Source of the DNA: Pelomonas cellulosilytica
GTDB lineage: Bacteria > Pseudomonadota > Gammaproteobacteria > Burkholderiales > Burkholderiaceae_C
NCBI RefSeq assembly: GCF_021353265.1
Contig: NZ_JAJTWU010000007.1
Location: 62,001-126,000, forward strand
DNA length: 64,000 nt
Reading direction: 5' to 3'
The notes beneath the pieces are model-generated. The model did not search any database, was not told the DNA's origin, and saw only the letters and a program-made list of their open reading frames with translations. Both the position numbers and the translations under genes were made by a program. Shown here piece by piece: positions 1 through 64,000 of the stretch. Every line of letters starts with the position of its first letter. Positions within the stretch are counted from its first letter, which is position 1.

Positions 1-579
1 AGTCTGCTGTTCGGCGAAGGCCGCACCACCGGCTTCGATTGCGGGCCGGCCAACTGCCTAATGGATGGCTGGATCGCCCAGCACCAGGGCCGCGCCTTCG
101 ACGCCGATGGCGCCTGGGCGAGCACGGGCCGGGTCTCGCCGGCGCTGCTGGCCACACTGCTGGCCGAGCCCTTCTTCGCTGCGGCGCCGCCCAAGAGCAC
201 CGGCCGCGACCTCTTCCACCTCGGCTGGCTGCAGGCGCGGCTGCCGGCTGGCGTGCCGCCCGAGAACGTGCAGGCCACGCTGCTGGAGCTCAGCGCGCGC
301 TGCGTGGCCGATGCGCTGCAAGCGCACATGCCGCAGGCGGCGACACTGATCGCCTGCGGCGGCGGCGCGCTCAACGGGGCGCTGCTGCGCCGCCTGGCGT
401 CGCTGCTGCCCGGCGTCAGGCTTCAGACCAGCGCCGAGCGCGGCCTGCCGGTCGACCAGGTGGAAGCGGCCGCCTTCGCCTGGCTGGCGCATCGCTTCGT
501 CGAGCGGTTGCCGGGCAACCTGCCGGCCGTCACCGGCGCCGCGGGTCCGCGGCTGCTCGGCGCGCTGTACCCGGCCTGA
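1..579 (+). CDS. anmK: Anhydro-N-acetylmuramic acid kinase AnmK, C-terminal part (5' end outside window)
   Basis: The frame is open from base 1, so the gene begins before the window; 192 residues are visible out of about 370 usual. AnmK is a cytoplasmic kinase that phosphorylates and opens 1,6-anhydro-MurNAc during cell-wall recycling. The visible part has the family signature GFDCGPANCLMDGW, followed by the C-terminal ATPase-fold motif CGGGALNGALLRRL. It ends convergently, 7 bp from the stop of the minus-strand exporter gene. The family is assigned from these motifs; nothing can be said about the start or promoter. Confidence 0.9.
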   Translation, partial: SLLFGEGRTTGFDCGPANCLMDGWIAQHQGRAFDADGAWASTGRVSPALLATLLAEPFFAAAPPKSTGRDLFHLGWLQARLPAGVPPENVQATLLELSARCVADALQAHMPQAATLIACGGGALNGALLRRLASLLPGVRLQTSAERGLPVDQVEAAAFAWLAHRFVERLPGNLPAVTGAAGPRLLGALYPA

Positions 580-586
580 CCGGCGC

Positions 587-1999
587 TCAGCCGGCCTCGG
601 GCGGGTCGGTCTCCGGCCGCGACGGCACCGCCCGGCTGTCGGCCGCGTCGAGCTGCCAGAAGATGCCGGCCGACGCGACGGTGATCAGCGCCATGCTGCC
701 GAAGGTCGCGCGGAAGGCCTGCAGCGTCTGCCCGGCGCCGAAGAACTCCGTGAACGCTGCCAGCACCGCGCCGGCCGCCGCCACGCCCATGCCCATCGCC
801 AGCATCTGCACCATGCTCAGCAGGCTGTTGCCGCTGCTGGCCATGGCCGGTTCCAGGTCCTTCAGCGTCAGCGTGTTCATGGCCGTGAACTGCAGCGAGT
901 TGACCGCGCCGAACGCGGCCAGCTGCAGCACACTGAACAGCAGCGGCTGCTGCGGCGACGAGAAGGCAAAGCTCGCCATCGTCAGCCCGATGAGGCCGGT
1001 ATTGACCACCAGCACGCGCCGGTATCCGTGGCGCACGATCAGCGGCGTCGCGACGCGCTTGACCGACATGCTGGCCAGTGCGACCGGCAGCATCATCATG
1101 CCGGCCTGGGCCGGCGAATACCCCATCGTCACCTGCAGCAGCAGCGGGATCAGGAAGGGCATGCACGAGCTGCCCAGCCGCGAGAACAGGTTGCCCAGCA
1201 GGCCGATGCGCAGCGAGCCGATGCCGAAGAGTCGCGGAGAGAACAGCGGGCGCGGCTTGCGCGCCGCATGCAGCCAGTAGGCGGCGAGGCTGGCCAGGCC
1301 GAAGATCATCAACACCAGCACTGACGCCTGGCGCAGGCCGAGGCTGGACAGGCCATCCAGCGCCAGCGACAGCGCCGCCATGCCGAAAGCCAGCATCAGG
1401 TAGCCGCCCACGTCGAAGCGCACGCGCTCGGCGGCCGGCGGCTGCGGCATGAAGCGCAGCGTCGCCAGCACGCCGACGAGGCCCACCGGCAGGTTGATCA
1501 GGAAGATCCAGTGCCACGACGCCGCCTCGACAAGCCAGCCGCCCAGCGTCGGGCCGATCAGCGGGCCGACGAGGCCCGGGATGGCGACGAAGCTCATCGC
1601 CTGCAGGAAGCGCTCGCGCGGGAAGGTGCGCAGCACGACCAGCCGCCCCACCGGCAGCAGCAGCGCGCCGCCCACGCCCTGCACGACGCGCGCGCTCACC
1701 AGCATCGTCAGGCTGCCGGACAAGGCGCACAGCACCGAGCCCAGCACGAACAGCACGATGGCGCCGATGTAGACGCGCCGCGTCCCGAAGCGGTCGGCCA
1801 TCCAGCCCGTGGCCGGAATGACGATGGCCATCGTCAGCGAGTAGGCGACGACGACCGACTGCATGCGCAGCGGGCTTTCGCCCAGGCTCGCCGCCATGGC
1901 CGGCAGTGCGGTATTGACGATGGTGGCGTCCAGCGTCTGCATGAAGAAGCCAAGGGCCACCAGCCACAGCAGCACGCGCTGGGAACGTTCCTGATCCAT
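587..1999 (-). CDS. mdtD: MFS multidrug transporter, DHA2 family (MdtD-like)
   Basis: This 470-residue inner-membrane protein is built almost entirely of hydrophobic helices, as expected for a 14-TM proton-drug antiporter. It resembles E. coli MdtD closely: LDATIVNTALPAMA in helix 1, the motif-A-like stretch GWMADRFGTRRVYIGA, then RVVQGVGGALLLPVGRL and GPLIGPTLGGWLVEAASWHW. The start is the ATG at 1999 (MDQERSQR); an upstream TTG at 2014 is less likely. It stands alone and is convergent with anmK. The substrate is not known; export of a toxic compound is inferred from the family. Confidence 0.88.
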   Translation of the reverse strand: MDQERSQRVLLWLVALGFFMQTLDATIVNTALPAMAASLGESPLRMQSVVVAYSLTMAIVIPATGWMADRFGTRRVYIGAIVLFVLGSVLCALSGSLTMLVSARVVQGVGGALLLPVGRLVVLRTFPRERFLQAMSFVAIPGLVGPLIGPTLGGWLVEAASWHWIFLINLPVGLVGVLATLRFMPQPPAAERVRFDVGGYLMLAFGMAALSLALDGLSSLGLRQASVLVLMIFGLASLAAYWLHAARKPRPLFSPRLFGIGSLRIGLLGNLFSRLGSSCMPFLIPLLLQVTMGYSPAQAGMMMLPVALASMSVKRVATPLIVRHGYRRVLVVNTGLIGLTMASFAFSSPQQPLLFSVLQLAAFGAVNSLQFTAMNTLTLKDLEPAMASSGNSLLSMVQMLAMGMGVAAAGAVLAAFTEFFGAGQTLQAFRATFGSMALITVASAGIFWQLDAADSRAVPSRPETDPPEAG

Positions 2000-2032
2000 G
2001 GGCAGAGAAGGCAAGGATGAAGACGCAAAGCA

Positions 2033-2056
2033 AAGAGCCGCCCGGAGGCGGCTCTT
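2033..2056 (-). terminator. Rho-independent terminator of erpA
   Basis: A 10-bp perfect stem (AAGAGCCGCC with GGCGGCTCTT) encloses a 4-base loop. On the minus strand it is followed by a T-rich run. It lies just after the erpA stop and before mdtD. Confidence 0.75.
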
Positions 2057-2075
2057 CAGCGACTGAGGTCGGCGA

Positions 2076-2438
2076 TCAGACCGAGAAGCTGGACCCGCAG
2101 CCGCAGGTCGTCGTCGCGTTCGGGTTCTTGATGACGAACTGGGCGCCCTGCAGGTCTTCCTTGTAGTCGATCTCTGCGCCCATCAGGTACTGCAGGCTCA
2201 TCGAGTCGATCAGCAACGTGACGCCGTTCTTCTGCATCTGCGTGTCGTCGTCGTTGACGGCCTCGTCGAACGTGAAGCCGTACTGGAAGCCCGAGCAACC
2301 GCCGCCCTGCACGAACACGCGCAGCTTCAGGTCCGGGTTGCCTTCCTCGGCGACGAGGTCGCGCACCTTGTCAGCGGCGCTGTCGGTGAAGACCAGGGGC
2401 GCGGGGATGTCGGTGGGGGTATCAAGCACGGCGCTCAT
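2076..2438 (-). CDS. erpA: Iron-sulfur cluster insertion protein ErpA
   Basis: A 120-residue A-type Fe-S carrier of full family length. It receives clusters from the Isc/Suf machinery and delivers them to apoproteins. The three cluster-ligand cysteines are present: [11 protein letters not shown] in the middle and CGCGSSFSV at the C terminus. It sits downstream of rpsI in the usual betaproteobacterial order, but the rpsI terminator between them suggests its own promoter at about 2440-2498. The start is the ATG at 2438. Confidence 0.95.
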
Positions 2439-2498
2439 GGCGGGGCTCCTGTGGGAATCGGTCGAAAAACGAATGTGGGGATTGTCCGCGCAAAAGCA

Positions 2499-2521
2499 AA
2501 AGGCCGCATGAAGCGGCCTTT
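2499..2521 (-). terminator. Rho-independent terminator of rplM-rpsI
   Basis: A 9-bp perfect stem (AAAGGCCGC with GCGGCCTTT) encloses a 5-base loop. On the minus strand TTTGCTTTTG follows. It lies directly after the rpsI stop. Confidence 0.8.
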
Positions 2522-2543
2522 CTGTCGAGTCGGGAAACGCCGA

Positions 2544-2936
2544 TCAGCGCTTGCTGAACTGCTTCCTGCGGCGGGCGCCGTGCAGACCGACCTTCTTACG
2601 CTCGACTTCACGCGCGTCACGCGTGACGAAGCCGGCGCGGCTCAGTTCGGGCTTCAGCGTCGCGTCGTAGTCAATCAGCGCGCGGGTGATGCCCAGGCGC
2701 AGCGCACCGGCCTGGCCGGACTCGCCGCCACCGTGCACGTTGACCTTGATGTCGAAGGCTTCACCGTTGTTCGTCAGCAGCAGGGGCTGCTTGGCGATCA
2801 TGATGGACGTGCCGCGGCCGAAGTAGCTCTCGATGGGCTTGCCGTTGACGACGATCTGGCCCGTGCCCTTCTTGATGAAGACACGAGCGACCGACGACTT
2901 GCGACGGCCGGTACCGTAATTCCAGTTTCCGATCAT
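2544..2936 (-). CDS. rpsI: 30S ribosomal protein S9
   Basis: A 130-residue protein of normal length. It carries the S9 hallmarks [15 protein letters not shown] at the N terminus and [20 protein letters not shown] at the basic C terminus, whose tail reaches the P-site tRNA. It is co-transcribed with rplM, 9 bp upstream on the same strand. The start is the ATG at 2936. Confidence 0.98.
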
Positions 2937-2945
2937 GGCCGTTCC

Positions 2946-3374
2946 TTAGATCTCGAGAGCCTTGGGCTGCTGGGCGGTGTGCGGGTGCGTGGGACCTGCA
3001 TAGACCTTCAGCTTCTTGACCATGGCGTAACCCAGCGGGCCCTTGGGCAGCATGCCCTTGACGGCCTTCTCCAGCGCGCGGCCGGGGTGCTTGGCTTGCA
3101 TGTCCTTGAACTTCGTGGCGTAGATGCCGCCAGGGAAGCCCGAGTGACGGTAGTACACCTTGTCGGTGGCCTTGTTGCCGGTGACGCGGAGTTTGTCGGC
3201 GTTGACGATGACGATGAAATCACCCGTATCGACGTGAGGCGTGTAGATGGCCTTGTGCTTGCCGCGCAAACGGAGTGCCACTTCGCTGGCAACACGTCCG
3301 AGCACCTTGTCGGTGGCGTCAATCACAAACCACTCGTGCGTCACTTCGGCCGGCTTGGCGCTGAAGGTCTTCAT
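2946..3374 (-). CDS. rplM: 50S ribosomal protein L13
   Basis: The 142-residue protein starts at [11 protein letters not shown], the conserved L13 N terminus. The frame stays open 29 codons further upstream, but that stretch has no family match and I reject it. Typical motifs are [26 protein letters not shown] and [17 protein letters not shown]. It is the first gene of the rplM-rpsI operon. The roughly 200-bp gap up to 3580 holds its promoter and leader, divergent from the acetyltransferase gene. Confidence 0.98.
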
Positions 3375-3579
3375 GAGAGTTGCTTTCGCTGTGCCGGCCT
3401 TGAAAAGACCGGCGTTGGATGGCTGAAACTTCGACCGGCCTCGGTGCTGTGTCTGTTGCACAGCCTCTCGGCACGGCTCTTTCCCGCAGCCTTTTGACGG
3501 AAAAGCCCACGAGTGTAGCAGCCCGGCCCTTGGTTTGAAAAGGCCGCGGCAGTACCCTAGCCTGCAGCCGCGACGTCAT

Positions 3580-4386
3580 ATGTCCTCCCAGCCACCCGCT
3601 CCCCCCGCCACACAGTCCGCCGACGCACCGGCGGACTGGGACGACGCGCTGTCGGCCTTCGGGCCGCCGCGACCGGTCGCGGAGCCGGCATCGCCGCCCG
3701 GCGCGCTGGCCGCCCCGCTGGCGACTGCGCGCGCCGCACTGGAACGGCTGTCTACCTGGGTGGCCATCCGCTCCCTCGGCCGGCGCCACAGGCACCGCAT
3801 CGTCGACCACCTGCTGGCGCTGGACGACCGCGACCGCTATCTGCGCTTCGGCTACCTGGCGTCGGACGAGCAGATCCGGCGCTACGCGCTGAACATCGAC
3901 TTCAACCGCGACGAGGTGCTGGGCATCTTCAACCGCCGCCTGCAGCTCGTCGCGCTGGCCCACCTGGCCTATGGCGAGCCGCTGCCGGCCGACCCGTCGC
4001 GCACGATGGCCGAGTTCGGCGTCTCGGTACTGCCGCAATCACGCGGCCGGGGCCTGGGACGGCGGCTGTTCGACACCGCGGCGCTGCATGCCCGCAACCG
4101 CGGCATCGACACGCTCTTCATCCACGCGCTGACCGAAAACCGCCCCATGCTGCACATCGCCACGGCGGCCGGTGCCGTGGTCGAGCGGGGCGGCAGCGAG
4201 TCCGCCGCCTGGTTGCGGTTGCCGCCCGAGTCCTTCGGCTCGCAGGTCGAGCAGGCGCTGGAGCGGCATCTCGGCGAGATCGACTTCCAGTTCAAGCGCC
4301 AGGCGCAGGTGATCAGCGAGTTCGTCGACAGCGTGGCCGAGGTCAAGTCCCACTTCGACGCCACCGGTCGCGCGGCCAAGGAGTGA
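3580..4386 (+). CDS. GNAT family N-acetyltransferase
   Basis: A 268-residue protein. Its first 65 residues are Pro/Ala-rich and probably disordered; the acetyltransferase fold follows. The acetyl-CoA pyrophosphate-binding motif is visible as QSRGRGLGRRLFDTAA, followed by ALTENRPMLHIATAAGA in the position of the last core helix. The ATG at 3580 is chosen over an in-frame upstream start at 3535 because the extra 15 residues are low-complexity. The substrate is unknown. It is divergent from rplM. Confidence 0.8.
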   Translation: MSSQPPAPPATQSADAPADWDDALSAFGPPRPVAEPASPPGALAAPLATARAALERLSTWVAIRSLGRRHRHRIVDHLLALDDRDRYLRFGYLASDEQIRRYALNIDFNRDEVLGIFNRRLQLVALAHLAYGEPLPADPSRTMAEFGVSVLPQSRGRGLGRRLFDTAALHARNRGIDTLFIHALTENRPMLHIATAAGAVVERGGSESAAWLRLPPESFGSQVEQALERHLGEIDFQFKRQAQVISEFVDSVAEVKSHFDATGRAAKE

Positions 4387-4531
4387 CAGCGTGAGCCGCG
4401 CACCGCCCGGCATCCCCCAGCCCGGGGGCTCCCCGGATTTGCGAGCAATGTCGTGTCACCTGATTACGCTACATTGAACTCCCAATGCGCCGCGTCTGTC
4501 GTCGGCGATGCCGCCGAACTGCCCGAGGGAC

Positions 4532-5401
4532 ATGCCGTACGCCACCTACTGGATCGCCGCGCTGGCTGTTTGCGTGCTGGGCCTGGCTATCAGCCTGGTC
4601 TGGGCGCTACGCCGGCCCGCCTACGCCAATAGGGGGCTGCCAGCGGAGTGGTCACTCACCGCCCGGCCGGTTTTCACCGGCGACGAGCGGCGTGTCTTCA
4701 GGCTGCTTCGCGAGGCGCTGCCGCACCACGTCGTGCTGTCCAAGCTGCCGCTGGTGCGCTTCTGCCAGCCGACCGAGGCCAAGGAAGTACGCTATTGGTT
4801 CGACCTCCTCGGCACGTCCCACGTCACCTTCGCGGTCTGCAGCCCCAACGGCCGCGTGCTGGCCGCCATCGACCTCGAAGGCGAGCGCGGCGTGACGCCC
4901 CGCAGCCTTCAGATCAAGCACGCCGTGCTGTCCGCCTGCCGCGTGCGCTACCTGCGCTGCGCGGTCGACCACCTGCCCAGCATCGCCGAGCTGCAGCTGC
5001 TGGTGCCGCAGGGCAGCAACTCTCGTGGCCCGCTGCCGGCGCCCGTGGTGGCTGCCGCCAGCCTGCCCCGGCGCCGCCCTGCATTGGGGAGTGACGAGGA
5101 GTTCAGCAGCGATTGGGGCCAGTTCTCGCAGCCACTGCCGCTGTGGCAGGACGCCGGCGTCTTCAGCGGGGCCGACGGCTACGGCGAGCGCCAACCCGCC
5201 CCGCCCCATCCCCAGTACCTGCCCACGGCTCCGATGCCGCCGCAGCGTCGCGCGCCCCAGCGCAGCATCGACCCCCACCGCTTCAACCCGCACACGCTGC
5301 CGGTACTGGACGATGCCGATGACGAGGCGATGATGGACGACATCGTCGGCGTCGTGGTGGACGCCCCGCGCTACGCCAGCGAGCGCCCGCGCCGCCGCTG
5401 A
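4532..5401 (+). CDS. Membrane-anchored DUF2726 domain protein
   Basis: A 289-residue protein. An N-terminal hydrophobic helix (about residues 4-25, ending LVWALRRP) anchors it to the membrane. A nuclease-fold-like DUF2726 region follows (about 45-150), with VVLSKLPLVRFCQP, TFAVCSPNGRVLAAIDLEGE and a central KHAVLSACRVRYLR. The C-terminal third is Pro/Arg-rich and looks disordered. The start is the ATG at 4532, with GAGGGA just upstream. The function is unknown. DUF2726 proteins have a restriction-endonuclease-like core, but I cannot show activity here. Confidence 0.7.
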   Translation: MPYATYWIAALAVCVLGLAISLVWALRRPAYANRGLPAEWSLTARPVFTGDERRVFRLLREALPHHVVLSKLPLVRFCQPTEAKEVRYWFDLLGTSHVTFAVCSPNGRVLAAIDLEGERGVTPRSLQIKHAVLSACRVRYLRCAVDHLPSIAELQLLVPQGSNSRGPLPAPVVAAASLPRRRPALGSDEEFSSDWGQFSQPLPLWQDAGVFSGADGYGERQPAPPHPQYLPTAPMPPQRRAPQRSIDPHRFNPHTLPVLDDADDEAMMDDIVGVVVDAPRYASERPRRR

Positions 5402-5441
5402 AGCCCGCGTCGATCAGCGCCCGACCGGCGACACTTGCCGG

Positions 5442-6506
5442 ATGCACGCTGCCACCCCTGACCTCAGCTTCGGCGACCTGACGCCGGAGTTCATGCTCGA
5501 CGCGCTCGACGCCGCCGGCCTGCGCGCCGATGGCCGGATGCTGCAGCTGAACTCGTTCGAGAACCGCGTGCTGCAGGTTCACCTGGAGGACAGCCGCCAG
5601 GGCGCTCAGGTCGCCGTCGCCAAGTTCTACCGCCCCGCCCGCTGGAGCGACGCGCAGATCCTCGAAGAACACGCCTTTGCCGCCGAGCTGGCCGCCGCCG
5701 AGGTGCCGGTGGCCGCGCCGTGGACGCTGGAGGGCGGCTCCACGCTGTTCCATTACGAGGGCCAGCGCCTGGGCGTCACACCGCGCCAGGGCGGGCGCGG
5801 GCCGGAGCTGGAAGACCCCGAGGTGCTGCGCTGGATCGGCCGGTTGCTGGCCCGGCTGCACGGCGTGGGCCGGCAACGGCCGTTTGGCGAGCGACTGCAC
5901 TGGGCCAGCGCTGCCCCGGCCCAGGCGGCGCGAGACTGGCTCATCGGCCACGACGCCATCCCGCCCGAGATCGCTCCTAGTTGGGACGACGCCGCGCGCC
6001 GCTGCCTCGACGCCATCCAGGCCGCTTTCGACAGCCTGCCCGACCTGCAGCTCACGCGGCTGCACGGCGACTGCCACCCCGGCAACATCCTGTGGACGCC
6101 CGACCGCGGCCCGCATTTCGTCGACCTGGACGACGCCGTCATGGGGCCGGTCGTGCAGGACCTGTGGATGTTGCTGCCCGGCGGCGACGACGCCGAGGCC
6201 GCGCGCCGGCTGCTGAACGCCGTGCTCGATGGCTACGAGCAGATCGCCGAGTTCGACGATCGCGAGCTGCGCCTCATGGAGCCGCTACGCACGATGCGCA
6301 TGATTCACCACAGTGCCTGGCTGGCCCGCCGCTGGGGCGACCCGGCCTTCCCGCTCGCTTTCCCGTGGTTCGGCACGCCCAACTACTGGCTGGATCAGGT
6401 CGCCAAGCTGCGCGAGCAGCTGGAGGCGATGAAGCCCAAGGACGCCCCGCCGACGCTCGCGCGGGACGAGGACATCGCTGACTTCGACGGCGACGGCTTC
6501 GCCTGA
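5442..6506 (+). CDS. srkA: Stress response kinase SrkA (YihE)
   Basis: A 354-residue Ser/Thr kinase of the choline-kinase/APH fold that counters stress-induced death in E. coli. Family features are LQLNSFENRVLQVHLED at the N terminus, KFYRPARWSD in the Lys loop, the catalytic loop LTRLHGDCHPGNILWTP and the metal-binding HFVDLDDAVMGP. Length matches the family. It is 40 bp after the DUF2726 gene and could share its transcript. It converges with the YCII gene. Confidence 0.92.
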   Translation: MHAATPDLSFGDLTPEFMLDALDAAGLRADGRMLQLNSFENRVLQVHLEDSRQGAQVAVAKFYRPARWSDAQILEEHAFAAELAAAEVPVAAPWTLEGGSTLFHYEGQRLGVTPRQGGRGPELEDPEVLRWIGRLLARLHGVGRQRPFGERLHWASAAPAQAARDWLIGHDAIPPEIAPSWDDAARRCLDAIQAAFDSLPDLQLTRLHGDCHPGNILWTPDRGPHFVDLDDAVMGPVVQDLWMLLPGGDDAEAARRLLNAVLDGYEQIAEFDDRELRLMEPLRTMRMIHHSAWLARRWGDPAFPLAFPWFGTPNYWLDQVAKLREQLEAMKPKDAPPTLARDEDIADFDGDGFA

Positions 6507-6518
6507 GCCACGCCGCCG

Positions 6519-6905
6519 CTAGCGCCGCCAGGCCGGCGGCGTCTCGTTGCTGCGCACCGAAACGTCGGCGCGGCTGCCGTCCAGCTGACGGATCTCCAGC
6601 GTCAGTCCGTATTGCAGGCAGGGGTTCCCGGCAGCGATGGCCGCGGCCTGCTCCAGCGTCTCGGCCACGATGAACCAGAAGCCGCCGATCCACTCCTTGG
6701 TCTCGGCAAAGGGGCCGTCTGACACCAGCCCCTTGCCGACGACACGGGCGCCCGGTTCCAGACGGCTACCGGGCTTGAGCCGGCCCTCGGCCAAGCCCCG
6801 CTCGTACCAGACGTAGAAGGCATCGATGGCGGCCTGCACGTCCTGCGGGCGGGCGTCGTCGTCCCACTGCCCGCGGGACAGCACCAAGTAGTCGTTCGTC
6901 GGCAT
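6519..6905 (-). CDS. YCII-related (DGPF) domain protein
   Basis: A 128-residue cytoplasmic protein with the hallmark SDGPFAETKEWIGGFW of the DGPF/YCII family, a ferredoxin-like fold of mostly unknown enzymatic role. The start is the ATG at 6905, with AGGAG 8 bases upstream. It follows the SnoaL-like gene by 21 bp on the same strand and is probably co-transcribed with it. Confidence 0.85.
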   Translation of the reverse strand: MPTNDYLVLSRGQWDDDARPQDVQAAIDAFYVWYERGLAEGRLKPGSRLEPGARVVGKGLVSDGPFAETKEWIGGFWFIVAETLEQAAAIAAGNPCLQYGLTLEIRQLDGSRADVSVRSNETPPAWRR

Positions 6906-6926
6906 CGGCAATCTCTCCTATGCGAG

Positions 6927-7328
6927 TCAGGCCGCCGGCTTCACCGGCGTCAACAGATTGGCGTCGCGGGCGATCAGCCAGCGGCCAGCCACTTTCCTCA
7001 GCACCGTTAGCGTCGGGCCGGCGCGCTCGATGGGCGCGGCGCCGGGCGGGCGCACCGTCACGTGCAGCTGGGCCCGCATGAAGGCGCAGTCGCCGTGGAC
7101 CTCGATCTCCTGGATGTCGCTGGCGCCGTCGATCACCATCGCCGGACCCTGCGCCGCCTGCGTGCGCGACAGCGCGGCGAACTCGTCCTTGGGCATCGGC
7201 GGCCGGCCCGCGACGAGGAAGACAGCGTCGTCCGCCATCAGCGCCAGCACGGCGTCCACGTCACCCGACCGGGTGGCGGCCATCCAGCGGGAGACGAGCT
7301 CCCGGATCTGCGATTCGTCGGCGTTCAT
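6927..7328 (-). CDS. SgcJ/EcaC-type SnoaL-like (NTF2 fold) protein
   Basis: A 133-residue single-domain protein of the NTF2/SnoaL superfamily. IRELVSRWMAATRSGDVDAV and LALMADDAVFLVAGRPPM mark the N-terminal helices, and WLIARDANLLTP the last strand. The frame continues upstream to 8288, but the true start is the ATG at 7328; the rest lies antisense to imuA. It pairs with the YCII gene. The substrate is unknown. Confidence 0.82.
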   Translation of the reverse strand: MNADESQIRELVSRWMAATRSGDVDAVLALMADDAVFLVAGRPPMPKDEFAALSRTQAAQGPAMVIDGASDIQEIEVHGDCAFMRAQLHVTVRPPGAAPIERAGPTLTVLRKVAGRWLIARDANLLTPVKPAA

Positions 7329-7408
7329 GCGCGGTCCTGTCGGGGCAGCGGTGGGCTTGCACGATAACCGCGAGCGGCCCGAGAACCCGAGCAGCGCACA
7401 GGAAAATA

Positions 7409-7424
7409 CTGGATATAAATACAG
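7409..7424 (+). promoter_or_regulatory. LexA box (SOS operator) of imuA-imuB-dnaE2 copy 1
   Basis: CTGGATATAAATACAG fits the CTG-N10-CAG LexA consensus with an AT-rich centre. It stands in otherwise GC-rich DNA about 95 bp before the imuA start. SOS control of this operon type is established in proteobacteria. Confidence 0.85.
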
Positions 7425-7518
7425 CCTTGTGCTCTGATCCAAGCTCCGGTTCCTTCCCCGTGCCACTTCAGTTCCGCCTCGTGCCACTGTCGCCGACCAC
7501 TGTTCTCCGCCCAGGCCC

Positions 7519-8400
7519 ATGCTGCCCGACACCGCCTCTTCTTCCGCGTTCACCCCGGCCCCGGCCCGCCCGCCGGGCGCGCCGGTGGGCGGGCCAGGGC
7601 CGCTGGACGACGCGCTGCTGCAAGGCCGGCTGTGGCGCGGCAGCAGCCTGGGCGCCACCGCCGACCCCACGCTGCCCAGCGGCTTCCCGGCGCTGGACGC
7701 CCAGCTGCCCGGCGGCGGCTGGCCGCTGCGCGCCGTCACCGAGCTGCTGACGCCGCAGGCCGGCGTACTGGAGTGGCGGCTGCTGGCGCCAGGCCTGCGC
7801 GGCTGGTGGGCCCAGAACGGCCGGCCCGCCCCGCCGCCACCGGGCCGCGCCCACGGCACCGAGCTCGCACCGCGCCGGCTGCTGCTGGTCAACCCGCCCT
7901 GGTGCCCCCACCTGCCCGGCCTGCAAGCACTGGGCCTGCCGGCCGCGGCTCTGGTGTGGGTGCAGTCCCACACGCCGGCCGAAGCCCTGTGGGCAGCCGA
8001 GCAGGCCATCAAGTCGCGCGTGGCCGTACTGGCCTGGCTGCCCGAGGCGCGGCCGGAGCAGGTGCGGCGGCTGCAGGTCAGCGCCCTCGCGTCGGACGCG
8101 CCGGCCTTCCTGATGCGGCCCGAGCGCGCCGCGCAGCAGTCGTCCGCCGCGCCGCTGCGACTGGCCGTGCGGCCGGGCGACGGCTGGGCGCTGGACGTGC
8201 AGCTGTTCAAGCGCCGTGGCCCGACGCACGAGGGCTGGCTGTCGCTGCCGGCCGTGCCAGCTGCGGTGGAGCCGCTGCTAACTGCCAATCGCCGCCAACT
8301 GCTGCCGCCGGTGCAGCCGCGGCCCGAGCCGGCCCCGGCGGCGGCCGACCTGTCGATGGAGCGCGCTGATGCGCTGGCTCGCGCTGTGCTGCTCGGCTGA
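7519..8400 (+). CDS. imuA: Translesion synthesis accessory protein ImuA (resident copy)
   Basis: A 293-residue RecA-like/SulA-like protein of the SOS mutasome; it works with ImuB and DnaE2 at lesions. Visible features are LPSGFPALDAQLPGGGWPLRAVTELL near the start of the fold (given here in parts: LPSGFPALD, LPGGGWP), LWAAEQAIKSRVAVLAWLP in the middle, and a Pro-rich tail. The start is the ATG at 7519. It is first in imuA-imuB-dnaE2, overlaps imuB by 32 bp and follows a LexA box. A second copy lies at 40135-40974. Confidence 0.92.
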   Translation: MLPDTASSSAFTPAPARPPGAPVGGPGPLDDALLQGRLWRGSSLGATADPTLPSGFPALDAQLPGGGWPLRAVTELLTPQAGVLEWRLLAPGLRGWWAQNGRPAPPPPGRAHGTELAPRRLLLVNPPWCPHLPGLQALGLPAAALVWVQSHTPAEALWAAEQAIKSRVAVLAWLPEARPEQVRRLQVSALASDAPAFLMRPERAAQQSSAAPLRLAVRPGDGWALDVQLFKRRGPTHEGWLSLPAVPAAVEPLLTANRRQLLPPVQPRPEPAPAAADLSMERADALARAVLLG

Positions 8401-9691
8401 TGCCACCGCGGGCGACGCCGACGCGCTGGGCTGGCTGGCCCTGCGCTTCACGCCGCGCGTGGCCCGGCTGGAGGAGGCCCTCGTAGCCGAGGTGTCCACC
8501 AGCCTGCGCCTGTTCCGCGGCGCCCGAGCGCTGCGCCAGCGGTTGCAGGCCGAAGCCGCTGGCGCGGGCCTCGCGCTGGGCGCGCAGGCCTGGGCCCCTA
8601 CCGCGCTGGCGGCACTCGCGTTGGCTCGCTGCCCCGAGCTCCAGGCGCGCGGCCCGCTGGCCGAGCGGCTGGACGCCCTGCCGCTGCGAGCACTGACCGC
8701 CGCGCAGGCCCACCACGCGATGCTCGCCCGCCTGGGCTGCACCCGCCTGGGCGAACTGCGCCGGTTGCCGCGCGCGGCACTGGCCAAGCGCTTCGGCCCC
8801 AGCCTGCTGCTGGCGCTGGACCGCGCTTACGGCGAGCAGCCCGAAGCCCACGACTGGCTGACCCTGCCCGACCGCTTCAGCGCCCGGTTGGAGCTGCCCT
8901 GGCGCGTGGAGCACGCCCCGGTGCTGCTGCACTTTGCCGAGACGCTGCTGCGCCAGCTCTGCGCCTTCTTGGCCGCGCGTCATGCCGGCGTGCGCGGGCT
9001 GCAGCTGGCCTGGCAGTATGACGCCATGCGCCCGCGCGACGTGGCCGGCAGCGGCGAGCTGACGCTGGCCACCGCCGACACCACGCGCGACCTGACACGC
9101 CTGATCCGGCTGCTGGCCGAGCACCTTGCCCGCACAACGCTGGCCGCGCCGGCTGGCGAGATCACGCTGCGCGCCGACACGCTGCTGCCGCTGGAGGAAG
9201 ACAGCGCCGCGCTGCTGCCCGAGCGCGGCGGCTCACACGACCCGCAGGAGCGCGCCGCGACGAACGCGCTGCTGGAGCGGCTGTCCGTGCGCCTCGGCGC
9301 CGCCCGCGTGTGCGAAGGCCAGTTGCTGGAAGACCACCGGCTGGACCGCATGCAGCGCTGGCAGCCCTGGCCCGCGCCGCCGGCACCGACCGCCACCCGC
9401 CCGCCGCCGGGGCCACAGCCCACCTGGCTCGTCGAGCCGCCGCAGCCACTGCGCTGCGACACGCAGGAGCAACCGGTCTACGCCGGCCCGCTCACGCGCA
9501 TCAGCGGCCCGCACCGCGTGGAGGCAGGCTGGTGGGAAGGCCGCGCCGCACTGCAGACGCGCGACTACTTCGTCTACCGCAGCGCCACGCGCGGGCTACT
9601 GTGGGTCTTCCACGAGCGCATGCCCTACACGGACGCGGCGACGGCACACGCAGCGCGCTCGGGCTGGTTCCTGCACGGGGTGTTTGCATGA
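8369..9691 (+). CDS. imuB: Y-family polymerase-like ImuB (resident copy)
   Basis: A 440-residue DinB-like protein. In this family it is catalytically inactive and recruits DnaE2 to the sliding clamp. Palm/finger motifs are ALRFTPRVARLEEALVAEV and STSLRLFRGARALRQRL, where a true Y polymerase would show the catalytic acidic residues. The C terminus has the ImuB-type ending GLLWVFHERMP and WFLHGVFA. The ATG at 8369 overlaps the end of imuA, with GGAG just upstream. It is 70 bp before dnaE2. Confidence 0.92.
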   Translation: MRWLALCCSADATAGDADALGWLALRFTPRVARLEEALVAEVSTSLRLFRGARALRQRLQAEAAGAGLALGAQAWAPTALAALALARCPELQARGPLAERLDALPLRALTAAQAHHAMLARLGCTRLGELRRLPRAALAKRFGPSLLLALDRAYGEQPEAHDWLTLPDRFSARLELPWRVEHAPVLLHFAETLLRQLCAFLAARHAGVRGLQLAWQYDAMRPRDVAGSGELTLATADTTRDLTRLIRLLAEHLARTTLAAPAGEITLRADTLLPLEEDSAALLPERGGSHDPQERAATNALLERLSVRLGAARVCEGQLLEDHRLDRMQRWQPWPAPPAPTATRPPPGPQPTWLVEPPQPLRCDTQEQPVYAGPLTRISGPHRVEAGWWEGRAALQTRDYFVYRSATRGLLWVFHERMPYTDAATAHAARSGWFLHGVFA

Positions 9692-9761
9692 GCGCCGCGC
9701 CAGGCCGCGCCAGCCCAGCACACGCGCCGCTCGACGGGACTCGCTCAGCGAAGGGCGTCGC

Positions 9762-12700
9762 GTGAGCCCGCCGATGTCCGACCGCGACGAGCGCCTGGGC
9801 GCACTCCGCGCACAGGGCTACGCCTCCGACACCGAGCTGCGCCGCGCCGCCGACACCACGCCCCCGCCCGCCCGCCGCGTGCCGCCTGGCCCGCAGCTGC
9901 CGCGCCATGCCGAACTGCACTGCCTGTCGGCCTTCAGCTTCCTGCGCGGTGCGTCCGAGCCGCAGGAGCTGGTGGAGCGCGCCGTCACGCTGGGCTACGA
10001 AGCGCTGGCCCTCACCGACGAATGCTCGCTGGCCGGCGTCGTGCGCGCGCACAAGCAGCTGCGCGAGATGCGCGAGGCCGCCCACCACGATCTGCAGCAG
10101 GCCGCCCGCGAGGCCGGCGAGCCCGAGGACGCCATCGCCGCCATCGCGCAACCGCCACTGCTGCAGCTCCTCATCGGCAGTGAGTTCCTCGTGCGCGACG
10201 ACGCCGGCACACCACGCTTCAAGCTCGTGCTGCTGGCGCAGAACCTGTGCGGCTACGGCAACCTCAGCCAGTTCATCACGCAGTTGCGCCGCGCCAGCCC
10301 GGTCAAGGGCGAGTACACCCTGCACCTGCGGCAGATCGCTTCGGAGCGGCTGGCCGACTGCCTGGCCCTGCTCGTGCTGCCGCGCGAGGCGCCCGACGCC
10401 GAGCTGCTGCCCGCCGCGCAATGGGCGCTGCAGCACTTCACCGGCCGCGCCTGGCTGGCCGTGGAGCTGCTGCGCGAGGCCGGCGATGCCGCCTGGCTGA
10501 CGCGGCTGCAGGCGCTGTCCGACGCCACCGCGCTGCCGCTGGTGGCAGCGGGCGACGTGCACTTCCACGTGCGCTCGCGCAAGGCGCTGCAGGACGTGAT
10601 GACCGCCACGCGCCTGGGCCGCCCGGTGGCCGACTGCGGCTTCGATCTGCAGCCCAATGCCGAGCGCCACCTGCGCAGCCGCTACCGCCTCTCACGCCTC
10701 TACCCGCCCGAGCTGATGGCAGAGACGCTGCACGTGGCCGCGCGCTGCAGCTTCAGCCTCAACGAGATCCGCTACCAGTACCCCAGCGAGGTCGTGCCGG
10801 CAGGCGTGACGCCGCGCCAGCACCTGCGCGCGCTCACCTACGCCGGGGCCGAGAAGCGTTGGCCCTGGAGCCAGGGCGGCGTGCCCGACAAATGGAAGCA
10901 CCGCATCGAGCACGAACTCGAACTGATCGAGGACCTCGGCTACGAGCACTACTTCCTGACCGTGGCCGACATCGTCGCCTTTGCGCGCAGCATCCACATT
11001 CTCTGCCAGGGCCGCGGCTCGGCCGCCAACAGCGTCGTCTGCTACTGCCTGCACGTCACGTCGGTGGACCCTGACCGCAGCACGCTGCTGTTCGAGCGCT
11101 TCATCAGCCGCGAGCGCAACGAGCCGCCCGACATTGACGTCGACTTCGAGCACGAGCGCCGCGAGGAGGTCATCCAGTACCTCTACAAGAAGTACGGCCG
11201 CGACCGCGCTGCGCTGACCGCCGTCGTCATCTGCTACCGACCAAAGAGCGCCATTCGCGACGTCGGCAAGGCGCTGGGCTTCAGCGAGGCGCAGTTGGAC
11301 GTCATGAGCAACGACCACAGCGGCTGGTCCACCCAGGTGCTGCCCGAGGAGCACCGCGCGGCGCTGCTGCAGCAGCTGGGTATGGCCGACGACGACCCAC
11401 GGCTGCAGCAGCTCATCACGCTGGCCCGCCAGCTCAACGGCCTGCCACGGCACCTGAGCCAGCATGTCGGTGGCTTTGTGCTGACCGAAGGGCCGCTGGA
11501 ACGCCTCGTGCCCATCGAGAACGCGACGATGGAGAACCGCAGCGTCATCGAATGGGACAAGGACGACATCGACGAGCTGAAGATGATGAAGGTCGACGTG
11601 CTGGCGCTGGGCATGCTCACGGCCATCCGCAAATGCTTCGACCTCGTCAACCCGCTGCGCGGCACGGCCATCGACCTGACCATCCCCGACAACGACACCG
11701 CCACCTACGACATGATCTGCAAGGCCGACACCGTCGGCGTGTTCCAGATCGAATCGCGCGCGCAGATGTCCATGCTGCCGCGGCTTCAGCCCCGCACCTA
11801 CTACGACCTGGTGGTGGAAGTCGCCATCGTGCGTCCCGGCCCCATCGAGGGCGGCATGGTGCACCCATATCTGAAGAACCGCGCGCTGCCCGAAGACCAG
11901 GTGGAGTACCCTAGCGAGGCGCTGAAGGAAGCCCTGTGGCGCACCCGCGGCGTGCCCATCTTCCAGGAGCAGGTCATGCAGGTCGCCATGATCGCGGCGG
12001 GCTTCAGCGCCGGCGAGGCCGACGAGCTGCGCCGCGCGATGGCCGCCTGGAAGCGCCCCGGCGTGCTGGAGAAGTACTACGACAAGGTCGTCGACGGCAT
12101 GCGCGCGCGCGGCTACACCGACGACTTCGCCAAGCGCATCTTCGACCAGATCAAGGGCTTCTCCAGCTACGGCTTCCCCGAGAGCCATGCCGCCAGCTTT
12201 GCGCTGCTCACCTACGTCAGCTCATGGCTCAAATGCCACGAGCCCGCGGCCTTCCTGTGCGCGCTGCTCAATTCCCAGCCGCTGGGCTTCTACACACCCA
12301 GCCAGCTCGTTCAGGACGCGCGCCGGCACCACATCGAGGTGCGGTCCATCGACGTGAACCACAGCGACCATGACAGCACGCTGGAACCGCGCGAGGGGCA
12401 GCACCTGGCCCATCAAGGGGCGGGCCACGGCACGGCCGGCATACCCGGGTGCGAGCAACCCGCCGTACGCCTGGGCCTGCGCCTCGTCAGCGGCCTGGGC
12501 GACGAGGCCGCGCTGCGCATCGAACGCGCGCGCCGGCAAGGCGGCCTCTTCGCCCGCCCGCAGGACCTCGCGCTGCGCTCCCGCCTGAGCCAGCACGACA
12601 TGCAGCAACTCGCCGCGGCCGACGCCCTCACGTCACTCGCCGGCCACCGCCGCCAGCAGGTCTGGCAGGCCTCCGCGTTGCACGCGATGCCAGCGTTATT

Positions 12701-13169
12701 GCAAGGCAGCCTGCTGCCCGAAGACGACCTCGAACTGCCAAGCGCCCCAGAAGGCGAGGAAGTGCTGTGGGACTACGCCGCCACCGGCCTCACGCTGCGC
12801 CGACACCCGCTCGCCCTGCTGCGCCCGCGGCTTGCGCGCGACGGCTGGCTGAGCGCCAGGCAGCTGGAAGACGTCAAGAGCGGCCGCCGCGCCAGGGCCT
12901 GCGGCATCGTCACCGGCCGCCAGAAACCGCAGACTGCCAAGGGCACGCTCTTCGTCACGCTGGAAGACGAGACCGGCAACGTCCAGGTCATCGTCTGGCC
13001 CCAGGTCTACGAGGAACACCGCAACACCATCCTCGGCGCGCGGTTGCTGGCCGTGGAGGGCGTGTGGCAACGCGGGGATGGCGATGTGCGGCACCTGCTG
13101 GCGCGCGGGTTCAAGAACCTCAATCCGTGGCTGGGAAGGTTGCCGACGGAGAGTCGGGATTTCAGGTAA
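9762..13169 (+). CDS. dnaE2: Error-prone DNA polymerase DnaE2 (resident copy)
   Basis: A C-family polymerase of about 1135 residues that performs lesion bypass in the SOS mutasome. It has an N-terminal PHP domain (LHCLSAFSFLRGASEPQELV), the catalytic PDIDVDFEHERREEVIQYLY, YGFPESHAASFALLTY and an OB-fold C terminus (VTLEDETGNVQVIVWP). The frame is open back to 9126, but that part is antiparallel coding noise over imuB. I place the start at the GTG at 9762, preceded by AAGGG; the ATG at 9774 is the alternative. Compared with the island copy it has an extra Glu/Ala-rich segment in the PHP domain and about 18 extra residues at 12,388-12,457. Confidence 0.93.
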   Translation: MSPPMSDRDERLGALRAQGYASDTELRRAADTTPPPARRVPPGPQLPRHAELHCLSAFSFLRGASEPQELVERAVTLGYEALALTDECSLAGVVRAHKQLREMREAAHHDLQQAAREAGEPEDAIAAIAQPPLLQLLIGSEFLVRDDAGTPRFKLVLLAQNLCGYGNLSQFITQLRRASPVKGEYTLHLRQIASERLADCLALLVLPREAPDAELLPAAQWALQHFTGRAWLAVELLREAGDAAWLTRLQALSDATALPLVAAGDVHFHVRSRKALQDVMTATRLGRPVADCGFDLQPNAERHLRSRYRLSRLYPPELMAETLHVAARCSFSLNEIRYQYPSEVVPAGVTPRQHLRALTYAGAEKRWPWSQGGVPDKWKHRIEHELELIEDLGYEHYFLTVADIVAFARSIHILCQGRGSAANSVVCYCLHVTSVDPDRSTLLFERFISRERNEPPDIDVDFEHERREEVIQYLYKKYGRDRAALTAVVICYRPKSAIRDVGKALGFSEAQLDVMSNDHSGWSTQVLPEEHRAALLQQLGMADDDPRLQQLITLARQLNGLPRHLSQHVGGFVLTEGPLERLVPIENATMENRSVIEWDKDDIDELKMMKVDVLALGMLTAIRKCFDLVNPLRGTAIDLTIPDNDTATYDMICKADTVGVFQIESRAQMSMLPRLQPRTYYDLVVEVAIVRPGPIEGGMVHPYLKNRALPEDQVEYPSEALKEALWRTRGVPIFQEQVMQVAMIAAGFSAGEADELRRAMAAWKRPGVLEKYYDKVVDGMRARGYTDDFAKRIFDQIKGFSSYGFPESHAASFALLTYVSSWLKCHEPAAFLCALLNSQPLGFYTPSQLVQDARRHHIEVRSIDVNHSDHDSTLEPREGQHLAHQGAGHGTAGIPGCEQPAVRLGLRLVSGLGDEAALRIERARRQGGLFARPQDLALRSRLSQHDMQQLAAADALTSLAGHRRQQVWQASALHAMPALLQGSLLPEDDLELPSAPEGEEVLWDYAATGLTLRRHPLALLRPRLARDGWLSARQLEDVKSGRRARACGIVTGRQKPQTAKGTLFVTLEDETGNVQVIVWPQVYEEHRNTILGARLLAVEGVWQRGDGDVRHLLARGFKNLNPWLGRLPTESRDFR

Positions 13170-13330
13170 GCCGTCAGCACATCGTCTTCAGCGGCACCAG
13201 TGGCCCGTGGTCCCCGAGGACTGACCAACTAAGTGCAGCAGGCTCAGGGGTTGCAGGCCAAGTCACATGGGGGCGGAACGTGCCCCAAGTCGATCTCGCA
13301 GCCGGAGCCGGCCGGAATGCTGCGCCGTTG

Positions 13331-14362
13331 TCAATGGCCGGAGTGCATGAACTCCACGTTGGCCGAAGTAACCAAGAAGCAGGCTTGGCCTGAGTAGTTG
13401 ATCTGCTCTGCATTGAACACTGAGCGCTGCACTCTTCCATCAGGCTGCCGGATACGCAGCACCAGATCGCGCACATGCCCGGTCTCGCTTAGGATGCGAT
13501 AGAACAAATCCCGGTCCTCCGGCAAGATGGCATAGGCGTTGGATGCCGTTTCAGTGCCCAGCAATTGGGACTTATCCAGGCCGGAGAGTCGCAGCAGCGT
13601 TGCGTTCGCTTCGCGAATACGCCGATCTGGTATCGATACGATAGCCATAGGAACCGGTGCTGCGTCGAAGAGAGTGCGAAAACGCTTGTGGCCCGCTTCA
13701 ACCTCAAGCCGCGCAAGCTCCGCTTCATTTCGAATGTCGATGCTATCCAGCGCAAAGGACAGATCTGCCCCAAGTTCATCCAGCAGCTTCAGCAACTCCT
13801 CGTCGAAGAAGCCGCGCTCGCCAGCGCACAGCATGAGCACAGCGTGCACGCTGCCGCCACGGTGCAGAGGAATCCAAGCAATCGCCCGAATGCCTTGCGC
13901 CACGGCCTCCTCTCGCCAGCGCCCGGCTTGCCCGTCCAGCACATAGTCGTTGCTCACGAGACGCACGCCCTTGTTCAGTACCCTTACGGTGTAGGAGTCC
14001 TGCACGTCAGGGTCTTGCAGAGGCAGCGGGGAGGGTACGTTCTCCAATACCCTCGAGGCAGGACCTGCCATTGCTGCGCGATGAGCAAGGTCACCATCCC
14101 GTACATAGACGCAGGCCAGCAACGCATGTCCTGTCTCCACGCAGATGCGACAGGATTCTTGCAAGAGTTGCTCTTCGCGCTGTTCGCAAAGCACCATCCG
14201 GTTGGAGCGCGCAAGCGCCAGCAGGAAGTTTCGAAGTCGCTCAGCCTGAATCTTTGCCAGACGGTAGTCCTGTCCCCGCCGCCGCAGCAAGACCAGCGCA
14301 ATCACAAGCAACGCTGCCAGCGGAATGACCAGGATCAAGGTGGGGAGGTATGGAATCGTCAT
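13331..14362 (-). CDS. Membrane-anchored GAF-PAS sensor protein
   Basis: A 343-residue protein. One N-terminal membrane helix (about residues 5-26, ending ALVLLRRR) is followed by a coiled segment, a GAF-like domain (about 50-205: ETGHALLACVYVRDG, AIAWIPLHRGG, ERGFFDEELLKLLDELGADL) and a PAS domain (about 225-335: FRTLFDAAPVPMAIVSIPD, EANATLLRLSG). It ends right after the PAS domain with no GGDEF, kinase or HTH output. The ATG at 14362 has AAGGAG 6 bases upstream. A possible partner is the chemoreceptor gene 157 bp upstream on the same strand; the function is unproven. Confidence 0.75.
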   Translation of the reverse strand: MTIPYLPTLILVIPLAALLVIALVLLRRRGQDYRLAKIQAERLRNFLLALARSNRMVLCEQREEQLLQESCRICVETGHALLACVYVRDGDLAHRAAMAGPASRVLENVPSPLPLQDPDVQDSYTVRVLNKGVRLVSNDYVLDGQAGRWREEAVAQGIRAIAWIPLHRGGSVHAVLMLCAGERGFFDEELLKLLDELGADLSFALDSIDIRNEAELARLEVEAGHKRFRTLFDAAPVPMAIVSIPDRRIREANATLLRLSGLDKSQLLGTETASNAYAILPEDRDLFYRILSETGHVRDLVLRIRQPDGRVQRSVFNAEQINYSGQACFLVTSANVEFMHSGH

Positions 14363-14518
14363 CACTACTCCTTACCTTGCGACTTGCGCTCCGCCTCGGG
14401 ATACGTTGCGCTGTCCGCCAGGGCGGAGTGGACCATGCCGAGTGAGGTGCAGCGGCTGCTTGACCCCTGATGATTTAGCGGACACCGGCTCATCTGCAAG
14501 CTTCTCTACGTGTCCGTG

Positions 14519-16126
14519 TCACGCCACGGCTCCATGGGCGCCATTTGCTGTTCGCAGATCGAGACCGACCGGCAGACGGAACACACAAACAATCTCTACC
14601 AGTGCTGCTGCCTGCTGCTTCAGGCTCTCAGCCGCCGCGGCGGCCTCTTCCACCAATGCCGCGTTCTGCTGCGTGACTTGGTCCATCTGGCTCACGGCCT
14701 CGCCTACCTGCCGTACGCCCGACGACTGCTCGTGGGACGCGTTGCTGATCTCGCTGACGATCTCCGTCACACGCTGGATCGAACCGACCAACAGTCTCAT
14801 TGTGTTGTCTGCACTCTCGACGAGTGCAGCGCCTCGCTCGACCCGCTCGACGCTCGCCGTGATGAGCCTCTTGATTTCCTTTGCCGAATCGGCAGTGCGC
14901 TGCGCAAGAGTCCGCACTTCGCCCGCTACGACGGCGAATCCTCGTCCCTGCTCGCCGGCTCTCGCAGCCTCTACAGCAGCATTGAGCGCGAGGATGTTCG
15001 TCTGGAAAGCAATGCCGTCAATCGTGGTAATGATGTCCGAGATCTGACGGCTACTCTCACTGATGCCGTCCATGGTCTCCACAACCTGCTTGAATTCCGC
15101 GCTGCCTTCTCCGGCGATGGCCGAGGCTTTGAGAGCCAACTCGCTGGCCTGTTGCGCGCTGTCAGTATTGCTCACGGAGGTTGAGCCAAGTTGTTCCATC
15201 GTCGCCGCGGTTTGCTGCAGCGCCGACGCCTGCTCCTCCGTGCGCTGGCTGAGGTCGACGTTGCCTTGTGCGATTTGGGTACTGGCCGTCGCAACGTTGT
15301 CTGCTCCTTCACGGACGGCGCTGACCACACTGCGCAGAGAATCGCGCATCCGCTGTATGGAGGCCATCACACTGACCTGATCACCCTCGCGGACAGCGAT
15401 CGCTTGGCTCAGGTCGCCCTCCGACACCTGAGCCACGGCGAGGCTGAGCTGCGAGGGCTCGGCGCCAAGTGCATCCAAGATCTGGCGTGCCACTAACCAC
15501 GATACGCATCCGCCGACGGCCGCCATCAAAATGCCCAGCAAGATCATCGCCATGGAAGCTTGACGCGCGCTTTTGGCGGTCTCCTTGGCGAGAGTTGCAG
15601 CCAGTGCTTGTTGACGATCCCGCGAATCGTCCACAGCCTTGAAGAGGGCCGACTGAAGGGGACGAACCTCGTTGACGAGAAGCTCGGTAACCACCACGTG
15701 ATTGTTCTTCTCCCCTTCCTCGATCACCCTGTCGAGCGCCTTCGCGTAGGTTGGGTTGGTGGTCTCAATGAAGTTGAGCAAGCGAACCCCTTCAGGGTCC
15801 TTGACCGTCTGGCGCAAGAGCGAAAGCAACTCGGCGTTTTTCTCGCGGAGCTCGCCGATGACGCGCTTTTCTTTCGCGATCATCCCCGGATCTTCCAGCA
15901 GAGCGATGTTGCGAACCGCCCTTGCCGCGATGTTGTAGTTGTCCATCACCTCCGTGTACCTGTCGATCTTGACCATTCGGTCGGTCGACAGAAAGTCGGT
16001 GCTCTCGGTTGCGCGATGCAACATGAACGAGCCATAGGCCACGATTGCCAGGCCAAGAGCGAGCGATGCTCCAAAACCGAAGGCCAACTTCTTCCCAACA
16101 GTAAGCGATGCCCCGAACGTAGCCAT
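14519..16126 (-). CDS. Methyl-accepting chemotaxis protein
   Basis: A 535-residue receptor. TM1 is at about 12-32 and a four-helix-bundle-type periplasmic domain at about 35-190. TM2 is at about 190-212 and is followed by a HAMP. The cytoplasmic signalling hairpin has the conserved tip IDGIAFQTNILALNAAVEAA. Methylation helices flank it (QRTEEQASALQQTAATMEQL). The start is MATFGASLTVG at 16126, with AAGG close upstream; the frame extends 29 codons further but without an RBS. The ligand is unknown. The final 25 residues (from about VCVFRLPVGL) lack the usual CheR/CheB-binding pentapeptide. Confidence 0.9.
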   Translation of the reverse strand: MATFGASLTVGKKLAFGFGASLALGLAIVAYGSFMLHRATESTDFLSTDRMVKIDRYTEVMDNYNIAARAVRNIALLEDPGMIAKEKRVIGELREKNAELLSLLRQTVKDPEGVRLLNFIETTNPTYAKALDRVIEEGEKNNHVVVTELLVNEVRPLQSALFKAVDDSRDRQQALAATLAKETAKSARQASMAMILLGILMAAVGGCVSWLVARQILDALGAEPSQLSLAVAQVSEGDLSQAIAVREGDQVSVMASIQRMRDSLRSVVSAVREGADNVATASTQIAQGNVDLSQRTEEQASALQQTAATMEQLGSTSVSNTDSAQQASELALKASAIAGEGSAEFKQVVETMDGISESSRQISDIITTIDGIAFQTNILALNAAVEAARAGEQGRGFAVVAGEVRTLAQRTADSAKEIKRLITASVERVERGAALVESADNTMRLLVGSIQRVTEIVSEISNASHEQSSGVRQVGEAVSQMDQVTQQNAALVEEAAAAAESLKQQAAALVEIVCVFRLPVGLDLRTANGAHGAVA

Positions 16127-16309
16127 TTTTCCTTTTCTCTTTCTCGGTGAAGCCCGTGGCCTGAGGCGACGTGGCGCTTCACAGCGTTGACGGAGAAGGA
16201 TGCTAAGGGGCAAAAGCTCGAAACGCTCCCTTAAAACCGATATTTATCCGGAATTCGTGACCTTCGCCTCGACGGGCCGCTTCCGGCGCGAGCACGTCTA
16301 CCTTCACCT

Positions 16310-16987
16310 TCAGGAACGGAGCTCCAGGTACTCGGGAAGGAACGTGCGGCAGTAGGCCACCGCGGCGGCGGCGGCCTCAAGCTCGTACTCGCGGGTGATG
16401 CGGCCGTGTCGGGAGAACGACAGTGCCCACACCGAATCGATGAGCCCCAGAAGCACCAGAAAGCGCTCATGAGCACCTTTGACCATGGGCATGTGAAAGA
16501 ACGTCGCACCGACCTGCGCGAGCGCTCTCGCCAAACCGTCCATGAAGAATTCGCCGTCGCGGTTGCGGGCGTAGCGGGAGTGTGTCCCGACCATCACCTT
16601 CATCATCGGCAAATTACCGTTGTACGTGGCCACAAGGCCCGCCATGTGCGCCTTCAGCAAGGTCTGCCACATGCCATCCGCGGGTGCCTGAGCCGCCGCT
16701 ACCTGATCCTCAATTACCGCTTGGTATCGGCTCGCGAGCGCACCGACGATCGCTGTTGGCGTCGGGAACAAATGGTAGGCGGAAGCCGGCGGGACCCCGG
16801 CGTGCTTTGCGACGACATAGACCCCAAGATCCTGGGGCGACAGCGTCTGCAGGAGCTCGTGCGCAGCATCCAAAAGCTTGTTGTACCGAGCGAGGCTTCG
16901 CGCCTGCTTGGGCGCACGGGATGCCTCCTTCGCGCCACTGTTCTCGTGATCGTCTTGTTCGTCCATGGGCGGCCGAGGCGTGTGCAT
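16310..16987 (-). CDS. TetR-family transcriptional regulator
   Basis: A 225-residue protein. The N-terminal HTH domain spans about 30-80 ([40 protein letters not shown]), and a larger helical ligand-binding domain follows. I start at the ATG at 16987; a TTG two codons upstream and an ATG at 16966 are alternatives. An AT-rich inverted repeat lies directly before the start, suggesting autoregulation. No obvious target gene is adjacent; msrPQ are divergent but 350 bp away. Confidence 0.82.
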
Positions 16988-16992
16988 TTCCA

Positions 16993-17009
16993 ATTTATAG
17001 TCGATAAAT
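16993..17009. promoter_or_regulatory. Inverted repeat before the TetR gene, possible operator
   Basis: ATTTAT and ATAAAT arms flank a 5-base centre (AGTCG), immediately upstream of the tetR-type start codon. The AT content is far above that of its surroundings, as in a promoter/operator. Inference only. Confidence 0.35.
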
Positions 17010-17338
17010 ATTCAATTTCCCACGTGCTCAACGAGTGCATGCGGGTCTACCGGGACTTCCCGGTCAATCAAGCAGTACCAACTGCCCAGGTCCTAGTAGT
17101 GCTCCTGCTGCTTGAGCCGATGACATCGCCGCAGTTGGCTTCTTGCCCGGCGCCTTTGAGGAACGGCAATCGCTCCAGGCCATACTGGCTGCGGCTTCCC
17201 TGGGTGGCATGCGGCACGATGACCTTTGCCATACGGGATCATCAGGCCATCCGATCCAAGGCAGACTCTCTGGACCCCGCTGTAAGTTCTTGCCGATGCG
17301 CCGCGACTTATCCGGTAAGTCGCCGCAAAGAGGTTTCC
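17010..17338. other. Intergenic region between tetR and msrP
   Basis: About 330 bp without a credible gene; the open frames here are out-of-frame extensions. It must hold the msrP promoter. The only clear structure is the inverted repeat at 17303-17323. Confidence 0.5.
17303..17323. promoter_or_regulatory. Inverted repeat just upstream of msrP
   Basis: GCGACTTA and TAAGTCGC are perfect 8-bp arms around TCCGG, ending 15 bp before the msrP start and next to its ribosome binding site. It could be an operator or an mRNA hairpin affecting translation. Confidence 0.45.
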
Positions 17339-18307
17339 ATGCTGATCCGAGTACCCGCCCTCCACGACCCGCTTCCCAGCGAGATCACCCCGCGTCACGC
17401 CTATCTCAACCGGCGTGACGCGCTCGCCGCGCTGGGCCTCGCGGCAGCCTCGCCGCTTGCGCTCGCACAGGTCGCGCCGGGCGGCGGCAAGCTGCCCAAG
17501 CTGCCGGGCGCGCGCTCGGCGGTGCCCGGTGCGATGGTGATGGACAAGCCCACCAGCTACACGGACGCCACGTCGTACAACAACTTCTACGAATTCGGTA
17601 CCGACAAGGCCGACCCCGCCTCCTACGCCCACACGCTGAAGACGCGGCCGTGGACGGTGAGCATCGAGGGCGAGTGCGCCAAGCCGGGCCGGTTCGACAT
17701 CGAGACGCTGCTCAAGCTCAGTGCCATGGAGGAGCGACTGTACCGGCTGCGCTGCGTGGAAGGCTGGAGCATGGTGATCCCGTGGGTCGGCTACTCGCTG
17801 TCGGAGTTGCTGAAGAAGGCTGAACCGACCTCCAAGGCCAAGTACGTGGAGTTCACGAGCCTGGCCGACAAGCAGCAGATGCCCGGCGTGCGCTCGGGCG
17901 TGCTGGATTGGCCCTACGTCGAAGGCCTGCGCATCGATGAGGCCATGCACCCGCTGGCGATGCTGGTGTTCGGCATGTACGGCGAGGTGCTGCCCAACCA
18001 GAACGGCGCACCGCTGCGGGTGGCGCTGCCTTGGAAATACGGCTTCAAGTCGGCCAAGAGCATCGTGAAGATCCGCTTCACCGAGAAGGAGCCTGTGTCC
18101 AGCTGGACGAAGGCCGCGCAGCAGGAGTACGGCTTCTATTCCAACGTGAACCCGAACGTGCCGCACCCGCGCTGGAGCCAGGCCACCGAGCGCCGAATCG
18201 GCGAAGACGGGCTGTTCGCAAAGAAGCGGCCGACGCTGATGTTCAACGGCTATGAGGCGCAGGTCGGGCAGCTGTACGCGGGCATGGACCTGAAGCGCAA
18301 CTACTGA
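17339..18307 (+). CDS. msrP: Periplasmic methionine sulfoxide reductase catalytic subunit MsrP
   Basis: A 322-residue molybdopterin enzyme that repairs oxidised methionines in periplasmic proteins. The N-terminal Tat-type signal has [20 protein letters not shown]. The Mo-ligand cysteine lies in [19 protein letters not shown], followed by [18 protein letters not shown]. The ATG at 17339 has AGAGG 6 bases upstream; the longer frame from 16406 is not coding. It overlaps msrQ by one base (TGATG) and is translationally coupled to it. Confidence 0.94.
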
Positions 18308-18999
18308 TGAAGCAGGTGCTGACGAAGGCTCTGCCGGACGAGCGCCGGGCAGCCCCAAGCGCCTCCGCGCCCCTCAGGGGACGGACGACGCGGAGCGTCG
18401 TCCAAGGAGCCTTGTTGCATCGGGCGGCCAAGCCCTTGCTGTTTCTCCTATGCCTGCTGCCGCTGGCCTGGCTGTTCTACGCCGCGGCCACCAACCAGCT
18501 GGGCGCCAACCCAGCCGAGGCGCTCATCCGCCGGCTGGGCGACTGGACGCTGCGCGGCCTGTGGCTGACGCTGGCCATCACGCCGCTACGCGAGCTAGCC
18601 GGGCTGTCGGCGCTAGCGCGTTTTCGGCGCCTGCTGGGCGTCTACAGCTTCGTCTACGCCACGCTGCACCTGCTGGCCTATGGCTGGCTGGACATGGGGC
18701 TGGACATGGCTGACATCGGTCGTGACATCGCCAAGCGGCCGTTCATCCTGATGGGCTTCACGGCTTGGGCGCTGATGCTGCCGCTGTTCGCCACCAGCTT
18801 CAACAAGGCCATCAAGGCGCTGGGTGCCAAGCGCTGGCAGACGCTGCACAAGGCGGTGTACGCGGTAGCCGTCATCGCGCTGATGCACTTCATCTGGATG
18901 CGCGCCGGCAAGCACAACTTCACAGAGCCGGCGGTGTACGGCGCCCTGCTGGCAGTGCTGTTGGGCTGGCGGGTGATTCGGCGGCTGCGCACGGCATAA
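18307..18999 (+). CDS. msrQ: Heme-binding membrane subunit MsrQ
   Basis: A 230-residue b-type cytochrome that passes quinone electrons to MsrP. It has several hydrophobic helices, with the family motifs LGDWTLRGLWLTLAITPLRE, YATLHLLAYGWLDMG (heme-ligand His) and LHKAVYAVAVIALMHFIWM. The N-terminal 35 residues are an Arg/Ala-rich extension longer than usual, so the true start could be internal. It is coupled to msrP. Confidence 0.92.
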   Translation: MKQVLTKALPDERRAAPSASAPLRGRTTRSVVQGALLHRAAKPLLFLLCLLPLAWLFYAAATNQLGANPAEALIRRLGDWTLRGLWLTLAITPLRELAGLSALARFRRLLGVYSFVYATLHLLAYGWLDMGLDMADIGRDIAKRPFILMGFTAWALMLPLFATSFNKAIKALGAKRWQTLHKAVYAVAVIALMHFIWMRAGKHNFTEPAVYGALLAVLLGWRVIRRLRTA

Positions 19000-19008
19000 A
19001 TCACCTCC

Positions 19009-19034
19009 GCCCGAGCGGGCCATGGCCCGTTCGG
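19009..19034 (+). terminator. Hairpin after msrQ, possible terminator
   Basis: CCCGA and CGGGCC pair with GGCCCG and TTCGGG around a two-base centre, shortly after the msrQ stop. There is no T-run, so intrinsic termination is uncertain. Confidence 0.35.
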
Positions 19035-19168
19035 GCGATGAGCCGCCGCAGCGGCGACGGGAACACTGACGGGCATGGACTGCGGTTGACGGCGCCTCGT
19101 GCGCAGCAGCGCGGTCCACCGTGGCGCGCGTTCGCGTGCGTCTGGCCCAACTCCTCGCCCGTCATCCG

Positions 19169-19874
19169 ATGAAGCCCTGCACCTCCCTGCGGCTGGCCGC
19201 CGCATTGGCCTCGCTCGCGCTGGCCGCCCCTGCCGCCCACGCCTACCTCCTCAGCTTCGGCAACGCCGGCCAGCCGCCGACCAACGCCTGCCGCACCACC
19301 AGCGGCACCTGCAGCGACTACGCGCGCCTGCTGCCCGGCTACGGCGATGTGGCTGGCGTCGTGGACGTGAACCCATTCGGCCGACGGCGGCACGCTGAGC
19401 TGGCGCGCAATCGGCTACAACGAGCTGTACGGCGTGGCCTTCAACAACGTGGAGAGCCGTGCCCAGCCGGCGTGGGTGGACCTGATGCCGCTTGCCGCCG
19501 GTGACGCCGTCACGCTGTCGCACTTCGACCTGGGCGGCTACTACCACTCGGAGCGCCGTGACGTGGCCGTCAGCGTCCTGGCGCTGGATACGGGCGAGCT
19601 GCTGTGGAGCTATGTCGGCACCATCGGCTCGCGCGGCGACAGCGTGCAGACCGGCACGCACACCGGCTTCGACTTGAACCTGTCGTCTGCGACCGGCCTG
19701 CGCATCCAGTGGGCCGACCCGCAGGTGGCCGGCAATACCGGCATTGACAACATCCGCTTCGACGTGGGCACCACCGCAGGCCCGGCGGCCTTGCCAGAGC
19801 CGGCCACCGTGCCGCTGCTGGCCCTGGCGCTGGGCGGGCTGGCCATGCAACGCCGCCGCGCGAGGGCGGCATGA
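19169..19874 (+). pseudogene. PEP-CTERM exported protein gene with a +1 frameshift
   Basis: Two overlapping frames make one protein. Frame A (from ATG 19169) gives a signal peptide (LRLAAALASLALAAPAAHAY) and the start of a secreted domain up to DVNPF. Frame B continues from ADGGTLSWRAIGYNELYGVA to the stop at 19874. The join is at about 19379-19380, where one extra G after the TTC codon breaks the frame. The C terminus is a textbook exosortase sorting signal: PEPATVPLLALALGGLAM followed by RRRARAA. This may be a real mutation or a sequencing error. The downstream lipoprotein gene overlaps its stop (ATGA). Confidence 0.7.
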
Positions 19875-21451
19875 GCGCCCGCTGGCTTGCCGCGGGGGTG
19901 GCGCTGGCCGCCATGCTGAGCGCCTGCGGCGGCGGCAGCAGCAACCCAACGCTCCCGCCTGCACCGCCCCCCACACCGACCACCCCCGCAACACCACCGC
20001 CGCCCGCGCCACCACCCGTGCCCAAACCTGCCGACCTGGCCCAGCACGCCACCGCCAAGGGCAGCCCGGCCGGCAACGTTGCACAGGCAACGCTCGGGCC
20101 GGCCGGCGGCAGCCTGAATTCCGCTGACGGCGCCGTCACGCTGACCGTGCCGGCGGGCGCGCTGGGCACTGACACGGTGGTGTCCATCCAGCCGCTGGAC
20201 AACACCGCCCACGGCGGCCTGGGCCGCGCCTACCGCCTGCAGCCCGAGGGCCTGCAGACGGCGCGGCCGATGCGCCTGAGCTTCCACTACGACGCGGGGG
20301 GCGACGCCATCGCCGCCACGCCTCAGCAGCTGGGCGTCGCCTACCAGGACGCCTATCGGCTGTGGCGGCCGATGCCGCAGCCGGTCATCGACACCACGCA
20401 GCACACCGTGACGGTCCAGACCACGCATTTCAGCGACTGGTCGGCGTTCGTCGGGCTGCAGCTACGCCCGCCCGCCGGCGAGCTGGAGGTAGGCCAGACG
20501 CTAACGCTGGAGATCCAATCCTGCGAGCAGGTGCTAATGGACGACATCGGCAAGCTCGTCACTATCCTGGCGGCATGCAAGACCTGGGCGAACCCGGGCG
20601 GCGATATCCAGTGGCAGGTCAATGGCGCGCCGGGCGGCAACAGCAGCATCGGCACCGTGACCGGCCTCGCCTCCACAACGACGCCGGCCGATGCCGTCTA
20701 CACCGCACCGGCCGAAGTGCCCGGCAACGCCGACCGGCTGGTGGTGGACGTCGCCGCGGAGGTCCGCGACCCGGCGACCACGGGCAGCCCGGTCACCATC
20801 CTGATCAGCCATGTGGCCGTGAACCGGCCGCTGGCCACTTCGTGCGAATGGCTGCGCAATGTGGAGGCGATGGACCTGGACATCTCCTTCGACCCGATCG
20901 ACGTGCAGTCCGGCGACGACGCTGACCGGCTGCACAGTCGTCATGCCGGACAGATGACCTTGCGCCTGCGCAGGCAGACCCAGTCCAAGGACATCGACGC
21001 CTGGGTGTCGGACGGCCATGGCGGCGCAGGCAGGGTGCAGATCAATGACGACGAACGCCAGTTCTACTCCCGCACCCAGACCATGGGCGACGGGCCGCCT
21101 GCTGAAGGCTCCGTAGCCATCCTGGAAGTGCTCTACACGAACTGCACCTACCTGATCGATTCGTCGTTCACCGTGCAGGCGACAAAGCGTACCGACTACT
21201 TCAACGGTGTGGACAACCCACCCGAGACCCAGGAGCTCGTCCTGCGGATCGGCAGGCTGACCAAGGGCTTTACGCCGATCTACGCCAACGCAGCCGTGCT
21301 GCGCCGCCTGCAGGGCGAGCGCACCGGGAGCATTGGTCTCGAGCCGTCCGGACAGCTGGACGCCTTGTTCTACGTGCCAGAACAGCTGCGCGACGCGCCC
21401 ACGCCCACCGATGGCCTGAATGTGCGCTGGATCGCCCGGCCTGCCGATTGA
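19871..21451 (+). CDS. Large putative lipoprotein with ZU5-like domain
   Basis: A 526-residue protein. The signal peptide ends in the lipobox LSACGGG, so the cysteine at about residue 18 is probably lipidated. A Pro/Thr-rich linker follows (about 25-55). Then comes a ZU5-like beta domain (about 70-190), with LGPAGGSLNSADGAVTLTV, VPAGALGTDTVVSIQPLD and FSDWSAFV. The rest has no family I recognise. It is coupled to the frameshifted PEP-CTERM gene by ATGA and is probably a surface or periplasmic protein. Confidence 0.75.
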   Translation: MSARWLAAGVALAAMLSACGGGSSNPTLPPAPPPTPTTPATPPPPAPPPVPKPADLAQHATAKGSPAGNVAQATLGPAGGSLNSADGAVTLTVPAGALGTDTVVSIQPLDNTAHGGLGRAYRLQPEGLQTARPMRLSFHYDAGGDAIAATPQQLGVAYQDAYRLWRPMPQPVIDTTQHTVTVQTTHFSDWSAFVGLQLRPPAGELEVGQTLTLEIQSCEQVLMDDIGKLVTILAACKTWANPGGDIQWQVNGAPGGNSSIGTVTGLASTTTPADAVYTAPAEVPGNADRLVVDVAAEVRDPATTGSPVTILISHVAVNRPLATSCEWLRNVEAMDLDISFDPIDVQSGDDADRLHSRHAGQMTLRLRRQTQSKDIDAWVSDGHGGAGRVQINDDERQFYSRTQTMGDGPPAEGSVAILEVLYTNCTYLIDSSFTVQATKRTDYFNGVDNPPETQELVLRIGRLTKGFTPIYANAAVLRRLQGERTGSIGLEPSGQLDALFYVPEQLRDAPTPTDGLNVRWIARPAD

Positions 21452-21514
21452 TCTCCACGGCCGGTTGGCCCGCCGCCGGCCTTCTCTCGCCACTGCCTCA
21501 AAGGAAAACTGCCC

Positions 21515-22276
21515 ATGAAGACCCGCCCGCTTGCCGCGCTCGCCGCGATTCCCCTGTGCCTGGCCGTCGCCATGCCCGCCCATGCCGACTACGGCGTCGA
21601 TGTCGGGGCTGACCGCAACGAAGGCGGTGGCTCGTACCAGATCAGCGCCTCCGTCAACTACAGCAGCGTCAACGTGATGGCCACCGCGTCGGCGGACCTC
21701 GACCATGGCGCGCTGCATGCCTATGCCTATTCCACGAACGACCCGGTGCTGCGCAGCGGCTGCGCGCCCTACGAACTGCAATGCAACTGGGGCACCACCG
21801 CGACGGCAGCGCTATGGGACGTCATCACGCTGAAGCCCAGCGCACAGGGCGCGCCCAGCACGTTCAACTACAGCTTCTCGATCGACGGCACCAAGACCCC
21901 CGGCAAATGGTGGAGCTGGAACGCGGTCTATGCCTCCTATTACTTCGGCGTGGACCCGAATGGCTGGACTCATCCAAGCGGGCTGAGCGGCGACGATGAC
22001 AGCGTGGTCGAAGGCACGTTCGAGGCGCCGACCTCCGGTCCGCTCAAAATCTACTTCTTCGAACGCATCAGCGTCAGGGCCGAGGGGGGTGCCGTCACGG
22101 ACTACTCCAACACGATGAAGTTCGACTGGGAGTTGCCGCCCGGGTGGACGTACACATCGGAGTCCGGCGCCTTCATGCGCGCCGTGACCCCGACCTCGCC
22201 GGTCCCCGAGCCTGCCAGCGCCGCACTGCTGCTGGGCGGCCTGGCGCTGCTGGGTGCGCGGACACGCCGCCGATGA
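21515..22276 (+). CDS. PEP-CTERM sorting domain protein
   Basis: A 253-residue exported protein. The signal peptide (LAALAAIPLCLAVAMPAHAD) precedes a Tyr/Ser-rich beta-type domain. The protein ends in the exosortase signal VPEPASAALLLGGLALLGAR then TRRR. AAGGA lies upstream of the ATG at 21515. Family precedent suggests processing by an exosortase and a link to exopolysaccharide or biofilm; no exosortase is in this window. Confidence 0.85.
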   Translation: MKTRPLAALAAIPLCLAVAMPAHADYGVDVGADRNEGGGSYQISASVNYSSVNVMATASADLDHGALHAYAYSTNDPVLRSGCAPYELQCNWGTTATAALWDVITLKPSAQGAPSTFNYSFSIDGTKTPGKWWSWNAVYASYYFGVDPNGWTHPSGLSGDDDSVVEGTFEAPTSGPLKIYFFERISVRAEGGAVTDYSNTMKFDWELPPGWTYTSESGAFMRAVTPTSPVPEPASAALLLGGLALLGARTRRR

Positions 22277-22384
22277 TGCCGGCCGGGCCCGCCCTCGTGC
22301 GGGCAGATGCGCGCCACCGCAGCGCTGGCGCGTGTGGGCGCCGCAGCAAACGCCGGGCGCCCATGCAGACCGACTGGCAGCCGA

Positions 22385-23395
22385 TCAAGAGCCGCTGCAG
22401 ACGGCTCCAGGCACGAGCACGGCCTGCTTGTCGCAACGCACGACGACCGCGGCATGGCGCACGGCGTCCAGCAGGCGATCGGACACCGCCTCCACCTCGC
22501 CCACGGCGCTCAGGTCGTAGGCGAGGATCTGCTCGCGGTGCACGCGGCTGGTCGACTTGTCGCCAAATGCGGTGGCGGACAGGTGGGCATCGATCGGCTT
22601 GATCGTTGCGGCCACCCATGCCCGTTGCTGCCGCAGCGCAGCCGCTCGCAGCTTCAGGATCTCGGTCTCGCGCTCTACCATCAACGGCAGCACGCGAGCG
22701 GCGTAGGCCTGCCACTGCGCCTGGCAGGCGGCCTGGCAGCCGATGTTGTCGAAGGCCATCGCGGGCCGCGGCAGACCAGGTTCCAGCTTGCGGGCGTAGA
22801 CCTGCGCGACGGCGGCCTCGGTGTCGCGCCACAGCCGCGCCTCGCGGGCGCGCCGCTCGGCCATCGCGTTGGCCTGGGCAAACTGCTGGCCGGCCTCAAA
22901 CGCGGCCTTCGCGGCCGGCGTGTCGCGGTCCATCGCCAGCGCGGCGTTGTCGATGCGGCGGTCCTGCTGCAGCGACGCGTTCATGCGCTGCGCGAGGGCC
23001 AGCTGCTCGGCCGGCGTCATGCGCTGCAGGCGCTGCTGCATTTGCGCGGCGTAGGCCGAGTCGGACTGCATGCGCTGCAGGTCGATGCCGACGTCGTTCA
23101 GCCCCACGGCCAGCGCCTCGGTTTGGACACCGGCCTGCGTGCGGCCCGCGGCAGCGTCGGCGCTGGCCAGACGCCCCATCGCGGCCTTGTGCACCTCGAC
23201 CGCGCGGCGATGCGCGGCCAGACCGGTATGCACGGGGCGCTCTTGCGCATCGAGCCACCGCGCCGCTTCCTGCGGCGTGGCGGGAGGGTCGGGCAGCGAG
23301 TCGAGCAACTGCTGCAGCGTGGTGTCGGGTTGGGCGGCGGCGGCCGTGGCCAGGGCGACCGCGGTGAGCGCCAGCAACGGGCGGATGCGGGTCAT
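22385..23395 (-). CDS. Secreted helical protein of unknown function
   Basis: A 336-residue protein with a clean signal peptide (IRPLLALTAVALATAAAAQP). The mature part is Gln/Ala/Arg-rich and predicted to be mostly long helices (MQQRLQRMTPAEQLALAQRM). Two cysteine clusters lie at NIGCQAACQAQW and VVRCDKQAVLVPGAVC. I do not recognise the family. GGAG lies 5 bases before the ATG at 23395. It is co-directional with the dioxygenase gene, 25 bp downstream of it. Confidence 0.7.
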   Translation of the reverse strand: MTRIRPLLALTAVALATAAAAQPDTTLQQLLDSLPDPPATPQEAARWLDAQERPVHTGLAAHRRAVEVHKAAMGRLASADAAAGRTQAGVQTEALAVGLNDVGIDLQRMQSDSAYAAQMQQRLQRMTPAEQLALAQRMNASLQQDRRIDNAALAMDRDTPAAKAAFEAGQQFAQANAMAERRAREARLWRDTEAAVAQVYARKLEPGLPRPAMAFDNIGCQAACQAQWQAYAARVLPLMVERETEILKLRAAALRQQRAWVAATIKPIDAHLSATAFGDKSTSRVHREQILAYDLSAVGEVEAVSDRLLDAVRHAAVVVRCDKQAVLVPGAVCSGS

Positions 23396-23420
23396 GGGGT
23401 CTCCATCGAAAGGTGGGGGA

Positions 23421-24383
23421 TCAAGCCGTGCGGCGGCGGGGCAGCCAGGCCGTCAGCAGCGCCTTGGCCATCTGCCACTGCAGATGCCATTGCGGTTCAT
23501 GGCCCCAGCGGCTCGTAACGCTGGTGGCCGTCTCGCGCCAGTGAACGGGGTCGATCTCGCCGCTGGCCGCGCCGATCTCGATGTCGAAGCCCGACGGACT
23601 GGCGGCATAGAAGCTGAAGGTGCCGTCGGGGTCGGGGTGCTGACCAAGCGCCAGACTCATCGGCACGCGGTGCGCGCGGGCGCGGGCATGGGCGGCCCCC
23701 ACGTCGCGCCAGTCCGCCGCCTGGAGCATCAGGTGGTGCAGGCGGCGGCGCAGCGGCAACGCCATCAGCGCAACGGTGTGATGCCGCGCGTTGCAGTGCA
23801 TGAAGGTGCCGCGCACGTCGAGCGGCCCCACCCGCGTGGCCAGTCGCTCGGTGACACCAAAACCTAGCAGCCCGGTATAGAACGCCTCCATCGCGGCCAG
23901 GTCGCGCGCCACCAGCGCCACATGGCCGAAGCCGGTGTCGCCGCCATGGAAGCCGCCCGGGAAGGCGTCGCTGTTGAAGGGCTCGCGCGCCGCGGCCAGA
24001 CCCCAGCACAGCTCGATGCCGTTGCCCTCGGGGTCCTTCAGCTCGTGCAGACGTTGCACATGGCGGTTGATGCGCTGACCGGTGGGGGCACTGCCCACTT
24101 CGACGCCGGCGCTGCGCAAGCCGGCCAGCAGCGCGTCGAGCGTCGCTTCGTCCACCGCCTCCAGCCCAAGCGCGGCGAGGTCGTCGGCCTTGCCCGGCTT
24201 GACAATGAGGCGGTGCCAGGCACCATCCAGCTGCCAGCCGAGGCTGCCGTCGGCCTCCTCCCGCGGCGGCGGAAGGCCCAGAACCTGCTCGCAATGGCGG
24301 CGCCACCGCTCGGGGCGGCGGGTCTCGATGACGACATAGGACAGGCGCAGTCGGGAGCTGCGCGGGGCGGCGATGGTGTTCAT
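23421..24383 (-). CDS. VOC-superfamily two-domain extradiol dioxygenase
   Basis: A 320-residue protein with two vicinal-oxygen-chelate repeats, the layout of type I extradiol (BphC-like) ring-cleavage dioxygenases. The likely Fe(II) ligands are in the C-terminal repeat: His in FGHVALVARD, His in LHHLMLQAAD and Glu in GFDIEIG. The N-terminal repeat (SYVVIETRRPERW, ELKDPEGNGIELCWG) lacks this set. The substrate is probably a catechol-type aromatic, but this is not shown. It is divergent from the MalT-like regulator, with 114 bp between them. Confidence 0.82.
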   Translation of the reverse strand: MNTIAAPRSSRLRLSYVVIETRRPERWRRHCEQVLGLPPPREEADGSLGWQLDGAWHRLIVKPGKADDLAALGLEAVDEATLDALLAGLRSAGVEVGSAPTGQRINRHVQRLHELKDPEGNGIELCWGLAAAREPFNSDAFPGGFHGGDTGFGHVALVARDLAAMEAFYTGLLGFGVTERLATRVGPLDVRGTFMHCNARHHTVALMALPLRRRLHHLMLQAADWRDVGAAHARARAHRVPMSLALGQHPDPDGTFSFYAASPSGFDIEIGAASGEIDPVHWRETATSVTSRWGHEPQWHLQWQMAKALLTAWLPRRRTA

Positions 24384-24497
24384 GCGGTGACTCTAGGAAT
24401 GGCGTCCGCCGACGGCATCGCCTGAATGGGCCATGCGCCCGCAGCGGCGGGCCATGGCTTCCGGCAGCGGCGCAGCCCGCTTCCTAAACTGACTGGC

Positions 24498-27137
24498 ATG
24501 AACATGCCGTCAGCCATCGACCCCGACACGGCGGAGGCCCGCGGCAGCCTGCCTGCCGTGCTTCAGGCCGAGCTGCTGCCCCGCCCCGCGCTGCAGCAGC
24601 GGCTGCGCGAGCGGCTGGCGCAGCAACGCCTGCTGGCGCTCTGCGCGCCCGCCGGCTATGGCAAGACCGTGGCGCTGGCGACGCTGCTGCAGCGCTGGCT
24701 CGACGAGGCCGGCGCACCGGCACGGGCCGTGTCTTGGTTCTCGTCTCGCCCAGGGCAGGACGTGGCCCAGCTGTGCGCCGGCTGGTGCCTTGGCCTGGAG
24801 TCTTACGACCTGCCATGGCGGCGTTCTCCGCAGGCGCTCGTGCGCGCGCTGGACGGCCAGGCCGGCCCGCTGGCCGCCTTCGTCGACGCGCTGGTGCAGG
24901 CCCTGGTCACCGGCGAGCCCGCCGAGGGTGTGCTGGTGGTGGACGACCTGCAAGCCCTGGCCGATGCCAGCCTGCCGCTGTTGCTGCAGCTGCTGTCGGC
25001 GCGACTACCGGCGCATTGGCGCCTCGTCATGGCCAGCCGCGCGCCTATACCGGTGGCGGCCGACGTGCTGCAGGCCGATGCACTACGCTTCACGCCCGAT
25101 GAAGTGGCCACGCTGCTGGCACGCCAGGGCAGCGCCGCCGGCATGGCCGAACGGCTGTGGCAGGCGACGCAGGGCTGGCCCGCGGCGGTGTCGCTGTGGC
25201 AGTGCCTGCACCCGGGCGGGCAGGACGCCGGTGCGCTGGCGCTGCTGCAGCGCGACGACATGTTCGACCAGCTCGCGCGCGAGCTGCTGGACGGGCTGCC
25301 GGCGGCGGCGCAGGCGTTCATGCTGCGATGCTCGGTGCTGCCGGTGTGGTCGGCCCCGCGCTGCGCGGCCGTGGCCCACGAACCGCAGGCGGGGCGCTGG
25401 CTGCAACTCATCGAGGCCCGCGGGCTGTTCATGCGCCGGGCCCCGGGACTGGAGCCGGCATGGCTGATGCACGAGCTGTTCCGCGACTTCCTGCAGGCCC
25501 GGCTGGCCGAGCAGATGCCGCAGGAACTGCCATTGCTGCTGCTGCGCGCCGCCGACACCGAGTCCGACACGGACGTGCGCGTGGCTTACCTGCTGCGAGC
25601 TGGCATGCTGGAACGCGCGGCGCTGGCGCTGATGGACGCCGCCAGCGGGCTGCTCGCACGCGGCGAGCTGGGTACGGTGCAACGGCTGCTCGACAGCTTT
25701 CCGCCCGAACCCGCGGCAAGGCTGCCGGCCTGGCAGTTCGTGCGCGGGCGTCTGGCGGGCCTGCGTTGGGATTGGTCCTCGCTGGAGCACGCCATGTCGG
25801 CGGCGCGGGCCGGCTTTCTCGCCGAGGGCTGGTACGAAATGGCCTCGCTGGCCGGCGTGCTGCAGGCGCAGGCGGATATCGGCCTGGCGCGGCTTGATGC
25901 CGCCGACGAACTGCTGCAGCCGCTGCGCGATGCAGCGCTGAGCCCCGCCGGCCAGGTGCAACGCGACAGCACGCTGTCATGGCTTCACGCCGCGCAAGGG
26001 TCGCATGCCGCGGTAGCCGGTGACATCACCCGCATGACGGACACGCTGGTGGCCGGGGCCTCGGCGGAGCTGTGGACTCAATGCGTGCCCAACTTCCGCT
26101 TCGCGACGCTGCCCGGTCTGCAGGCGCCGGTACGCCGGTTCGTCGAGCAGGCGCTGGCCGTGGCCGGCGAGGACGCGTTGCCGCTGCGGCTGAGCGCGCG
26201 GTTGCTGGCCGCGTGGCTGGCGCTGTCGCGGGGCGATCTGGCCGAGATGCAGGTCCAGATGGCCCAGGCGCAGGCCGATGCCGCTTGGATCGGCCTGCCG
26301 GGCCATCTGCAGTGGTCGTGCGGCTGCCTGAACGGCCAGTTGGCGGCCTTGCGCGGCGACCGGGCCGGCGTGCGTGCGAGCATGGAGGCCGTGGCTGCGG
26401 CCTTCCCGCCAGGCAGCCCGTGGCGGCGCACGACGCTGTACTTCTGGAGCCGCATGGCCGATGGCGTCGGCGATGCGGAGACCGTGCAGCACCTGCTGGC
26501 ACAGCAGCTGTCCGCCGAAACCGAGAGCGCCGGCGAGTGGCCGTTCTCTCGGCAACTGCGTCGCCTGGCCCAGGCGCTCGCGCTGCTCGCCGGCGGCGAC
26601 GCCGCCGCGGGCTGCGAGCTGCTGCGCGATGTGGTGGACGCGCTGGCGATGCTCGACACGGTCGGCATCCGCGGCTACGCCGCCGCCCTGCTGACGCTGG
26701 CCCGCGACGACGCCGGCCTGGCGGCCGAAGCCCGCGAGGCACTGCGTACCACGCTACAGGCCGCCGCCTGCTATGTGCCGACGCTCAGCACGTTGGGACG
26801 GCCCCGGCTGTCGCGCTTAATCGCGCTGGCCCATGGTGCCGACGTCACGCCCGCCGAGCGCGCAGTGCTGGACGCGGCGCTGCGGCTGCTGGACGACGCG
26901 CGCCGCGCGCCCGACGAAGCGCCCGCTGAACGGAACGCGGGCCTCGCACAGCAGCTGACGTCGCGTGAGATCGAGGTGCTGGCCCGCATGGCCGCCGGCG
27001 AGAGCAACAAGGTCATCGCCAAGGCGCTGGACCTGAGCCCGCACACGGTCAAGCGCCACGTCGCCAACATCTTCGACAAGTTGGCCGTCTCGACCCGCGC
27101 GCAAGCCGCCGTGTGCTACCAGGCGCAGGTCGCCTGA
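24498..27137 (+). CDS. LuxR-family regulator of the MalT/LAL type
   Basis: An 879-residue signal-transducing ATPase regulator. The P-loop is CAPAGYGKTVALATLLQRW, a Walker-B-like VLVVDDLQALAD follows, and a long helical repeat region fills the middle. The C-terminal LuxR HTH is LTSREIEVLARMAAGESNKV with SPHTVKRHVANIFDKLAV. I take the ATG at 24498 (MNMPSAIDP), not the upstream GTG-type extension. Divergent placement suggests it activates the adjacent extradiol dioxygenase gene; this is inferred. Confidence 0.88.
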   Translation: MNMPSAIDPDTAEARGSLPAVLQAELLPRPALQQRLRERLAQQRLLALCAPAGYGKTVALATLLQRWLDEAGAPARAVSWFSSRPGQDVAQLCAGWCLGLESYDLPWRRSPQALVRALDGQAGPLAAFVDALVQALVTGEPAEGVLVVDDLQALADASLPLLLQLLSARLPAHWRLVMASRAPIPVAADVLQADALRFTPDEVATLLARQGSAAGMAERLWQATQGWPAAVSLWQCLHPGGQDAGALALLQRDDMFDQLARELLDGLPAAAQAFMLRCSVLPVWSAPRCAAVAHEPQAGRWLQLIEARGLFMRRAPGLEPAWLMHELFRDFLQARLAEQMPQELPLLLLRAADTESDTDVRVAYLLRAGMLERAALALMDAASGLLARGELGTVQRLLDSFPPEPAARLPAWQFVRGRLAGLRWDWSSLEHAMSAARAGFLAEGWYEMASLAGVLQAQADIGLARLDAADELLQPLRDAALSPAGQVQRDSTLSWLHAAQGSHAAVAGDITRMTDTLVAGASAELWTQCVPNFRFATLPGLQAPVRRFVEQALAVAGEDALPLRLSARLLAAWLALSRGDLAEMQVQMAQAQADAAWIGLPGHLQWSCGCLNGQLAALRGDRAGVRASMEAVAAAFPPGSPWRRTTLYFWSRMADGVGDAETVQHLLAQQLSAETESAGEWPFSRQLRRLAQALALLAGGDAAAGCELLRDVVDALAMLDTVGIRGYAAALLTLARDDAGLAAEAREALRTTLQAAACYVPTLSTLGRPRLSRLIALAHGADVTPAERAVLDAALRLLDDARRAPDEAPAERNAGLAQQLTSREIEVLARMAAGESNKVIAKALDLSPHTVKRHVANIFDKLAVSTRAQAAVCYQAQVA

Positions 27138-27214
27138 AGTGCCGAAGCCGCCCCGGCAGCACGCCGGAGCGCAGTTTGGGACAATGGCGGTCTTTGCCCG
27201 CGCGCGTCACCCCC

Positions 27215-28471
27215 ATGTCCAGCCCTCCGCCGACCACCCATGTCGACGTCGTCATCCTCGGCGGCGGCCCCGCCGGCTGCAGCGCCGCGTCGTGGCTCGG
27301 CCAAATGGGCATGACGACGCTGCTGGTGGAGCGCGAAACACGCCTGTGCGCCGCACTGGCCGGCCTGAACTTCGCGCAGGACTGGGTGCTGGGCGAACCG
27401 GCGGCACGCCTGGCAGCGCTGGGCGAGCACTACGCAGCTCAGGCCCGCGCGACGCCGGGGCTCACGCTGCGACTGGGCACGCAGGCCCAGTCGGCTCGCC
27501 ACACGCCCGACGGCTGGGCGCTGCAGCTGGCCACCGGCGAGCATGTGCGGGCGCGGGCGCTGCTGATTGCCACCGGACTGCGGCTGCTGCACCCGGCGCG
27601 CTACTTCGCCGTGCCGCACGACCGCGTGTTGGACGCGCACCAGCTCACGAGCCGCCGCGAGTCACTGCCGCCGGGTCGCGCGCTGCTGCTGGGCGCCGGC
27701 GACAACGCGGCCGAGAACGCCATCTTCCTGGCAGAACGCGGCCATGACGTGACGGTCTGGTCGCGCGGCAGCTGGCGCGCCCAGGCCCATCTGGCTGAGC
27801 ACGCCGAGGCACACCCGCGCATCAGCGTGCGGCTGGCTACGCCGCTGCCCGACGCGCTGCTGCCCGACGCGAAGGGCGTGACAGTCGGCGGCGAACGCTT
27901 CGATGTCGTCGCCGCGCTGCTGGGCTTCGAGCCCGAGCCTTCGGCCTTCGTGCTGCTGGACGAGGCCTCGCGCCAACGGGTATTCGTCGCCGGCGACGCC
28001 AGCCGCCGCTGGCACCCCTGCGTGCAGACGGCGCTGGCCGACGGCGTGCAGGCGGCCAAGCAGATCGAGCTGGCACTGCGCCCGCAGGTGGCTGCCGCGC
28101 CGCAGCGCTACAACAACCGCCAGGTCATCCATCTTCAGGGCCTGCGCTTTCGCGCCAATCTGGGCGTGCTCGACTTCGAGCGCACCGGGCCGCAGCCCAT
28201 ACAGGTCGATGCCGAGGTCAACCTCGGCGCGCTGCCCGTGGTCGCGCGCGACGCCGACATCGGCCACGTGCTTGATTACCGCCGCGTACGCACGGCCATC
28301 ATCGACGAGTGCACCTCCGAGCACACCGACCTCGTCGAAGCCCTGCTCGGCAAGCTCAGCAACCGACTGATGAGCCTGCCCGGCGTCGTCGGCGTGCGGC
28401 TGAAGCTGACGAAGCTCGAAATCTTTCCCGACTGCGAAGTCTCAATCAGCACCGAACTGGGTGCGTGGTGA
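27215..28471 (+). CDS. folB: Fusion of FAD-dependent thioredoxin-reductase-like protein and dihydroneopterin aldolase FolB
   Basis: A 418-residue fusion. Residues 1-295 are a flavoprotein of thioredoxin-reductase type ([61 protein letters not shown]) without the CxxC redox pair. Residues about 300-418 are FolB, which converts dihydroneopterin to 6-hydroxymethyl-dihydropterin in folate synthesis. This part has [20 protein letters not shown], with a Glu matching the catalytic one, then DYRRVRTAI and [11 protein letters not shown] with the expected Lys. It is the last resident gene before ttcA, whose start overlaps its stop region. Confidence 0.85.
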
Positions 28472-28476
28472 ACGCC

Positions 28477-28671
28477 ATGTCCGAAGTCCTAGAAATCACA
28501 GATCAAGCCGCTGCCGACAAGAAGGCCGCGCACGAGATCAACAAGCTGTCCAAGCGCCTGCATCGCCAGGTGGGCCAGGCCATCACCGACTTCAACATGA
28601 TCGAGGACGGCGACAAGGTCATGGTCTGCCTGTCCGGCGGCAAAGTTATTGGAACAGCCGCATTTTTGTAA
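28477..28671 (+). pseudogene. ttcA: tRNA 2-thiocytidine synthetase TtcA, N-terminal fragment cut by the island
   Basis: The start [10 protein letters not shown] and the helix [20 protein letters not shown] are typical of TtcA, which thiolates cytidine-32 in tRNA. The frame runs into the PP-loop motif as VMVCLSGGK. Where the ATP-binding DS of SGGKDS should follow, it switches to VIGTAAFL and a stop. The break is at about 28,642-28,646. Only about 57 native residues of roughly 300 remain, so the fragment is inactive. The missing part should lie at the far end of the inserted element. Confidence 0.88.
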
Positions 28672-29298
28672 GCTTGATGCCCAAGAATGCTGTTGACGTG
28701 CCAACGAAGTAGTGGAAAGTGAACCGCACGAGGCCAGACAAGCAAAGACGAGTCGGCGACGGGACGTCGTACGACTTCACCACAGAGAGCAATTACTTCT
28801 ACGCGTTATGCGGAGTGCGCTCTTCTCTGTGTATTTAAGCGCTTCCAATTGCATGTTGCTTGCGTCGAACTGAGAATCTGCCGACCTGCAATCTGACAGT
28901 CGCAGCACCTCGAGCACTGCGCGAATCGCGCCACCGCTCACTTCCATCTGGTTGGGAGCGACTTGCACTGCGCGCTGTCAACGGAGATCGTTGGCATGAA
29001 CATTTCATCATCAGAGCACGCGGAGATCGCTGAATCCCATGTTCAGCGCTGGCGCAATCTTCTGAAGAAGCTTCCGCCCAATCCTGGCAACGCCCATCTT
29101 ACACGCCGCGGACGATGCAGCCCCACGCAGCGTCCAAGGGCGCGCCCACAGAGTAGAAAGGAAGGACGGTGCGTGCAGTGTCACCTCGTCTCATCTGCGG
29201 AGCCAAACGACGTATCGCGAGGCCTGAGAGAAGAGCGCTCGCAATGACCTCAGCCTTGCCTTATCGGCAGCCGAACTCGCCGCATTGAAGCGTTTGCG
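28672..29298. other. Left end of the island, non-coding
   Basis: About 630 bp without a convincing gene; a 94-codon open frame at 28,963 has no coding character. The region is AT-richer than the flank and carries a perfect 10-bp palindrome GTCGTACGAC at 28,766-28,775. It probably contains the attachment site, recombinase binding sites and the promoter of the recombinase operon. Confidence 0.5.
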
Positions 29299-30600
29299 AT
29301 GACCGCCACGTTGCCTCGTCATCAGCCGAGCGTTCGGGTTGTGCTGGATCAATTGGGTCGCGGCAGCCGCACTCGTGCAGTCCGCCGGCTTTTTCCGATG
29401 GATCCCGAAAGCGGCTGCTTCAATGAGCTGCAAACCGCATATCTCGATCACGAACATGGGCTATGTTCGTACAACGCTCAGGTCGCCGTCTTAGACGATC
29501 TCCGGTTTCTCGATCGATGGTGCAAGATGAAGCGGCAGCGGGACGAGAACTGGGTGCCTCCTGAGCACCGAGCTGCTGCGGACAAGGCACCACTCACGCA
29601 GCGTGAGGTCGAAGACTTCGGTCGATGGTGTCAGCGAAATGCTAGGAGCATCGAGAAGGAGATTGAGGCGGCCAAATCAAATGTGAGTTACCTCCCATCT
29701 GACGACGTGGTGGGAACTCCGTACCGGAATCGGCGGCTCAGAAACGCTTCGAAGTATCTTCAGTGGCTCACCACGTCACTGGCGACTGGAGATGAAGATG
29801 ACGTTCAGGAGGTGGCGCTTACAGAGGTTCGCAAGCGCAAGATCGAGAGCTGGTTTGAGAAGCAGCTCCTTGCAGAGCCCAAGGCTTCGGATCCTGCGTC
29901 ACTTCGTCCTGAAGAAGCTGATGCGTTTCATCAGGTCATGCATGACGAGAATCTCTTCTCCAACGACGCCACACGCAGTCGAGACAACCTGATCCTTCAG
30001 TTGCTGGATCAAGGCCTCAGGGCCGGCGAAGTACTGAAGCTTCGTGTGTCGGACGTGAATGACGCGTACCAGCTAGACCGAGGTCGCTCCCGCGCAATCG
30101 TCACCGTCGTCAGACGGGCCAACGACATTGACGATGAGCGCGTCATTGAGCCTGCAGTCAAGACGAACCCTGGGATGCTCCCCATACCCAGCCGGTTGGC
30201 TTCCGCGTTGATCCGCTACGTATTGGACGAGCGGCGGGCAGCAATTGACTCGAGGCCTGATGGCCTCGAGACCCCCTACTTGTTTGTAAACCAGCAAGGC
30301 CGGTTCATTGGCCGGCCGCTTGGTCAGCGAAATCTCAACCGGATAGTGGCAAAGCTGAAGGGGCGCTTCGGTCTGCCGGAGAGTTTCGTGCCGTGCACGT
30401 TGAGACATACGCACATGACTGAACTGTATGACTCGCTTCTTGCCAAGGGACTGAAAGGCAAGGAGATTCAGGAGCGCATGGTGCCGCGCGGCAGATGGGC
30501 GCCGAACTCAAATATGCCTTCGCACTACGCTGCACGGTCGTTGATGCGAGAGGCGGCCGAGTACGTCGAGGAGCGTGACCGCAAGCTTAAACATGCCTGA
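29299..30600 (+). CDS. Tyrosine recombinase 1 of the island trio
   Basis: A 433-residue tyrosine recombinase, clearly catalytic. Arg I is in DQGLRAGEVLKLRVSDV (about 241), the R/H pair is in CTLRHTHMTEL, and the probable nucleophile Tyr is in SHYAARSL. The N-terminal part would be the core-binding domain. The ATG is at 29299. The downstream recombinase gene begins inside its last codons, so the trio is translationally coupled. Such enzymes cut and join DNA at the attachment sites. Confidence 0.88.
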   Translation: MTATLPRHQPSVRVVLDQLGRGSRTRAVRRLFPMDPESGCFNELQTAYLDHEHGLCSYNAQVAVLDDLRFLDRWCKMKRQRDENWVPPEHRAAADKAPLTQREVEDFGRWCQRNARSIEKEIEAAKSNVSYLPSDDVVGTPYRNRRLRNASKYLQWLTTSLATGDEDDVQEVALTEVRKRKIESWFEKQLLAEPKASDPASLRPEEADAFHQVMHDENLFSNDATRSRDNLILQLLDQGLRAGEVLKLRVSDVNDAYQLDRGRSRAIVTVVRRANDIDDERVIEPAVKTNPGMLPIPSRLASALIRYVLDERRAAIDSRPDGLETPYLFVNQQGRFIGRPLGQRNLNRIVAKLKGRFGLPESFVPCTLRHTHMTELYDSLLAKGLKGKEIQERMVPRGRWAPNSNMPSHYAARSLMREAAEYVEERDRKLKHA

Positions 30601-32113
30601 CTTTCCTGGCTTCGACGCCCCCATCGACCGAAGGACGTGGATGGAGGTCGTTCAGATCCCTGAGCGAATCTACTCCGTCGACGGTCGGTGCTTTGTCACG
30701 GTCAACCTCGATGAAATGCATGTCCCATCGGACAACAGGGGAAGGACGGCATTCCGTTTCAAAAGGAAGCTAGCGGCTCTCTCGCCGATGACTCTCGCCA
30801 CCGCGAGCTATGCGCTCCTCGCGGCGTTGGACGGCAAGCGAAAGACTTCGACCGTTGATAAGTGGCTTGAAGAGCTAGGCCTTTTCACTCGAACGGTATC
30901 CGAGGCGCTGAACGGCCAGAAGATCAAGACGATCACACTCAAGATGTACCTCTGGTACTCCAAGCAGAAGTCTGCATCGCAGGAGAAGATCCTCCGAGGT
31001 GCCCTACTGCGTTGGATGAAAGAACTAGGACCGGGGATTCACCCGGACTTGAGCGATCACCTCTCGTCAACATCGCCGCGCAAGCCTCGCGGGATGATTG
31101 AGGTGCAGAACGCAGTACCGAGCGAGCGCCCTTTGTCCACCGCACAAGTGCATGGACTCTTGGAGAACGTCGAGGATCTCTATACGTCGGGCCGCTTTAG
31201 CCCCCAGGACCATTTGCTCTGGCGTCTGATGATTTCCGAAGCATTGAGGCCTGCGCAGATGGGTCAGCTTCAGTTCAAAGACGTTGAGGTCTTGAGAGAC
31301 AGCGATGGTCGCCTTGTTCATGTACGCCTGCACGTGCCCATGGTTAAGCAGTCTGGCGTTCCTGCGCGCAACTACATGCGGTGGACTCGGATGTCACCCG
31401 GGGTGTCGCAGGCCCTCGTCGATCACCTTGAGTACGTCGAGAAGGTTCACGGCGGAAAGGTGCCTGGGACCTGGTCTCTGTTCTGTGTCCGTAGAACCAG
31501 TGGAGCACTCTTCACCGAGAAGAGCAGCATTCAGATTCCAAGCTTGATCATCCGCACTCGTCGCCCACTGAGCGCCATGACCGGCGAGCTCGAAGCGACC
31601 GAAATATTTAGCAGACGCCTGAAGCACACGAAGCTGACCGACCTTGCTGTCGCTGGGGCTCCGTTAGAAGTTCTTGCACGAGCCGGCTATCAGACGTCGA
31701 CGGTCTCATTGGTACGGTATGTCAATCTGACAGAGGAAGCCTTTGCCGAGTACGAGACGCGCCTTGAGCCAGTGCACGAGGAGATTGAAAAAGCCTTCCG
31801 CGGGAAGGTCGTCGATCGATCTGAAGCGACCTACCAGGACCCTGAGCATCGGATCGCCGCCCCATCCATGGAAGACGACGTCGGCTCATGCGGCAGCACC
31901 CCCTGCGAAGCGCTGTTTTGCCTTGGATGCTATGGGTGCCGAAAGTTCGAGGCGTTTTCTGATGGTCCCCATGAGATCGTCGAAGCGATGCTGGTCGAAG
32001 AACAGGAACGAGCCATTAAGGCCGGGATGCCCGCGGAGACTGTGAAGCTCCGCGCTGGGATCCTCGCAGCAGTCCGCAACGTTATTCGGATCATCAAGGC
32101 CGCAGATGCGTGA
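30593..32113 (+). CDS. Tyrosine recombinase-like protein 2 of the island trio
   Basis: A 506-residue protein. The integrase-like core has Arg I in SEALRPAQMGQLQFKDV (about 219), a box-II-like RRLKHTKLTDLA, and a downstream Tyr-rich segment VRYVNLTEEAFAEYE. A C-terminal Cys cluster (CGSTPCEALFCLGCYGC) looks like a zinc-binding extension. The ATG at 30593 overlaps the end of recombinase 1; a GTG at 30575 is possible. It resembles the middle gene of three-recombinase elements. Activity is inferred. Confidence 0.8.
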   Translation: MPDFPGFDAPIDRRTWMEVVQIPERIYSVDGRCFVTVNLDEMHVPSDNRGRTAFRFKRKLAALSPMTLATASYALLAALDGKRKTSTVDKWLEELGLFTRTVSEALNGQKIKTITLKMYLWYSKQKSASQEKILRGALLRWMKELGPGIHPDLSDHLSSTSPRKPRGMIEVQNAVPSERPLSTAQVHGLLENVEDLYTSGRFSPQDHLLWRLMISEALRPAQMGQLQFKDVEVLRDSDGRLVHVRLHVPMVKQSGVPARNYMRWTRMSPGVSQALVDHLEYVEKVHGGKVPGTWSLFCVRRTSGALFTEKSSIQIPSLIIRTRRPLSAMTGELEATEIFSRRLKHTKLTDLAVAGAPLEVLARAGYQTSTVSLVRYVNLTEEAFAEYETRLEPVHEEIEKAFRGKVVDRSEATYQDPEHRIAAPSMEDDVGSCGSTPCEALFCLGCYGCRKFEAFSDGPHEIVEAMLVEEQERAIKAGMPAETVKLRAGILAAVRNVIRIIKAADA

Positions 32114-34523
32114 GTACTTGTCGTTCGACTTCGAATCCCATGCGCTAACGACAAAGCAGCGAATCGACGATTTCATCGAGTGGGCCGAGCCAGGCGGCAC
32201 CGCAGGGTTCGAGTCGCATCGACCGAAGTACGACCGCAAGGATCCATTCTTCGCCTACAGCGATGCTCTACTGCCGCACAGCCACAAGAACACCCGATCA
32301 TGGTTCGTGAGGCAGGAGTATCTGCAGAACGCGTCGGCCGGCCAGTACTTCTCAAGGGCAAGAGGCGACACCGAGCCAGAGATCAAGAATCCACTGGCGC
32401 TCATCAGACCAGGTAGGTTCTTGTCATTCGCCAAGGCCTACCTGAACGTGTACTGCGTCATCCGGCGTCTTGACAGCATTCCAAAGTCCTCCGTCAGAGC
32501 ACTGATCTTTCTTGAGAAAGCCTTGCGCGGTCTTAATGGCGGCGACAACGATCCATCGAATCTTTCGCATGTTGCCTTCCATCGCGCAGCGCTCGCGCTG
32601 CAGAGGTCGAAAGGCTCGCGCACCGTCGCCTTTGACGCAGGCAAGGCGCTCGAGCACATGGCTCTTCTGTTGCAGGCCGGCGGGCGCTTCAAAGGGGACC
32701 AAAAACACAAGAAGTATCCCGGCTTCAAACTGCTAGGCACGCCCTTCGCGTTTCGGTCTGCTATCAAGTCCCCACCGAGGTTTGGCAAGAAGCGACAAAC
32801 CGAGGCGCCCCCCGAAGACAAGGGGCATCTCACGAGCGAGGAAGTTGCCGCAATCGGGCTGGCCTATCGACGAGCCCGTGAGGAGTTCGGGCCTGACGGC
32901 ATGCCCACGTACTACGCCGGGCTGATGGGGCTTTCCCTGACGACGGCGTCGATGCGCCCGTCGGATCTCCAGGCCCTGCGACACGACGCTCTGTATCCGA
33001 ATAACGGTCGCTATCGACTGCGCGTACCGCGGCCCAAGATTTCAATTGAGCAGGACGTTCCTGTCAGCAAGAAGCTTGGCCCACTGGCAGCAGAGATCTT
33101 CGATGTGGTCCGAAGCTACACCAGCGACGCCCGAGCCGCCTTCAAGTTCTACATCAGTCAGGCCCCCAACGACATACAGGACGTTCACACGCTGTTCATT
33201 CCCGATCGCATCAAGCCGCTGCTTAAAAGCGAGTACCTCAACAAGGAGCAGATGCACGAGATCATCAACCCCGATGCGACCAGCAGGTCAACGTTCCCCC
33301 AACGACTAAACGGAAAGGTTCCCGTCACATTTTTTGTCGAGAAGCCAGGTGACATTTTCGGCAAGCCCGGCAAGACAACCATGGTCCGAATTCGCGATCT
33401 CATCGAGGCTTGCGATGGACTTCCTGTCGATATCAAAGTTCCGGTTGGGGCCCGACGCGATCAGTTCGTCCACAATCAGGCCGCGAGAAGGCTTATCGGA
33501 GCCAACGCGAAAAGCGCAGCGGTCCAACAAGCGCTTCGCAAAGTCTTCTCAGGTCCAAAAGCGAGAAGGTGCCGGTCGTACATCTCGCGCGATGACTTGC
33601 TTGCACATCTTCTCGCCGAGTTCAAGCGCTCCGAGTTTCCGCACTGGCCGTACACCACGAACGAGAAGTCCGTGCGGCTGGATGCAGCATTGGCGGTCCA
33701 TTTCCGTGCAGAGCAGAGCCCGCACTTGGCTCGTGGGGCGAGCAAGGGGACGTGGTGGCTACCAACCCTGCTGTCTATCCAGGTTCTCAATGCCTGGGTC
33801 GCTGGGAACAGCGCCAACGCACCCGTCCTGTTCAGCCTCCTTGAGATCCGTCACGGGGATGGATCTTTTCCTTCGGTGTCGGTCCAGCGTAGCCGTCGAT
33901 ATCACCATACGGCTGCCTTAATCGCTGGCGTAAGCCCACTGTTTGCCAACCAGCTCGCCGGCAGAGAGTCCGGCTGGGCAGGCGAGAGCTACGACTATCG
34001 AACACCCAGCCAGATCGTCAAAGAATCCATCGATACGTACGACCCCGATCAAGACTCTGACTTCATCGGCCCCATCGCTGACCAGGCGCCATCACCGGCA
34101 CGTGTGTTGGAACGGAAGATTTTTCTGGCCGAGAATGCCGCGCCGAAGCAGTTCACGGAGATTGGCGGTTGCCGCTCGGACCTGGCCTTAGATCCCTGCG
34201 AGATGTTCGGGGACTGCATGCGGTGCGGCCAGCATCTTTGGAGAAAAGGTGATCAGCGCCGACTTCCCCGAATCAACGACATGCGTGATGAGGCGACTCG
34301 CATCATCCAGATCGCTGGCAAGAAGCTGCGCAAGAACCCACGACTGCTGTCCATTGAAAAGCATCTCCGGCAGAAGATGGAGATTCTTGATCGGTGCGAC
34401 TTCATCCTTGGCGTCGAAGCGGATCCCGCCGTGAAACTTGGAACCATTGTGACCTTTAGTCCAGCACCGACGGCACTCTCAAGTACGGAGCTTCGTTCAC
34501 GCCTCAGAAAGTTCGGTGTCTAG
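32106..34523 (+). CDS. Large integrase-like protein 3 of the island trio
   Basis: An 805-residue protein starting inside the last codons of recombinase 2. An Arg-I-like element is TASMRPSDLQALRHDAL (about 284). A degenerate C-terminal catalytic region may be RSRRYHHTAALIAG with ANQLAGRESGWAG. A Cys cluster follows (CEMFGDCMRCG, about 700). The N-terminal 240 residues match nothing I recognise. The size and position correspond to the large third partner of trio elements (TnpB-like in Tn554, or GmtZ-like in Gamma-Mobile-Trio islands). The parallel is by layout only. Confidence 0.7.
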   Translation: MREYLSFDFESHALTTKQRIDDFIEWAEPGGTAGFESHRPKYDRKDPFFAYSDALLPHSHKNTRSWFVRQEYLQNASAGQYFSRARGDTEPEIKNPLALIRPGRFLSFAKAYLNVYCVIRRLDSIPKSSVRALIFLEKALRGLNGGDNDPSNLSHVAFHRAALALQRSKGSRTVAFDAGKALEHMALLLQAGGRFKGDQKHKKYPGFKLLGTPFAFRSAIKSPPRFGKKRQTEAPPEDKGHLTSEEVAAIGLAYRRAREEFGPDGMPTYYAGLMGLSLTTASMRPSDLQALRHDALYPNNGRYRLRVPRPKISIEQDVPVSKKLGPLAAEIFDVVRSYTSDARAAFKFYISQAPNDIQDVHTLFIPDRIKPLLKSEYLNKEQMHEIINPDATSRSTFPQRLNGKVPVTFFVEKPGDIFGKPGKTTMVRIRDLIEACDGLPVDIKVPVGARRDQFVHNQAARRLIGANAKSAAVQQALRKVFSGPKARRCRSYISRDDLLAHLLAEFKRSEFPHWPYTTNEKSVRLDAALAVHFRAEQSPHLARGASKGTWWLPTLLSIQVLNAWVAGNSANAPVLFSLLEIRHGDGSFPSVSVQRSRRYHHTAALIAGVSPLFANQLAGRESGWAGESYDYRTPSQIVKESIDTYDPDQDSDFIGPIADQAPSPARVLERKIFLAENAAPKQFTEIGGCRSDLALDPCEMFGDCMRCGQHLWRKGDQRRLPRINDMRDEATRIIQIAGKKLRKNPRLLSIEKHLRQKMEILDRCDFILGVEADPAVKLGTIVTFSPAPTALSSTELRSRLRKFGV

Positions 34524-34552
34524 ATGGCAATCACAGTAGGAATGAAGTAGCC

Positions 34553-34993
34553 ATGCGCAAGATGACAGAGGCCGATGTCAAGCACATCGTGCAGTTGCTG
34601 AAGAAGTGGAAGCGTCGACCTTTGTTCTGGAGCCATGTGCAGCAGCAGATCTCAATCGACCTACTCGCCGGCGAGAAGTCGTGGTCAAGGCAATCACTCG
34701 TCGGCAACCACGATATCAACGATGCGTGGACCAAGGCCCATGCACGCTTTGTGGCTCCGGACTCCGCTGGTGGGAGTCGCGATCATGATCCAGAGGAATC
34801 GGAAGTCGAGCGCCTGCAGGCGGCATTCGACGAGCTAAAGAGCAAGTACGACAAGCTCCTCGTCAGGCACAGGCAACTTGCCTACAACGCCTCGATGCTG
34901 CCCGGCGGTACAAAGCTGCTATTGGATCCGCTGCCTGACAACACCCCCTCTCAGCGAAGATCAAGCGGATCCAAGGGTTCAAAGCGCAGTTGA
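34553..34993 (+). CDS. Small coiled-coil partner protein of the recombinase trio
   Basis: A 146-residue basic protein 29 bp after recombinase 3. The N terminus (MTEADVKHIVQLLKKWKRR) is helical. A coiled coil at about 80-115 (EVERLQAAFDELKSKYDKLL) precedes a Ser/Lys/Arg-rich tail. Small proteins of this size accompany recombinase trios (TnpC in Tn554, GmtX in GMT islands) and assist or orient recombination. Assignment rests on position and size. Confidence 0.65.
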   Translation: MRKMTEADVKHIVQLLKKWKRRPLFWSHVQQQISIDLLAGEKSWSRQSLVGNHDINDAWTKAHARFVAPDSAGGSRDHDPEESEVERLQAAFDELKSKYDKLLVRHRQLAYNASMLPGGTKLLLDPLPDNTPSQRRSSGSKGSKRS

Positions 34994-35119
34994 AGGATGT
35001 GCGGTCATACGGCCACGACGACATCGAAGTCATTGGTGTCACCGACCGCCGTAATGGAGCCACCGATGTTGGGCATATTGGAGCCAGGAGCAGGTGGGTA
35101 AAACGCGCGTCCCGAGAGG

Positions 35120-35340
35120 CTACGCCGGGGTGCATTCAGAGGGCTTTTGCGAGGCCGATTTCGCGACCTGGGCGATCTGTTTCGGGGCCCGGTACGACTG
35201 CGAGTCCTGCACCAGGCAGTAGGCGTTGTGGCGCAGCCGGTCCAGGCTCGCGCTGGCCAGCAGCCGGTTGGCCCGGGAGGCTTGGTCCCACTCGGTGAAG
35301 TCCAGTTTGCTGGTGACGATGGTGGCGGCTGCTGGCCAGC
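35120..35340 (-). pseudogene. IS21-family IstB ATPase, C-terminal remnant
   Basis: The minus-strand frame reads IVTSKLDFTEWDQASRANRL then LDRLRHNAYCLVQDSQSYRA and a stop at 35,120-35,122. This is the end of an IstB-type helper ATPase. The frame is closed upstream of about 35,345, so only about 70 residues remain. It shows that an older IS21-type element was lost here. Confidence 0.6.
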
Positions 35341-35354
35341 GTCATCACGAACGC

Positions 35355-35573
35355 TCAGGTGCTACGAGGCTGGCCGTCGGGGTTGACGCGCGAGGGCCGG
35401 CACGCGCGTAGCGCGACGCGGTACTCGTTCAGTGCCGCCGTCAGAAGGTCGTATGCCCGGTCCGCGTTGAGGTGCGGCACCCGGTCGTCACGCGACATGT
35501 CGATCGGCATGCCTCGAAGGATCAACCCGTTGCCCAGCTCGTCGAAGATCTGCGCGAGGCTGGAGTTCAGCAC
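35355..35573 (-). CDS. Hypothetical short ORF
   Basis: A 72-residue frame with plausible protein composition (LAQIFDELGNGLILRGMPID, ADRAYDLLTAALNEYRVALR). The same frame stays open upstream to about 35,640, so this may be the tail of a degraded gene rather than a complete one. I recognise no family. It lies between the IstB remnant and an HTH gene. The rest of 34,994-35,920 shows no other gene. Confidence 0.3.
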   Translation of the reverse strand: MLNSSLAQIFDELGNGLILRGMPIDMSRDDRVPHLNADRAYDLLTAALNEYRVALRACRPSRVNPDGQPRST

Positions 35574-35920
35574 CTGGCGGTCCCGGCTGCGGTAAAACGC
35601 GATGCCGACCGCGCAGGAAGTGGGGCGATGCTCGTTGCCTGCTGCACTGCACCTAGCGTTCGTGCTGCAGCTGCGGAGCCGGCCGCTGGCGGTCTCCTGA
35701 CAGCGCCCTCCTCTCCTGCGGGCTCAGCGGCCTGCCGCCGCTCCCGTCCATCGACGACGGCGAAAGGGGCAAGGGATGTCAATCGCGACGCGCGTGCTCT
35801 CGTTGCGGCGCACCAGCCGCCCCCCATTCGCGGTGTCGCCCGGGTAGTCAGTTTGATGGCGTTTTCCCATATTTTGGCATCTCTCTGATCCTGCTGGGTT
35901 GCATAGGCAACTGCTGCTGG

Positions 35921-36214
35921 ATGAGAAGCCCGCTTCACAACGAGAAATACGCTTTCCTGCTGGAAGAACTCCAGGAGCTGAGGAGGCGCAAAGGCTGGAA
36001 TCAGCGAGAGTTGGCGGCCGAGCTCGGCATTGGGCAGGACCTGGTGAGCCGCGCCGAGTCGGGGAAGCGGCGCCTGGATGTGTTTGAACTGGCACTGTGG
36101 TGCCAAGCCTGCGGCACGACGATGGAAAAATTCGTGAAGCGCCTGGACAAGCGCATCCGTAGCAATCAACTGCCAGGCCTGTTGCGGCCTGACGACGCCG
36201 AAGACGGCCACTGA
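35921..36214 (+). CDS. XRE-family HTH regulator A
   Basis: A 97-residue DNA-binding protein. The Cro/C1-type HTH is LQELRRRKGWNQRELAAELG with QDLVSRAESGKRRLDVFELA. A short C-terminal tail follows. It is convergent with the second XRE gene. The target is not evident; it may control island genes. Confidence 0.82.
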   Translation: MRSPLHNEKYAFLLEELQELRRRKGWNQRELAAELGIGQDLVSRAESGKRRLDVFELALWCQACGTTMEKFVKRLDKRIRSNQLPGLLRPDDAEDGH

Positions 36215-36334
36215 CCTGGCGGCGGCGCCTCCCCTCGCCGAGCCGTAGGCGAGGCTTCATCGTGGGCGACTTCGTTCAGTGTCTCAAGTCTCCAGCCGGG
36301 GTTGCGATGGCGTTCTTCAGCCGTCCTCTAGGAA

Positions 36335-36712
36335 TCAGCCCTTCGTGCCCTTGCGGATGCGGTCCGGCACCGGAGTGGCTTGATCCCTCGGAATGGCTTG
36401 GATGAGCTGGTGCAAGGCGCCTCGCGGGCGCCGCTCGCGAGGCTTGACGCGCAGGCGCAGTTGCTCCACCTCCCGGAGGTCGGCATCGAGCTCCCTGACG
36501 AAGCGCAGGAACTTGTAGTCCAAGGCGTCGAGCCACTGGCGAAGTTCGATGATGTCAAGGGTGGTCTCGCCGCATTCGACGTAGCTCACCCATCCCTGGC
36601 TGCGGCCGAGCAGCTTGCCGAGGTCGGCCTGACGAAGCTGTCGGGACTCCCGCAACTGACGGAGCTTGTCCAGGTAGATCTTGTTGTGGCGGCTGTGCAG
36701 ACTTTTGAACAT
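36335..36712 (-). CDS. XRE-family HTH regulator B
   Basis: A 125-residue protein. The HTH covers about 14-65 (LRQLRESRQLRQADLGKLLG, SQGWVSYVECGETTLDIIEL). A Leu/Glu/Arg-rich helix and a basic tail follow. The ATG is at 36712. It is divergent from the next gene, and a palindrome lies 38-60 bp upstream of its start, consistent with autoregulation and control of the divergent gene. Confidence 0.82.
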   Translation of the reverse strand: MFKSLHSRHNKIYLDKLRQLRESRQLRQADLGKLLGRSQGWVSYVECGETTLDIIELRQWLDALDYKFLRFVRELDADLREVEQLRLRVKPRERRPRGALHQLIQAIPRDQATPVPDRIRKGTKG

Positions 36713-36749
36713 GGGGATCTCTCAGCTTCGCACCGTAGCTGACCCTTTG

Positions 36750-36772
36750 CCATATCAAGAATTTGGATATGG
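36750..36772. promoter_or_regulatory. Palindromic operator candidate between XRE regulator B and the divergent gene
   Basis: CCATATC and GATATGG are perfect 7-bp arms around a 9-base AT-rich centre. It is placed between two divergent starts, as expected for an autoregulating XRE repressor. Inference. Confidence 0.5.
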
Positions 36773-36846
36773 CGAGGCCGCCAGAACAATCCGCTGGAGT
36801 TCAACATCGAGCCCGTGATCCCATCAGCGTTCACGGCGACCACGAC

Positions 36847-37356
36847 ATGTTCGTTTCCCAGCCGGAATTCGAGTTTTCTTTTCCTCCCGAACTGGCCCAA
36901 CCCGGCAGCCAGCACTGGCGCGTCATCGAACTGACTCTGCACGTTCCTTGGTTTCTAGTGTCGGTGGAGAATGTTGACGCAGAACACCCGGGCTGCACCA
37001 TCACCCGCACGCTTTGCATTGCTTGGGATAGCGACCTAGTCGACCTGCTCAGCACGATAGAACCTCACCGGGTGAAGGGCATCGTCTGCATGATGCCGGG
37101 CTGGAAGTCGCCGACGAACCAATGGACCTCGCGAGAGATCCGCGAGGTGTGGCGGTGCAGGTCAGCCGGCGGCAACAGCGTCTTGCTGGCGGACACAGCC
37201 GGCGAGAAATTCGACTGCAGCGTCGTGCCGGACCACGAGCAGCCAATCGAGCAGGAGCTGATCCTGCGCGTTGAGCCGACGGCGCCGCGCCAGCGCCATC
37301 GCACCAAGCCCAACCGCCGGTTGCGCCGCGCCAATGCCCGGAAGGGCTGCATGTGA
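36847..37356 (+). CDS. Hypothetical protein divergent from XRE regulator B
   Basis: A 169-residue protein if started at the ATG at 36847 (MFVSQPEFEF). An upstream ATG at 36769 lies inside the operator palindrome and is less likely. The body is beta-rich (QHWRVIELTLHVPWFLVSVE) and the C-terminal 30 residues are strongly basic (RHRTKPNRRLRRANARKG), suggesting nucleic-acid contact. I recognise no family. Short genes follow on the same strand. Confidence 0.5.
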   Translation: MFVSQPEFEFSFPPELAQPGSQHWRVIELTLHVPWFLVSVENVDAEHPGCTITRTLCIAWDSDLVDLLSTIEPHRVKGIVCMMPGWKSPTNQWTSREIREVWRCRSAGGNSVLLADTAGEKFDCSVVPDHEQPIEQELILRVEPTAPRQRHRTKPNRRLRRANARKGCM

Positions 37357-37405
37357 ACGGGGCAGGCCCCTACTTCATGGGCATCACCTTCGGGCGGCGG
37401 CCATC

Positions 37406-37639
37406 GTGAAGGTACCCACACAAGCTAAGGCGACGCTTTTGCGCAAGCTAGGGCAGATGATCGAAGGCAGCGGCGGCTCTCGCGACGACGTGGCGCTGTC
37501 CGATTGGTTGGATGCCTGGTTTACTGAGCCGTTGCCCGAGCTCAATGGCGCGACACCGTCGGAGTTGCTGTTCACCGAGGACGGACTTGAACGGGTGGAA
37601 GTCCTTCTTGAGCGCATGAGCGGCGGTCTTTCTGCCTGA
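37406..37639 (+). CDS. Xre/MbcA/ParS-type antitoxin toxin-binding domain protein
   Basis: A 77-residue protein from a GTG start. The C-terminal half has the DUF2384 pattern: LSDWLDAWFTEPLPELNGAT, then PSELLFTEDGLERVEVLLER and a final MSGGLSA. In known systems this domain binds RES or COOH toxins. No RES toxin gene is next to it, so it may be an orphan antitoxin or regulator. The start is uncertain because the frame is open upstream to 37271. Confidence 0.55.
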   Translation: MKVPTQAKATLLRKLGQMIEGSGGSRDDVALSDWLDAWFTEPLPELNGATPSELLFTEDGLERVEVLLERMSGGLSA

Positions 37640-37941
37640 ACGGTTGCCAGGGACTTCCAGTGAAACGAGTGCGCATCGCCGCAGGCAAACACGTCGTCAT
37701 CTCCCCTGAGTTGGCGGCGAAAGCGGCACGCATATTCGCCACTGGCCTTACGCGCGAGCAGGTTCTCGATCTCATGGCGAAAGAGCCGCGCCACTCAGTG
37801 GGCCTGATGGCCGGGTCAAGAAAGCCGTTGACCCTTTCAAAGCCGAGGGGGAGCGCTGCCGCAGCGCCGATAGCAGCTGCGACCTGCGTTGAAGTCGCAA
37901 CTTGGTATGAAAGTCGCAACTCGACTGGAGGAGGACGAGCG

Positions 37942-38268
37942 ATGAAACTATTGGCCCCCATTGGTTTCCCTGAATCGCCGTCAACTGCCACGCTGCGCTG
38001 CTGGTCGGTGCTTGAGGTGGTGGATGACGACGGCAGCTTGGTGCGACTCGTCGTCGGTTGGGTCAACGTAAGCAAGCTGAGGATAACGAGCGCAGTAGAG
38101 CAAGTCGAAGGGGGTCAGGTCCTGACCAGGTCCGGCAGCATCTATACCTTGGAGGGGCCGCCGGCGACCCCAGAGGAGCTGCAAGAGCAGAAGACCCGCC
38201 GCGACGCGCTGCTGGGTGGCCGCAGTGCCATCGACGTCACGGCCAGGTACCGTAACGCGTTACGGTAA
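37942..38268 (+). CDS. Hypothetical protein ending in a palindromic sequence
   Basis: A 108-residue protein. The start at ATG 37942 is set by a strong ribosome binding site (GGAGGAGG). The frame is open back to 37660 and could make a longer 202-residue product, but the upstream part has tandem copies of AAGTCGCAACT and looks less protein-like. The domain LRCWSVLEVVDDDGSLVRLV then VGWVNVSKLRITSAVE is beta-rich, and the rest is helical. The family is unknown. The last 7 codons lie in the palindrome at 38,248-38,267. Confidence 0.5.
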   Translation: MKLLAPIGFPESPSTATLRCWSVLEVVDDDGSLVRLVVGWVNVSKLRITSAVEQVEGGQVLTRSGSIYTLEGPPATPEELQEQKTRRDALLGGRSAIDVTARYRNALR

Positions 38269-38278
38269 TTACCGTAAC
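38248..38278. repeat. Interlocked palindromes built from TTACSGTAA units
   Basis: TACCGTAACGCGTTACGGTA (38,248-38,267) is a perfect 20-bp palindrome. TTACGGTAATTACCGTAA (38,260-38,277) is a perfect 18-bp palindrome overlapping it. Three half-sites therefore alternate in orientation. The spacing suggests a protein-binding array, or a terminator-like structure for the two converging genes. Confidence 0.7.
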
Positions 38279-38325
38279 CGTCACGGCGACCCAGCTACCC
38301 CAGGCGTCTGCCCGCTCGAGTGCGC

Positions 38326-38997
38326 TCAGCGTGTTGGTGGGCTCGGTAGCGTTGCGGCCACCGCGCCAAAGCGCGCCCAAACTGCCTCCCGGACCATGAT
38401 GCAGCCCTCAAGGGTCAACAGTCCGATTTGGCATACCGACGGCGCGATACCGAGCTCCTGCGCAAGCCAGTTGTAGGCGTCCAACTTTGTCATCAGCTCG
38501 TTCTGCCAGACCGGATCGAACGCCTTGTGCGCTGAGATCCGGGCCTCACGCAGCTCTTCATCCGCCAGTTCTCCATACGGCTCGTCCGTGCCCTTCTTGC
38601 AGCCCACCCAGGCGTTGCATGGCCAGCACACCCAAAACTGTCGGTCCTCCAGATCCTTGCGATCCGGATACACCGCCAGGCCTCCGTGCAGCTCGGCGTG
38701 CCGGCCACAGTAGTCGCACACCACTTGCCGGTCTGAAGCGCGCTCGGCGGGTGCCTCCACCGCGCGGCCTTCCGCCTCGCGTACCCGTTTCAGGTACGCC
38801 AGCAACGACGTGAAGCCGATGCCCTGCGCCGGGCCGTCGGGGCCATCGCGTGTGGTCTGCCACGCCTGTGTCGCTGGACAAAAGTCCACCCGGTCATCCA
38901 GCCGCAGCCGCTTGCCGCCGTCCAGCTTCACGACGCTCCCTTCGCCGAAGCCGCCCAGCGCCAGTTGGCTGGCATTGCCCCCCTGCAGCGCGCTCAT
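38326..38997 (-). CDS. Zinc-finger-containing protein (DUF3268-like)
   Basis: A 223-residue protein. The central zinc-binding region has VVCDYCGRHAELHGG, the spacer YPDRKDL and FWVCWPCNAWVGCKKGTD, with a C-terminal helical part (ELREARISAHKAFDPVWQ). This matches the DUF3268 zinc-finger family in outline. The N-terminal 90 residues may be a separate domain. GGAGAAG is directly upstream. It follows the SRAP gene by 11 bp, so it probably belongs to the same SOS-controlled transcript. Confidence 0.75.
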   Translation of the reverse strand: MSALQGGNASQLALGGFGEGSVVKLDGGKRLRLDDRVDFCPATQAWQTTRDGPDGPAQGIGFTSLLAYLKRVREAEGRAVEAPAERASDRQVVCDYCGRHAELHGGLAVYPDRKDLEDRQFWVCWPCNAWVGCKKGTDEPYGELADEELREARISAHKAFDPVWQNELMTKLDAYNWLAQELGIAPSVCQIGLLTLEGCIMVREAVWARFGAVAATLPSPPTR

Positions 38998-39008
38998 CTT
39001 CTTCTCCG

Positions 39009-39968
39009 TCAGGCCGCGAGTCGGTGCTCGTAGAAGGCGGGCGCGCGGTCATCGAGGATGTCGTAGAGCGCTTTGAGGTTGGACGGGTCGGGGTTCAGCC
39101 ACGCGTCGACATGCTCTGGCTTGATCGGGATGATGCAGCGGTCATGGCCGGCAGCGGCGACCTCGGGCGGCGGCTCATCCGTGATGGCCGCGAAGGACAG
39201 CAGTTCCGGCTCGCCGTGCTGCGTCCAGTGCGACCACAGGCAGGCCACGAGCATGTCCTGCGGCGGACTGGGCTTGAACTCGAGCACGACGTTCTCGGGC
39301 TTCTCGTCAGGCGCCAGTTCGCGGTGCTCCATGTCGTGTCGCTTCACGTTTTCGTAGAAGGCATTGACGATCATGATCCCGTGAGTGACGCCGAAGTGCC
39401 CACGCCAGAACTTCTCGAGGTTGTCGCGGCGGGCGTTGTAGGTGCCGGGGTACTGGACGTCGTACGACGCCGGCCGTCCCGCCGGCCGGCACTGATAGCG
39501 CATCGGCAGCACCACCTTCTGACCATCCCGCACGACCATCACCGGCGCGTAGACGCCCGGGAAGATGCGCGAATCCCGGTCGAGCAGCTCGGTGCGTCGC
39601 AGGTCTTCCAGGTCGAGCCGCGCCTTCGAGATCTTCGCGGTTGCGATGCGCTGGCTGTCCAGCGCGCTCTTAGTCTGCTTGGTCTGCAGGGTCCGCTCGG
39701 CGTCCGCCAGGCGCTTGCGCTGCGCGAACAGCTCCTGCTCCAGCGCCATCGCGCGATCCGCCTTGAAGGCCTCGATGAGGCCGCGGATCTCCAGCTCTTC
39801 AGGCGTTGACGCGTCACGCTCGAACGCGGCTTCCAGCGCCTTGGGGATCTTGAGCCTGGCCTCCTGCCGGCCGTAGAAGAGCTTCACGAACTCCTTGATG
39901 CTGAGGTGCGCACCGAAGAGCCGCGTGTAGTCGCGGTAGTCGGCGCGGATCTGGGCGGAATAGCACAT
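39009..39968 (-). CDS. SOS response-associated peptidase (SRAP/YedK-type)
   Basis: A 319-residue SRAP protein. The catalytic Cys2 is at the very N terminus (MCYSAQI). YNARRDNLEKFW supplies the conserved Asn, and AAGHDRCIIPI the conserved His. SRAP proteins form a covalent link with abasic sites in single-stranded DNA and protect them. It is longer than E. coli YedK (about 222) because of an Arg/Lys/Glu-rich insert at about 50-120. It is divergent from imuA copy 2 and shares its LexA box. Confidence 0.9.
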   Translation of the reverse strand: MCYSAQIRADYRDYTRLFGAHLSIKEFVKLFYGRQEARLKIPKALEAAFERDASTPEELEIRGLIEAFKADRAMALEQELFAQRKRLADAERTLQTKQTKSALDSQRIATAKISKARLDLEDLRRTELLDRDSRIFPGVYAPVMVVRDGQKVVLPMRYQCRPAGRPASYDVQYPGTYNARRDNLEKFWRGHFGVTHGIMIVNAFYENVKRHDMEHRELAPDEKPENVVLEFKPSPPQDMLVACLWSHWTQHGEPELLSFAAITDEPPPEVAAAGHDRCIIPIKPEHVDAWLNPDPSNLKALYDILDDRAPAFYEHRLAA

Positions 39969-40101
39969 GGGATTCGTCCAGGGGGCGTTGGCCCGTCAAC
40001 GGTGGCTCACAGGGTTTTGAGGGCAGTCTGAAGCCTCGCTCGCCAACTCCTGCCCGTCCAGGGCATCTTGCCCTACTGGACGGCGGCCGACGTTCCATAT
40101 A

Positions 40102-40117
40102 CTGTATATCCATACAG
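40102..40117. promoter_or_regulatory. LexA box shared by SRAP and imuA copy 2
   Basis: CTGTATATCCATACAG is a near-perfect CTG-N10-CAG SOS operator. It lies 18 bp before imuA copy 2 and about 134 bp before the divergent SRAP gene, so one site can control both. Confidence 0.9.
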
Positions 40118-40134
40118 TTTTACTCGCCACTCTC

Positions 40135-40974
40135 ATGCCGCCCGCCATCGCCGGGCTGGACACGGCGCCGCCGCTCGCCAGCCTGCCTCCACCCTCGCAG
40201 AACGCCATCGCCAGCCTTGGCGAGCCGCTGCCTGCGCAGGTGGAAGCAGCCCTGTGGCGCGGCGATCAGCTGGGCGGCCCGGTGGCCGAGACGCTGGCCA
40301 GTGGCTTCGCCAAGCTGGACGCCGAGCTGCCTGGCAGCGGGTGGCCCTTTGGATCACTCACTGAAGTGCTGGTGCCCCAGTTCTCTGTCGCCGAGCTTCG
40401 GCTGCTCAGCCCCGCGTTGTCGGCGCTGACCGGTGCCGGACGCACGGTGGCCCTCGTCGGACCATCGATGGCGCCCCATGCCCCAGGCCTTCGGCACGAC
40501 GGCATCGACGAGCGCCACCTGGTCTGGGTCGATGTCGACACGCCCCGGGACCGGCTGTGGGCCACCGAGCAGCTGGTCAAGTCCGGCAGCTTCGGTGCCA
40601 CCGTGGCCTGGCTGCCGCTCGTGCGGGCCGAGCAGATCCGCCGGCTGCAGGTCCTCGCAGGCCGCTGCAAGGGGCCGGTGTTCCTATGCCGGCCATTGAA
40701 CGCGGCCCGCGACGCGTCGGCCGCACCGCTTCGCGTGGTGGTGCGTGTGCTCACCGATTGGTTGATCGCCGTCGAAGTGCTCAAGCGCAAGGGCACGCCG
40801 CTGGACGCGACATTGATGTTGTCCTCCGTGCCAGGTGGGCTGAACAAGATCATGACCCCGCGGCTGCGCTGGCCCAGCCGCCTCATCCCTGTCGAGCCCA
40901 GCCATGCTGTGGTCAGCCCTGCTGCTGCCGCCGTGCGCGAGCGATCCGAACACGCCCCAGCCTCCGAGCCTTGA
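40135..40974 (+). CDS. imuA: ImuA, island copy
   Basis: A 279-residue second ImuA. It keeps the family landmarks (SGFAKLDAELPGSGWPFGSL, LWATEQLVKSGSFGATVAWL, PLRVVVRVLTDWLIAVEVLK) but differs from the resident copy throughout, so it was acquired rather than recently duplicated. The ATG at 40135 is 18 bp after the LexA box. It overlaps imuB copy 2 by 71 bp. Confidence 0.9.
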   Translation: MPPAIAGLDTAPPLASLPPPSQNAIASLGEPLPAQVEAALWRGDQLGGPVAETLASGFAKLDAELPGSGWPFGSLTEVLVPQFSVAELRLLSPALSALTGAGRTVALVGPSMAPHAPGLRHDGIDERHLVWVDVDTPRDRLWATEQLVKSGSFGATVAWLPLVRAEQIRRLQVLAGRCKGPVFLCRPLNAARDASAAPLRVVVRVLTDWLIAVEVLKRKGTPLDATLMLSSVPGGLNKIMTPRLRWPSRLIPVEPSHAVVSPAAAAVRERSEHAPASEP

Positions 40975-42220
40975 CGCGCTTCGTGCCGTGGCCGTCTGGG
41001 CGTTGCAGTTCACGCCCCGGGTGACCCTCTCTGAAGACGCCGTCCTGATGGAGGTCGAGGCCAGCACACGCCTGTTCGGGGGCAAGCGGGCTTTGCGCGA
41101 CCGGGTCGTCGCGGAAGCGAACGAGCTGGGCGTCCAGAAGGTCGCCTGGGCCTCCACCAGCCTGGCAGCGCATGCACTGGCCCGCTGCGACATCGAGAAC
41201 GGCTTCAAACGCCCGCTGCAGGATCTGCTGGACCGGCTGCCGATGGAGAGCCTCAGCAACGTGCGGCCGCACGCCACGACGCTTGCGCAGACGGGGTGCC
41301 GGACGCTGGGCGATCTGCGCGCGCTGCCTCGTGCCGGCCTCGCAAGGCGCTTCGGGCGTGAGCTACGCCAGGCACTGGACCGGGCCTACGGTCACGAGCC
41401 GGAGGCGCACGAGTGGGAAGTCCTGCCCGACACCTTCCGCGCACGCCTGGAGCTGCCGTTCCGGGTCGAACACGCACCGGCCCTCCTGCAAGGTGCGCGC
41501 CGTCTGCTGGTCCAGATGTGCGGTTGGCTCGCGGCGCGACACGCCGGCACGACGGCCTTCACACTGCACTGGTGGCACGACAGCATGCGTTCGCGTGAGG
41601 CAGGATCGGGCGGCAAGCTGACCGTGGGCACGGCCGACCCCACGCGGGATGTCGAGCACCTGTGCCGGCTGCTGGCCGAGCACCTGGCCAAGCTGCAGCT
41701 GCTCGCGCCGGTTGGCGACCTGGAGTTGACCGCCGACGAGGTGCACGACCAGGGAGATGCCAACCTGTCCCTGCTGCCGGACACCGTGCAGGAGGGTGAG
41801 GCGGCGCACCTGACGCTGGAGCGCATGGCGGCGCGCCTGGGGCCGGACGCGATCAAGCGCTGTCGGGTGCATGAGGACCACCGTCAGGAATGGATGGCGC
41901 ACTGGCAGCCTGCAGCGGAGCCGCTGCCCCGCCGGCCCGTGGCCACCACGGAGCTGCCTCAACCGACCTGGGCGTTGCGCGAGCCTCTGAAGCTCGCTGT
42001 GCGCAACCACCGGCCGGTCTATCAGGGCGAGTTGCAACTTCTGGCGGGCCCTCAGCGCATCGAGGCCGGCTGGTGGGACCGGGACGAAGACGCGGGCACG
42101 GGCCGCCTGGTCGTTCGCGACTACTGGGTCGCTGAGTCGAAGCATGCCGGCCTGCTGTGGGTGTTCCAAACCAAGCTCGACGACAGCGTCGCCTGGTACC
42201 TGCACGGCATCTTCGGTTGA
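40904..42220 (+). CDS. imuB: ImuB, island copy
   Basis: A 438-residue Y-family-like protein. VWALQFTPRVTLSEDAVLME and STRLFGGKRALRDRVVAEA match the ImuB N terminus, GRELRQALDRAYGHEPEAHE the thumb region, and GLLWVFQTKLDDSVAWYLHG the C-terminal end. In this family it is the non-catalytic clamp adaptor for DnaE2. It starts within imuA copy 2 and ends 9 bp before dnaE2 copy 2. Confidence 0.9.
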   Translation: MLWSALLLPPCASDPNTPQPPSLDALRAVAVWALQFTPRVTLSEDAVLMEVEASTRLFGGKRALRDRVVAEANELGVQKVAWASTSLAAHALARCDIENGFKRPLQDLLDRLPMESLSNVRPHATTLAQTGCRTLGDLRALPRAGLARRFGRELRQALDRAYGHEPEAHEWEVLPDTFRARLELPFRVEHAPALLQGARRLLVQMCGWLAARHAGTTAFTLHWWHDSMRSREAGSGGKLTVGTADPTRDVEHLCRLLAEHLAKLQLLAPVGDLELTADEVHDQGDANLSLLPDTVQEGEAAHLTLERMAARLGPDAIKRCRVHEDHRQEWMAHWQPAAEPLPRRPVATTELPQPTWALREPLKLAVRNHRPVYQGELQLLAGPQRIEAGWWDRDEDAGTGRLVVRDYWVAESKHAGLLWVFQTKLDDSVAWYLHGIFG

Positions 42221-42229
42221 GGCATCGCT

Positions 42230-45200
42230 GTGATTCCACCGTACGCCGAGCTGCGCTGCGTCAGCAACTTCACCTTCCTGCGCGGTGCGAGCCGCCCCGA
42301 GGAACTGGTGGAGCGCGCCAAGGCGCTGGGCTACAGCGCCATCGCCATCGTCGACGAATGCAGCCTGGCCGGGATCGTCCGCGCCCACGTGGCGGCCAAG
42401 GAGGCCGGCATCAAGCTGCTGGTCGGCAGCCAGTTCGAGGTGCGCTCGGACACGCCGTTCAGCTTCGTCGTGCTGGCCACCAACCGCAATGGCTACGGCA
42501 ACCTCTGCGAGTTCATCACCCACCTGCGCCGGCGATCCGAGAAGGGAACCTATCACCTCGACCTGGATGAGATCGACAGCACGACGCTCGCCGACTGCGT
42601 CGTCATCGCGGTGCCAGACCGCAGCTGCACCTTGGAGCAAATGCAGACCATCGCCAAGTGGCTGCTGCGGCACTGGACCGGCTGTTGCTGGCTCGGCTGG
42701 GAGCAGTTGCGGCGCCTCGACGATGAGATCCAGCTCTACAAGCTGCGCGAGTGCAGCGAGCTGACAGCCGTGCCGGTGGTCGCGGTCGGCGACGTGCACA
42801 TGCACGTCCGCTCGCGCAAGCCGCTTCAGGACGTGCTGACCGCCACGCGGCTGCGCATGCCCGTCCGTGAGTGCGGCCTGAAGCTGCGCCAGAACGCCGA
42901 GCAGCACCTGCGGACCCGCCGACGCATCGCCGAGCGCTGCCCGCCGGAGCTGATGCTGGAGACGCTGCGCGTGGCCGAGCGCTGTGAGTTCAGCCTGGAT
43001 GAGCTGAAGTACCAGTACCCGGACGAAGTCATCCCCGCCGGCGAGACGCCGCAGAGCTACCTCCGCCGCATCGTCTACGAGGGCGCGGGCCGGCGATGGC
43101 CGCATGGCGTGCCGGCGGAGGCTCAGGCTCAGATCGAACATGAGCTCGCCCTCATCGCGGAGATGCAGTACGAGCACTACTTCCTCACCGTCTACGACAT
43201 CGTCGCCTTCGCCCGCAGCCAAGGCATCCTCTGCCAGGGTCGCGGGTCGGCGGCCAACAGCGTGGTCTGCTACTGCTGCGGCGTGACGGAGGTGGACCCG
43301 CTGCGCAGCTCGATGCTGTTCGAGCGCTTCATCAGCAAGGAGCGTGGTGAGCCGCCGGACATCGACGTCGACTTCGAGCACGAGAAGCGTGAACAAGTCA
43401 TCCAGTACCTCTACCGCAAGTACGGGCGCGATCGCGCCGCGCTCACGGCCATCGTGACGAGCTACCGGCCCAAGAGCGCGCTGCGGGATGTCGGCAAAGC
43501 CCTCGGGCTGGACGAGGAAGCGCTGGAGCGCCTCAGCAAGGGCGTCAGCCAGTGGGACACCGCCATCGGCGACGACGTCATCGCTGAGGCCGGCCTCAAC
43601 AAGGACAGCCTGCTCATCAAGCAGCTGCGCACGCTGGTCGAGCAGCTGCAGGGTTTTCCGCGGCACCTGAGTCAGCACCCGGGGGGCTTCGTGCTGACCA
43701 ATGGGCCGCTCAGCCGCATCGTGCCCATCGAGAACGCCGCGATGGAAGACCGCACGGTGATCCAGTGGGACAAGGATGATCTCGACCTGATGGGGCTGCT
43801 GAAGGTCGACGTGCTGGCCCTGGGGATGCTGACGGCGCTGCACAAGTCGCTGGACCTCATTGGTCTGCGCAAGGGTCACGTCTTTGAGATGCAGGACATC
43901 CCGGCGGAGGACCCGGAGACCTACGACATGATCTGCAAGGCGGACACGGTGGGTGTCTTCCAGATCGAGAGCCGGGCGCAGATGTCGATGCTGCCTCGGC
44001 ACCAGCCGCGGTGCTTTTACGACCTGGTGGTGCAGGTGGCCATCGTGCGGCCCGGGCCGATCCAAGGCGGCTCGGTGCACCCGTACCTGAACCGCCGCAA
44101 CGGGCAGGAACCGGTGACCTACCCGAGCCCGGAGATCGAGAAGGCGCTGGGGCGCACCCTCGGCGTGCCGCTGTTCCAGGAACAGTGCATGCAGCTGGCC
44201 ATCCTCTGTGCCGGTTTCTCGCCGGGCGAGGCCGACGGACTCCGGCGCGCCATGGCAGCCTGGCGACGCACCGGCAGCCTCAACAAGTACGAGCCGCGCA
44301 TCATCGAAGGCATGCTGGCCCGCGGCTACAGCCTTGACTTCGCGAGGAATGTGTTCGAGCAGATGAAGGGCTTCTCCAGCTACGGTTTCCCCGAGAGCCA
44401 TGCGGCCAGCTTTGCGATCCTGGTTTATGCCTCCTGCTGGGTGAAGAAGCATCACCCGGCGGAGTTCCTGTGCGCGATGCTGAACAGCCAGCCGCTGGGT
44501 TTCTACACGCCGAGCCAGCTGGTGCAGGATGCGCGCCGGCATGGCGTCGAAGTCCGGCCAGCCGACGTGCTGCACAGCGACTGGGACTGCACGCTGGAGG
44601 ACATTGAGCACCAGCCCGCCGTGCGGCTGGGACTGCGGCTGGTGCAGGGGCTGAAGGAGGCATCGGCTCGTCGGATCATGGAAGCGCGCACCCATGCCTA
44701 CTTCGAGAGCGCAGAGGAGCTTGCGCGCCTGGCGGATCTGGAGCACCAGGATCTGCGGCAGCTCGCGGCGGCCGATGCGTTGATGAGCCTCAGCGGCCAC
44801 CGGCGCCAGCAGGTGTGGGACGCTGCCGCGCTGCGCAAGCCGCCCGAGCTGCTGCGCCAGGCGCCGGTCGACGAGCCGGTGCTGGAGCTGCAAGCCGCTG
44901 CCGAAGGTGAAGAGGTGGTGTGGGACTACCGCACCCTCGGCCTGACGCTGCGCAGCCATCCCTTGCAGCTGTTGAGGCCGAGGCTCAAGCAGCGTCGCTT
45001 CGTCACGGCCCAGCAGCTCTCACGGATGCGCGACGGCCGCGAGCTGGACTACTGCGGCATCGTCACGTTGCGCCAGCAACCCGAGACGGCCAAGGGCGTG
45101 ATGTTCGTCAGTCTGGAAGACGAGACGGGTAATGTGCAGGTCATCGTCTGGCCAAGCGTCAAGGAGGCACAGCGCAAGGAGTTGCTGGGGTCACGGCTAC

Positions 45201-45319
45201 TCGCTGTCCGGGGACGGTGGCAGCGGCAGGGTGACGCCTGCAGCCTGATCGCCCAGAGAGTGGAAGACCTGACAGGATGGTTAGGTGAGTTGGAGACCAG
45301 CAGCAGGGACTTCCGATAG
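42230..45319 (+). CDS. dnaE2: Error-prone DNA polymerase DnaE2, island copy
   Basis: A 1029-residue C-family polymerase starting at GTG 42230 (IPPYAELRCVSNFTFLRGAS). It has the catalytic PDIDVDFEHEKREQVIQYLY, YGFPESHAASFAILVY and an OB-fold end (SLEDETGNVQVIVWPSVKEA). It is shorter than the resident copy because it lacks that copy's N-terminal extension, PHP insert and small C-terminal insertion; this is closer to the usual DnaE2 length. It is the third gene of the SOS operon. Confidence 0.93.
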   Translation: MIPPYAELRCVSNFTFLRGASRPEELVERAKALGYSAIAIVDECSLAGIVRAHVAAKEAGIKLLVGSQFEVRSDTPFSFVVLATNRNGYGNLCEFITHLRRRSEKGTYHLDLDEIDSTTLADCVVIAVPDRSCTLEQMQTIAKWLLRHWTGCCWLGWEQLRRLDDEIQLYKLRECSELTAVPVVAVGDVHMHVRSRKPLQDVLTATRLRMPVRECGLKLRQNAEQHLRTRRRIAERCPPELMLETLRVAERCEFSLDELKYQYPDEVIPAGETPQSYLRRIVYEGAGRRWPHGVPAEAQAQIEHELALIAEMQYEHYFLTVYDIVAFARSQGILCQGRGSAANSVVCYCCGVTEVDPLRSSMLFERFISKERGEPPDIDVDFEHEKREQVIQYLYRKYGRDRAALTAIVTSYRPKSALRDVGKALGLDEEALERLSKGVSQWDTAIGDDVIAEAGLNKDSLLIKQLRTLVEQLQGFPRHLSQHPGGFVLTNGPLSRIVPIENAAMEDRTVIQWDKDDLDLMGLLKVDVLALGMLTALHKSLDLIGLRKGHVFEMQDIPAEDPETYDMICKADTVGVFQIESRAQMSMLPRHQPRCFYDLVVQVAIVRPGPIQGGSVHPYLNRRNGQEPVTYPSPEIEKALGRTLGVPLFQEQCMQLAILCAGFSPGEADGLRRAMAAWRRTGSLNKYEPRIIEGMLARGYSLDFARNVFEQMKGFSSYGFPESHAASFAILVYASCWVKKHHPAEFLCAMLNSQPLGFYTPSQLVQDARRHGVEVRPADVLHSDWDCTLEDIEHQPAVRLGLRLVQGLKEASARRIMEARTHAYFESAEELARLADLEHQDLRQLAAADALMSLSGHRRQQVWDAAALRKPPELLRQAPVDEPVLELQAAAEGEEVVWDYRTLGLTLRSHPLQLLRPRLKQRRFVTAQQLSRMRDGRELDYCGIVTLRQQPETAKGVMFVSLEDETGNVQVIVWPSVKEAQRKELLGSRLLAVRGRWQRQGDACSLIAQRVEDLTGWLGELETSSRDFR

Positions 45320-45406
45320 GGCCTTCCCATGGTCATGACTTGAACCGGTTGCGACTCCCTCCTACCCTTCGATAAACACACGCTCGCCAAGCGTCAAGGA
45401 GAACCC

Positions 45407-45649
45407 ATGGACAACCTGTTCTTTGCAACCGATGGGTCGGCCTGCGCGTTGGCCTCGGTGCAGTTCTACGAGCTGGGGTACCTGGGGGTGGTCCGGTTCG
45501 CTGTGGACACCACGAGCGGGACAGCGCTGCGACATGAATGCATCCGGCACCGGGACACACGGGAGCAGGCCTTGCAGGACGCGCGCAACGACGCGAGCAC
45601 GCTGGTTCGCAGGTGGGTCGAGGAGCGGGTGCAGCTTAGGGATCGATGA
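45407..45649 (+). CDS. Hypothetical small protein
   Basis: An 80-residue protein. AAGGAG lies 6 bases before the ATG at 45407, a strong start. The sequence is alpha/beta-like (ALASVQFYELGYLGVVRFAV, REQALQDARNDASTLVRRWV), with no signal or family I recognise. It follows dnaE2 copy 2 by 87 bp and is followed by a strong terminator, so it may be the last gene of the SOS operon. Confidence 0.6.
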   Translation: MDNLFFATDGSACALASVQFYELGYLGVVRFAVDTTSGTALRHECIRHRDTREQALQDARNDASTLVRRWVEERVQLRDR

Positions 45650-45750
45650 AAGGGTGGGGTCAGCCATGGCCCCTACGATCCGCATTGAGCATCCGCTCCC
45701 TGCTTTTCCTCCCTGAGCAGGCGCCCGCGATGACGGCGACGGCGTTCAGA

Positions 45751-45779
45751 CCCTCGGCGATGCCGGGGGTTTTCTTTTG
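45751..45779 (+). terminator. Rho-independent terminator
   Basis: CCCTCGGC pairs with GCCGGGGG (one G-T) around GAT, followed by TTTTCTTTT. It closes the imuA-imuB-dnaE2-small ORF unit. Confidence 0.8.
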
Positions 45780-45809
45780 TTGGCGGTCGCGATTGATGAG
45801 GAGCTTTAG

Positions 45810-46688
45810 GTGATCAAGAAGTCAAAGCTTTCATTCGGGTTGACGGCGTTCCTCGACATCCTCGGGTTCGGCGCGCAGGTGGCGACTGCCAATACACAGG
45901 GTGATCTACAAGCGCTGCTGAAGAGCATCAAGCGGATCCGCAAGGCCTTCGAGCACAAGCCCAGGGACGCCGCCGAACGGGAAATTCATGCGGCCTATGC
46001 CAAGACGGTTCTAGCCTTTTCGGACTCCGTCATCGTCAATGTGCCGCTGGCATCAAAGATGACCGAGGTCAGCGGCACGTTTGATGCCTTCATGAGCGAG
46101 CTGCACTCCATGGCGTGCGCGCAGGCGTCCTGTATCGAGCACGCGCTGTTTCTGCGGGGTGGCGTTGATCTGGATTGGTGGTACCGCGACGGGTCAACGC
46201 TAGTCAGCAAGAGCCTAGCGAATGCCTACGCGCAGGAAGGTACTGCGTGCGTTCCGGTGATCGCGGTCACCGATCGCGTCTATGAATTCTTAGCGAAACA
46301 TCAAGAGCGGAAGGCCTATTCGACGGACAGTGACCCGTTGCCACGCATGATTCGGGAGTACACCGGTGTGGTTGCCGGAAAATCCATTCACGTTCGCTTT
46401 CTCGACTATCTATCCATCTTTGCAAGGGAAATCGACTGGACTCCTACGTCTTCGAATCGGTCGTTTCTGCTCGGCCTACCTGAAGAAGCGCGCGACCAGC
46501 AAATGGAGGCCTGGCGACTGGAAAACCTGCGCTACTGGTTCGCCGGTCATGCTCGCACGATTGAGATGGCGCATGGCGGCACGAACGTCCCCTCAGTCCA
46601 AGCCAAGTACCAGTGGCTAGCCGAGTATCACAACGCCGTAGCGCTTGTGTTCACGCAAGGCGATCCGTCATGTATCTGCGTGCTCTAG
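45810..46688 (+). CDS. Cyclase-fold-like protein of unknown function
   Basis: A 292-residue protein from GTG 45810, with AGGAG 8 bases upstream. The order of motifs resembles a class III nucleotidyl cyclase-like fold: GLTAFLDILGFGAQ (first metal-binding strand), VLAFSDSVIVNVP, and FLRGGVDLDWWYRDG then SKSLANAYAQEG. Proteins of this pattern are common in defense islands but mostly uncharacterised. It could be a degenerate Pycsar-type cyclase, but no adjacent effector gene supports that. It converges with the next gene pair. Confidence 0.5.
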   Translation: MIKKSKLSFGLTAFLDILGFGAQVATANTQGDLQALLKSIKRIRKAFEHKPRDAAEREIHAAYAKTVLAFSDSVIVNVPLASKMTEVSGTFDAFMSELHSMACAQASCIEHALFLRGGVDLDWWYRDGSTLVSKSLANAYAQEGTACVPVIAVTDRVYEFLAKHQERKAYSTDSDPLPRMIREYTGVVAGKSIHVRFLDYLSIFAREIDWTPTSSNRSFLLGLPEEARDQQMEAWRLENLRYWFAGHARTIEMAHGGTNVPSVQAKYQWLAEYHNAVALVFTQGDPSCICVL

Positions 46689-46786
46689 CGGTGCCCTGCA
46701 CAACCAAACCCCGGTCTAGCGGCCGGGATCTGCCTGGTGCAGGCCATTGGCTCATGGCCGGGAGACGGCTCACGGCGGCCGCCGCA

Positions 46787-47728
46787 CTACGGCTCGTTGT
46801 TGTCGTCCTCCATATCGGCCTCCATATATCGGATCTCCGGCTCGACTGCGAAGTAGGTGACGGGGTCCTCGTAGGACGCAGACGTGTAGGTGTCGCCTAA
46901 GCCACAAGCGTTGAGCTTCGAGAGGCCGTTGATCTTGAGACCGCAGGCCTTGCACTCAAAATGGATCGGCAGCATCGGCGTGCGGGTGACGATGACGTTG
47001 TCTTCCATTTGCACGATCCCGGGGCCCGCCGCCACGCCGACTGTCAGCGAAGCCGACTGGCATGCTGGACAGACCACGCGGTGGCCCACCGAGCGCTCGG
47101 CAAGCGTCGCCGCCCGCGTGAAGAGCTTTTGGCGCTCGGTATCTGCCAAAGCGAGCCACGCCTGCTTGTGCTTCGCGATGACGCCTTGCACGGACTTTGC
47201 AGTCTCGTCCTGCATTGCCTGGATCAGTGTTTCAGCAACCGCTGCCTCGTGAGCGCCAAAGAGCTCGCCCAAGGATGAGCCAGCAAGGCCCAGCAGCTTG
47301 TCACAGCAGACATAGAAGTGCGGAAGCCAGGCGGTGCCTTGCGAGTCGAATGCCAGCTCGCCGGTGTGCAACTCCGCGTTGCGCCACTGGAGATGAATGG
47401 TGCAGAAGTTGACGTCGTCACGGCTGAACTCCGCATACAGAGCGCTGATGCGATTCGCGGCGTCAATGACGCCGATAGACTTGGGAGCCTTGGCGCCGGC
47501 GGGTCTCAAGCCCAGCGCGTGCGCGATATTGGTCCAATCCTTGGGCTCTGCAAGAAGCACGGGTGACGTGTGCGCAAGCGCCGCGCGGATCAGCATCTCC
47601 AAGCACAAGGATGACCAGAAGCCGAACTTCCAGTCCTCCCGTGGCTGGTCGAGCATGAGGTCCGCATACCGTTGCGCCTTGGCCATCAACGCCGGCGCAG
47701 ACCACTCGTGCGGTGTCTTTGCGTTCAT
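46787..47728 (-). CDS. Zinc-ribbon protein with HEPN-like N-terminal region
   Basis: A 313-residue protein. The N-terminal half is helical with FWSSLCLEMLIRAALAH and WRNAELHTGE, the latter like the RN-x4-H motif of HEPN RNases, though this is only a partial match. The C-terminal region has a zinc ribbon (VVCPACQSASL, HFECKACGLKING) and an acidic tail. It overlaps the dioxygenase gene by 4 bp (ATGA), so the two are coupled. The function is unknown; RNA targeting is a possibility. Confidence 0.5.
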   Translation of the reverse strand: MNAKTPHEWSAPALMAKAQRYADLMLDQPREDWKFGFWSSLCLEMLIRAALAHTSPVLLAEPKDWTNIAHALGLRPAGAKAPKSIGVIDAANRISALYAEFSRDDVNFCTIHLQWRNAELHTGELAFDSQGTAWLPHFYVCCDKLLGLAGSSLGELFGAHEAAVAETLIQAMQDETAKSVQGVIAKHKQAWLALADTERQKLFTRAATLAERSVGHRVVCPACQSASLTVGVAAGPGIVQMEDNVIVTRTPMLPIHFECKACGLKINGLSKLNACGLGDTYTSASYEDPVTYFAVEPEIRYMEADMEDDNNEP

Positions 47729-48369
47729 ACCCCGCCTCCCTCGAAGTAGACCCGTTCAATGCAGCGCGACATCGCGGTTGCAGGCACGGCATCTCGGCCA
47801 TGCATGACAGCCCAGTTGTCGATCAGTAGTGTGTGTGCCGTCTCGTCGAGCCCCACCGATGTAGCTGTCGTAGCGGCTAGGGTGGTCAGCACTTCGCGAA
47901 CCTGATCGGCTTCCGCGTTCTCGGGCTCTAAGAAAAGCTGATCCCACCTGAAGAGTTGGTCGTCCAGGATTCGTACGAAGAACATGCGCCCCGCCAAGCG
48001 GCGTCGCGGCCGAAATAGCGCGCGCCGGACGATCGCTGGGTTAACCCCCTGCAGGGCGCGCATGTGATGCAAGAGAGGCGTTCGTACGCAGACGCTCCCG
48101 ACGACGCAGCGCAGCATGACGTAGCGTGGTGGCCTGTGCCAGTGCGCCAAGTCGGTGTGCAGCGGCAGTGACTGCAGGCCAAAGTTGCCCCCGTAGGTAT
48201 TCAGCGGACGTTCCTCAGAATGGTGAGGCCGCAGGACGTCTGCCTCAGTGAAGCTGCTGCAGCCTAGCAGCCTGGCGATCTGTTTGGCCGCCTCGGCCGT
48301 GGTCAGGCCGGGAAGAAAAACGCCCAGGTCCACGAAGCCGTCTGTTGCCAACCCGTTGAAGGTGCTCAT
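47725..48369 (-). CDS. TauD/TfdA-like Fe(II)/2-oxoglutarate dioxygenase
   Basis: A 214-residue protein. The HxD part of the metal triad is in LPLHTDLAHWHRPPRYVML and the distal His in LLIDNWAVMHGRDAVP, with an Arg in SRCIERVYF for 2-oxoglutarate. This is the TauD fold. ATG 48369 (MSTFNGLATDG) is chosen; the open frame upstream is unsupported. It is first in a two-gene unit with the zinc-ribbon protein. The substrate is unknown. Confidence 0.72.
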   Translation of the reverse strand: MSTFNGLATDGFVDLGVFLPGLTTAEAAKQIARLLGCSSFTEADVLRPHHSEERPLNTYGGNFGLQSLPLHTDLAHWHRPPRYVMLRCVVGSVCVRTPLLHHMRALQGVNPAIVRRALFRPRRRLAGRMFFVRILDDQLFRWDQLFLEPENAEADQVREVLTTLAATTATSVGLDETAHTLLIDNWAVMHGRDAVPATAMSRCIERVYFEGGGV

Positions 48370-48552
48370 GCGTTGATTTTGCGGCGGCAGGCCTGACCCA
48401 GGGCGGCTTTTCACCATGACCATGCACGCTTTCGAGGCTCGAGGGAAACGGCGCCGGCGCGCCATGCGGTCATAAGGCTCGTCGGGACCTTACGGATGCC
48501 TCTCAGATCGAAGATCGCTTCAAGGTAAGCGTGGGCTCACGGCCATCTTGCA

Positions 48553-48609
48553 GCGCAACGTGAAGATGAGCGGACGCCGAAGGCGGTCCGCTCCAAAGGC
48601 AGGTTAGTC
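48553..48609 (-). repeat. attC site 4 (57 bp)
   Basis: Read on the minus strand, core GACTAAC begins 2 bp after the stop of the membrane-protein cassette gene and GTTGCGC closes it. The stem AGCGGACCGCC with GGCGTCCGCT is like the other attC sites here. The length is identical to sites 2 and 3. Confidence 0.7.
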
Positions 48610-48610
48610 A

Positions 48611-49033
48611 TCACCGAAACCGACGGCGATTAGGTCGAAGATCATTCACAGCTCCCCAAAGACAGAATCCCCCGATGATTGCCGGCAAGGCCAACAGAAG
48701 CCAGAAGAATATTGGCCACTCTATTCTGGAGACTAGTGCAGCGGGAACCGTTCGAGATGGAAAGCCAACTACTCCCGAGCTGTAACCAAGGACTGCTAGC
48801 CACAAAAAGTAGACCCCGAATGAGGCGCCAATCAATGGCGAAGCCACTCGGTCGCCTCGCCAAACTGAAACGAGTGCACAAAGAGACAGCACAGCGAGAA
48901 GAATGACAGTCGGCGACAGCGCTCCTTCATCGAGGTACAGCCACGCCGAAAGGGCGGCAGCGCCCACGGCACCGATCAGCATGACGGAGACTTCCGCCCC
49001 ACGGCTGAGTTTGGTGGATGAAGTTCGGTCCAC
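48611..49033 (-). CDS. Cassette-encoded small membrane protein
   Basis: A 140-residue protein from GTG 49033. Four hydrophobic segments are visible: SVMLIGAVGAAALSAWLYL, TVILLAVLSLCALVSVW, IGASFGVYFLWLAVLGY and FFWLLLALPAIIGGFCLWGA. The C terminus is short and basic. I recognise no family. Its stop is directly followed by attC site 4, so it is an integron cassette gene. Its upstream side is the IS110 junction. Confidence 0.6.
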   Translation of the reverse strand: MDRTSSTKLSRGAEVSVMLIGAVGAAALSAWLYLDEGALSPTVILLAVLSLCALVSVWRGDRVASPLIGASFGVYFLWLAVLGYSSGVVGFPSRTVPAALVSRIEWPIFFWLLLALPAIIGGFCLWGAVNDLRPNRRRFR

Positions 49034-49064
49034 AGTTCGGCGTCCTGGTGATGACTAACGAATG

Positions 49065-50322
49065 AAAGGGACTTCCCCGTCCCGAACCAGCCGCGTTGCG
49101 GCAAACGGCAACCAAGTGCCACGATGGGAAGTGCGATCTCTCATCAACTCATTCGGAAGGGGAAGTCCATGACGATTCTGACCGTGGGTATCGACCTCGC
49201 CAAGAACGTTTTCGCGGTTCATGGCGTCAACGAGGTGGGCAAGGCCGAGTTGATCCGCCCGGCGGTGCCACGCGACAAGCTCCACGAGCTCATTGCCAGC
49301 CTGCCGCCGTGCGTCATCGGCATGGAGGCCTGCTCCGGCGCCCACCACTGGGCACGGCTGTTCCAGGCCTCGGGCCACACCGTGCGCCTGATCGCCCCGA
49401 AGTTCGTCACGCCCTACCGCATGACGGGCAAGCGCGGCAAGAACGACGCGGCCGACGCGGCCGCCATTTGCGAGGCCATCCAGCGCCCGCACATGCGCTT
49501 TGTACCGCTCAAGGACGTCGACCAGCAGTCCTGCCTTATGGTGCATCGCGCCCGCCAGGGGTTCGTCGAGCAGCGCACCGCCACGCTCAACCGCATCCGC
49601 GGCCTGCTCAGCGAGTTCGGCATCGTGCTGCCGCTCAAGGCCGCCACCGTGCGCTGCCGCGCCTGCGAGTGCCTGGAAGACCTGCCCGGCTACGCCAACA
49701 CCGTCATCGGCGACCTGCTCAGCGAAGTCACCCGGCTGGACGAGCGCATCGCGCAGTACGACGCCCACATCCAGGCCATGGCCAAGGACGACGAGCGAGC
49801 CCAGCGGCTGATGCAGCTCGACGGCGTAGGTCCGACCACGGCCACCTGCCTGCTGGCCATGATCGGCAACGGGCACGACTTCGACTGTGGACGCCAGTTC
49901 GCCGCCTGGCTGGGCCTGGCGCCGGGCCAGTACAGCTCGGGTGGCAAGACCCGGCTCGGGCGCATCACCAAGGCCGGCGACGCTTACCTGCGCAACCTGC
50001 TGGTACTCGGTGCCAAGGCGCTGCTAGCGGTGGCCAAGAACAAGACCGACCCCATCAGCCGCTGGGCCGTGGCGCTGGCCGAGCGACGAGGCTACTGGAG
50101 AGCCGCGGTGGCGATTGCAGCCAAGAACGCGCGCATGGCCTGGGCCGTGTTGAGGCGCGGTGAAGCGTTTGCGCTGCCTGCCTGAACTGGCGTCCACTCG
50201 CCACCCATTGAACCCGAAGGAACACAGAACCACCGCCGTGTGACGGCAAACGTTGATGACAACAGGTTTGGACCTGCGCGGGGCGTGACCGATGAGCTCA
50301 AGGGCGGCGCAAGACTTGCCGG
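49065..50322 (+). mobile_element. IS110-family (IS1111-like) insertion in the cassette array
   Basis: A single transposase gene with flanks, bounded by direct repeats CTAACGAATG at 49,055-49,064 and 50,323-50,332. The repeats overlap attC-type cores (GACTAAC, GGCTAAC). IS1111-attC elements are known to insert at such cores. Exact ends are not determined. Confidence 0.7.
49169..50185 (+). CDS. IS110-family transposase
   Basis: A 338-residue DEDD transposase. The N-terminal RuvC-like domain has VGIDLAKNVFAVHG (Asp), CVIGMEACSGAHHW (Glu) and RGKNDAADAAAICEA (Asp-Asp). The C-terminal Tnp_20 domain has LDGVGPTTATCLLAMIGNG and GLAPGQYSSGGKTRLG with the conserved Ser. ATG 49169 follows GGGGA. It runs opposite to the cassettes around it. 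It appears intact. Confidence 0.93.
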   Translation: MTILTVGIDLAKNVFAVHGVNEVGKAELIRPAVPRDKLHELIASLPPCVIGMEACSGAHHWARLFQASGHTVRLIAPKFVTPYRMTGKRGKNDAADAAAICEAIQRPHMRFVPLKDVDQQSCLMVHRARQGFVEQRTATLNRIRGLLSEFGIVLPLKAATVRCRACECLEDLPGYANTVIGDLLSEVTRLDERIAQYDAHIQAMAKDDERAQRLMQLDGVGPTTATCLLAMIGNGHDFDCGRQFAAWLGLAPGQYSSGGKTRLGRITKAGDAYLRNLLVLGAKALLAVAKNKTDPISRWAVALAERRGYWRAAVAIAAKNARMAWAVLRRGEAFALPA

Positions 50323-50332
50323 CTAACGAATG

Positions 50333-50583
50333 GGTCCCCCGCGTGCGTCCTTCATCAGGGTCCGTGGCATCGAGTGCCACACGAATGACCGTTTGTAGTT
50401 TGGCCAGTCCGCACCTTGTTGTCCTTGTCAGCGCCTACCGACGCCACGGCTGCAGGTCTTGAGGGAAATGCAGATGAACAAATGGCCCGCAGAGCGGTCC
50501 ATCGGATTCGTTTCGTTTGACTACCGGGGAAGCCCTTGTAGTAAAAGCTCAGCGGGCGGCGAAGCCGTCCGCTGGAGCGAAGG
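50333..50583 (-). other. Degraded cassette remainder between IS110 and attC site 1
   Basis: No credible gene. A GTGGCA-TCGAG-TGCCAC hairpin sits at about 50,364-50,380 and might be the stem of a differently built attC whose R' core was hit by the IS. Confidence 0.35.
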
Positions 50584-50590
50584 GTTGGAC
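50534..50590 (-). repeat. attC site 1, partly decayed
   Basis: Minus strand: core GTCCAAC (fits RYYYAAC), then the same stem as attC site 2 (AGCGGACGGC with GCCGCCCGCT). The expected GTTRRRY core at 50,534-50,540 is missing (TACAAGG). Confidence 0.6.
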
Positions 50591-50615
50591 AGCTCGAGTA
50601 CGGGCCATTATCGAT

Positions 50616-51044
50616 TCATGCCAGATAGCTGGCCGAGAACGTAACCGCGACCTTGCTCCCGGCCCTCAGCAAGCGGTTATTGCCAAAGCATTGATCGCCA
50701 GAAGAAGCTTCGTCGAACTTTCGTTCATCCCCAAAGTAGATCATCAGGACACCGTGTTTCGAATCTGCTTCTGCGCCCGAGAAGCTCCCCGTCAAGAGGA
50801 GTGAGTTCGGATCGTCAACCCACTGCCTGACGCCAAGAACCTGACCTTCTTGGTTTCTGAGCCAGTCGTAGAAGCCCTGCCAATCGCCTGTTCCGGTGTC
50901 TGTAAACGCGACGCCACCCAGAAGCAACGTCGTCGCAACTTGATCTTCCTCTGATAGTTCAACGAGCTGAGGTCTCTGGTCCGGCGAAATGACGACGACC
51001 ACGACAGATCCCGGTGGAACGCTCTTCACGGGCGTGCTGTTCAA
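50616..51044 (-). CDS. Cassette-encoded protein of unknown function
   Basis: A 142-residue protein, no signal peptide or membrane helix; a mix of strands and helices (GSVVVVVISPDQRPQLVELS, WQGFYDWLRNQEGQVLGVRQ, HGVLMIYFGDERKFDE). The longest frame starts with TTG inside the attC core GTTGAAC; a GTG five codons later is an alternative. Both ends are framed by attC sites, so it is an integron cassette. The family is not recognised. Confidence 0.6.
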   Translation of the reverse strand: MNSTPVKSVPPGSVVVVVISPDQRPQLVELSEEDQVATTLLLGGVAFTDTGTGDWQGFYDWLRNQEGQVLGVRQWVDDPNSLLLTGSFSGAEADSKHGVLMIYFGDERKFDEASSGDQCFGNNRLLRAGSKVAVTFSASYLA

Positions 51045-51095
51045 CGATAAAGCTCAGCGGGCGGCGTAGCCGTCCGCTGCAGCGACGGGTTGAAC
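51039..51095 (-). repeat. attC site 2 (57 bp), complete
   Basis: Minus strand: GTTCAAC (RYYYAAC) to GTTGAAC (GTTRRRY), with stem AGCGGACGGC/GCCGCCCGCT and a small loop. This is the best-formed site. Confidence 0.85.
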
Positions 51096-51117
51096 CACAG
51101 CGGGCCTGCAGTAGTGC

Positions 51118-51486
51118 TCATTGGATGCGGTACTTCTCACCGCAGTGAATGCAGATGAGCCTGCGACGACGGATGACATTGATGACCACGCCACCCCAGC
51201 CTGAAAGGCGAGATTGGCCTACTGACTCCGAGTGGGGCGGCGTGAAGCCTTGGATGGTGGGATGCTTCCCACAAGCCGGACACTTGTGGCGGAAGCTCAG
51301 GACCAAATGAGCCACGGCCGCAACCGCAAAGAGCGCAAAGTTGATTGGCAGTAGCACTTCGTTGGCGGGACGAAGCCACATGTGGGCAAGCCAGTTGACG
51401 CCAAGAAGTAACAAGAAAGCCCACGCGACTACTACTGCCCGTGCGTCGGCGAGCGCAATTGGCGACCTCGGATAAATGGGCGGCAT
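51118..51486 (-). CDS. Cassette-encoded membrane protein with a zinc ribbon
   Basis: A 122-residue protein from ATG 51486. Two membrane helices (AVVVAWAFLLLLGVNWLAHM and FALFAVAAVAHLVLSF) are followed by a cytoplasmic zinc-ribbon-like part with HKCPACGKHP and LICIHCGEKYRIQ. Cys-pair proteins of this sort are frequent cassette products of unknown role. attC site 2 follows 22 bp after its stop and attC site 3 precedes it. Confidence 0.65.
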   Translation of the reverse strand: MPPIYPRSPIALADARAVVVAWAFLLLLGVNWLAHMWLRPANEVLLPINFALFAVAAVAHLVLSFRHKCPACGKHPTIQGFTPPHSESVGQSRLSGWGGVVINVIRRRRLICIHCGEKYRIQ

Positions 51487-51502
51487 GGCGCGGTCTTCTG
51501 TG

Positions 51503-51559
51503 GTTCAACGTCGAAGTTCAGCGGGCGCCGAAGGCGTCCGCTGGAATGACCGGTTATGC
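51503..51559 (-). repeat. attC site 3 (57 bp), complete
   Basis: Minus strand: GCATAAC to GTTGAAC with stem AGCGGACGCC/GGCGCCCGCT. It belongs to the first cassette after attI. Confidence 0.8.
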
Positions 51560-51930
51560 CGAGCCTCGGCACTCGAAGCCACGGCGATGGTGGCAGCGCG
51601 ATGCCGCCGAAGCTGTAGTCCGCCGAGGGCTGAGGCGAGCAGGCCTGGTGGACTAGCCGGAAGCGCAATGCAGCGCGGAGTCCAGGTCCGGGCGCCGCCT
51701 AGGCGGCACAACGCCACGCGCTCACCCGACCGCGCGGAACCCTCGGCCGCCGACGCGACGACGCCGCCGCGGAAGCAAGGCATAACGCCGGTGATGGAGT
51801 TCAACCTAGCCTGCTGCATAACGTGTTCTCGGGAGACAGCTAACGCCGCCTAGGCAGACGAGTTGCGCTCTAGATCGGCAACCTGGATCTCCGGCAAGCC
51901 GTTGACGTGCCATCAGTTTCTCCCATTTGA
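51560..51930. other. attI side of the integron and first, probably non-coding, cassette
   Basis: A GTTATGC core (minus strand, 51,816-51,822) is the best candidate for the attI/cassette join. The stretch from there to attC site 3 is a short first cassette; its 104-codon frame has an Arg/Ala-rich composition like a shadow ORF, and I do not call it. Confidence 0.45.
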
Positions 51931-51946
51931 CTGTACGTTTATACAG
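51931..51946 (+). promoter_or_regulatory. LexA box of the integron integrase
   Basis: CTGTACGTTTATACAG fits CTG-N10-CAG and lies about 70 bp before the intI start. SOS control of intI genes by LexA is established for several integrons. Confidence 0.88.
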
Positions 51947-52019
51947 CATTAAATTTCCGGCAAAAGCGGCACACCGACAACCACCTCGCCGAGGGGAGAT
52001 GGCCGCCTGGGGAGCGCCC

Positions 52020-53066
52020 ATGATGCCAGTTGTGCCGCCCGTTGCGGCCCCTCGCAAATACCTGCGCCCGCGGTCCAGTCCGGACCTGCCGCCACTGCGC
52101 GCGACCCGGGTGCTGGACCAGTTGCGAGAACGCCTGCGGCTGATGCACTACAGCCCGCGGACCGAGGAGACCTACGTCTACTGGGTGAGGGCCTTCATCC
52201 GCTTTCACCGATTACGGCACCCTGGCGAGATGGGTGGGCCGGAGGTTGAAGCGTTCTTGACGCACTTGGCAAACGACCGGTCGGTCGCACCGTCGACGCA
52301 CAGCCAAGCCCTGTCGGCGCTGCTGTTCTTCTACACCAAGGTGCTGCGCCATGACTTGCCCTGGCTGCAGGAGATCGGCCACCCGCAGCGCCACCGGCGC
52401 CTGCCCGTCGTCCTCAGCGTTGATGAGGTGCGCTTCCTGCTCGCCGGGCTTCAAGGCGAGCATCGGCTGCTGGCCCGTTTGCTCTATGGCACAGGCCTTC
52501 GAATCAGCGAGGCCCTGCAACTGCGGGTTAAGGACCTGGACTTCGCGCAGCGGGCGCTGATCGTGCGCGAGGGCAAGGGAGCCAAGGATCGCGTCGTGAT
52601 GCTGCCGCACTCGCTGGTGCCTGAACTGCGGCACCAACTTGGGAGCGCTCGGCTGGTGTGGGCGGCCGATGTCGAGGCCGGCACGGCGGGCGTCGAGATG
52701 CCCCACGCATTGGAGCGCAAGTACCCACGCGCCGGCCAGTCTTGGCCATGGTTCTGGGTGTTCCCGCAAGATCACCATTCCACCGATCCGCGAAGCGGTG
52801 TCGTCCGCCGTCACCATCTTTACGACCAGACCTTCCAACGCGCCTTCAAGCGTGCGGTGCACGCTGCCGGCATCGCCAAGCCCGCGACTCCGCACACGCT
52901 GCGTCACTGCTTTGCAACTCATCTGCTGCAGTCGGGCAGCGACATCCGGACTGTGCAGGAGCTTCTCGGGCATGCGGATGTGGCTACGACCATGATCTAC
53001 ACGCACGTTCTCAAGCTCGGCGGTGGCGCCGTACGGAGCCCGCTGGATTCGCTTGCGGAGGGCTGA
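52020..53066 (+). CDS. intI: Integron integrase IntI
   Basis: A 348-residue tyrosine recombinase. Catalytic residues are Arg in [19 protein letters not shown], His/Arg in [16 protein letters not shown], His in [19 protein letters not shown] and the Tyr in that last segment. The IntI-specific insert that tells it from XerC/D is present: [20 protein letters not shown]. It recombines attC with attI. I take ATG 52020, with GGAG at good spacing; ATG 51999 is the alternative. It is divergent from the cassettes, the usual integron layout. Confidence 0.93.
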
Positions 53067-53131
53067 TCCGACCCAAAGCAGGTACTGCCAATCACCCTGA
53101 CACGTTGCCGACGGGGCTCACAGTGGCCCCG

Positions 53132-54754
53132 TCAGGCCGCGTGCCGTAGCGCCTTCAGCGCGGCGATCGACCACGGCAGCAGCTCGTCGATGCGGTTCAC
53201 CGGATGGTCGGCGATGCATTGCAGCACCTCGCGCAAGTAGGCCTCGGGGTCGAGCCCGTTGAGCTTGGCGGTCTCGATCAAGCTGTACATCGACGCTGCC
53301 CGTTCCCCGCCGGCGTTCGAGCCCATGAAGAGGTAGTTGCTACGCCCGAGCGCGACCCCACGCAGTGCCCGCTCGGCCGCCGAGTTGTCGATCTCGATGC
53401 GACCATCATCCACGTAGCGGGTCAATGCGTTCCAGCGCGCCAGGCTATACCGGGCCGCCTTGGCCAGCTCCGACTTCGTCGATACCTGGGTGAGCACCCC
53501 CTGCAACCAGCGATGAAAGGCCTCGAGCAGGGGCCCCGCCCGCGCCTGTCGCTGCTGGCGTCGCACGTCGGGTGGGCTGCCGCGGATCTCCGCTTCAATC
53601 GCATACACCCCTTGGATGTGGCGCAGTGCCTGTGCCGCCAGGCCGGTGTCGTCACGGTGCTGCTCGTACAGATCCCACCACGGTCTTCGTGCGTGCGCCC
53701 AACAGGCCGCTTCGACCACGTGGCCTGTGTCGTACAGCGCGTTCCAGCCGCCGTAGGCATCGGCTTGCAGGATGCCGCGGAAGTCGCGCAGGTGGCGCTG
53801 CGGGTGCTCGCCCTTGCGGTCGGCCGAGTAACGGAACCAGACGGCGGGCGGGGCGCTGTCACCTGCGGGCCGGTCGTCGCGCACATAGACCCACAGCCGC
53901 CCGGTGCGCGTCTTGCCTTCGCCTGGCGCGAGCACCTTGACTGGCGTGTCGTCGGCGTGCACCTTGGCGCCATGCAGCACGTGCCGGCCCAGCGCGGCGA
54001 CGAGAGGGTCGAACAGGCTGTGAGCCTGCTCGATCCAGCCGGCCATCGTGCTGGGGTCGATCTCGACGCCTTCTCTGGCGTAGACCCGGCTCTGGCGGTG
54101 CAGAGGGGCGTGGTCGCAATACTTCGATACCGTCACGTGGGCCAGCAGTGCTGGACCCGCAAGACCTCGTGCGATCGGCCGGCTCGGGGCGCTGGCTTGG
54201 AAGATGGCCTCGCACTTCGTGCATGCCAGCTTGGGTCTCACGGTGCGGATGACCTTAAAGCGCGCCGGCACGTACTCCAGGTGCTCCGAGACGTCGGCGC
54301 CGATGCTGCGCAGCCGGCCGCCGCAAGCGGTACAGCCGCAGGATTGCCCCGCGGCGTCGTGGTGCGCTGCAGTGGTGGCGGGGCGAATCTCCTGCTGTTC
54401 GCGAGGCAGATGAGCAGGCAGGCTGCGGTCGACGCTGCCGTCATTGGCCGCCGGTGTTGCCGGCTTGCGTACGGGCAATTCCTCCAACACCACCGGCTCG
54501 ATGAGACTGGCCTGCAGATCGAATCGCTCACTGGAGACACCGAACTGCGCGCGCACGCGGCGAGCCAACTGCAGCTTAAGCTTGTCGACCAACAGCTTGA
54601 GCCGCTGCACTTCGCTGGCGCTGGCGCGAAGTTGCTGCTTCAGCAACTGCGCGTCGTCGGGCAGTTGGCTGATCGGGTCGATGTCCTGCGGCACGAAGCT
54701 CAGTGTGCGACGAGGGCAGCGAGCCTGCATCGGGATCACTCCCGAGATGCTCAC
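53132..54754 (-). CDS. tnpC: IS66-family transposase TnpC, element 1
   Basis: A 540-residue DDE transposase. It has an N-terminal Leu-zipper-like helix (LKQQLRASASEVQRLKLLVD), a zinc-ribbon region (CGCTACGGRLRSIGADVSEH), then catalytic VHADDTPVKVLAPG (Asp), FRGILQADAYGGWNALYDTG (Asp) and RIEIDNSAAERALRGVALGR (Glu). The GTG at 54754 follows the tnpB stop directly; MQARC at 54730 is an alternative start. Confidence 0.92.
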   Translation of the reverse strand: MSISGVIPMQARCPRRTLSFVPQDIDPISQLPDDAQLLKQQLRASASEVQRLKLLVDKLKLQLARRVRAQFGVSSERFDLQASLIEPVVLEELPVRKPATPAANDGSVDRSLPAHLPREQQEIRPATTAAHHDAAGQSCGCTACGGRLRSIGADVSEHLEYVPARFKVIRTVRPKLACTKCEAIFQASAPSRPIARGLAGPALLAHVTVSKYCDHAPLHRQSRVYAREGVEIDPSTMAGWIEQAHSLFDPLVAALGRHVLHGAKVHADDTPVKVLAPGEGKTRTGRLWVYVRDDRPAGDSAPPAVWFRYSADRKGEHPQRHLRDFRGILQADAYGGWNALYDTGHVVEAACWAHARRPWWDLYEQHRDDTGLAAQALRHIQGVYAIEAEIRGSPPDVRRQQRQARAGPLLEAFHRWLQGVLTQVSTKSELAKAARYSLARWNALTRYVDDGRIEIDNSAAERALRGVALGRSNYLFMGSNAGGERAASMYSLIETAKLNGLDPEAYLREVLQCIADHPVNRIDELLPWSIAALKALRHAA

Positions 54755-55102
54755 CTATGCGGCCAACTGAGGGGATTGCGTCCGAGTTGGCATGCGCCAG
54801 TCGATGCCTTCGAGCAGCATCGAGAGTTGGGCTGCAGACAGGGTGATACGGCCGTCGGCGGCCTGTGGCCAGACGAAGCGGCCCCGCTCCAGGCGCTTGG
54901 CCAGCAGCATCAATCCCTGGCCGTCGAACCACAGCACTTTGATGATGTCGCCGCGCCGACCGCGGAAGACGAACACGTGGCCATCGAACGGGTTCTCGGC
55001 CAGGGCCGTCTGCACCACAGCGGCCAAGCCATCGAAGCCCTTCCTCATGTCGGTGTGGCCAGCGACAAGCCACACGCGAGTACCCGACGGCAGGCCAATC
55101 AT
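54755..55102 (-). CDS. tnpB: IS66 accessory protein TnpB, element 1
   Basis: A 115-residue IS66 Orf2 protein. MIGLPSGTRVWLVAGHTDMR, FVFRGRRGDIIKVLWFDGQG and LAKRLERGRFVWPQ are all typical. The ATG at 55102 overlaps the tnpA stop (ATGA); the longer frame upstream is tnpA in another frame. Confidence 0.93.
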   Translation of the reverse strand: MIGLPSGTRVWLVAGHTDMRKGFDGLAAVVQTALAENPFDGHVFVFRGRRGDIIKVLWFDGQGLMLLAKRLERGRFVWPQAADGRITLSAAQLSMLLEGIDWRMPTRTQSPQLAA

Positions 55103-55572
55103 GCAACGCAGCGCAGTGCAGCAAGCACCGCGACAAGGCTCTCTTGGTCGACCGTGCCACGCAGTCGAAGCCGCGCACCGGCGAAGTCCAGTTCGATGCT
55201 GCCTGCGTTGGCGCGGGCTGCGCACGACGACGGCACGGAATGTGAGGCCTGCGTCATGCCGTCCGATGTGGCCGGCGCGAGTGTGATCGGCAGGAGTGCT
55301 GGCGCTGACGCTGGTGCGGGTTCAAGGCTGGCGGCCACGGCAGCGCGATGTTCGCGGCGCCATTTGAACACCAGGTTGGCGTTGATCCCGTGGGCCATCG
55401 CGATGCTGGACACTGACGCGCCGGGCAGCAGACATTGCCGGACCAGCTCGCGCTTGAGTTCGGGGCTGTGGTCGCGCCTGCGGCGGCTGGAGGGTAGGCG
55501 TCCGGCAAAGTCATCTTGAACCGGCTGTCGCTTGCGACAAGGATGCTGTCCACGTAACTTAGGTGGACGCAT
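55099..55572 (-). CDS. tnpA: IS66 protein TnpA, element 1
   Basis: An HTH protein with SPELKRELVRQCLLPGASVS and IAMAHGINANLVFKWRREHR, the IS66 Orf1 pattern, and a C-terminal domain ending in LDFAGARLRLRGTVD. No good start is seen near the domain. ATG 55572 gives 157 residues but overlaps the start of element 2, so the 5' end may be damaged by the second insertion. Confidence 0.7.
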   Translation of the reverse strand: MRPPKLRGQHPCRKRQPVQDDFAGRLPSSRRRRDHSPELKRELVRQCLLPGASVSSIAMAHGINANLVFKWRREHRAAVAASLEPAPASAPALLPITLAPATSDGMTQASHSVPSSCAARANAGSIELDFAGARLRLRGTVDQESLVAVLAALRCVA

Positions 55573-55918
55573 GACAAGCGACAAGAAGACACGGCGGCGA
55601 TACAGCGAGACAAAGAAGGCGCAGGTGCTGGCCGAATGCAGCGAGCCCGGCGCGTCAGTGGCCAAGGTAGCGATGGCCCATGGCATCAATGCCAACGTCG
55701 TTCACCGCTGGAGGCAGCTGTCTCAGGGCCAGGCTCCTGCCGAACTCGCTAAGGCAAGGGAGTTCATCGCGCTCCCGCTTCCCGCGCCGGCAGAGTCCGC
55801 TGCGGTGGTGCCTGATGTCCGAGTCGAACTCAGGCGCGGGCCGGTCTCGATCATGGTCACCTGGCCGGTCAGCGCAGCGGCAGAGCTTGCCGCGTGGACT
55901 CGCGAGCTGCTGCGGTGA
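55571..55918 (+). CDS. tnpA: IS66 protein TnpA, element 2
   Basis: A 115-residue HTH protein (RRRYSETKKAQVLAECSEPG, VAMAHGINANVVHRWRQLS). ATG 55571 (MTSDKKTRRRY). It overlaps tnpB by GTGA. It is of the same type as TnpA of element 1 but diverged. Confidence 0.9.
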   Translation: MTSDKKTRRRYSETKKAQVLAECSEPGASVAKVAMAHGINANVVHRWRQLSQGQAPAELAKAREFIALPLPAPAESAAVVPDVRVELRRGPVSIMVTWPVSAAAELAAWTRELLR

Positions 55919-56247
55919 TCCGCGTTGACGCCGTGTGGCTGGCGGTCGAGCCGCTGGACATGCGAGCCGGCACCGAGGCCGCGCTGGCTCGCGTGGTCAA
56001 CGTGTTCGGCGCCGCCAGGCCCCACCATGCCTACCTCTTTGCCAACCGTCGCGCCAACCGCATGAAGGTTCTCGTGCATGACGGCATCGGCGTGTGGCTC
56101 GCTGCTCGCCGGCTCAACAGCGGCCGGTTCTCCTGGCCCAGGGATGTCGGCGGCACCCTGACGCTGACGACGGAGCAACTCAACGCACTCGTCCTCGGTC
56201 TGCCGTGGCAGCGTCTGGGTGACGCCGGCGTCATCACCCTGCTGTAG
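55915..56247 (+). CDS. tnpB: IS66 accessory protein TnpB, element 2
   Basis: A 110-residue IS66 Orf2 protein from GTG 55915: IRVDAVWLAVEPLDMRAGTE, AYLFANRRANRMKVLVHDGI and ARRLNSGRFSWP. Coupled to tnpA. Confidence 0.9.
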   Translation: MIRVDAVWLAVEPLDMRAGTEAALARVVNVFGAARPHHAYLFANRRANRMKVLVHDGIGVWLAARRLNSGRFSWPRDVGGTLTLTTEQLNALVLGLPWQRLGDAGVITLL

Positions 56248-56289
56248 CCAGCAATTGCGACATCCACCGATGGCGCGTGAGCGCTGTCA

Positions 56290-57855
56290 TTGGCACGATT
56301 AATCCCCGTGATCGCTGACCACGCCATCGACAGTCTTGACGCCAACCAGCTGCGGGAAGTCGTGGGCGCACTGCGCGCCGAGTTGGTGCGCAAGGACAAG
56401 GCGCTGCTGTTCAAGCAGACCCTCGTCGACAAGCTCACGCACGAGAACGCGGTCCTCAAGCGACTGAAGTTCGCCGCGCAGAGCGAGGCCTACACATCCG
56501 AGCAGAAGAGCCTGCTCGACGAGACGTTCGACATGGACCTGGCGGCGGTGGCGCGCGAGATCGAGAACGCCCAGCCCAAGAAGCCCGACGGCGAGAAGCG
56601 CCAGCCCAAGCGGGCTCCGCTGCCAGCCCACCTGCCGCGCCACGACGTGCATCACGAGCCGGCCAGCACGACGTGCAAGTGCGGCTGCACGATGAAGCGC
56701 ATCGGCGAGGACGTCAGCGAGAAGCTGGACTACACCCCCGGTATCTTCACGGTCGAGCGCCACGTCCGGGGCAAATGGGTCTGTGCCGAGTGCGAGACGC
56801 TGGTGCAGGCGCCGATGGACCCGCACATCATCGACAAGGGCATCCCGACGACACGGCTGCTCGCGCAGGTGCTGGTGGCCAAGTACCTCGACCACCTCCC
56901 GCTGTACCGGCAGGAAGCCATCTTCGAGCGCGCTGGCATGGCCATCGCGCGCTCAACCCTCGCGCAGTGGGTCGGCGAGTGCGGGGTGCAGCTGCAGCCG
57001 CTCGTGGACGCGCTGACGGCAGAGCTGTTGAAGGCCCCGGTGCTGCACGCCGACGAGACACCCGTCCCGATGCTCAAGCCTGGCAAAGGCAAGACGCACC
57101 GGGCCTACATGTGGAGCTGGTGCACGACACAGTTCCATGACATCAGAGCGGTGGTCTTCAACTTCGCGGAGACCCGTGGTGGCCAGAACGCAAGGGACTT
57201 CCTGCAGCTCGGCACCAGCGCCAGCTGGAAGGGCAGCCTGGTCGTCGACGACTTCAGTGGCTACAAGCAGTGCTTCGACATGGGCGTGACCGAGGCGGGT
57301 TGCATGGCGCACGCACGACGCAAGTTCCACGAGCTCTGGGTCAACCACCAGAGCAAGGTCGGCGAGCAGGCGCTGAAGTTCTTCCAGGCGCTGTACGACG
57401 TCGAGCGCGACGCAGCCGGGCTGGGCATCGAGGACCGACGGGCCCTTCGACTCGAGAGAGCCAAGCCCGTAGCCGACGCGCTCAAGCAGTGGCTCGACGA
57501 GCACCGCCAGAAAGTGCCAGGCGGCTCAGCGACCGCCAAGGCTCTCGACTACAGCCGACGACGCTGGGAAGCGCTAACGCGTTACCTGGGCGACGGACGC
57601 CTGCCAATTGATAACAACTGGGTAGAAAACCAAATCCGCCCAATTGCTCTCGGAAGAGCGAACTGGCTCTTCGCCGGCAGCCTGCGCGCCGGCAAGCGGG
57701 CCGCGGCCATCATGAGCCTGCTGCACTCCGCGCGCATCAACGGGCACGACCCATATGCGTATCTGCGCGACGTCCTGGAGCGTCTGCCGCTGCAGCCAGC
57801 CAGCCGGATCGACGAGCTCCTGCCGCACCGCTGGCATGCTCCCCATCAAGACTAG
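56290..57855 (+). CDS. tnpC: IS66-family transposase TnpC, element 2
   Basis: A 521-residue DDE transposase. Zinc-binding CKCGCTMKRIGEDVSEKLDY and WVCAECETLVQAP precede the catalytic VLHADETPVPMLKPG (Asp), LVVDDFSGYKQCFDMG (Asp) and LPIDNNWVENQIRPIALGR (Glu). The start is TTG 56290 or GTG 56308. Apparently intact. Confidence 0.92.
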   Translation: MARLIPVIADHAIDSLDANQLREVVGALRAELVRKDKALLFKQTLVDKLTHENAVLKRLKFAAQSEAYTSEQKSLLDETFDMDLAAVAREIENAQPKKPDGEKRQPKRAPLPAHLPRHDVHHEPASTTCKCGCTMKRIGEDVSEKLDYTPGIFTVERHVRGKWVCAECETLVQAPMDPHIIDKGIPTTRLLAQVLVAKYLDHLPLYRQEAIFERAGMAIARSTLAQWVGECGVQLQPLVDALTAELLKAPVLHADETPVPMLKPGKGKTHRAYMWSWCTTQFHDIRAVVFNFAETRGGQNARDFLQLGTSASWKGSLVVDDFSGYKQCFDMGVTEAGCMAHARRKFHELWVNHQSKVGEQALKFFQALYDVERDAAGLGIEDRRALRLERAKPVADALKQWLDEHRQKVPGGSATAKALDYSRRRWEALTRYLGDGRLPIDNNWVENQIRPIALGRANWLFAGSLRAGKRAAAIMSLLHSARINGHDPYAYLRDVLERLPLQPASRIDELLPHRWHAPHQD

Positions 57856-57881
57856 AAATCGCCGAGTACCGGCTTCATGCA

Positions 57882-58154
57882 ATGCGAGAGCAATCCGTTG
57901 AAATCTACTCAGACACCACGAATGCCGCAGTCGTGCGGCATCCCGGGCGTCAATTCCCAGGCGTATTGATCCAGGGAGACACCTTGAATGGGCTGGTCCG
58001 CGAACTCAATCGAGTACACACCGACGTTCTATCGCTGAACACCGAAGTTGCCGATGAGCTTGCGTACATCCGCGACCAGCTGCAATCGCTGCTCGATCAC
58101 TATGAGGCGACGCTCTCAGCACACAACATCGAGCCCCCGTACAGCAAGAGCTGA
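57882..58154 (+). CDS. Small protein, DUF6959-like
   Basis: A 90-residue protein. SVEIYSDTTNAAVVRHPGRQ then FPGVLIQGDTLNGLVRELNR resembles the DUF6959 family, and a C-terminal helix (ELAYIRDQLQSLLDHYEATL) follows. The role is unknown. It lies between IS66 element 2 and the antiphage genes. The ATG at 57882 has a weak RBS. Confidence 0.6.
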   Translation: MREQSVEIYSDTTNAAVVRHPGRQFPGVLIQGDTLNGLVRELNRVHTDVLSLNTEVADELAYIRDQLQSLLDHYEATLSAHNIEPPYSKS

Positions 58155-58349
58155 GACGACCTCTAGGCTGGACGTCAAGGTGACTTGGCCGTCCGCCTAC
58201 GCTGGAGGGCGTGTGTTGATCGGCCATGGTGTGCGTTAGCGATGCCTGATGCACACCATCGCAGGTGCGCAGGATCAGCCGATCTTGGTCAGGACGCCGC
58301 TGGCGCGCCAGAGGGCCGTGAGGCCACGCTTACGCTTCAAGCGCCGAAT

Positions 58350-61300
58350 TCACATGAACAGACGATAGTCGTACGACCGGTCTGCGTACCTATCCAGAAG
58401 GGCGCCAATCCTGGCGACTCGCCTCGACGTTTCTATGGTGGCCGGGAGCTGCCCATAGAGATCGAAGCTGTTGAAATTCATCTTCGAGAGCCCAAGGATT
58501 TCCGCCGCCAGCGTCATGAGGTCGCTTGTCCCAGCATGCCGAGTCAGCACAAGCGGCGCAGGAATTCGGCGCTTTCCTTGGTAGTACGTGCGATTGGCTT
58601 TGAGCGCGGTGGAGGCACCATGCGCCCACAACAGCGCCGTAGCATCGTCCACCACGACGGTAGTCCCTCGGTGGATCGGGTACCCGTGGATCTCCAGATC
58701 ACCCTTCCTATTTGCGCGCGACGCCACATACCGAAGCGTGTCGTCGATGTGGATCTGCAGAAGCTCCACGCACCCAATTCCTTCCAAGCCGGCCTGCAAC
58801 CCCTGGCGTTCCTGCTTCAAGAACGGCGTTTGCTTATGCACCACGACACGTTTCGGTAGCCTAAGGTTGGCTTCGAAAAACAGCTCCCGGATGCCCTCGC
58901 CGAGACGCCGCGCGTCGTCGAAGCTCATGAAGGGGTTCTTCCTGCGCATGATCGGGTTCTCGATCTTGCTCAGCCGAAACTGCAGTCCAAGTCCGTTTGG
59001 ACTGTAGAGGTGGCTGCAACCCAGGATCACATTCCCATCCTCGCCGGGCCGATTGCGCAGGCTATAGCCGACGCCGACATATGCAGAGTCCTTATCGAGG
59101 CCGTCCAGCGCCCAGGGACTCCTCATCGCCTTTGCATAGGTGGCGAGCGAGAGCCACCAACGCACCCGGCACTGCTGCTCGTGCCTGAGCGTGTCCTCCT
59201 CTAGGAATTGAGTGGCGACGCCCTGCGGAATCGCCGAGGCCTTTACGAAGTCATGCAGGTCGAACGTCTCACCATCGACGTCATAGCCTCTGATGGCGGC
59301 CCATCTGGCAGGGACATAAATGAAGATGACGCTGGGGTTCGCGGCCGCCTTAAGCGACGAAATGGCCGCAGAAATCCTCGCACCCAGTTCTCGTGCGGAC
59401 GCAGGCGTCAAATCGACCGGCTCATCGAGACCAACGAACCCTCTGCCACCAGGCTGCGTCACCTCCAGCCCGCACTTGAATGCTGTACTGAAGCCAGGGA
59501 ACGGGAGCAAGTAGTCTTCGTCCGAGCGTGTCGGATCGACTGACTCGTGCAGCTTGTTCAGATACTCGCAAACCCGCCGCCCATCCTTGGAGGGTGCGAT
59601 CAGGGCGACGCGGATGTTTGTGGCTATGCCGGTGTCGGTCAATAGCGCGTCGAAGGGCCGATCTCTCATCAAGCCGCGAATCGGATGGGTATCGAAGGCA
59701 GACCCGCTGCCCGTTTTTGGCAAGAAGGACAGCCGCGGCTCAGCGATCTGCAGGCCGACTTGAGAGGCAAGGCGCTCGTTCTTGTCGCTCAACTTCACGG
59801 AGGCTTCCCGCTCGTCGGTGATCTTTGCGAACAAGGGCCAAGCGGAAACTGAAAACTTCACGCCCTCGTCCACATCAGGGAAACGAAGCGCCGTTTCACG
59901 CTGAGGAAGTAGCTTCTTGCGCCAAAAATCGAGCGCTTCGTTGAACTCGGCGTTGTGCTGATAGCCAAGGACCTTGACCTTTACCGCGTTGGCCACCATG
60001 CGGGGCGCCTCGCTGCCGGAGGCATCGGCAACAAAAAGGGTCGGCTTCAAAACAAGCGCTAAGGAGCCACTCACAGTCTTGACCTGCAAGATGACCGCCT
60101 TGTAGGCGATCCAGTCACGCCCTTCCACGCGCTGCTTGCTTCCGCCGCTGGGCTCCCAAATCAGACCATCGTGATCGCAAGGAAGGCCGGCTTTAGCGGC
60201 TAGCGCCAAAGCAGTCGCTCGTCTCATCAAGCTATTGGAAGTGCCGTCTTCGTAGCGCAGGTCCTCGTCATTGAGCGGTACCCGCTTGATCTCGCTGGAG
60301 ATGTTTCCGGCGAAGGCCTTTTGGATCTGCTCAGGCGCAGCGATTGCGTATACCTTGCCCCGGAATGGAGCTGCGACGAACCCATGCTTCTCACCTGTGG
60401 ATTTCAGCTCTGTCCAGACCGTTCCTGGAGCGGGCCATTTGATCAGATCGAACTCAAGAAGTTCGCCTGGTGGCTGCATCGGAAAAGCGTTGCTCTTGAT
60501 GAGGCCGCTCACCGGTAGATTCGGCAAGGAAAATGCCGCGCGCTGTGTCGTGGGCGACTCTTTGAACTTGTCCAGTATGGCGTCGAGCCTTTTGCGATCA
60601 TCAGATCGTGTTACGTGCAACGCAATCCTGCGCATCAGGTCGTCGAAGGTGACGCCGGGCACTATGAAGCGCTGGGGCTCAACACCCGCGGGCGTCTCCA
60701 GCAGGTTCGCCACGTCACCGGACGCCGGAGAGTCACCGTACTGCGTCCAAAACAGCGGTAGCCTTTGTTGCTTGGGGTCTTGATAGGCCTCCAAGAATGC
60801 AGCCATCACGCTTGCGTCTCGACCGCTGTACCCACACACAAGTACGGGATGTGATCTCAACAAAGGAATCAGTGCCGCACGCAGTTCCGCTTCTTGCTCT
60901 GCTAGCTCTCTCTGCGTGTTCTTAAGAGGGTCGTACCGGTAGTCTCCGTGCATCGCAACACACTGGAGCTCATCCAAAGCCATCGGGCGAGTGGCGCGTT
61001 CTTTTGAGTCCTGGCCAATCTCGATTGCGGTTACGCCGCTCGCCGCCGCTGCTCGGGCGACAAGACCATCGAAATTTGTAGTCCAAACTGAACTCACCAG
61101 TCGGCGCCTGGCTAGTTCCGCCAGCAGTTGATAGCCAAGGCCTGGATCTGCCGACTTCACCCAGTCTTGAAAATATCTGCGCCGGTCGTCACCACGTGCG
61201 TAGCAGGCTTCGATAAACACCGAGTATTCGTCTGCCGCGCCCTCTTTAGGAAATCGACGCTGAGAATCTAGCCAACTCTGAATTCGCTGCCTAACGGATG

Positions 61301-61517
61301 GCAATGACAGCTCTTCAAACTGACGCTCAAGCCCAGGGTTGTTTGTGAGGAAGATGGAGCGCTTCCACTCCCAGATGCACTGGGTTGCGGATGGCATCCC
61401 CGAGCTCATGGAAGCGCCAGCCCCCAAAAACACTAGCAGCGGCTGGTCCCTCGACATTCCTATCGAACGCACCAGCGCGTCCAATGACAGCGTACGGATC
61501 AAGCTCAGGTCCTCCAC
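58350..61517 (-). CDS. Single-chain SIR2-APAZ-PIWI argonaute (short-pAgo defense protein, fused type)
   Basis: A 1055-residue protein. The N-terminal SIR2 domain (about 1-300) has the NAD-binding FLGAGAS (30-36), VWTTNFDGL (Asn148), MHGD (His190) and VLVCGYSGRD (226-234). A middle region (about 330-650) fits an APAZ domain. The C terminus (about 700-1055) is a PIWI domain: YVGVGYSLRN, RVVVHKQTPFLKQERQGLQA, TTVVVDDATALLWAHG and the final SYDYRLFM. The first catalytic Asp of PIWI is replaced in YVGVGYSL, so slicing is unlikely. By family precedent (SPARSA), guide-target recognition of invading DNA triggers NAD depletion. The start is a GTG. Confidence 0.85.
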   Translation of the reverse strand: MEDLSLIRTLSLDALVRSIGMSRDQPLLVFLGAGASMSSGMPSATQCIWEWKRSIFLTNNPGLERQFEELSLPSVRQRIQSWLDSQRRFPKEGAADEYSVFIEACYARGDDRRRYFQDWVKSADPGLGYQLLAELARRRLVSSVWTTNFDGLVARAAAASGVTAIEIGQDSKERATRPMALDELQCVAMHGDYRYDPLKNTQRELAEQEAELRAALIPLLRSHPVLVCGYSGRDASVMAAFLEAYQDPKQQRLPLFWTQYGDSPASGDVANLLETPAGVEPQRFIVPGVTFDDLMRRIALHVTRSDDRKRLDAILDKFKESPTTQRAAFSLPNLPVSGLIKSNAFPMQPPGELLEFDLIKWPAPGTVWTELKSTGEKHGFVAAPFRGKVYAIAAPEQIQKAFAGNISSEIKRVPLNDEDLRYEDGTSNSLMRRATALALAAKAGLPCDHDGLIWEPSGGSKQRVEGRDWIAYKAVILQVKTVSGSLALVLKPTLFVADASGSEAPRMVANAVKVKVLGYQHNAEFNEALDFWRKKLLPQRETALRFPDVDEGVKFSVSAWPLFAKITDEREASVKLSDKNERLASQVGLQIAEPRLSFLPKTGSGSAFDTHPIRGLMRDRPFDALLTDTGIATNIRVALIAPSKDGRRVCEYLNKLHESVDPTRSDEDYLLPFPGFSTAFKCGLEVTQPGGRGFVGLDEPVDLTPASARELGARISAAISSLKAAANPSVIFIYVPARWAAIRGYDVDGETFDLHDFVKASAIPQGVATQFLEEDTLRHEQQCRVRWWLSLATYAKAMRSPWALDGLDKDSAYVGVGYSLRNRPGEDGNVILGCSHLYSPNGLGLQFRLSKIENPIMRRKNPFMSFDDARRLGEGIRELFFEANLRLPKRVVVHKQTPFLKQERQGLQAGLEGIGCVELLQIHIDDTLRYVASRANRKGDLEIHGYPIHRGTTVVVDDATALLWAHGASTALKANRTYYQGKRRIPAPLVLTRHAGTSDLMTLAAEILGLSKMNFNSFDLYGQLPATIETSRRVARIGALLDRYADRSYDYRLFM

Positions 61518-61621
61518 TCCGTGTTGTACCTCTTGCGGGCACTAAATCAGGTTGGCCATTTCGCCTTGGGATACTCAGAAGCGGTTCCCTTGTCGTCGTC
61601 CACCGCCATAGTAGCCGCGCG

Positions 61622-62467
61622 CTATGGGTATGGAGTCAGAGCAGAAACTGCTATGACCGCGTCCAGCAGGCGGCACACCTTGGCCGCCGCCGCGCCCCTG
61701 ACGTGGAAGCCCAGCTCCAGCGAGTATGCAAAGCTCCACCTGGTCATGTTTGAGGACCCGGCATAGCACTCCGAGTCATCGACCCGAACGACCTTTGCGT
61801 GGAACGTCTCGTTCTCCGGCCTATCCGGTCTTGGGATGCGGAAATCGTAGACAGCCACACCTAGCGCCTTGAGTTCACCAGCCTTGCTGGCAAGAGCGGC
61901 GGGGAGCCCGTCGCGGACCACAAGTTCCCGTGCCACTCCGGGGCGCGTCGCCTGAAACAAGCTGACGATGCGCTCCGCGCCATCCTCGTCGACGAAGGGC
62001 GTCATGACCGAGAAGCGCCGCGTGGCGTTGGCGGCCATTTGGCCCAGCATCACTGCAGTCTCTTCAAGGCCCCAAACGCCTTCGATGGTGCGCTCCAGCT
62101 CTGCGACCAGTCGGCTTGGCGCGGCTGGACGCGAGATGACGACTTCCACCTCGTTGGCGTCAGAATGGACCCTGTCTCGGTAGAGGCGTGCCCCTCGCAT
62201 CAGCGAGGCAACTTCGCGGGCCATCCCTTGGGATAAAGCTACGGCCCACATGCCGTGAGAGTCCTTGCTCACGACCCCCGCGTCTTCGGCAGCCTGCAGC
62301 GCGGTCAGAACCGCGGGAAGCCGCGAGCTGCTAATTCCGCAGATCCGCGCGAGCTCTCGAGCGCCGTGCGTTCCGGGCAGCTTGCCCGCCCCTGCCCAGC
62401 TGAGCGCAGGCTCGAGCACCTCGGCATGAGTCGCGAGTCGGACGAAGAGGTCGTCAGCTTGCTGCAC
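61622..62467 (-). CDS. drmC: DISARM protein DrmC (phospholipase D-like)
   Basis: A 281-residue protein. The PLD signature HxK-x4-D-x6-GSxN appears once: FHAKVVRVDDSECYAGSSNM. The N-terminal part has a winged-helix-like segment (RELARICGISSSRLPAVLTA). The GTG at 62467 has AAGGTG 7 bases upstream and overlaps the drmB stop by 14 bp; a longer frame to 62560 is antisense-style overlap. In DISARM, DrmC accompanies DrmA and DrmB. 104 bp separate it from the argonaute gene on the same strand. Confidence 0.82.
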   Translation of the reverse strand: MQQADDLFVRLATHAEVLEPALSWAGAGKLPGTHGARELARICGISSSRLPAVLTALQAAEDAGVVSKDSHGMWAVALSQGMAREVASLMRGARLYRDRVHSDANEVEVVISRPAAPSRLVAELERTIEGVWGLEETAVMLGQMAANATRRFSVMTPFVDEDGAERIVSLFQATRPGVARELVVRDGLPAALASKAGELKALGVAVYDFRIPRPDRPENETFHAKVVRVDDSECYAGSSNMTRWSFAYSLELGFHVRGAAAAKVCRLLDAVIAVSALTPYP

Positions 62468-64000
62468 CGGATGACACCTTGGCCGTCGTGATGTCCAGAT
62501 AGCCGGTGATGCGCTTGCCTTGCTGCCGGCCCTCATCTTCCCGAGGAGCGAGGCCACCACGAAGCGCCGAGCGCGACATCAGGCGGTTTGCAGCAACACA
62601 GGAAGTCTCCGGAATGACGATGCAACTCGGGCATGCGCCGCCGTCGGCGTCGCACAAGCTGCCCGAGCCGCACATCAGGGTTCTTGGCTCCAATAGGTAC
62701 TCGAGAAAGACCGTGTTGTAGTTGCGCCAGAGCGCCGACAGGTTGCCCAGGTCCATCGTCGTTCCGTTGCGGTAGACCACGAACGCCAAGTCTGCCGGGA
62801 ACAGGTACTCCCCTAGGCTGCCCATATCGAGCCCCGAAAACTCTGCGACCGCCTTCATCAGGGTGTGCGCGTAGGTATGCAGCAGCGTGTAGACATAGCG
62901 GTAGGTGTTGGCCGGTCCGGGCTTCAGGTCCGCGAAGTACTTTCCGAACGGAGCCGCGCTCTCCAAGACGTGAGCCCCGAGCTTTAAGTCACCCGCCGGG
63001 TCCCACTCGGGCAGGTCGGTCACGCCGACAGCGCGCAGCCACTCGTAGACGAGCTCGGGGTTGAGGCGTGCGTAGATTGCCTCGTTGGCCTGGGTGACGA
63101 CGTAGATCGGGATCTTGCCGTTTCCCAGCGGCTGGAACAGGTTCAGTCGAACCGGAAGCATGAGCTGCTGTTGATCGCTCTTCTCAATGAGCGGGTCGGT
63201 CGACACGCGCGTGAAGCCGTGCGTGAAGCGGCACAAATCAAACTCGCGGATGAGGCCCATCTCGGCGAGACCCATGGCAGACATCAACCGGGTTGTAGTC
63301 GCCTTCTGCGCGTCCAGCTCCGCCTTCGTTCTGGGGGCAAGGTCACGGTCAGGCTCTGTAAAGCGCACGAACGGAGACCGCCCGTCGGCCACGCTCAGCT
63401 TGGTGAGCTTGCTGCGACGCAAGGCCTCGTGCTCGACGGCGAGCACGAGCGGGTCATAGCGACTTCCGAACTCGGCGCGCCGGTCAATCTGTCCCGTCAG
63501 CCAGGGCGGCGGCTCGTGCTTGACGGGGATGAGGCCCGGCGTGGCCTTCCAGTCGTCGATCATGACCCGCATCTGCTTTGTCGGCATTTCGGCCATCGAT
63601 GTGCCGGCCAACGTCTTGAGCATGTGTTCCATGCTCTCGTAGAGCTGCACCTTCGCCACCTCTCCGGCCTTGCGCATCATCTCGACGATCTCAGCGTCCG
63701 ACGGCGGTTTGACGCCGAGGCCATAACGCTCTGAAGCAAACCCCGCCAGGTCAGCCTCGTTACCCTCCTGCAGCATCAGCAGCAAGTCGCGCTCGCCTGC
63801 TGAAAACACGATGAATTGCTCGCTGTGAGGGTAGAAGGCCGGTGTGGCTCTGTATGAAATCGGCTCCATGCGCCGCCAGCGCGGCGGGCGCTGCAAGCAC
63901 TCGTCACCCAGCAGCTGCGTGGTTTCAGGGTCGTTTTGCAGCCAACTGTCCCCTTCCTTGTGCCCGTTCTCGCACTCGAAGACCCACTCACCGATGCGAG
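62454..64000 (-). CDS. drmB: DISARM protein DrmB (DUF1998), 5' end outside window
   Basis: The frame is open to the window edge: codons before 63896 read GEWVFECENGHKEGDSWLQN and onward, so the gene starts beyond base 64,000. The DUF1998 region is clear: LLHTYAHTLMKAVAEFSGLD, MGSLGEYLFPADLAFVVYRN, CGSGSLCDADGGACPSCIVI and PETSCVAANRLMSRSALRGG, giving a Cys-rich zinc site. DrmB forms a complex with the helicase DrmA in DISARM antiphage defense. drmA is expected just outside the window. Confidence 0.82.
   Translation of the reverse strand, partial: RIGEWVFECENGHKEGDSWLQNDPETTQLLGDECLQRPPRWRRMEPISYRATPAFYPHSEQFIVFSAGERDLLLMLQEGNEADLAGFASERYGLGVKPPSDAEIVEMMRKAGEVAKVQLYESMEHMLKTLAGTSMAEMPTKQMRVMIDDWKATPGLIPVKHEPPPWLTGQIDRRAEFGSRYDPLVLAVEHEALRRSKLTKLSVADGRSPFVRFTEPDRDLAPRTKAELDAQKATTTRLMSAMGLAEMGLIREFDLCRFTHGFTRVSTDPLIEKSDQQQLMLPVRLNLFQPLGNGKIPIYVVTQANEAIYARLNPELVYEWLRAVGVTDLPEWDPAGDLKLGAHVLESAAPFGKYFADLKPGPANTYRYVYTLLHTYAHTLMKAVAEFSGLDMGSLGEYLFPADLAFVVYRNGTTMDLGNLSALWRNYNTVFLEYLLEPRTLMCGSGSLCDADGGACPSCIVIPETSCVAANRLMSRSALRGGLAPREDEGRQQGKRITGYLDITTAKVSSGAAS

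Follow-up and report, generated by a model that had tools for sequence, protein, structure and literature searches.

What does the long open reading frame close to one end of a 64,000-nucleotide stretch of Pelomonas cellulosilytica DNA (the whole of which is called the window below) encode, and does its product belong to the defence operon that adjoins it? The frame (61517-58350, minus strand) is intact and comprises 1055 codons; translation may start either at the GTG at 61517 or at a codon a few positions further in. As judged from the sequences compared, full-length homologues and the third-position bias of the codon differences (see below) exclude a chance ORF. The gene and its predicted parts are the following.

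58350..61517, minus strand: fused SIR2-APAZ-MID-PIWI short Argonaute (pAgo) of the S1A type, 1055 aa, GTG start
60612..61451, minus strand: SIR2 NADase domain, about residues 23-302 (limits estimated), from Pfam SIR2_2 and a SPARSA SIR2-APAZ match that begins at residue 23
61074..61076, minus strand: codon of Asn148, the predicted catalytic Asn of SIR2 (equivalent of N142 of GsSPARSA), invariant in 13/13
60948..60950, minus strand: codon of His190 in the HGD loop, the predicted catalytic His of SIR2 (equivalent of H186 of GsSPARSA), invariant in 13/13
59754..60530, minus strand: APAZ (N-L1-L2-like) region, about residues 330-588 (limits estimated), from a profile match and Foldseek
58353..59753, minus strand: MID-PIWI part, residues 589-1055, from a SPARSA Ago-chain match and alignments with short pAgos and TtAgo

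The sole domain that Pfam recognises in the 1055-aa protein is SIR2_2 (residues 143-267, E 6e-10); neither a Piwi domain nor a PAZ was found by Pfam at E 0.1, the PAZ result coming from the same search that also missed Piwi. The PADLOC fused pAgo model PDLC02384 matches residues 9-1055 with 1234 bits, and the model Aga_SIR2-PNTD1-PNTD2 (PDLC02420) matches the same residues with 648 bits. When the PDB was searched with the sequence and with a profile built from 13 homologues, the Ago chain of SPARSA (8in8 C) was matched by residues 606-1055 (E 3e-52 and E 5e-69, respectively) and the SPARSA SIR2-APAZ chain by residues 23-405 (E 2e-28 and E 2e-47), the latter profile match extending through the APAZ region to profile position 444. 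No PDB chain spanning both halves was among the matches up to E 1 in either search. SIR2, APAZ and MID-PIWI are carried by one polypeptide encoded by a single ORF, which thus departs from the two-gene S1B layout. A reading of the sequence made before this analysis (the sequence-only reading) had placed NADase, APAZ-like and PIWI parts in one 1055-residue chain, and the PADLOC models, the PDB chains and Foldseek all agree with it.

An AlphaFold2 model generated from a 13-sequence alignment is of moderate quality (mean pLDDT 72.2, pTM 0.53; residues 1014-1055 with pLDDT < 50). In a Foldseek comparison of the model with the PDB, the top two places go to SPARSA SIR2-APAZ chains (21% identity over 599 and 613 aligned columns); the long pAgo RsAgo comes third (804 columns), and Ago chains of SPARSA and SPARDA follow. 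In the aligned parts the protein shares only 21-26% identity with the SPARSA chains, with an rmsd of 6.5-10.4 Å, and the query-normalised TM-scores are 0.30-0.34 for these chains and 0.30-0.45 across the first Foldseek hits. The APAZ/PIWI fold, whose lack would have told against the sequence-only reading, is found in this moderate-quality model.

According to the available parts of PMC12205087, SIR2-APAZ-pAgo fusions constitute the S1A clade and two-gene operons constitute S1B; the available text of PMC11156904 agrees that S1A is the fused clade, and that of PMC10810196 mentions NADase effectors that are sometimes joined to pAgo in one protein. The single chain had been taken for an unusual kind and compared to “S1B-type fused pAgos”. 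By the available text of the first two sources, both points need correction: the fusion is the recognised clade S1A, and the labels were swapped, fused proteins being S1A and operon-encoded ones S1B (PMC12205087, PMC11156904). S1A is already an established class and the gene therefore adds a member to a known kind. In a FastTree phylogeny of 24 MID-PIWI sequences, the 13 fused proteins are separated from 11 S1B and S2 sequences with a split support of 1.000; the clade names in this tree follow the available parts of PMC12205087 and PMC11156904, no published S1A reference is knowingly included and the Geobacter sequence is absent. Two-gene S1B-type pAgos in the tree, including one from contig C24 of the same genome (31% identity), stand apart from the fused ones. 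On the sequence comparisons, the gene is genuine, conserved and open throughout, and encodes an S1A short Argonaute of a kind known already.

Two further short-pAgo systems are extant in the genome of the window. Contig C24 carries a SIR2-APAZ and pAgo pair of the S1B type, the two genes overlapping by 4 bp (L024 7810-11267), while contig C12 carries a REase-TIR-APAZ protein (PADLOC PDLC02416, 408 bits) together with a pAgo (L025 9891-13291).

Among the known systems, SPARSA (S1B) from Geobacter sulfurreducens, a SIR2-APAZ/Ago heterodimer (PDB codes: 8in8, 8jkz, 8k87, 8y7z), is homologous to the window protein in both halves, has the same Asn-His dyad and a PIWI described as inactive; however, SPARSA consists of two proteins and the window pAgo of one. 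The homologue from Paraburkholderia graminis C4D1M (L012), an S1A protein, is likewise one chain with the same domain order and an architecture like that of the window protein, but there the adjacent drmB-like gene is truncated and runs towards the pAgo gene. A fused Sir2-Ago of P. graminis, possibly the L012 protein, was reportedly tested by Zaremba et al. in 2022 (Nature Microbiology), and a literature search under the likely names of the protein found no further paper on it. SPARTA (S2A) and SPARDA (S2B) also combine an APAZ plus MID-PIWI sensor with an attached effector, and their Ago chains match by Foldseek; their effector is a TIR or a nuclease, whereas that of the window protein is SIR2 (PMC12205087, in its available parts).

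A scan of genome contigs yielded 15 loci, 12 of which have full-length fused genes without internal stops; at L018 the frame is broken, and two of the loci, L013 and L022, represent separate pieces of a single Paraburkholderia oxyphila genome. Identity to the window protein ranges from 86% (Comamonas sp. MAG, L008) down to 39% (Pseudoduganella), the P. graminis C4D1M homologue sharing 63% over the aligned length, and one further fused homologue (67% identity) was found on an IMG/VR contig. Comparison of the window gene with its 86%-identical relative gave a dN of 0.084 and a dS of 1.385 (dN/dS 0.06), and the codon differences fall mainly on the third position (132/59/486 at positions 1/2/3), which demonstrates, at the level of codons, purifying selection on the fused pAgo gene. 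In the Comamonas MAG a PD-Lambda-1 gene (L008 7873-9315; PADLOC, 440 bits) adjoins the fused pAgo.

Fused S1A pAgos look rare. The only full-length match among 60 related genomes is the window's own, and the same holds for the fused form in the 399 genomes of the order searched with the fused model at E 1e-20 (1/399), while in three other genomes of the order (G159, G313, and G422) the two halves are matched separately. None of the 103 matching plasmid records or the four matching phage records has a single stretch that covers 80% of the query. The match of the short phage record MT837260 to positions 10-620 of the query stops within 30 bases of the record end, and possibly a fused gene is cut off there.

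The setting of the gene is less ordinary than the fused gene itself. Its neighbours in the window include the following.

61622..62560, minus strand: PLD-like DrmC-like gene (PF13091; PADLOC DrmC; below the cut-off of NCBIfam DISARM_DrmC_I)
62454..64000, minus strand: DrmB-like gene running past the window edge, 747 aa in all (PADLOC DrmB on the part in the window)
57882..58154, plus strand: gene of a DUF6959 protein (PF22281), on the 3' side of the pAgo gene and convergent with it

Ahead of the pAgo gene and on the same strand lie genes for a methyltransferase, a 952-aa protein, and DrmA-like (1398 aa), DrmB-like and DrmC-like (312 aa) proteins, which together occupy 61622-64000 of the window and positions 1-9540 of L023. 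PADLOC matches drmA, drmB and drmC alike, while in NCBIfam DrmA (325 bits, cut-off 950) and DrmC (45 bits, cut-off 133) both score below the cut-offs, DrmB being outside this comparison; because of these two scores we call the operon DISARM-like and divergent. Class 1 DISARM is defined by drmD and drmMI, class 2 by drmE and drmMII. Where drmD or drmE would be expected stands the 952-aa gene, which had no PADLOC, Pfam or NCBIfam match at the limits used. A 25%-identical counterpart of its product is encoded in a Thauera operon (L010).

The pAgo gene begins 104 bases after the end of drmC, on the same strand, and no sigma-70-like promoter was matched in 57700-63000, a scan that is weak evidence; 1.2 matches are expected by chance. 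This arrangement invites the reading that the fused Argonaute is a functional part of the DISARM-like operon, for example a suicide back-up that acts once DISARM restriction fails, which we regard as quite improbable. DISARM-like genes or remnants adjoin 5 of 16 S1A loci and none of 12 S1B/S2 loci (Fisher p = 0.053; counting the close relatives L011 and L012 as one locus raises it to 0.106), and the linkage is suggestive but not significant. The 16 S1A loci are the window, those of the 14 genomes of the contig scan (L013 and L022 taken as one genome) and L026, and the flanks are short in L009, L012, L013/L022, L016, L018, L019, and L026; of the controls, L024 and L041-L047 belong to the two-gene SIR2 type, and L025 and L048-L050 represent other short pAgos. 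Only the DISARM-like proteins encoded at the window, L010 and L011 served as probes, and a different DISARM variant at a control locus would therefore escape. DrmA is present in 18 of the 399 genomes of the order, and the binomial value obtained with this rate (0.0038, for 4/15 at 18/399) sets a neighbourhood against a whole-genome rate with the finding locus included, and is a guide only. When 189 neighbour proteins (ORFs of at least 110 aa at L008-L022 and seven beside the window gene) were compared all against all, no family was common to all S1A loci, and the only families in three or more loci were DrmB (window, L010, L011, and L012) and DrmA (window, L010, and L011).

However, order and strand vary from locus to locus. 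In Thauera a similar operon stands beside the fused gene and points away from it, the pAgo gene being divergent from that of the methyltransferase; in P. gardini (L011) DrmB and DrmA, and in P. graminis (L012) a DrmB fragment, are convergent to the fused gene. In L012 (4355-7976) drmB is shorter than in L011, and the adjoining gene pair resembles, by eye, istA/istB of the IS21 type. The end of the fused pAgo gene of a Gallionella MAG is directly followed by what is left of a drmB 3' part (L017 13137-13310; 50% identity over 60 residues). The other 11 of the 16 loci have no DISARM-like gene within their available flanks; as the arrangement varies as well, a fixed partnership is not established. 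Furthermore, defence genes cluster generally, and other S1A genes are adjoined by PD-Lambda-1 (L008) and PDC-S28 (L020). A broader version, that S1A Argonautes are recurrent partners of DISARM and travel with a divergent DISARM-like operon encoding the unmatched 952-aa protein, possibly as its guided suicide back-up, and that only a drmB stump is left in some lineages, appears unlikely on the same loci.

The DUF6959 protein was considered as a partner of the pAgo and set aside, tblastn having found no match to it in the available DNA of the other S1A loci. IS66-type transposase genes lie in 53132-57855, between an integron and the pAgo gene; 56290-57855 is confirmed by Pfam and 53132-54754 is similar by eye. 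The integron (50530-53066 of the window) has an integrase gene (51927-53066, plus strand) that scores above the NCBIfam integron-integrase cut-off, attC-like hairpins on the minus strand (near 51509, at 51095-51045 and near 50590) and two possible cassette ORFs (51118-51486 and 50616-51044). An Rfam scan of 48000-64000 gave no match at gathering score. The claim that the gene is carried by an island finds loose support: the pAgo gene does lie between IS66 elements and the DISARM-like operon, but ARAGORN found no tRNA gene, the only type of boundary examined, in the 64-kb window.

Whether the fused protein could work as a SIR2 effector governed by an inactive Argonaute depends on its active-site residues. 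In GsSPARSA, alanine at either N142 or H186 stops NAD+ loss, according to the available text of PMC10781750. The equivalent dyad, Asn148 and His190, had been singled out by the sequence-only reading, and both residues, together with the GAG and GYSGRD motifs, are unchanged in all 13 aligned proteins, that of the window included. In the MID part, H755-K759-Q770-K796, which we take to be the signature for the 5'-phosphate of the guide, does not vary among the 13 S1A sequences and is found as H/R-K-Q-K in 11/11 other aligned short pAgos. The catalytic positions of TtAgo are D478, E512, D546, and D660, the residues themselves being confirmed in the TtAgo sequence. A MAFFT alignment to TtAgo bridged by 24 short pAgos makes G817, Q896 and R1032 the counterparts of D478, D546 and D660, identically in two runs, while the position of E512 shifts between the two alignments, leaving the tetrad glutamate without a stable placement. 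All 13 S1A sequences are non-acidic at columns 817, 896 and 1032; three of the 11 non-S1A ones have D or E at column 1032, where the alignment is looser. An hhalign profile alignment with TtAgo gave no meaningful hit. Because G817, Q896 and R1032 sit at catalytic positions of TtAgo, the PIWI slicer is very probably inactive, and the dead PIWI suspected earlier holds for three of the four tetrad positions. That guided cleavage by PIWI silences or degrades invaders with SIR2 as an accessory, although the guide-phosphate signature of MID is intact, is largely ruled out by the non-acidic tetrad residues and is hardly credible. Comparison of the sequences thus demonstrates the predicted domain content, its conservation under purifying selection, the presence of the SIR2 catalytic residues and the absence of those of PIWI.

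We propose, with considerable confidence, that the gene encodes a single-chain SPARSA-type (S1A) short Argonaute, a guide-directed, cleavage-dead sensor that would trigger SIR2-mediated NAD+ loss against plasmids or phages. The MID-PIWI part would carry a 5'-phosphorylated guide (RNA in the studied relatives), which would pair with the DNA of an invader, a plasmid or a phage. This target would not be cut by PIWI; guide-target pairing would instead be sensed via its inactive site, and APAZ would relay the signal to the SIR2 domain, joined covalently in the same chain. SIR2 would then open and hydrolyse NAD+, and the infected cell would die or stop growing before the invader spreads. The guide type, the activation step, the NAD+ loss and the abortive infection are extrapolated from two-protein SPARSA, and by this homology NAD-depleting abortive infection is the best-supported predicted function. 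No guide-making gene was recognised beside the pAgo gene by inspection without a dedicated search.

Should a larger set of loci bear out the link between S1A genes and DISARM, this would suggest a layered defence that begins with restriction and falls back on cell death. The conserved protein, in which NADase and sensor are naturally tethered, may itself be a convenient object for studying the effect of tethering on activation and oligomerisation.
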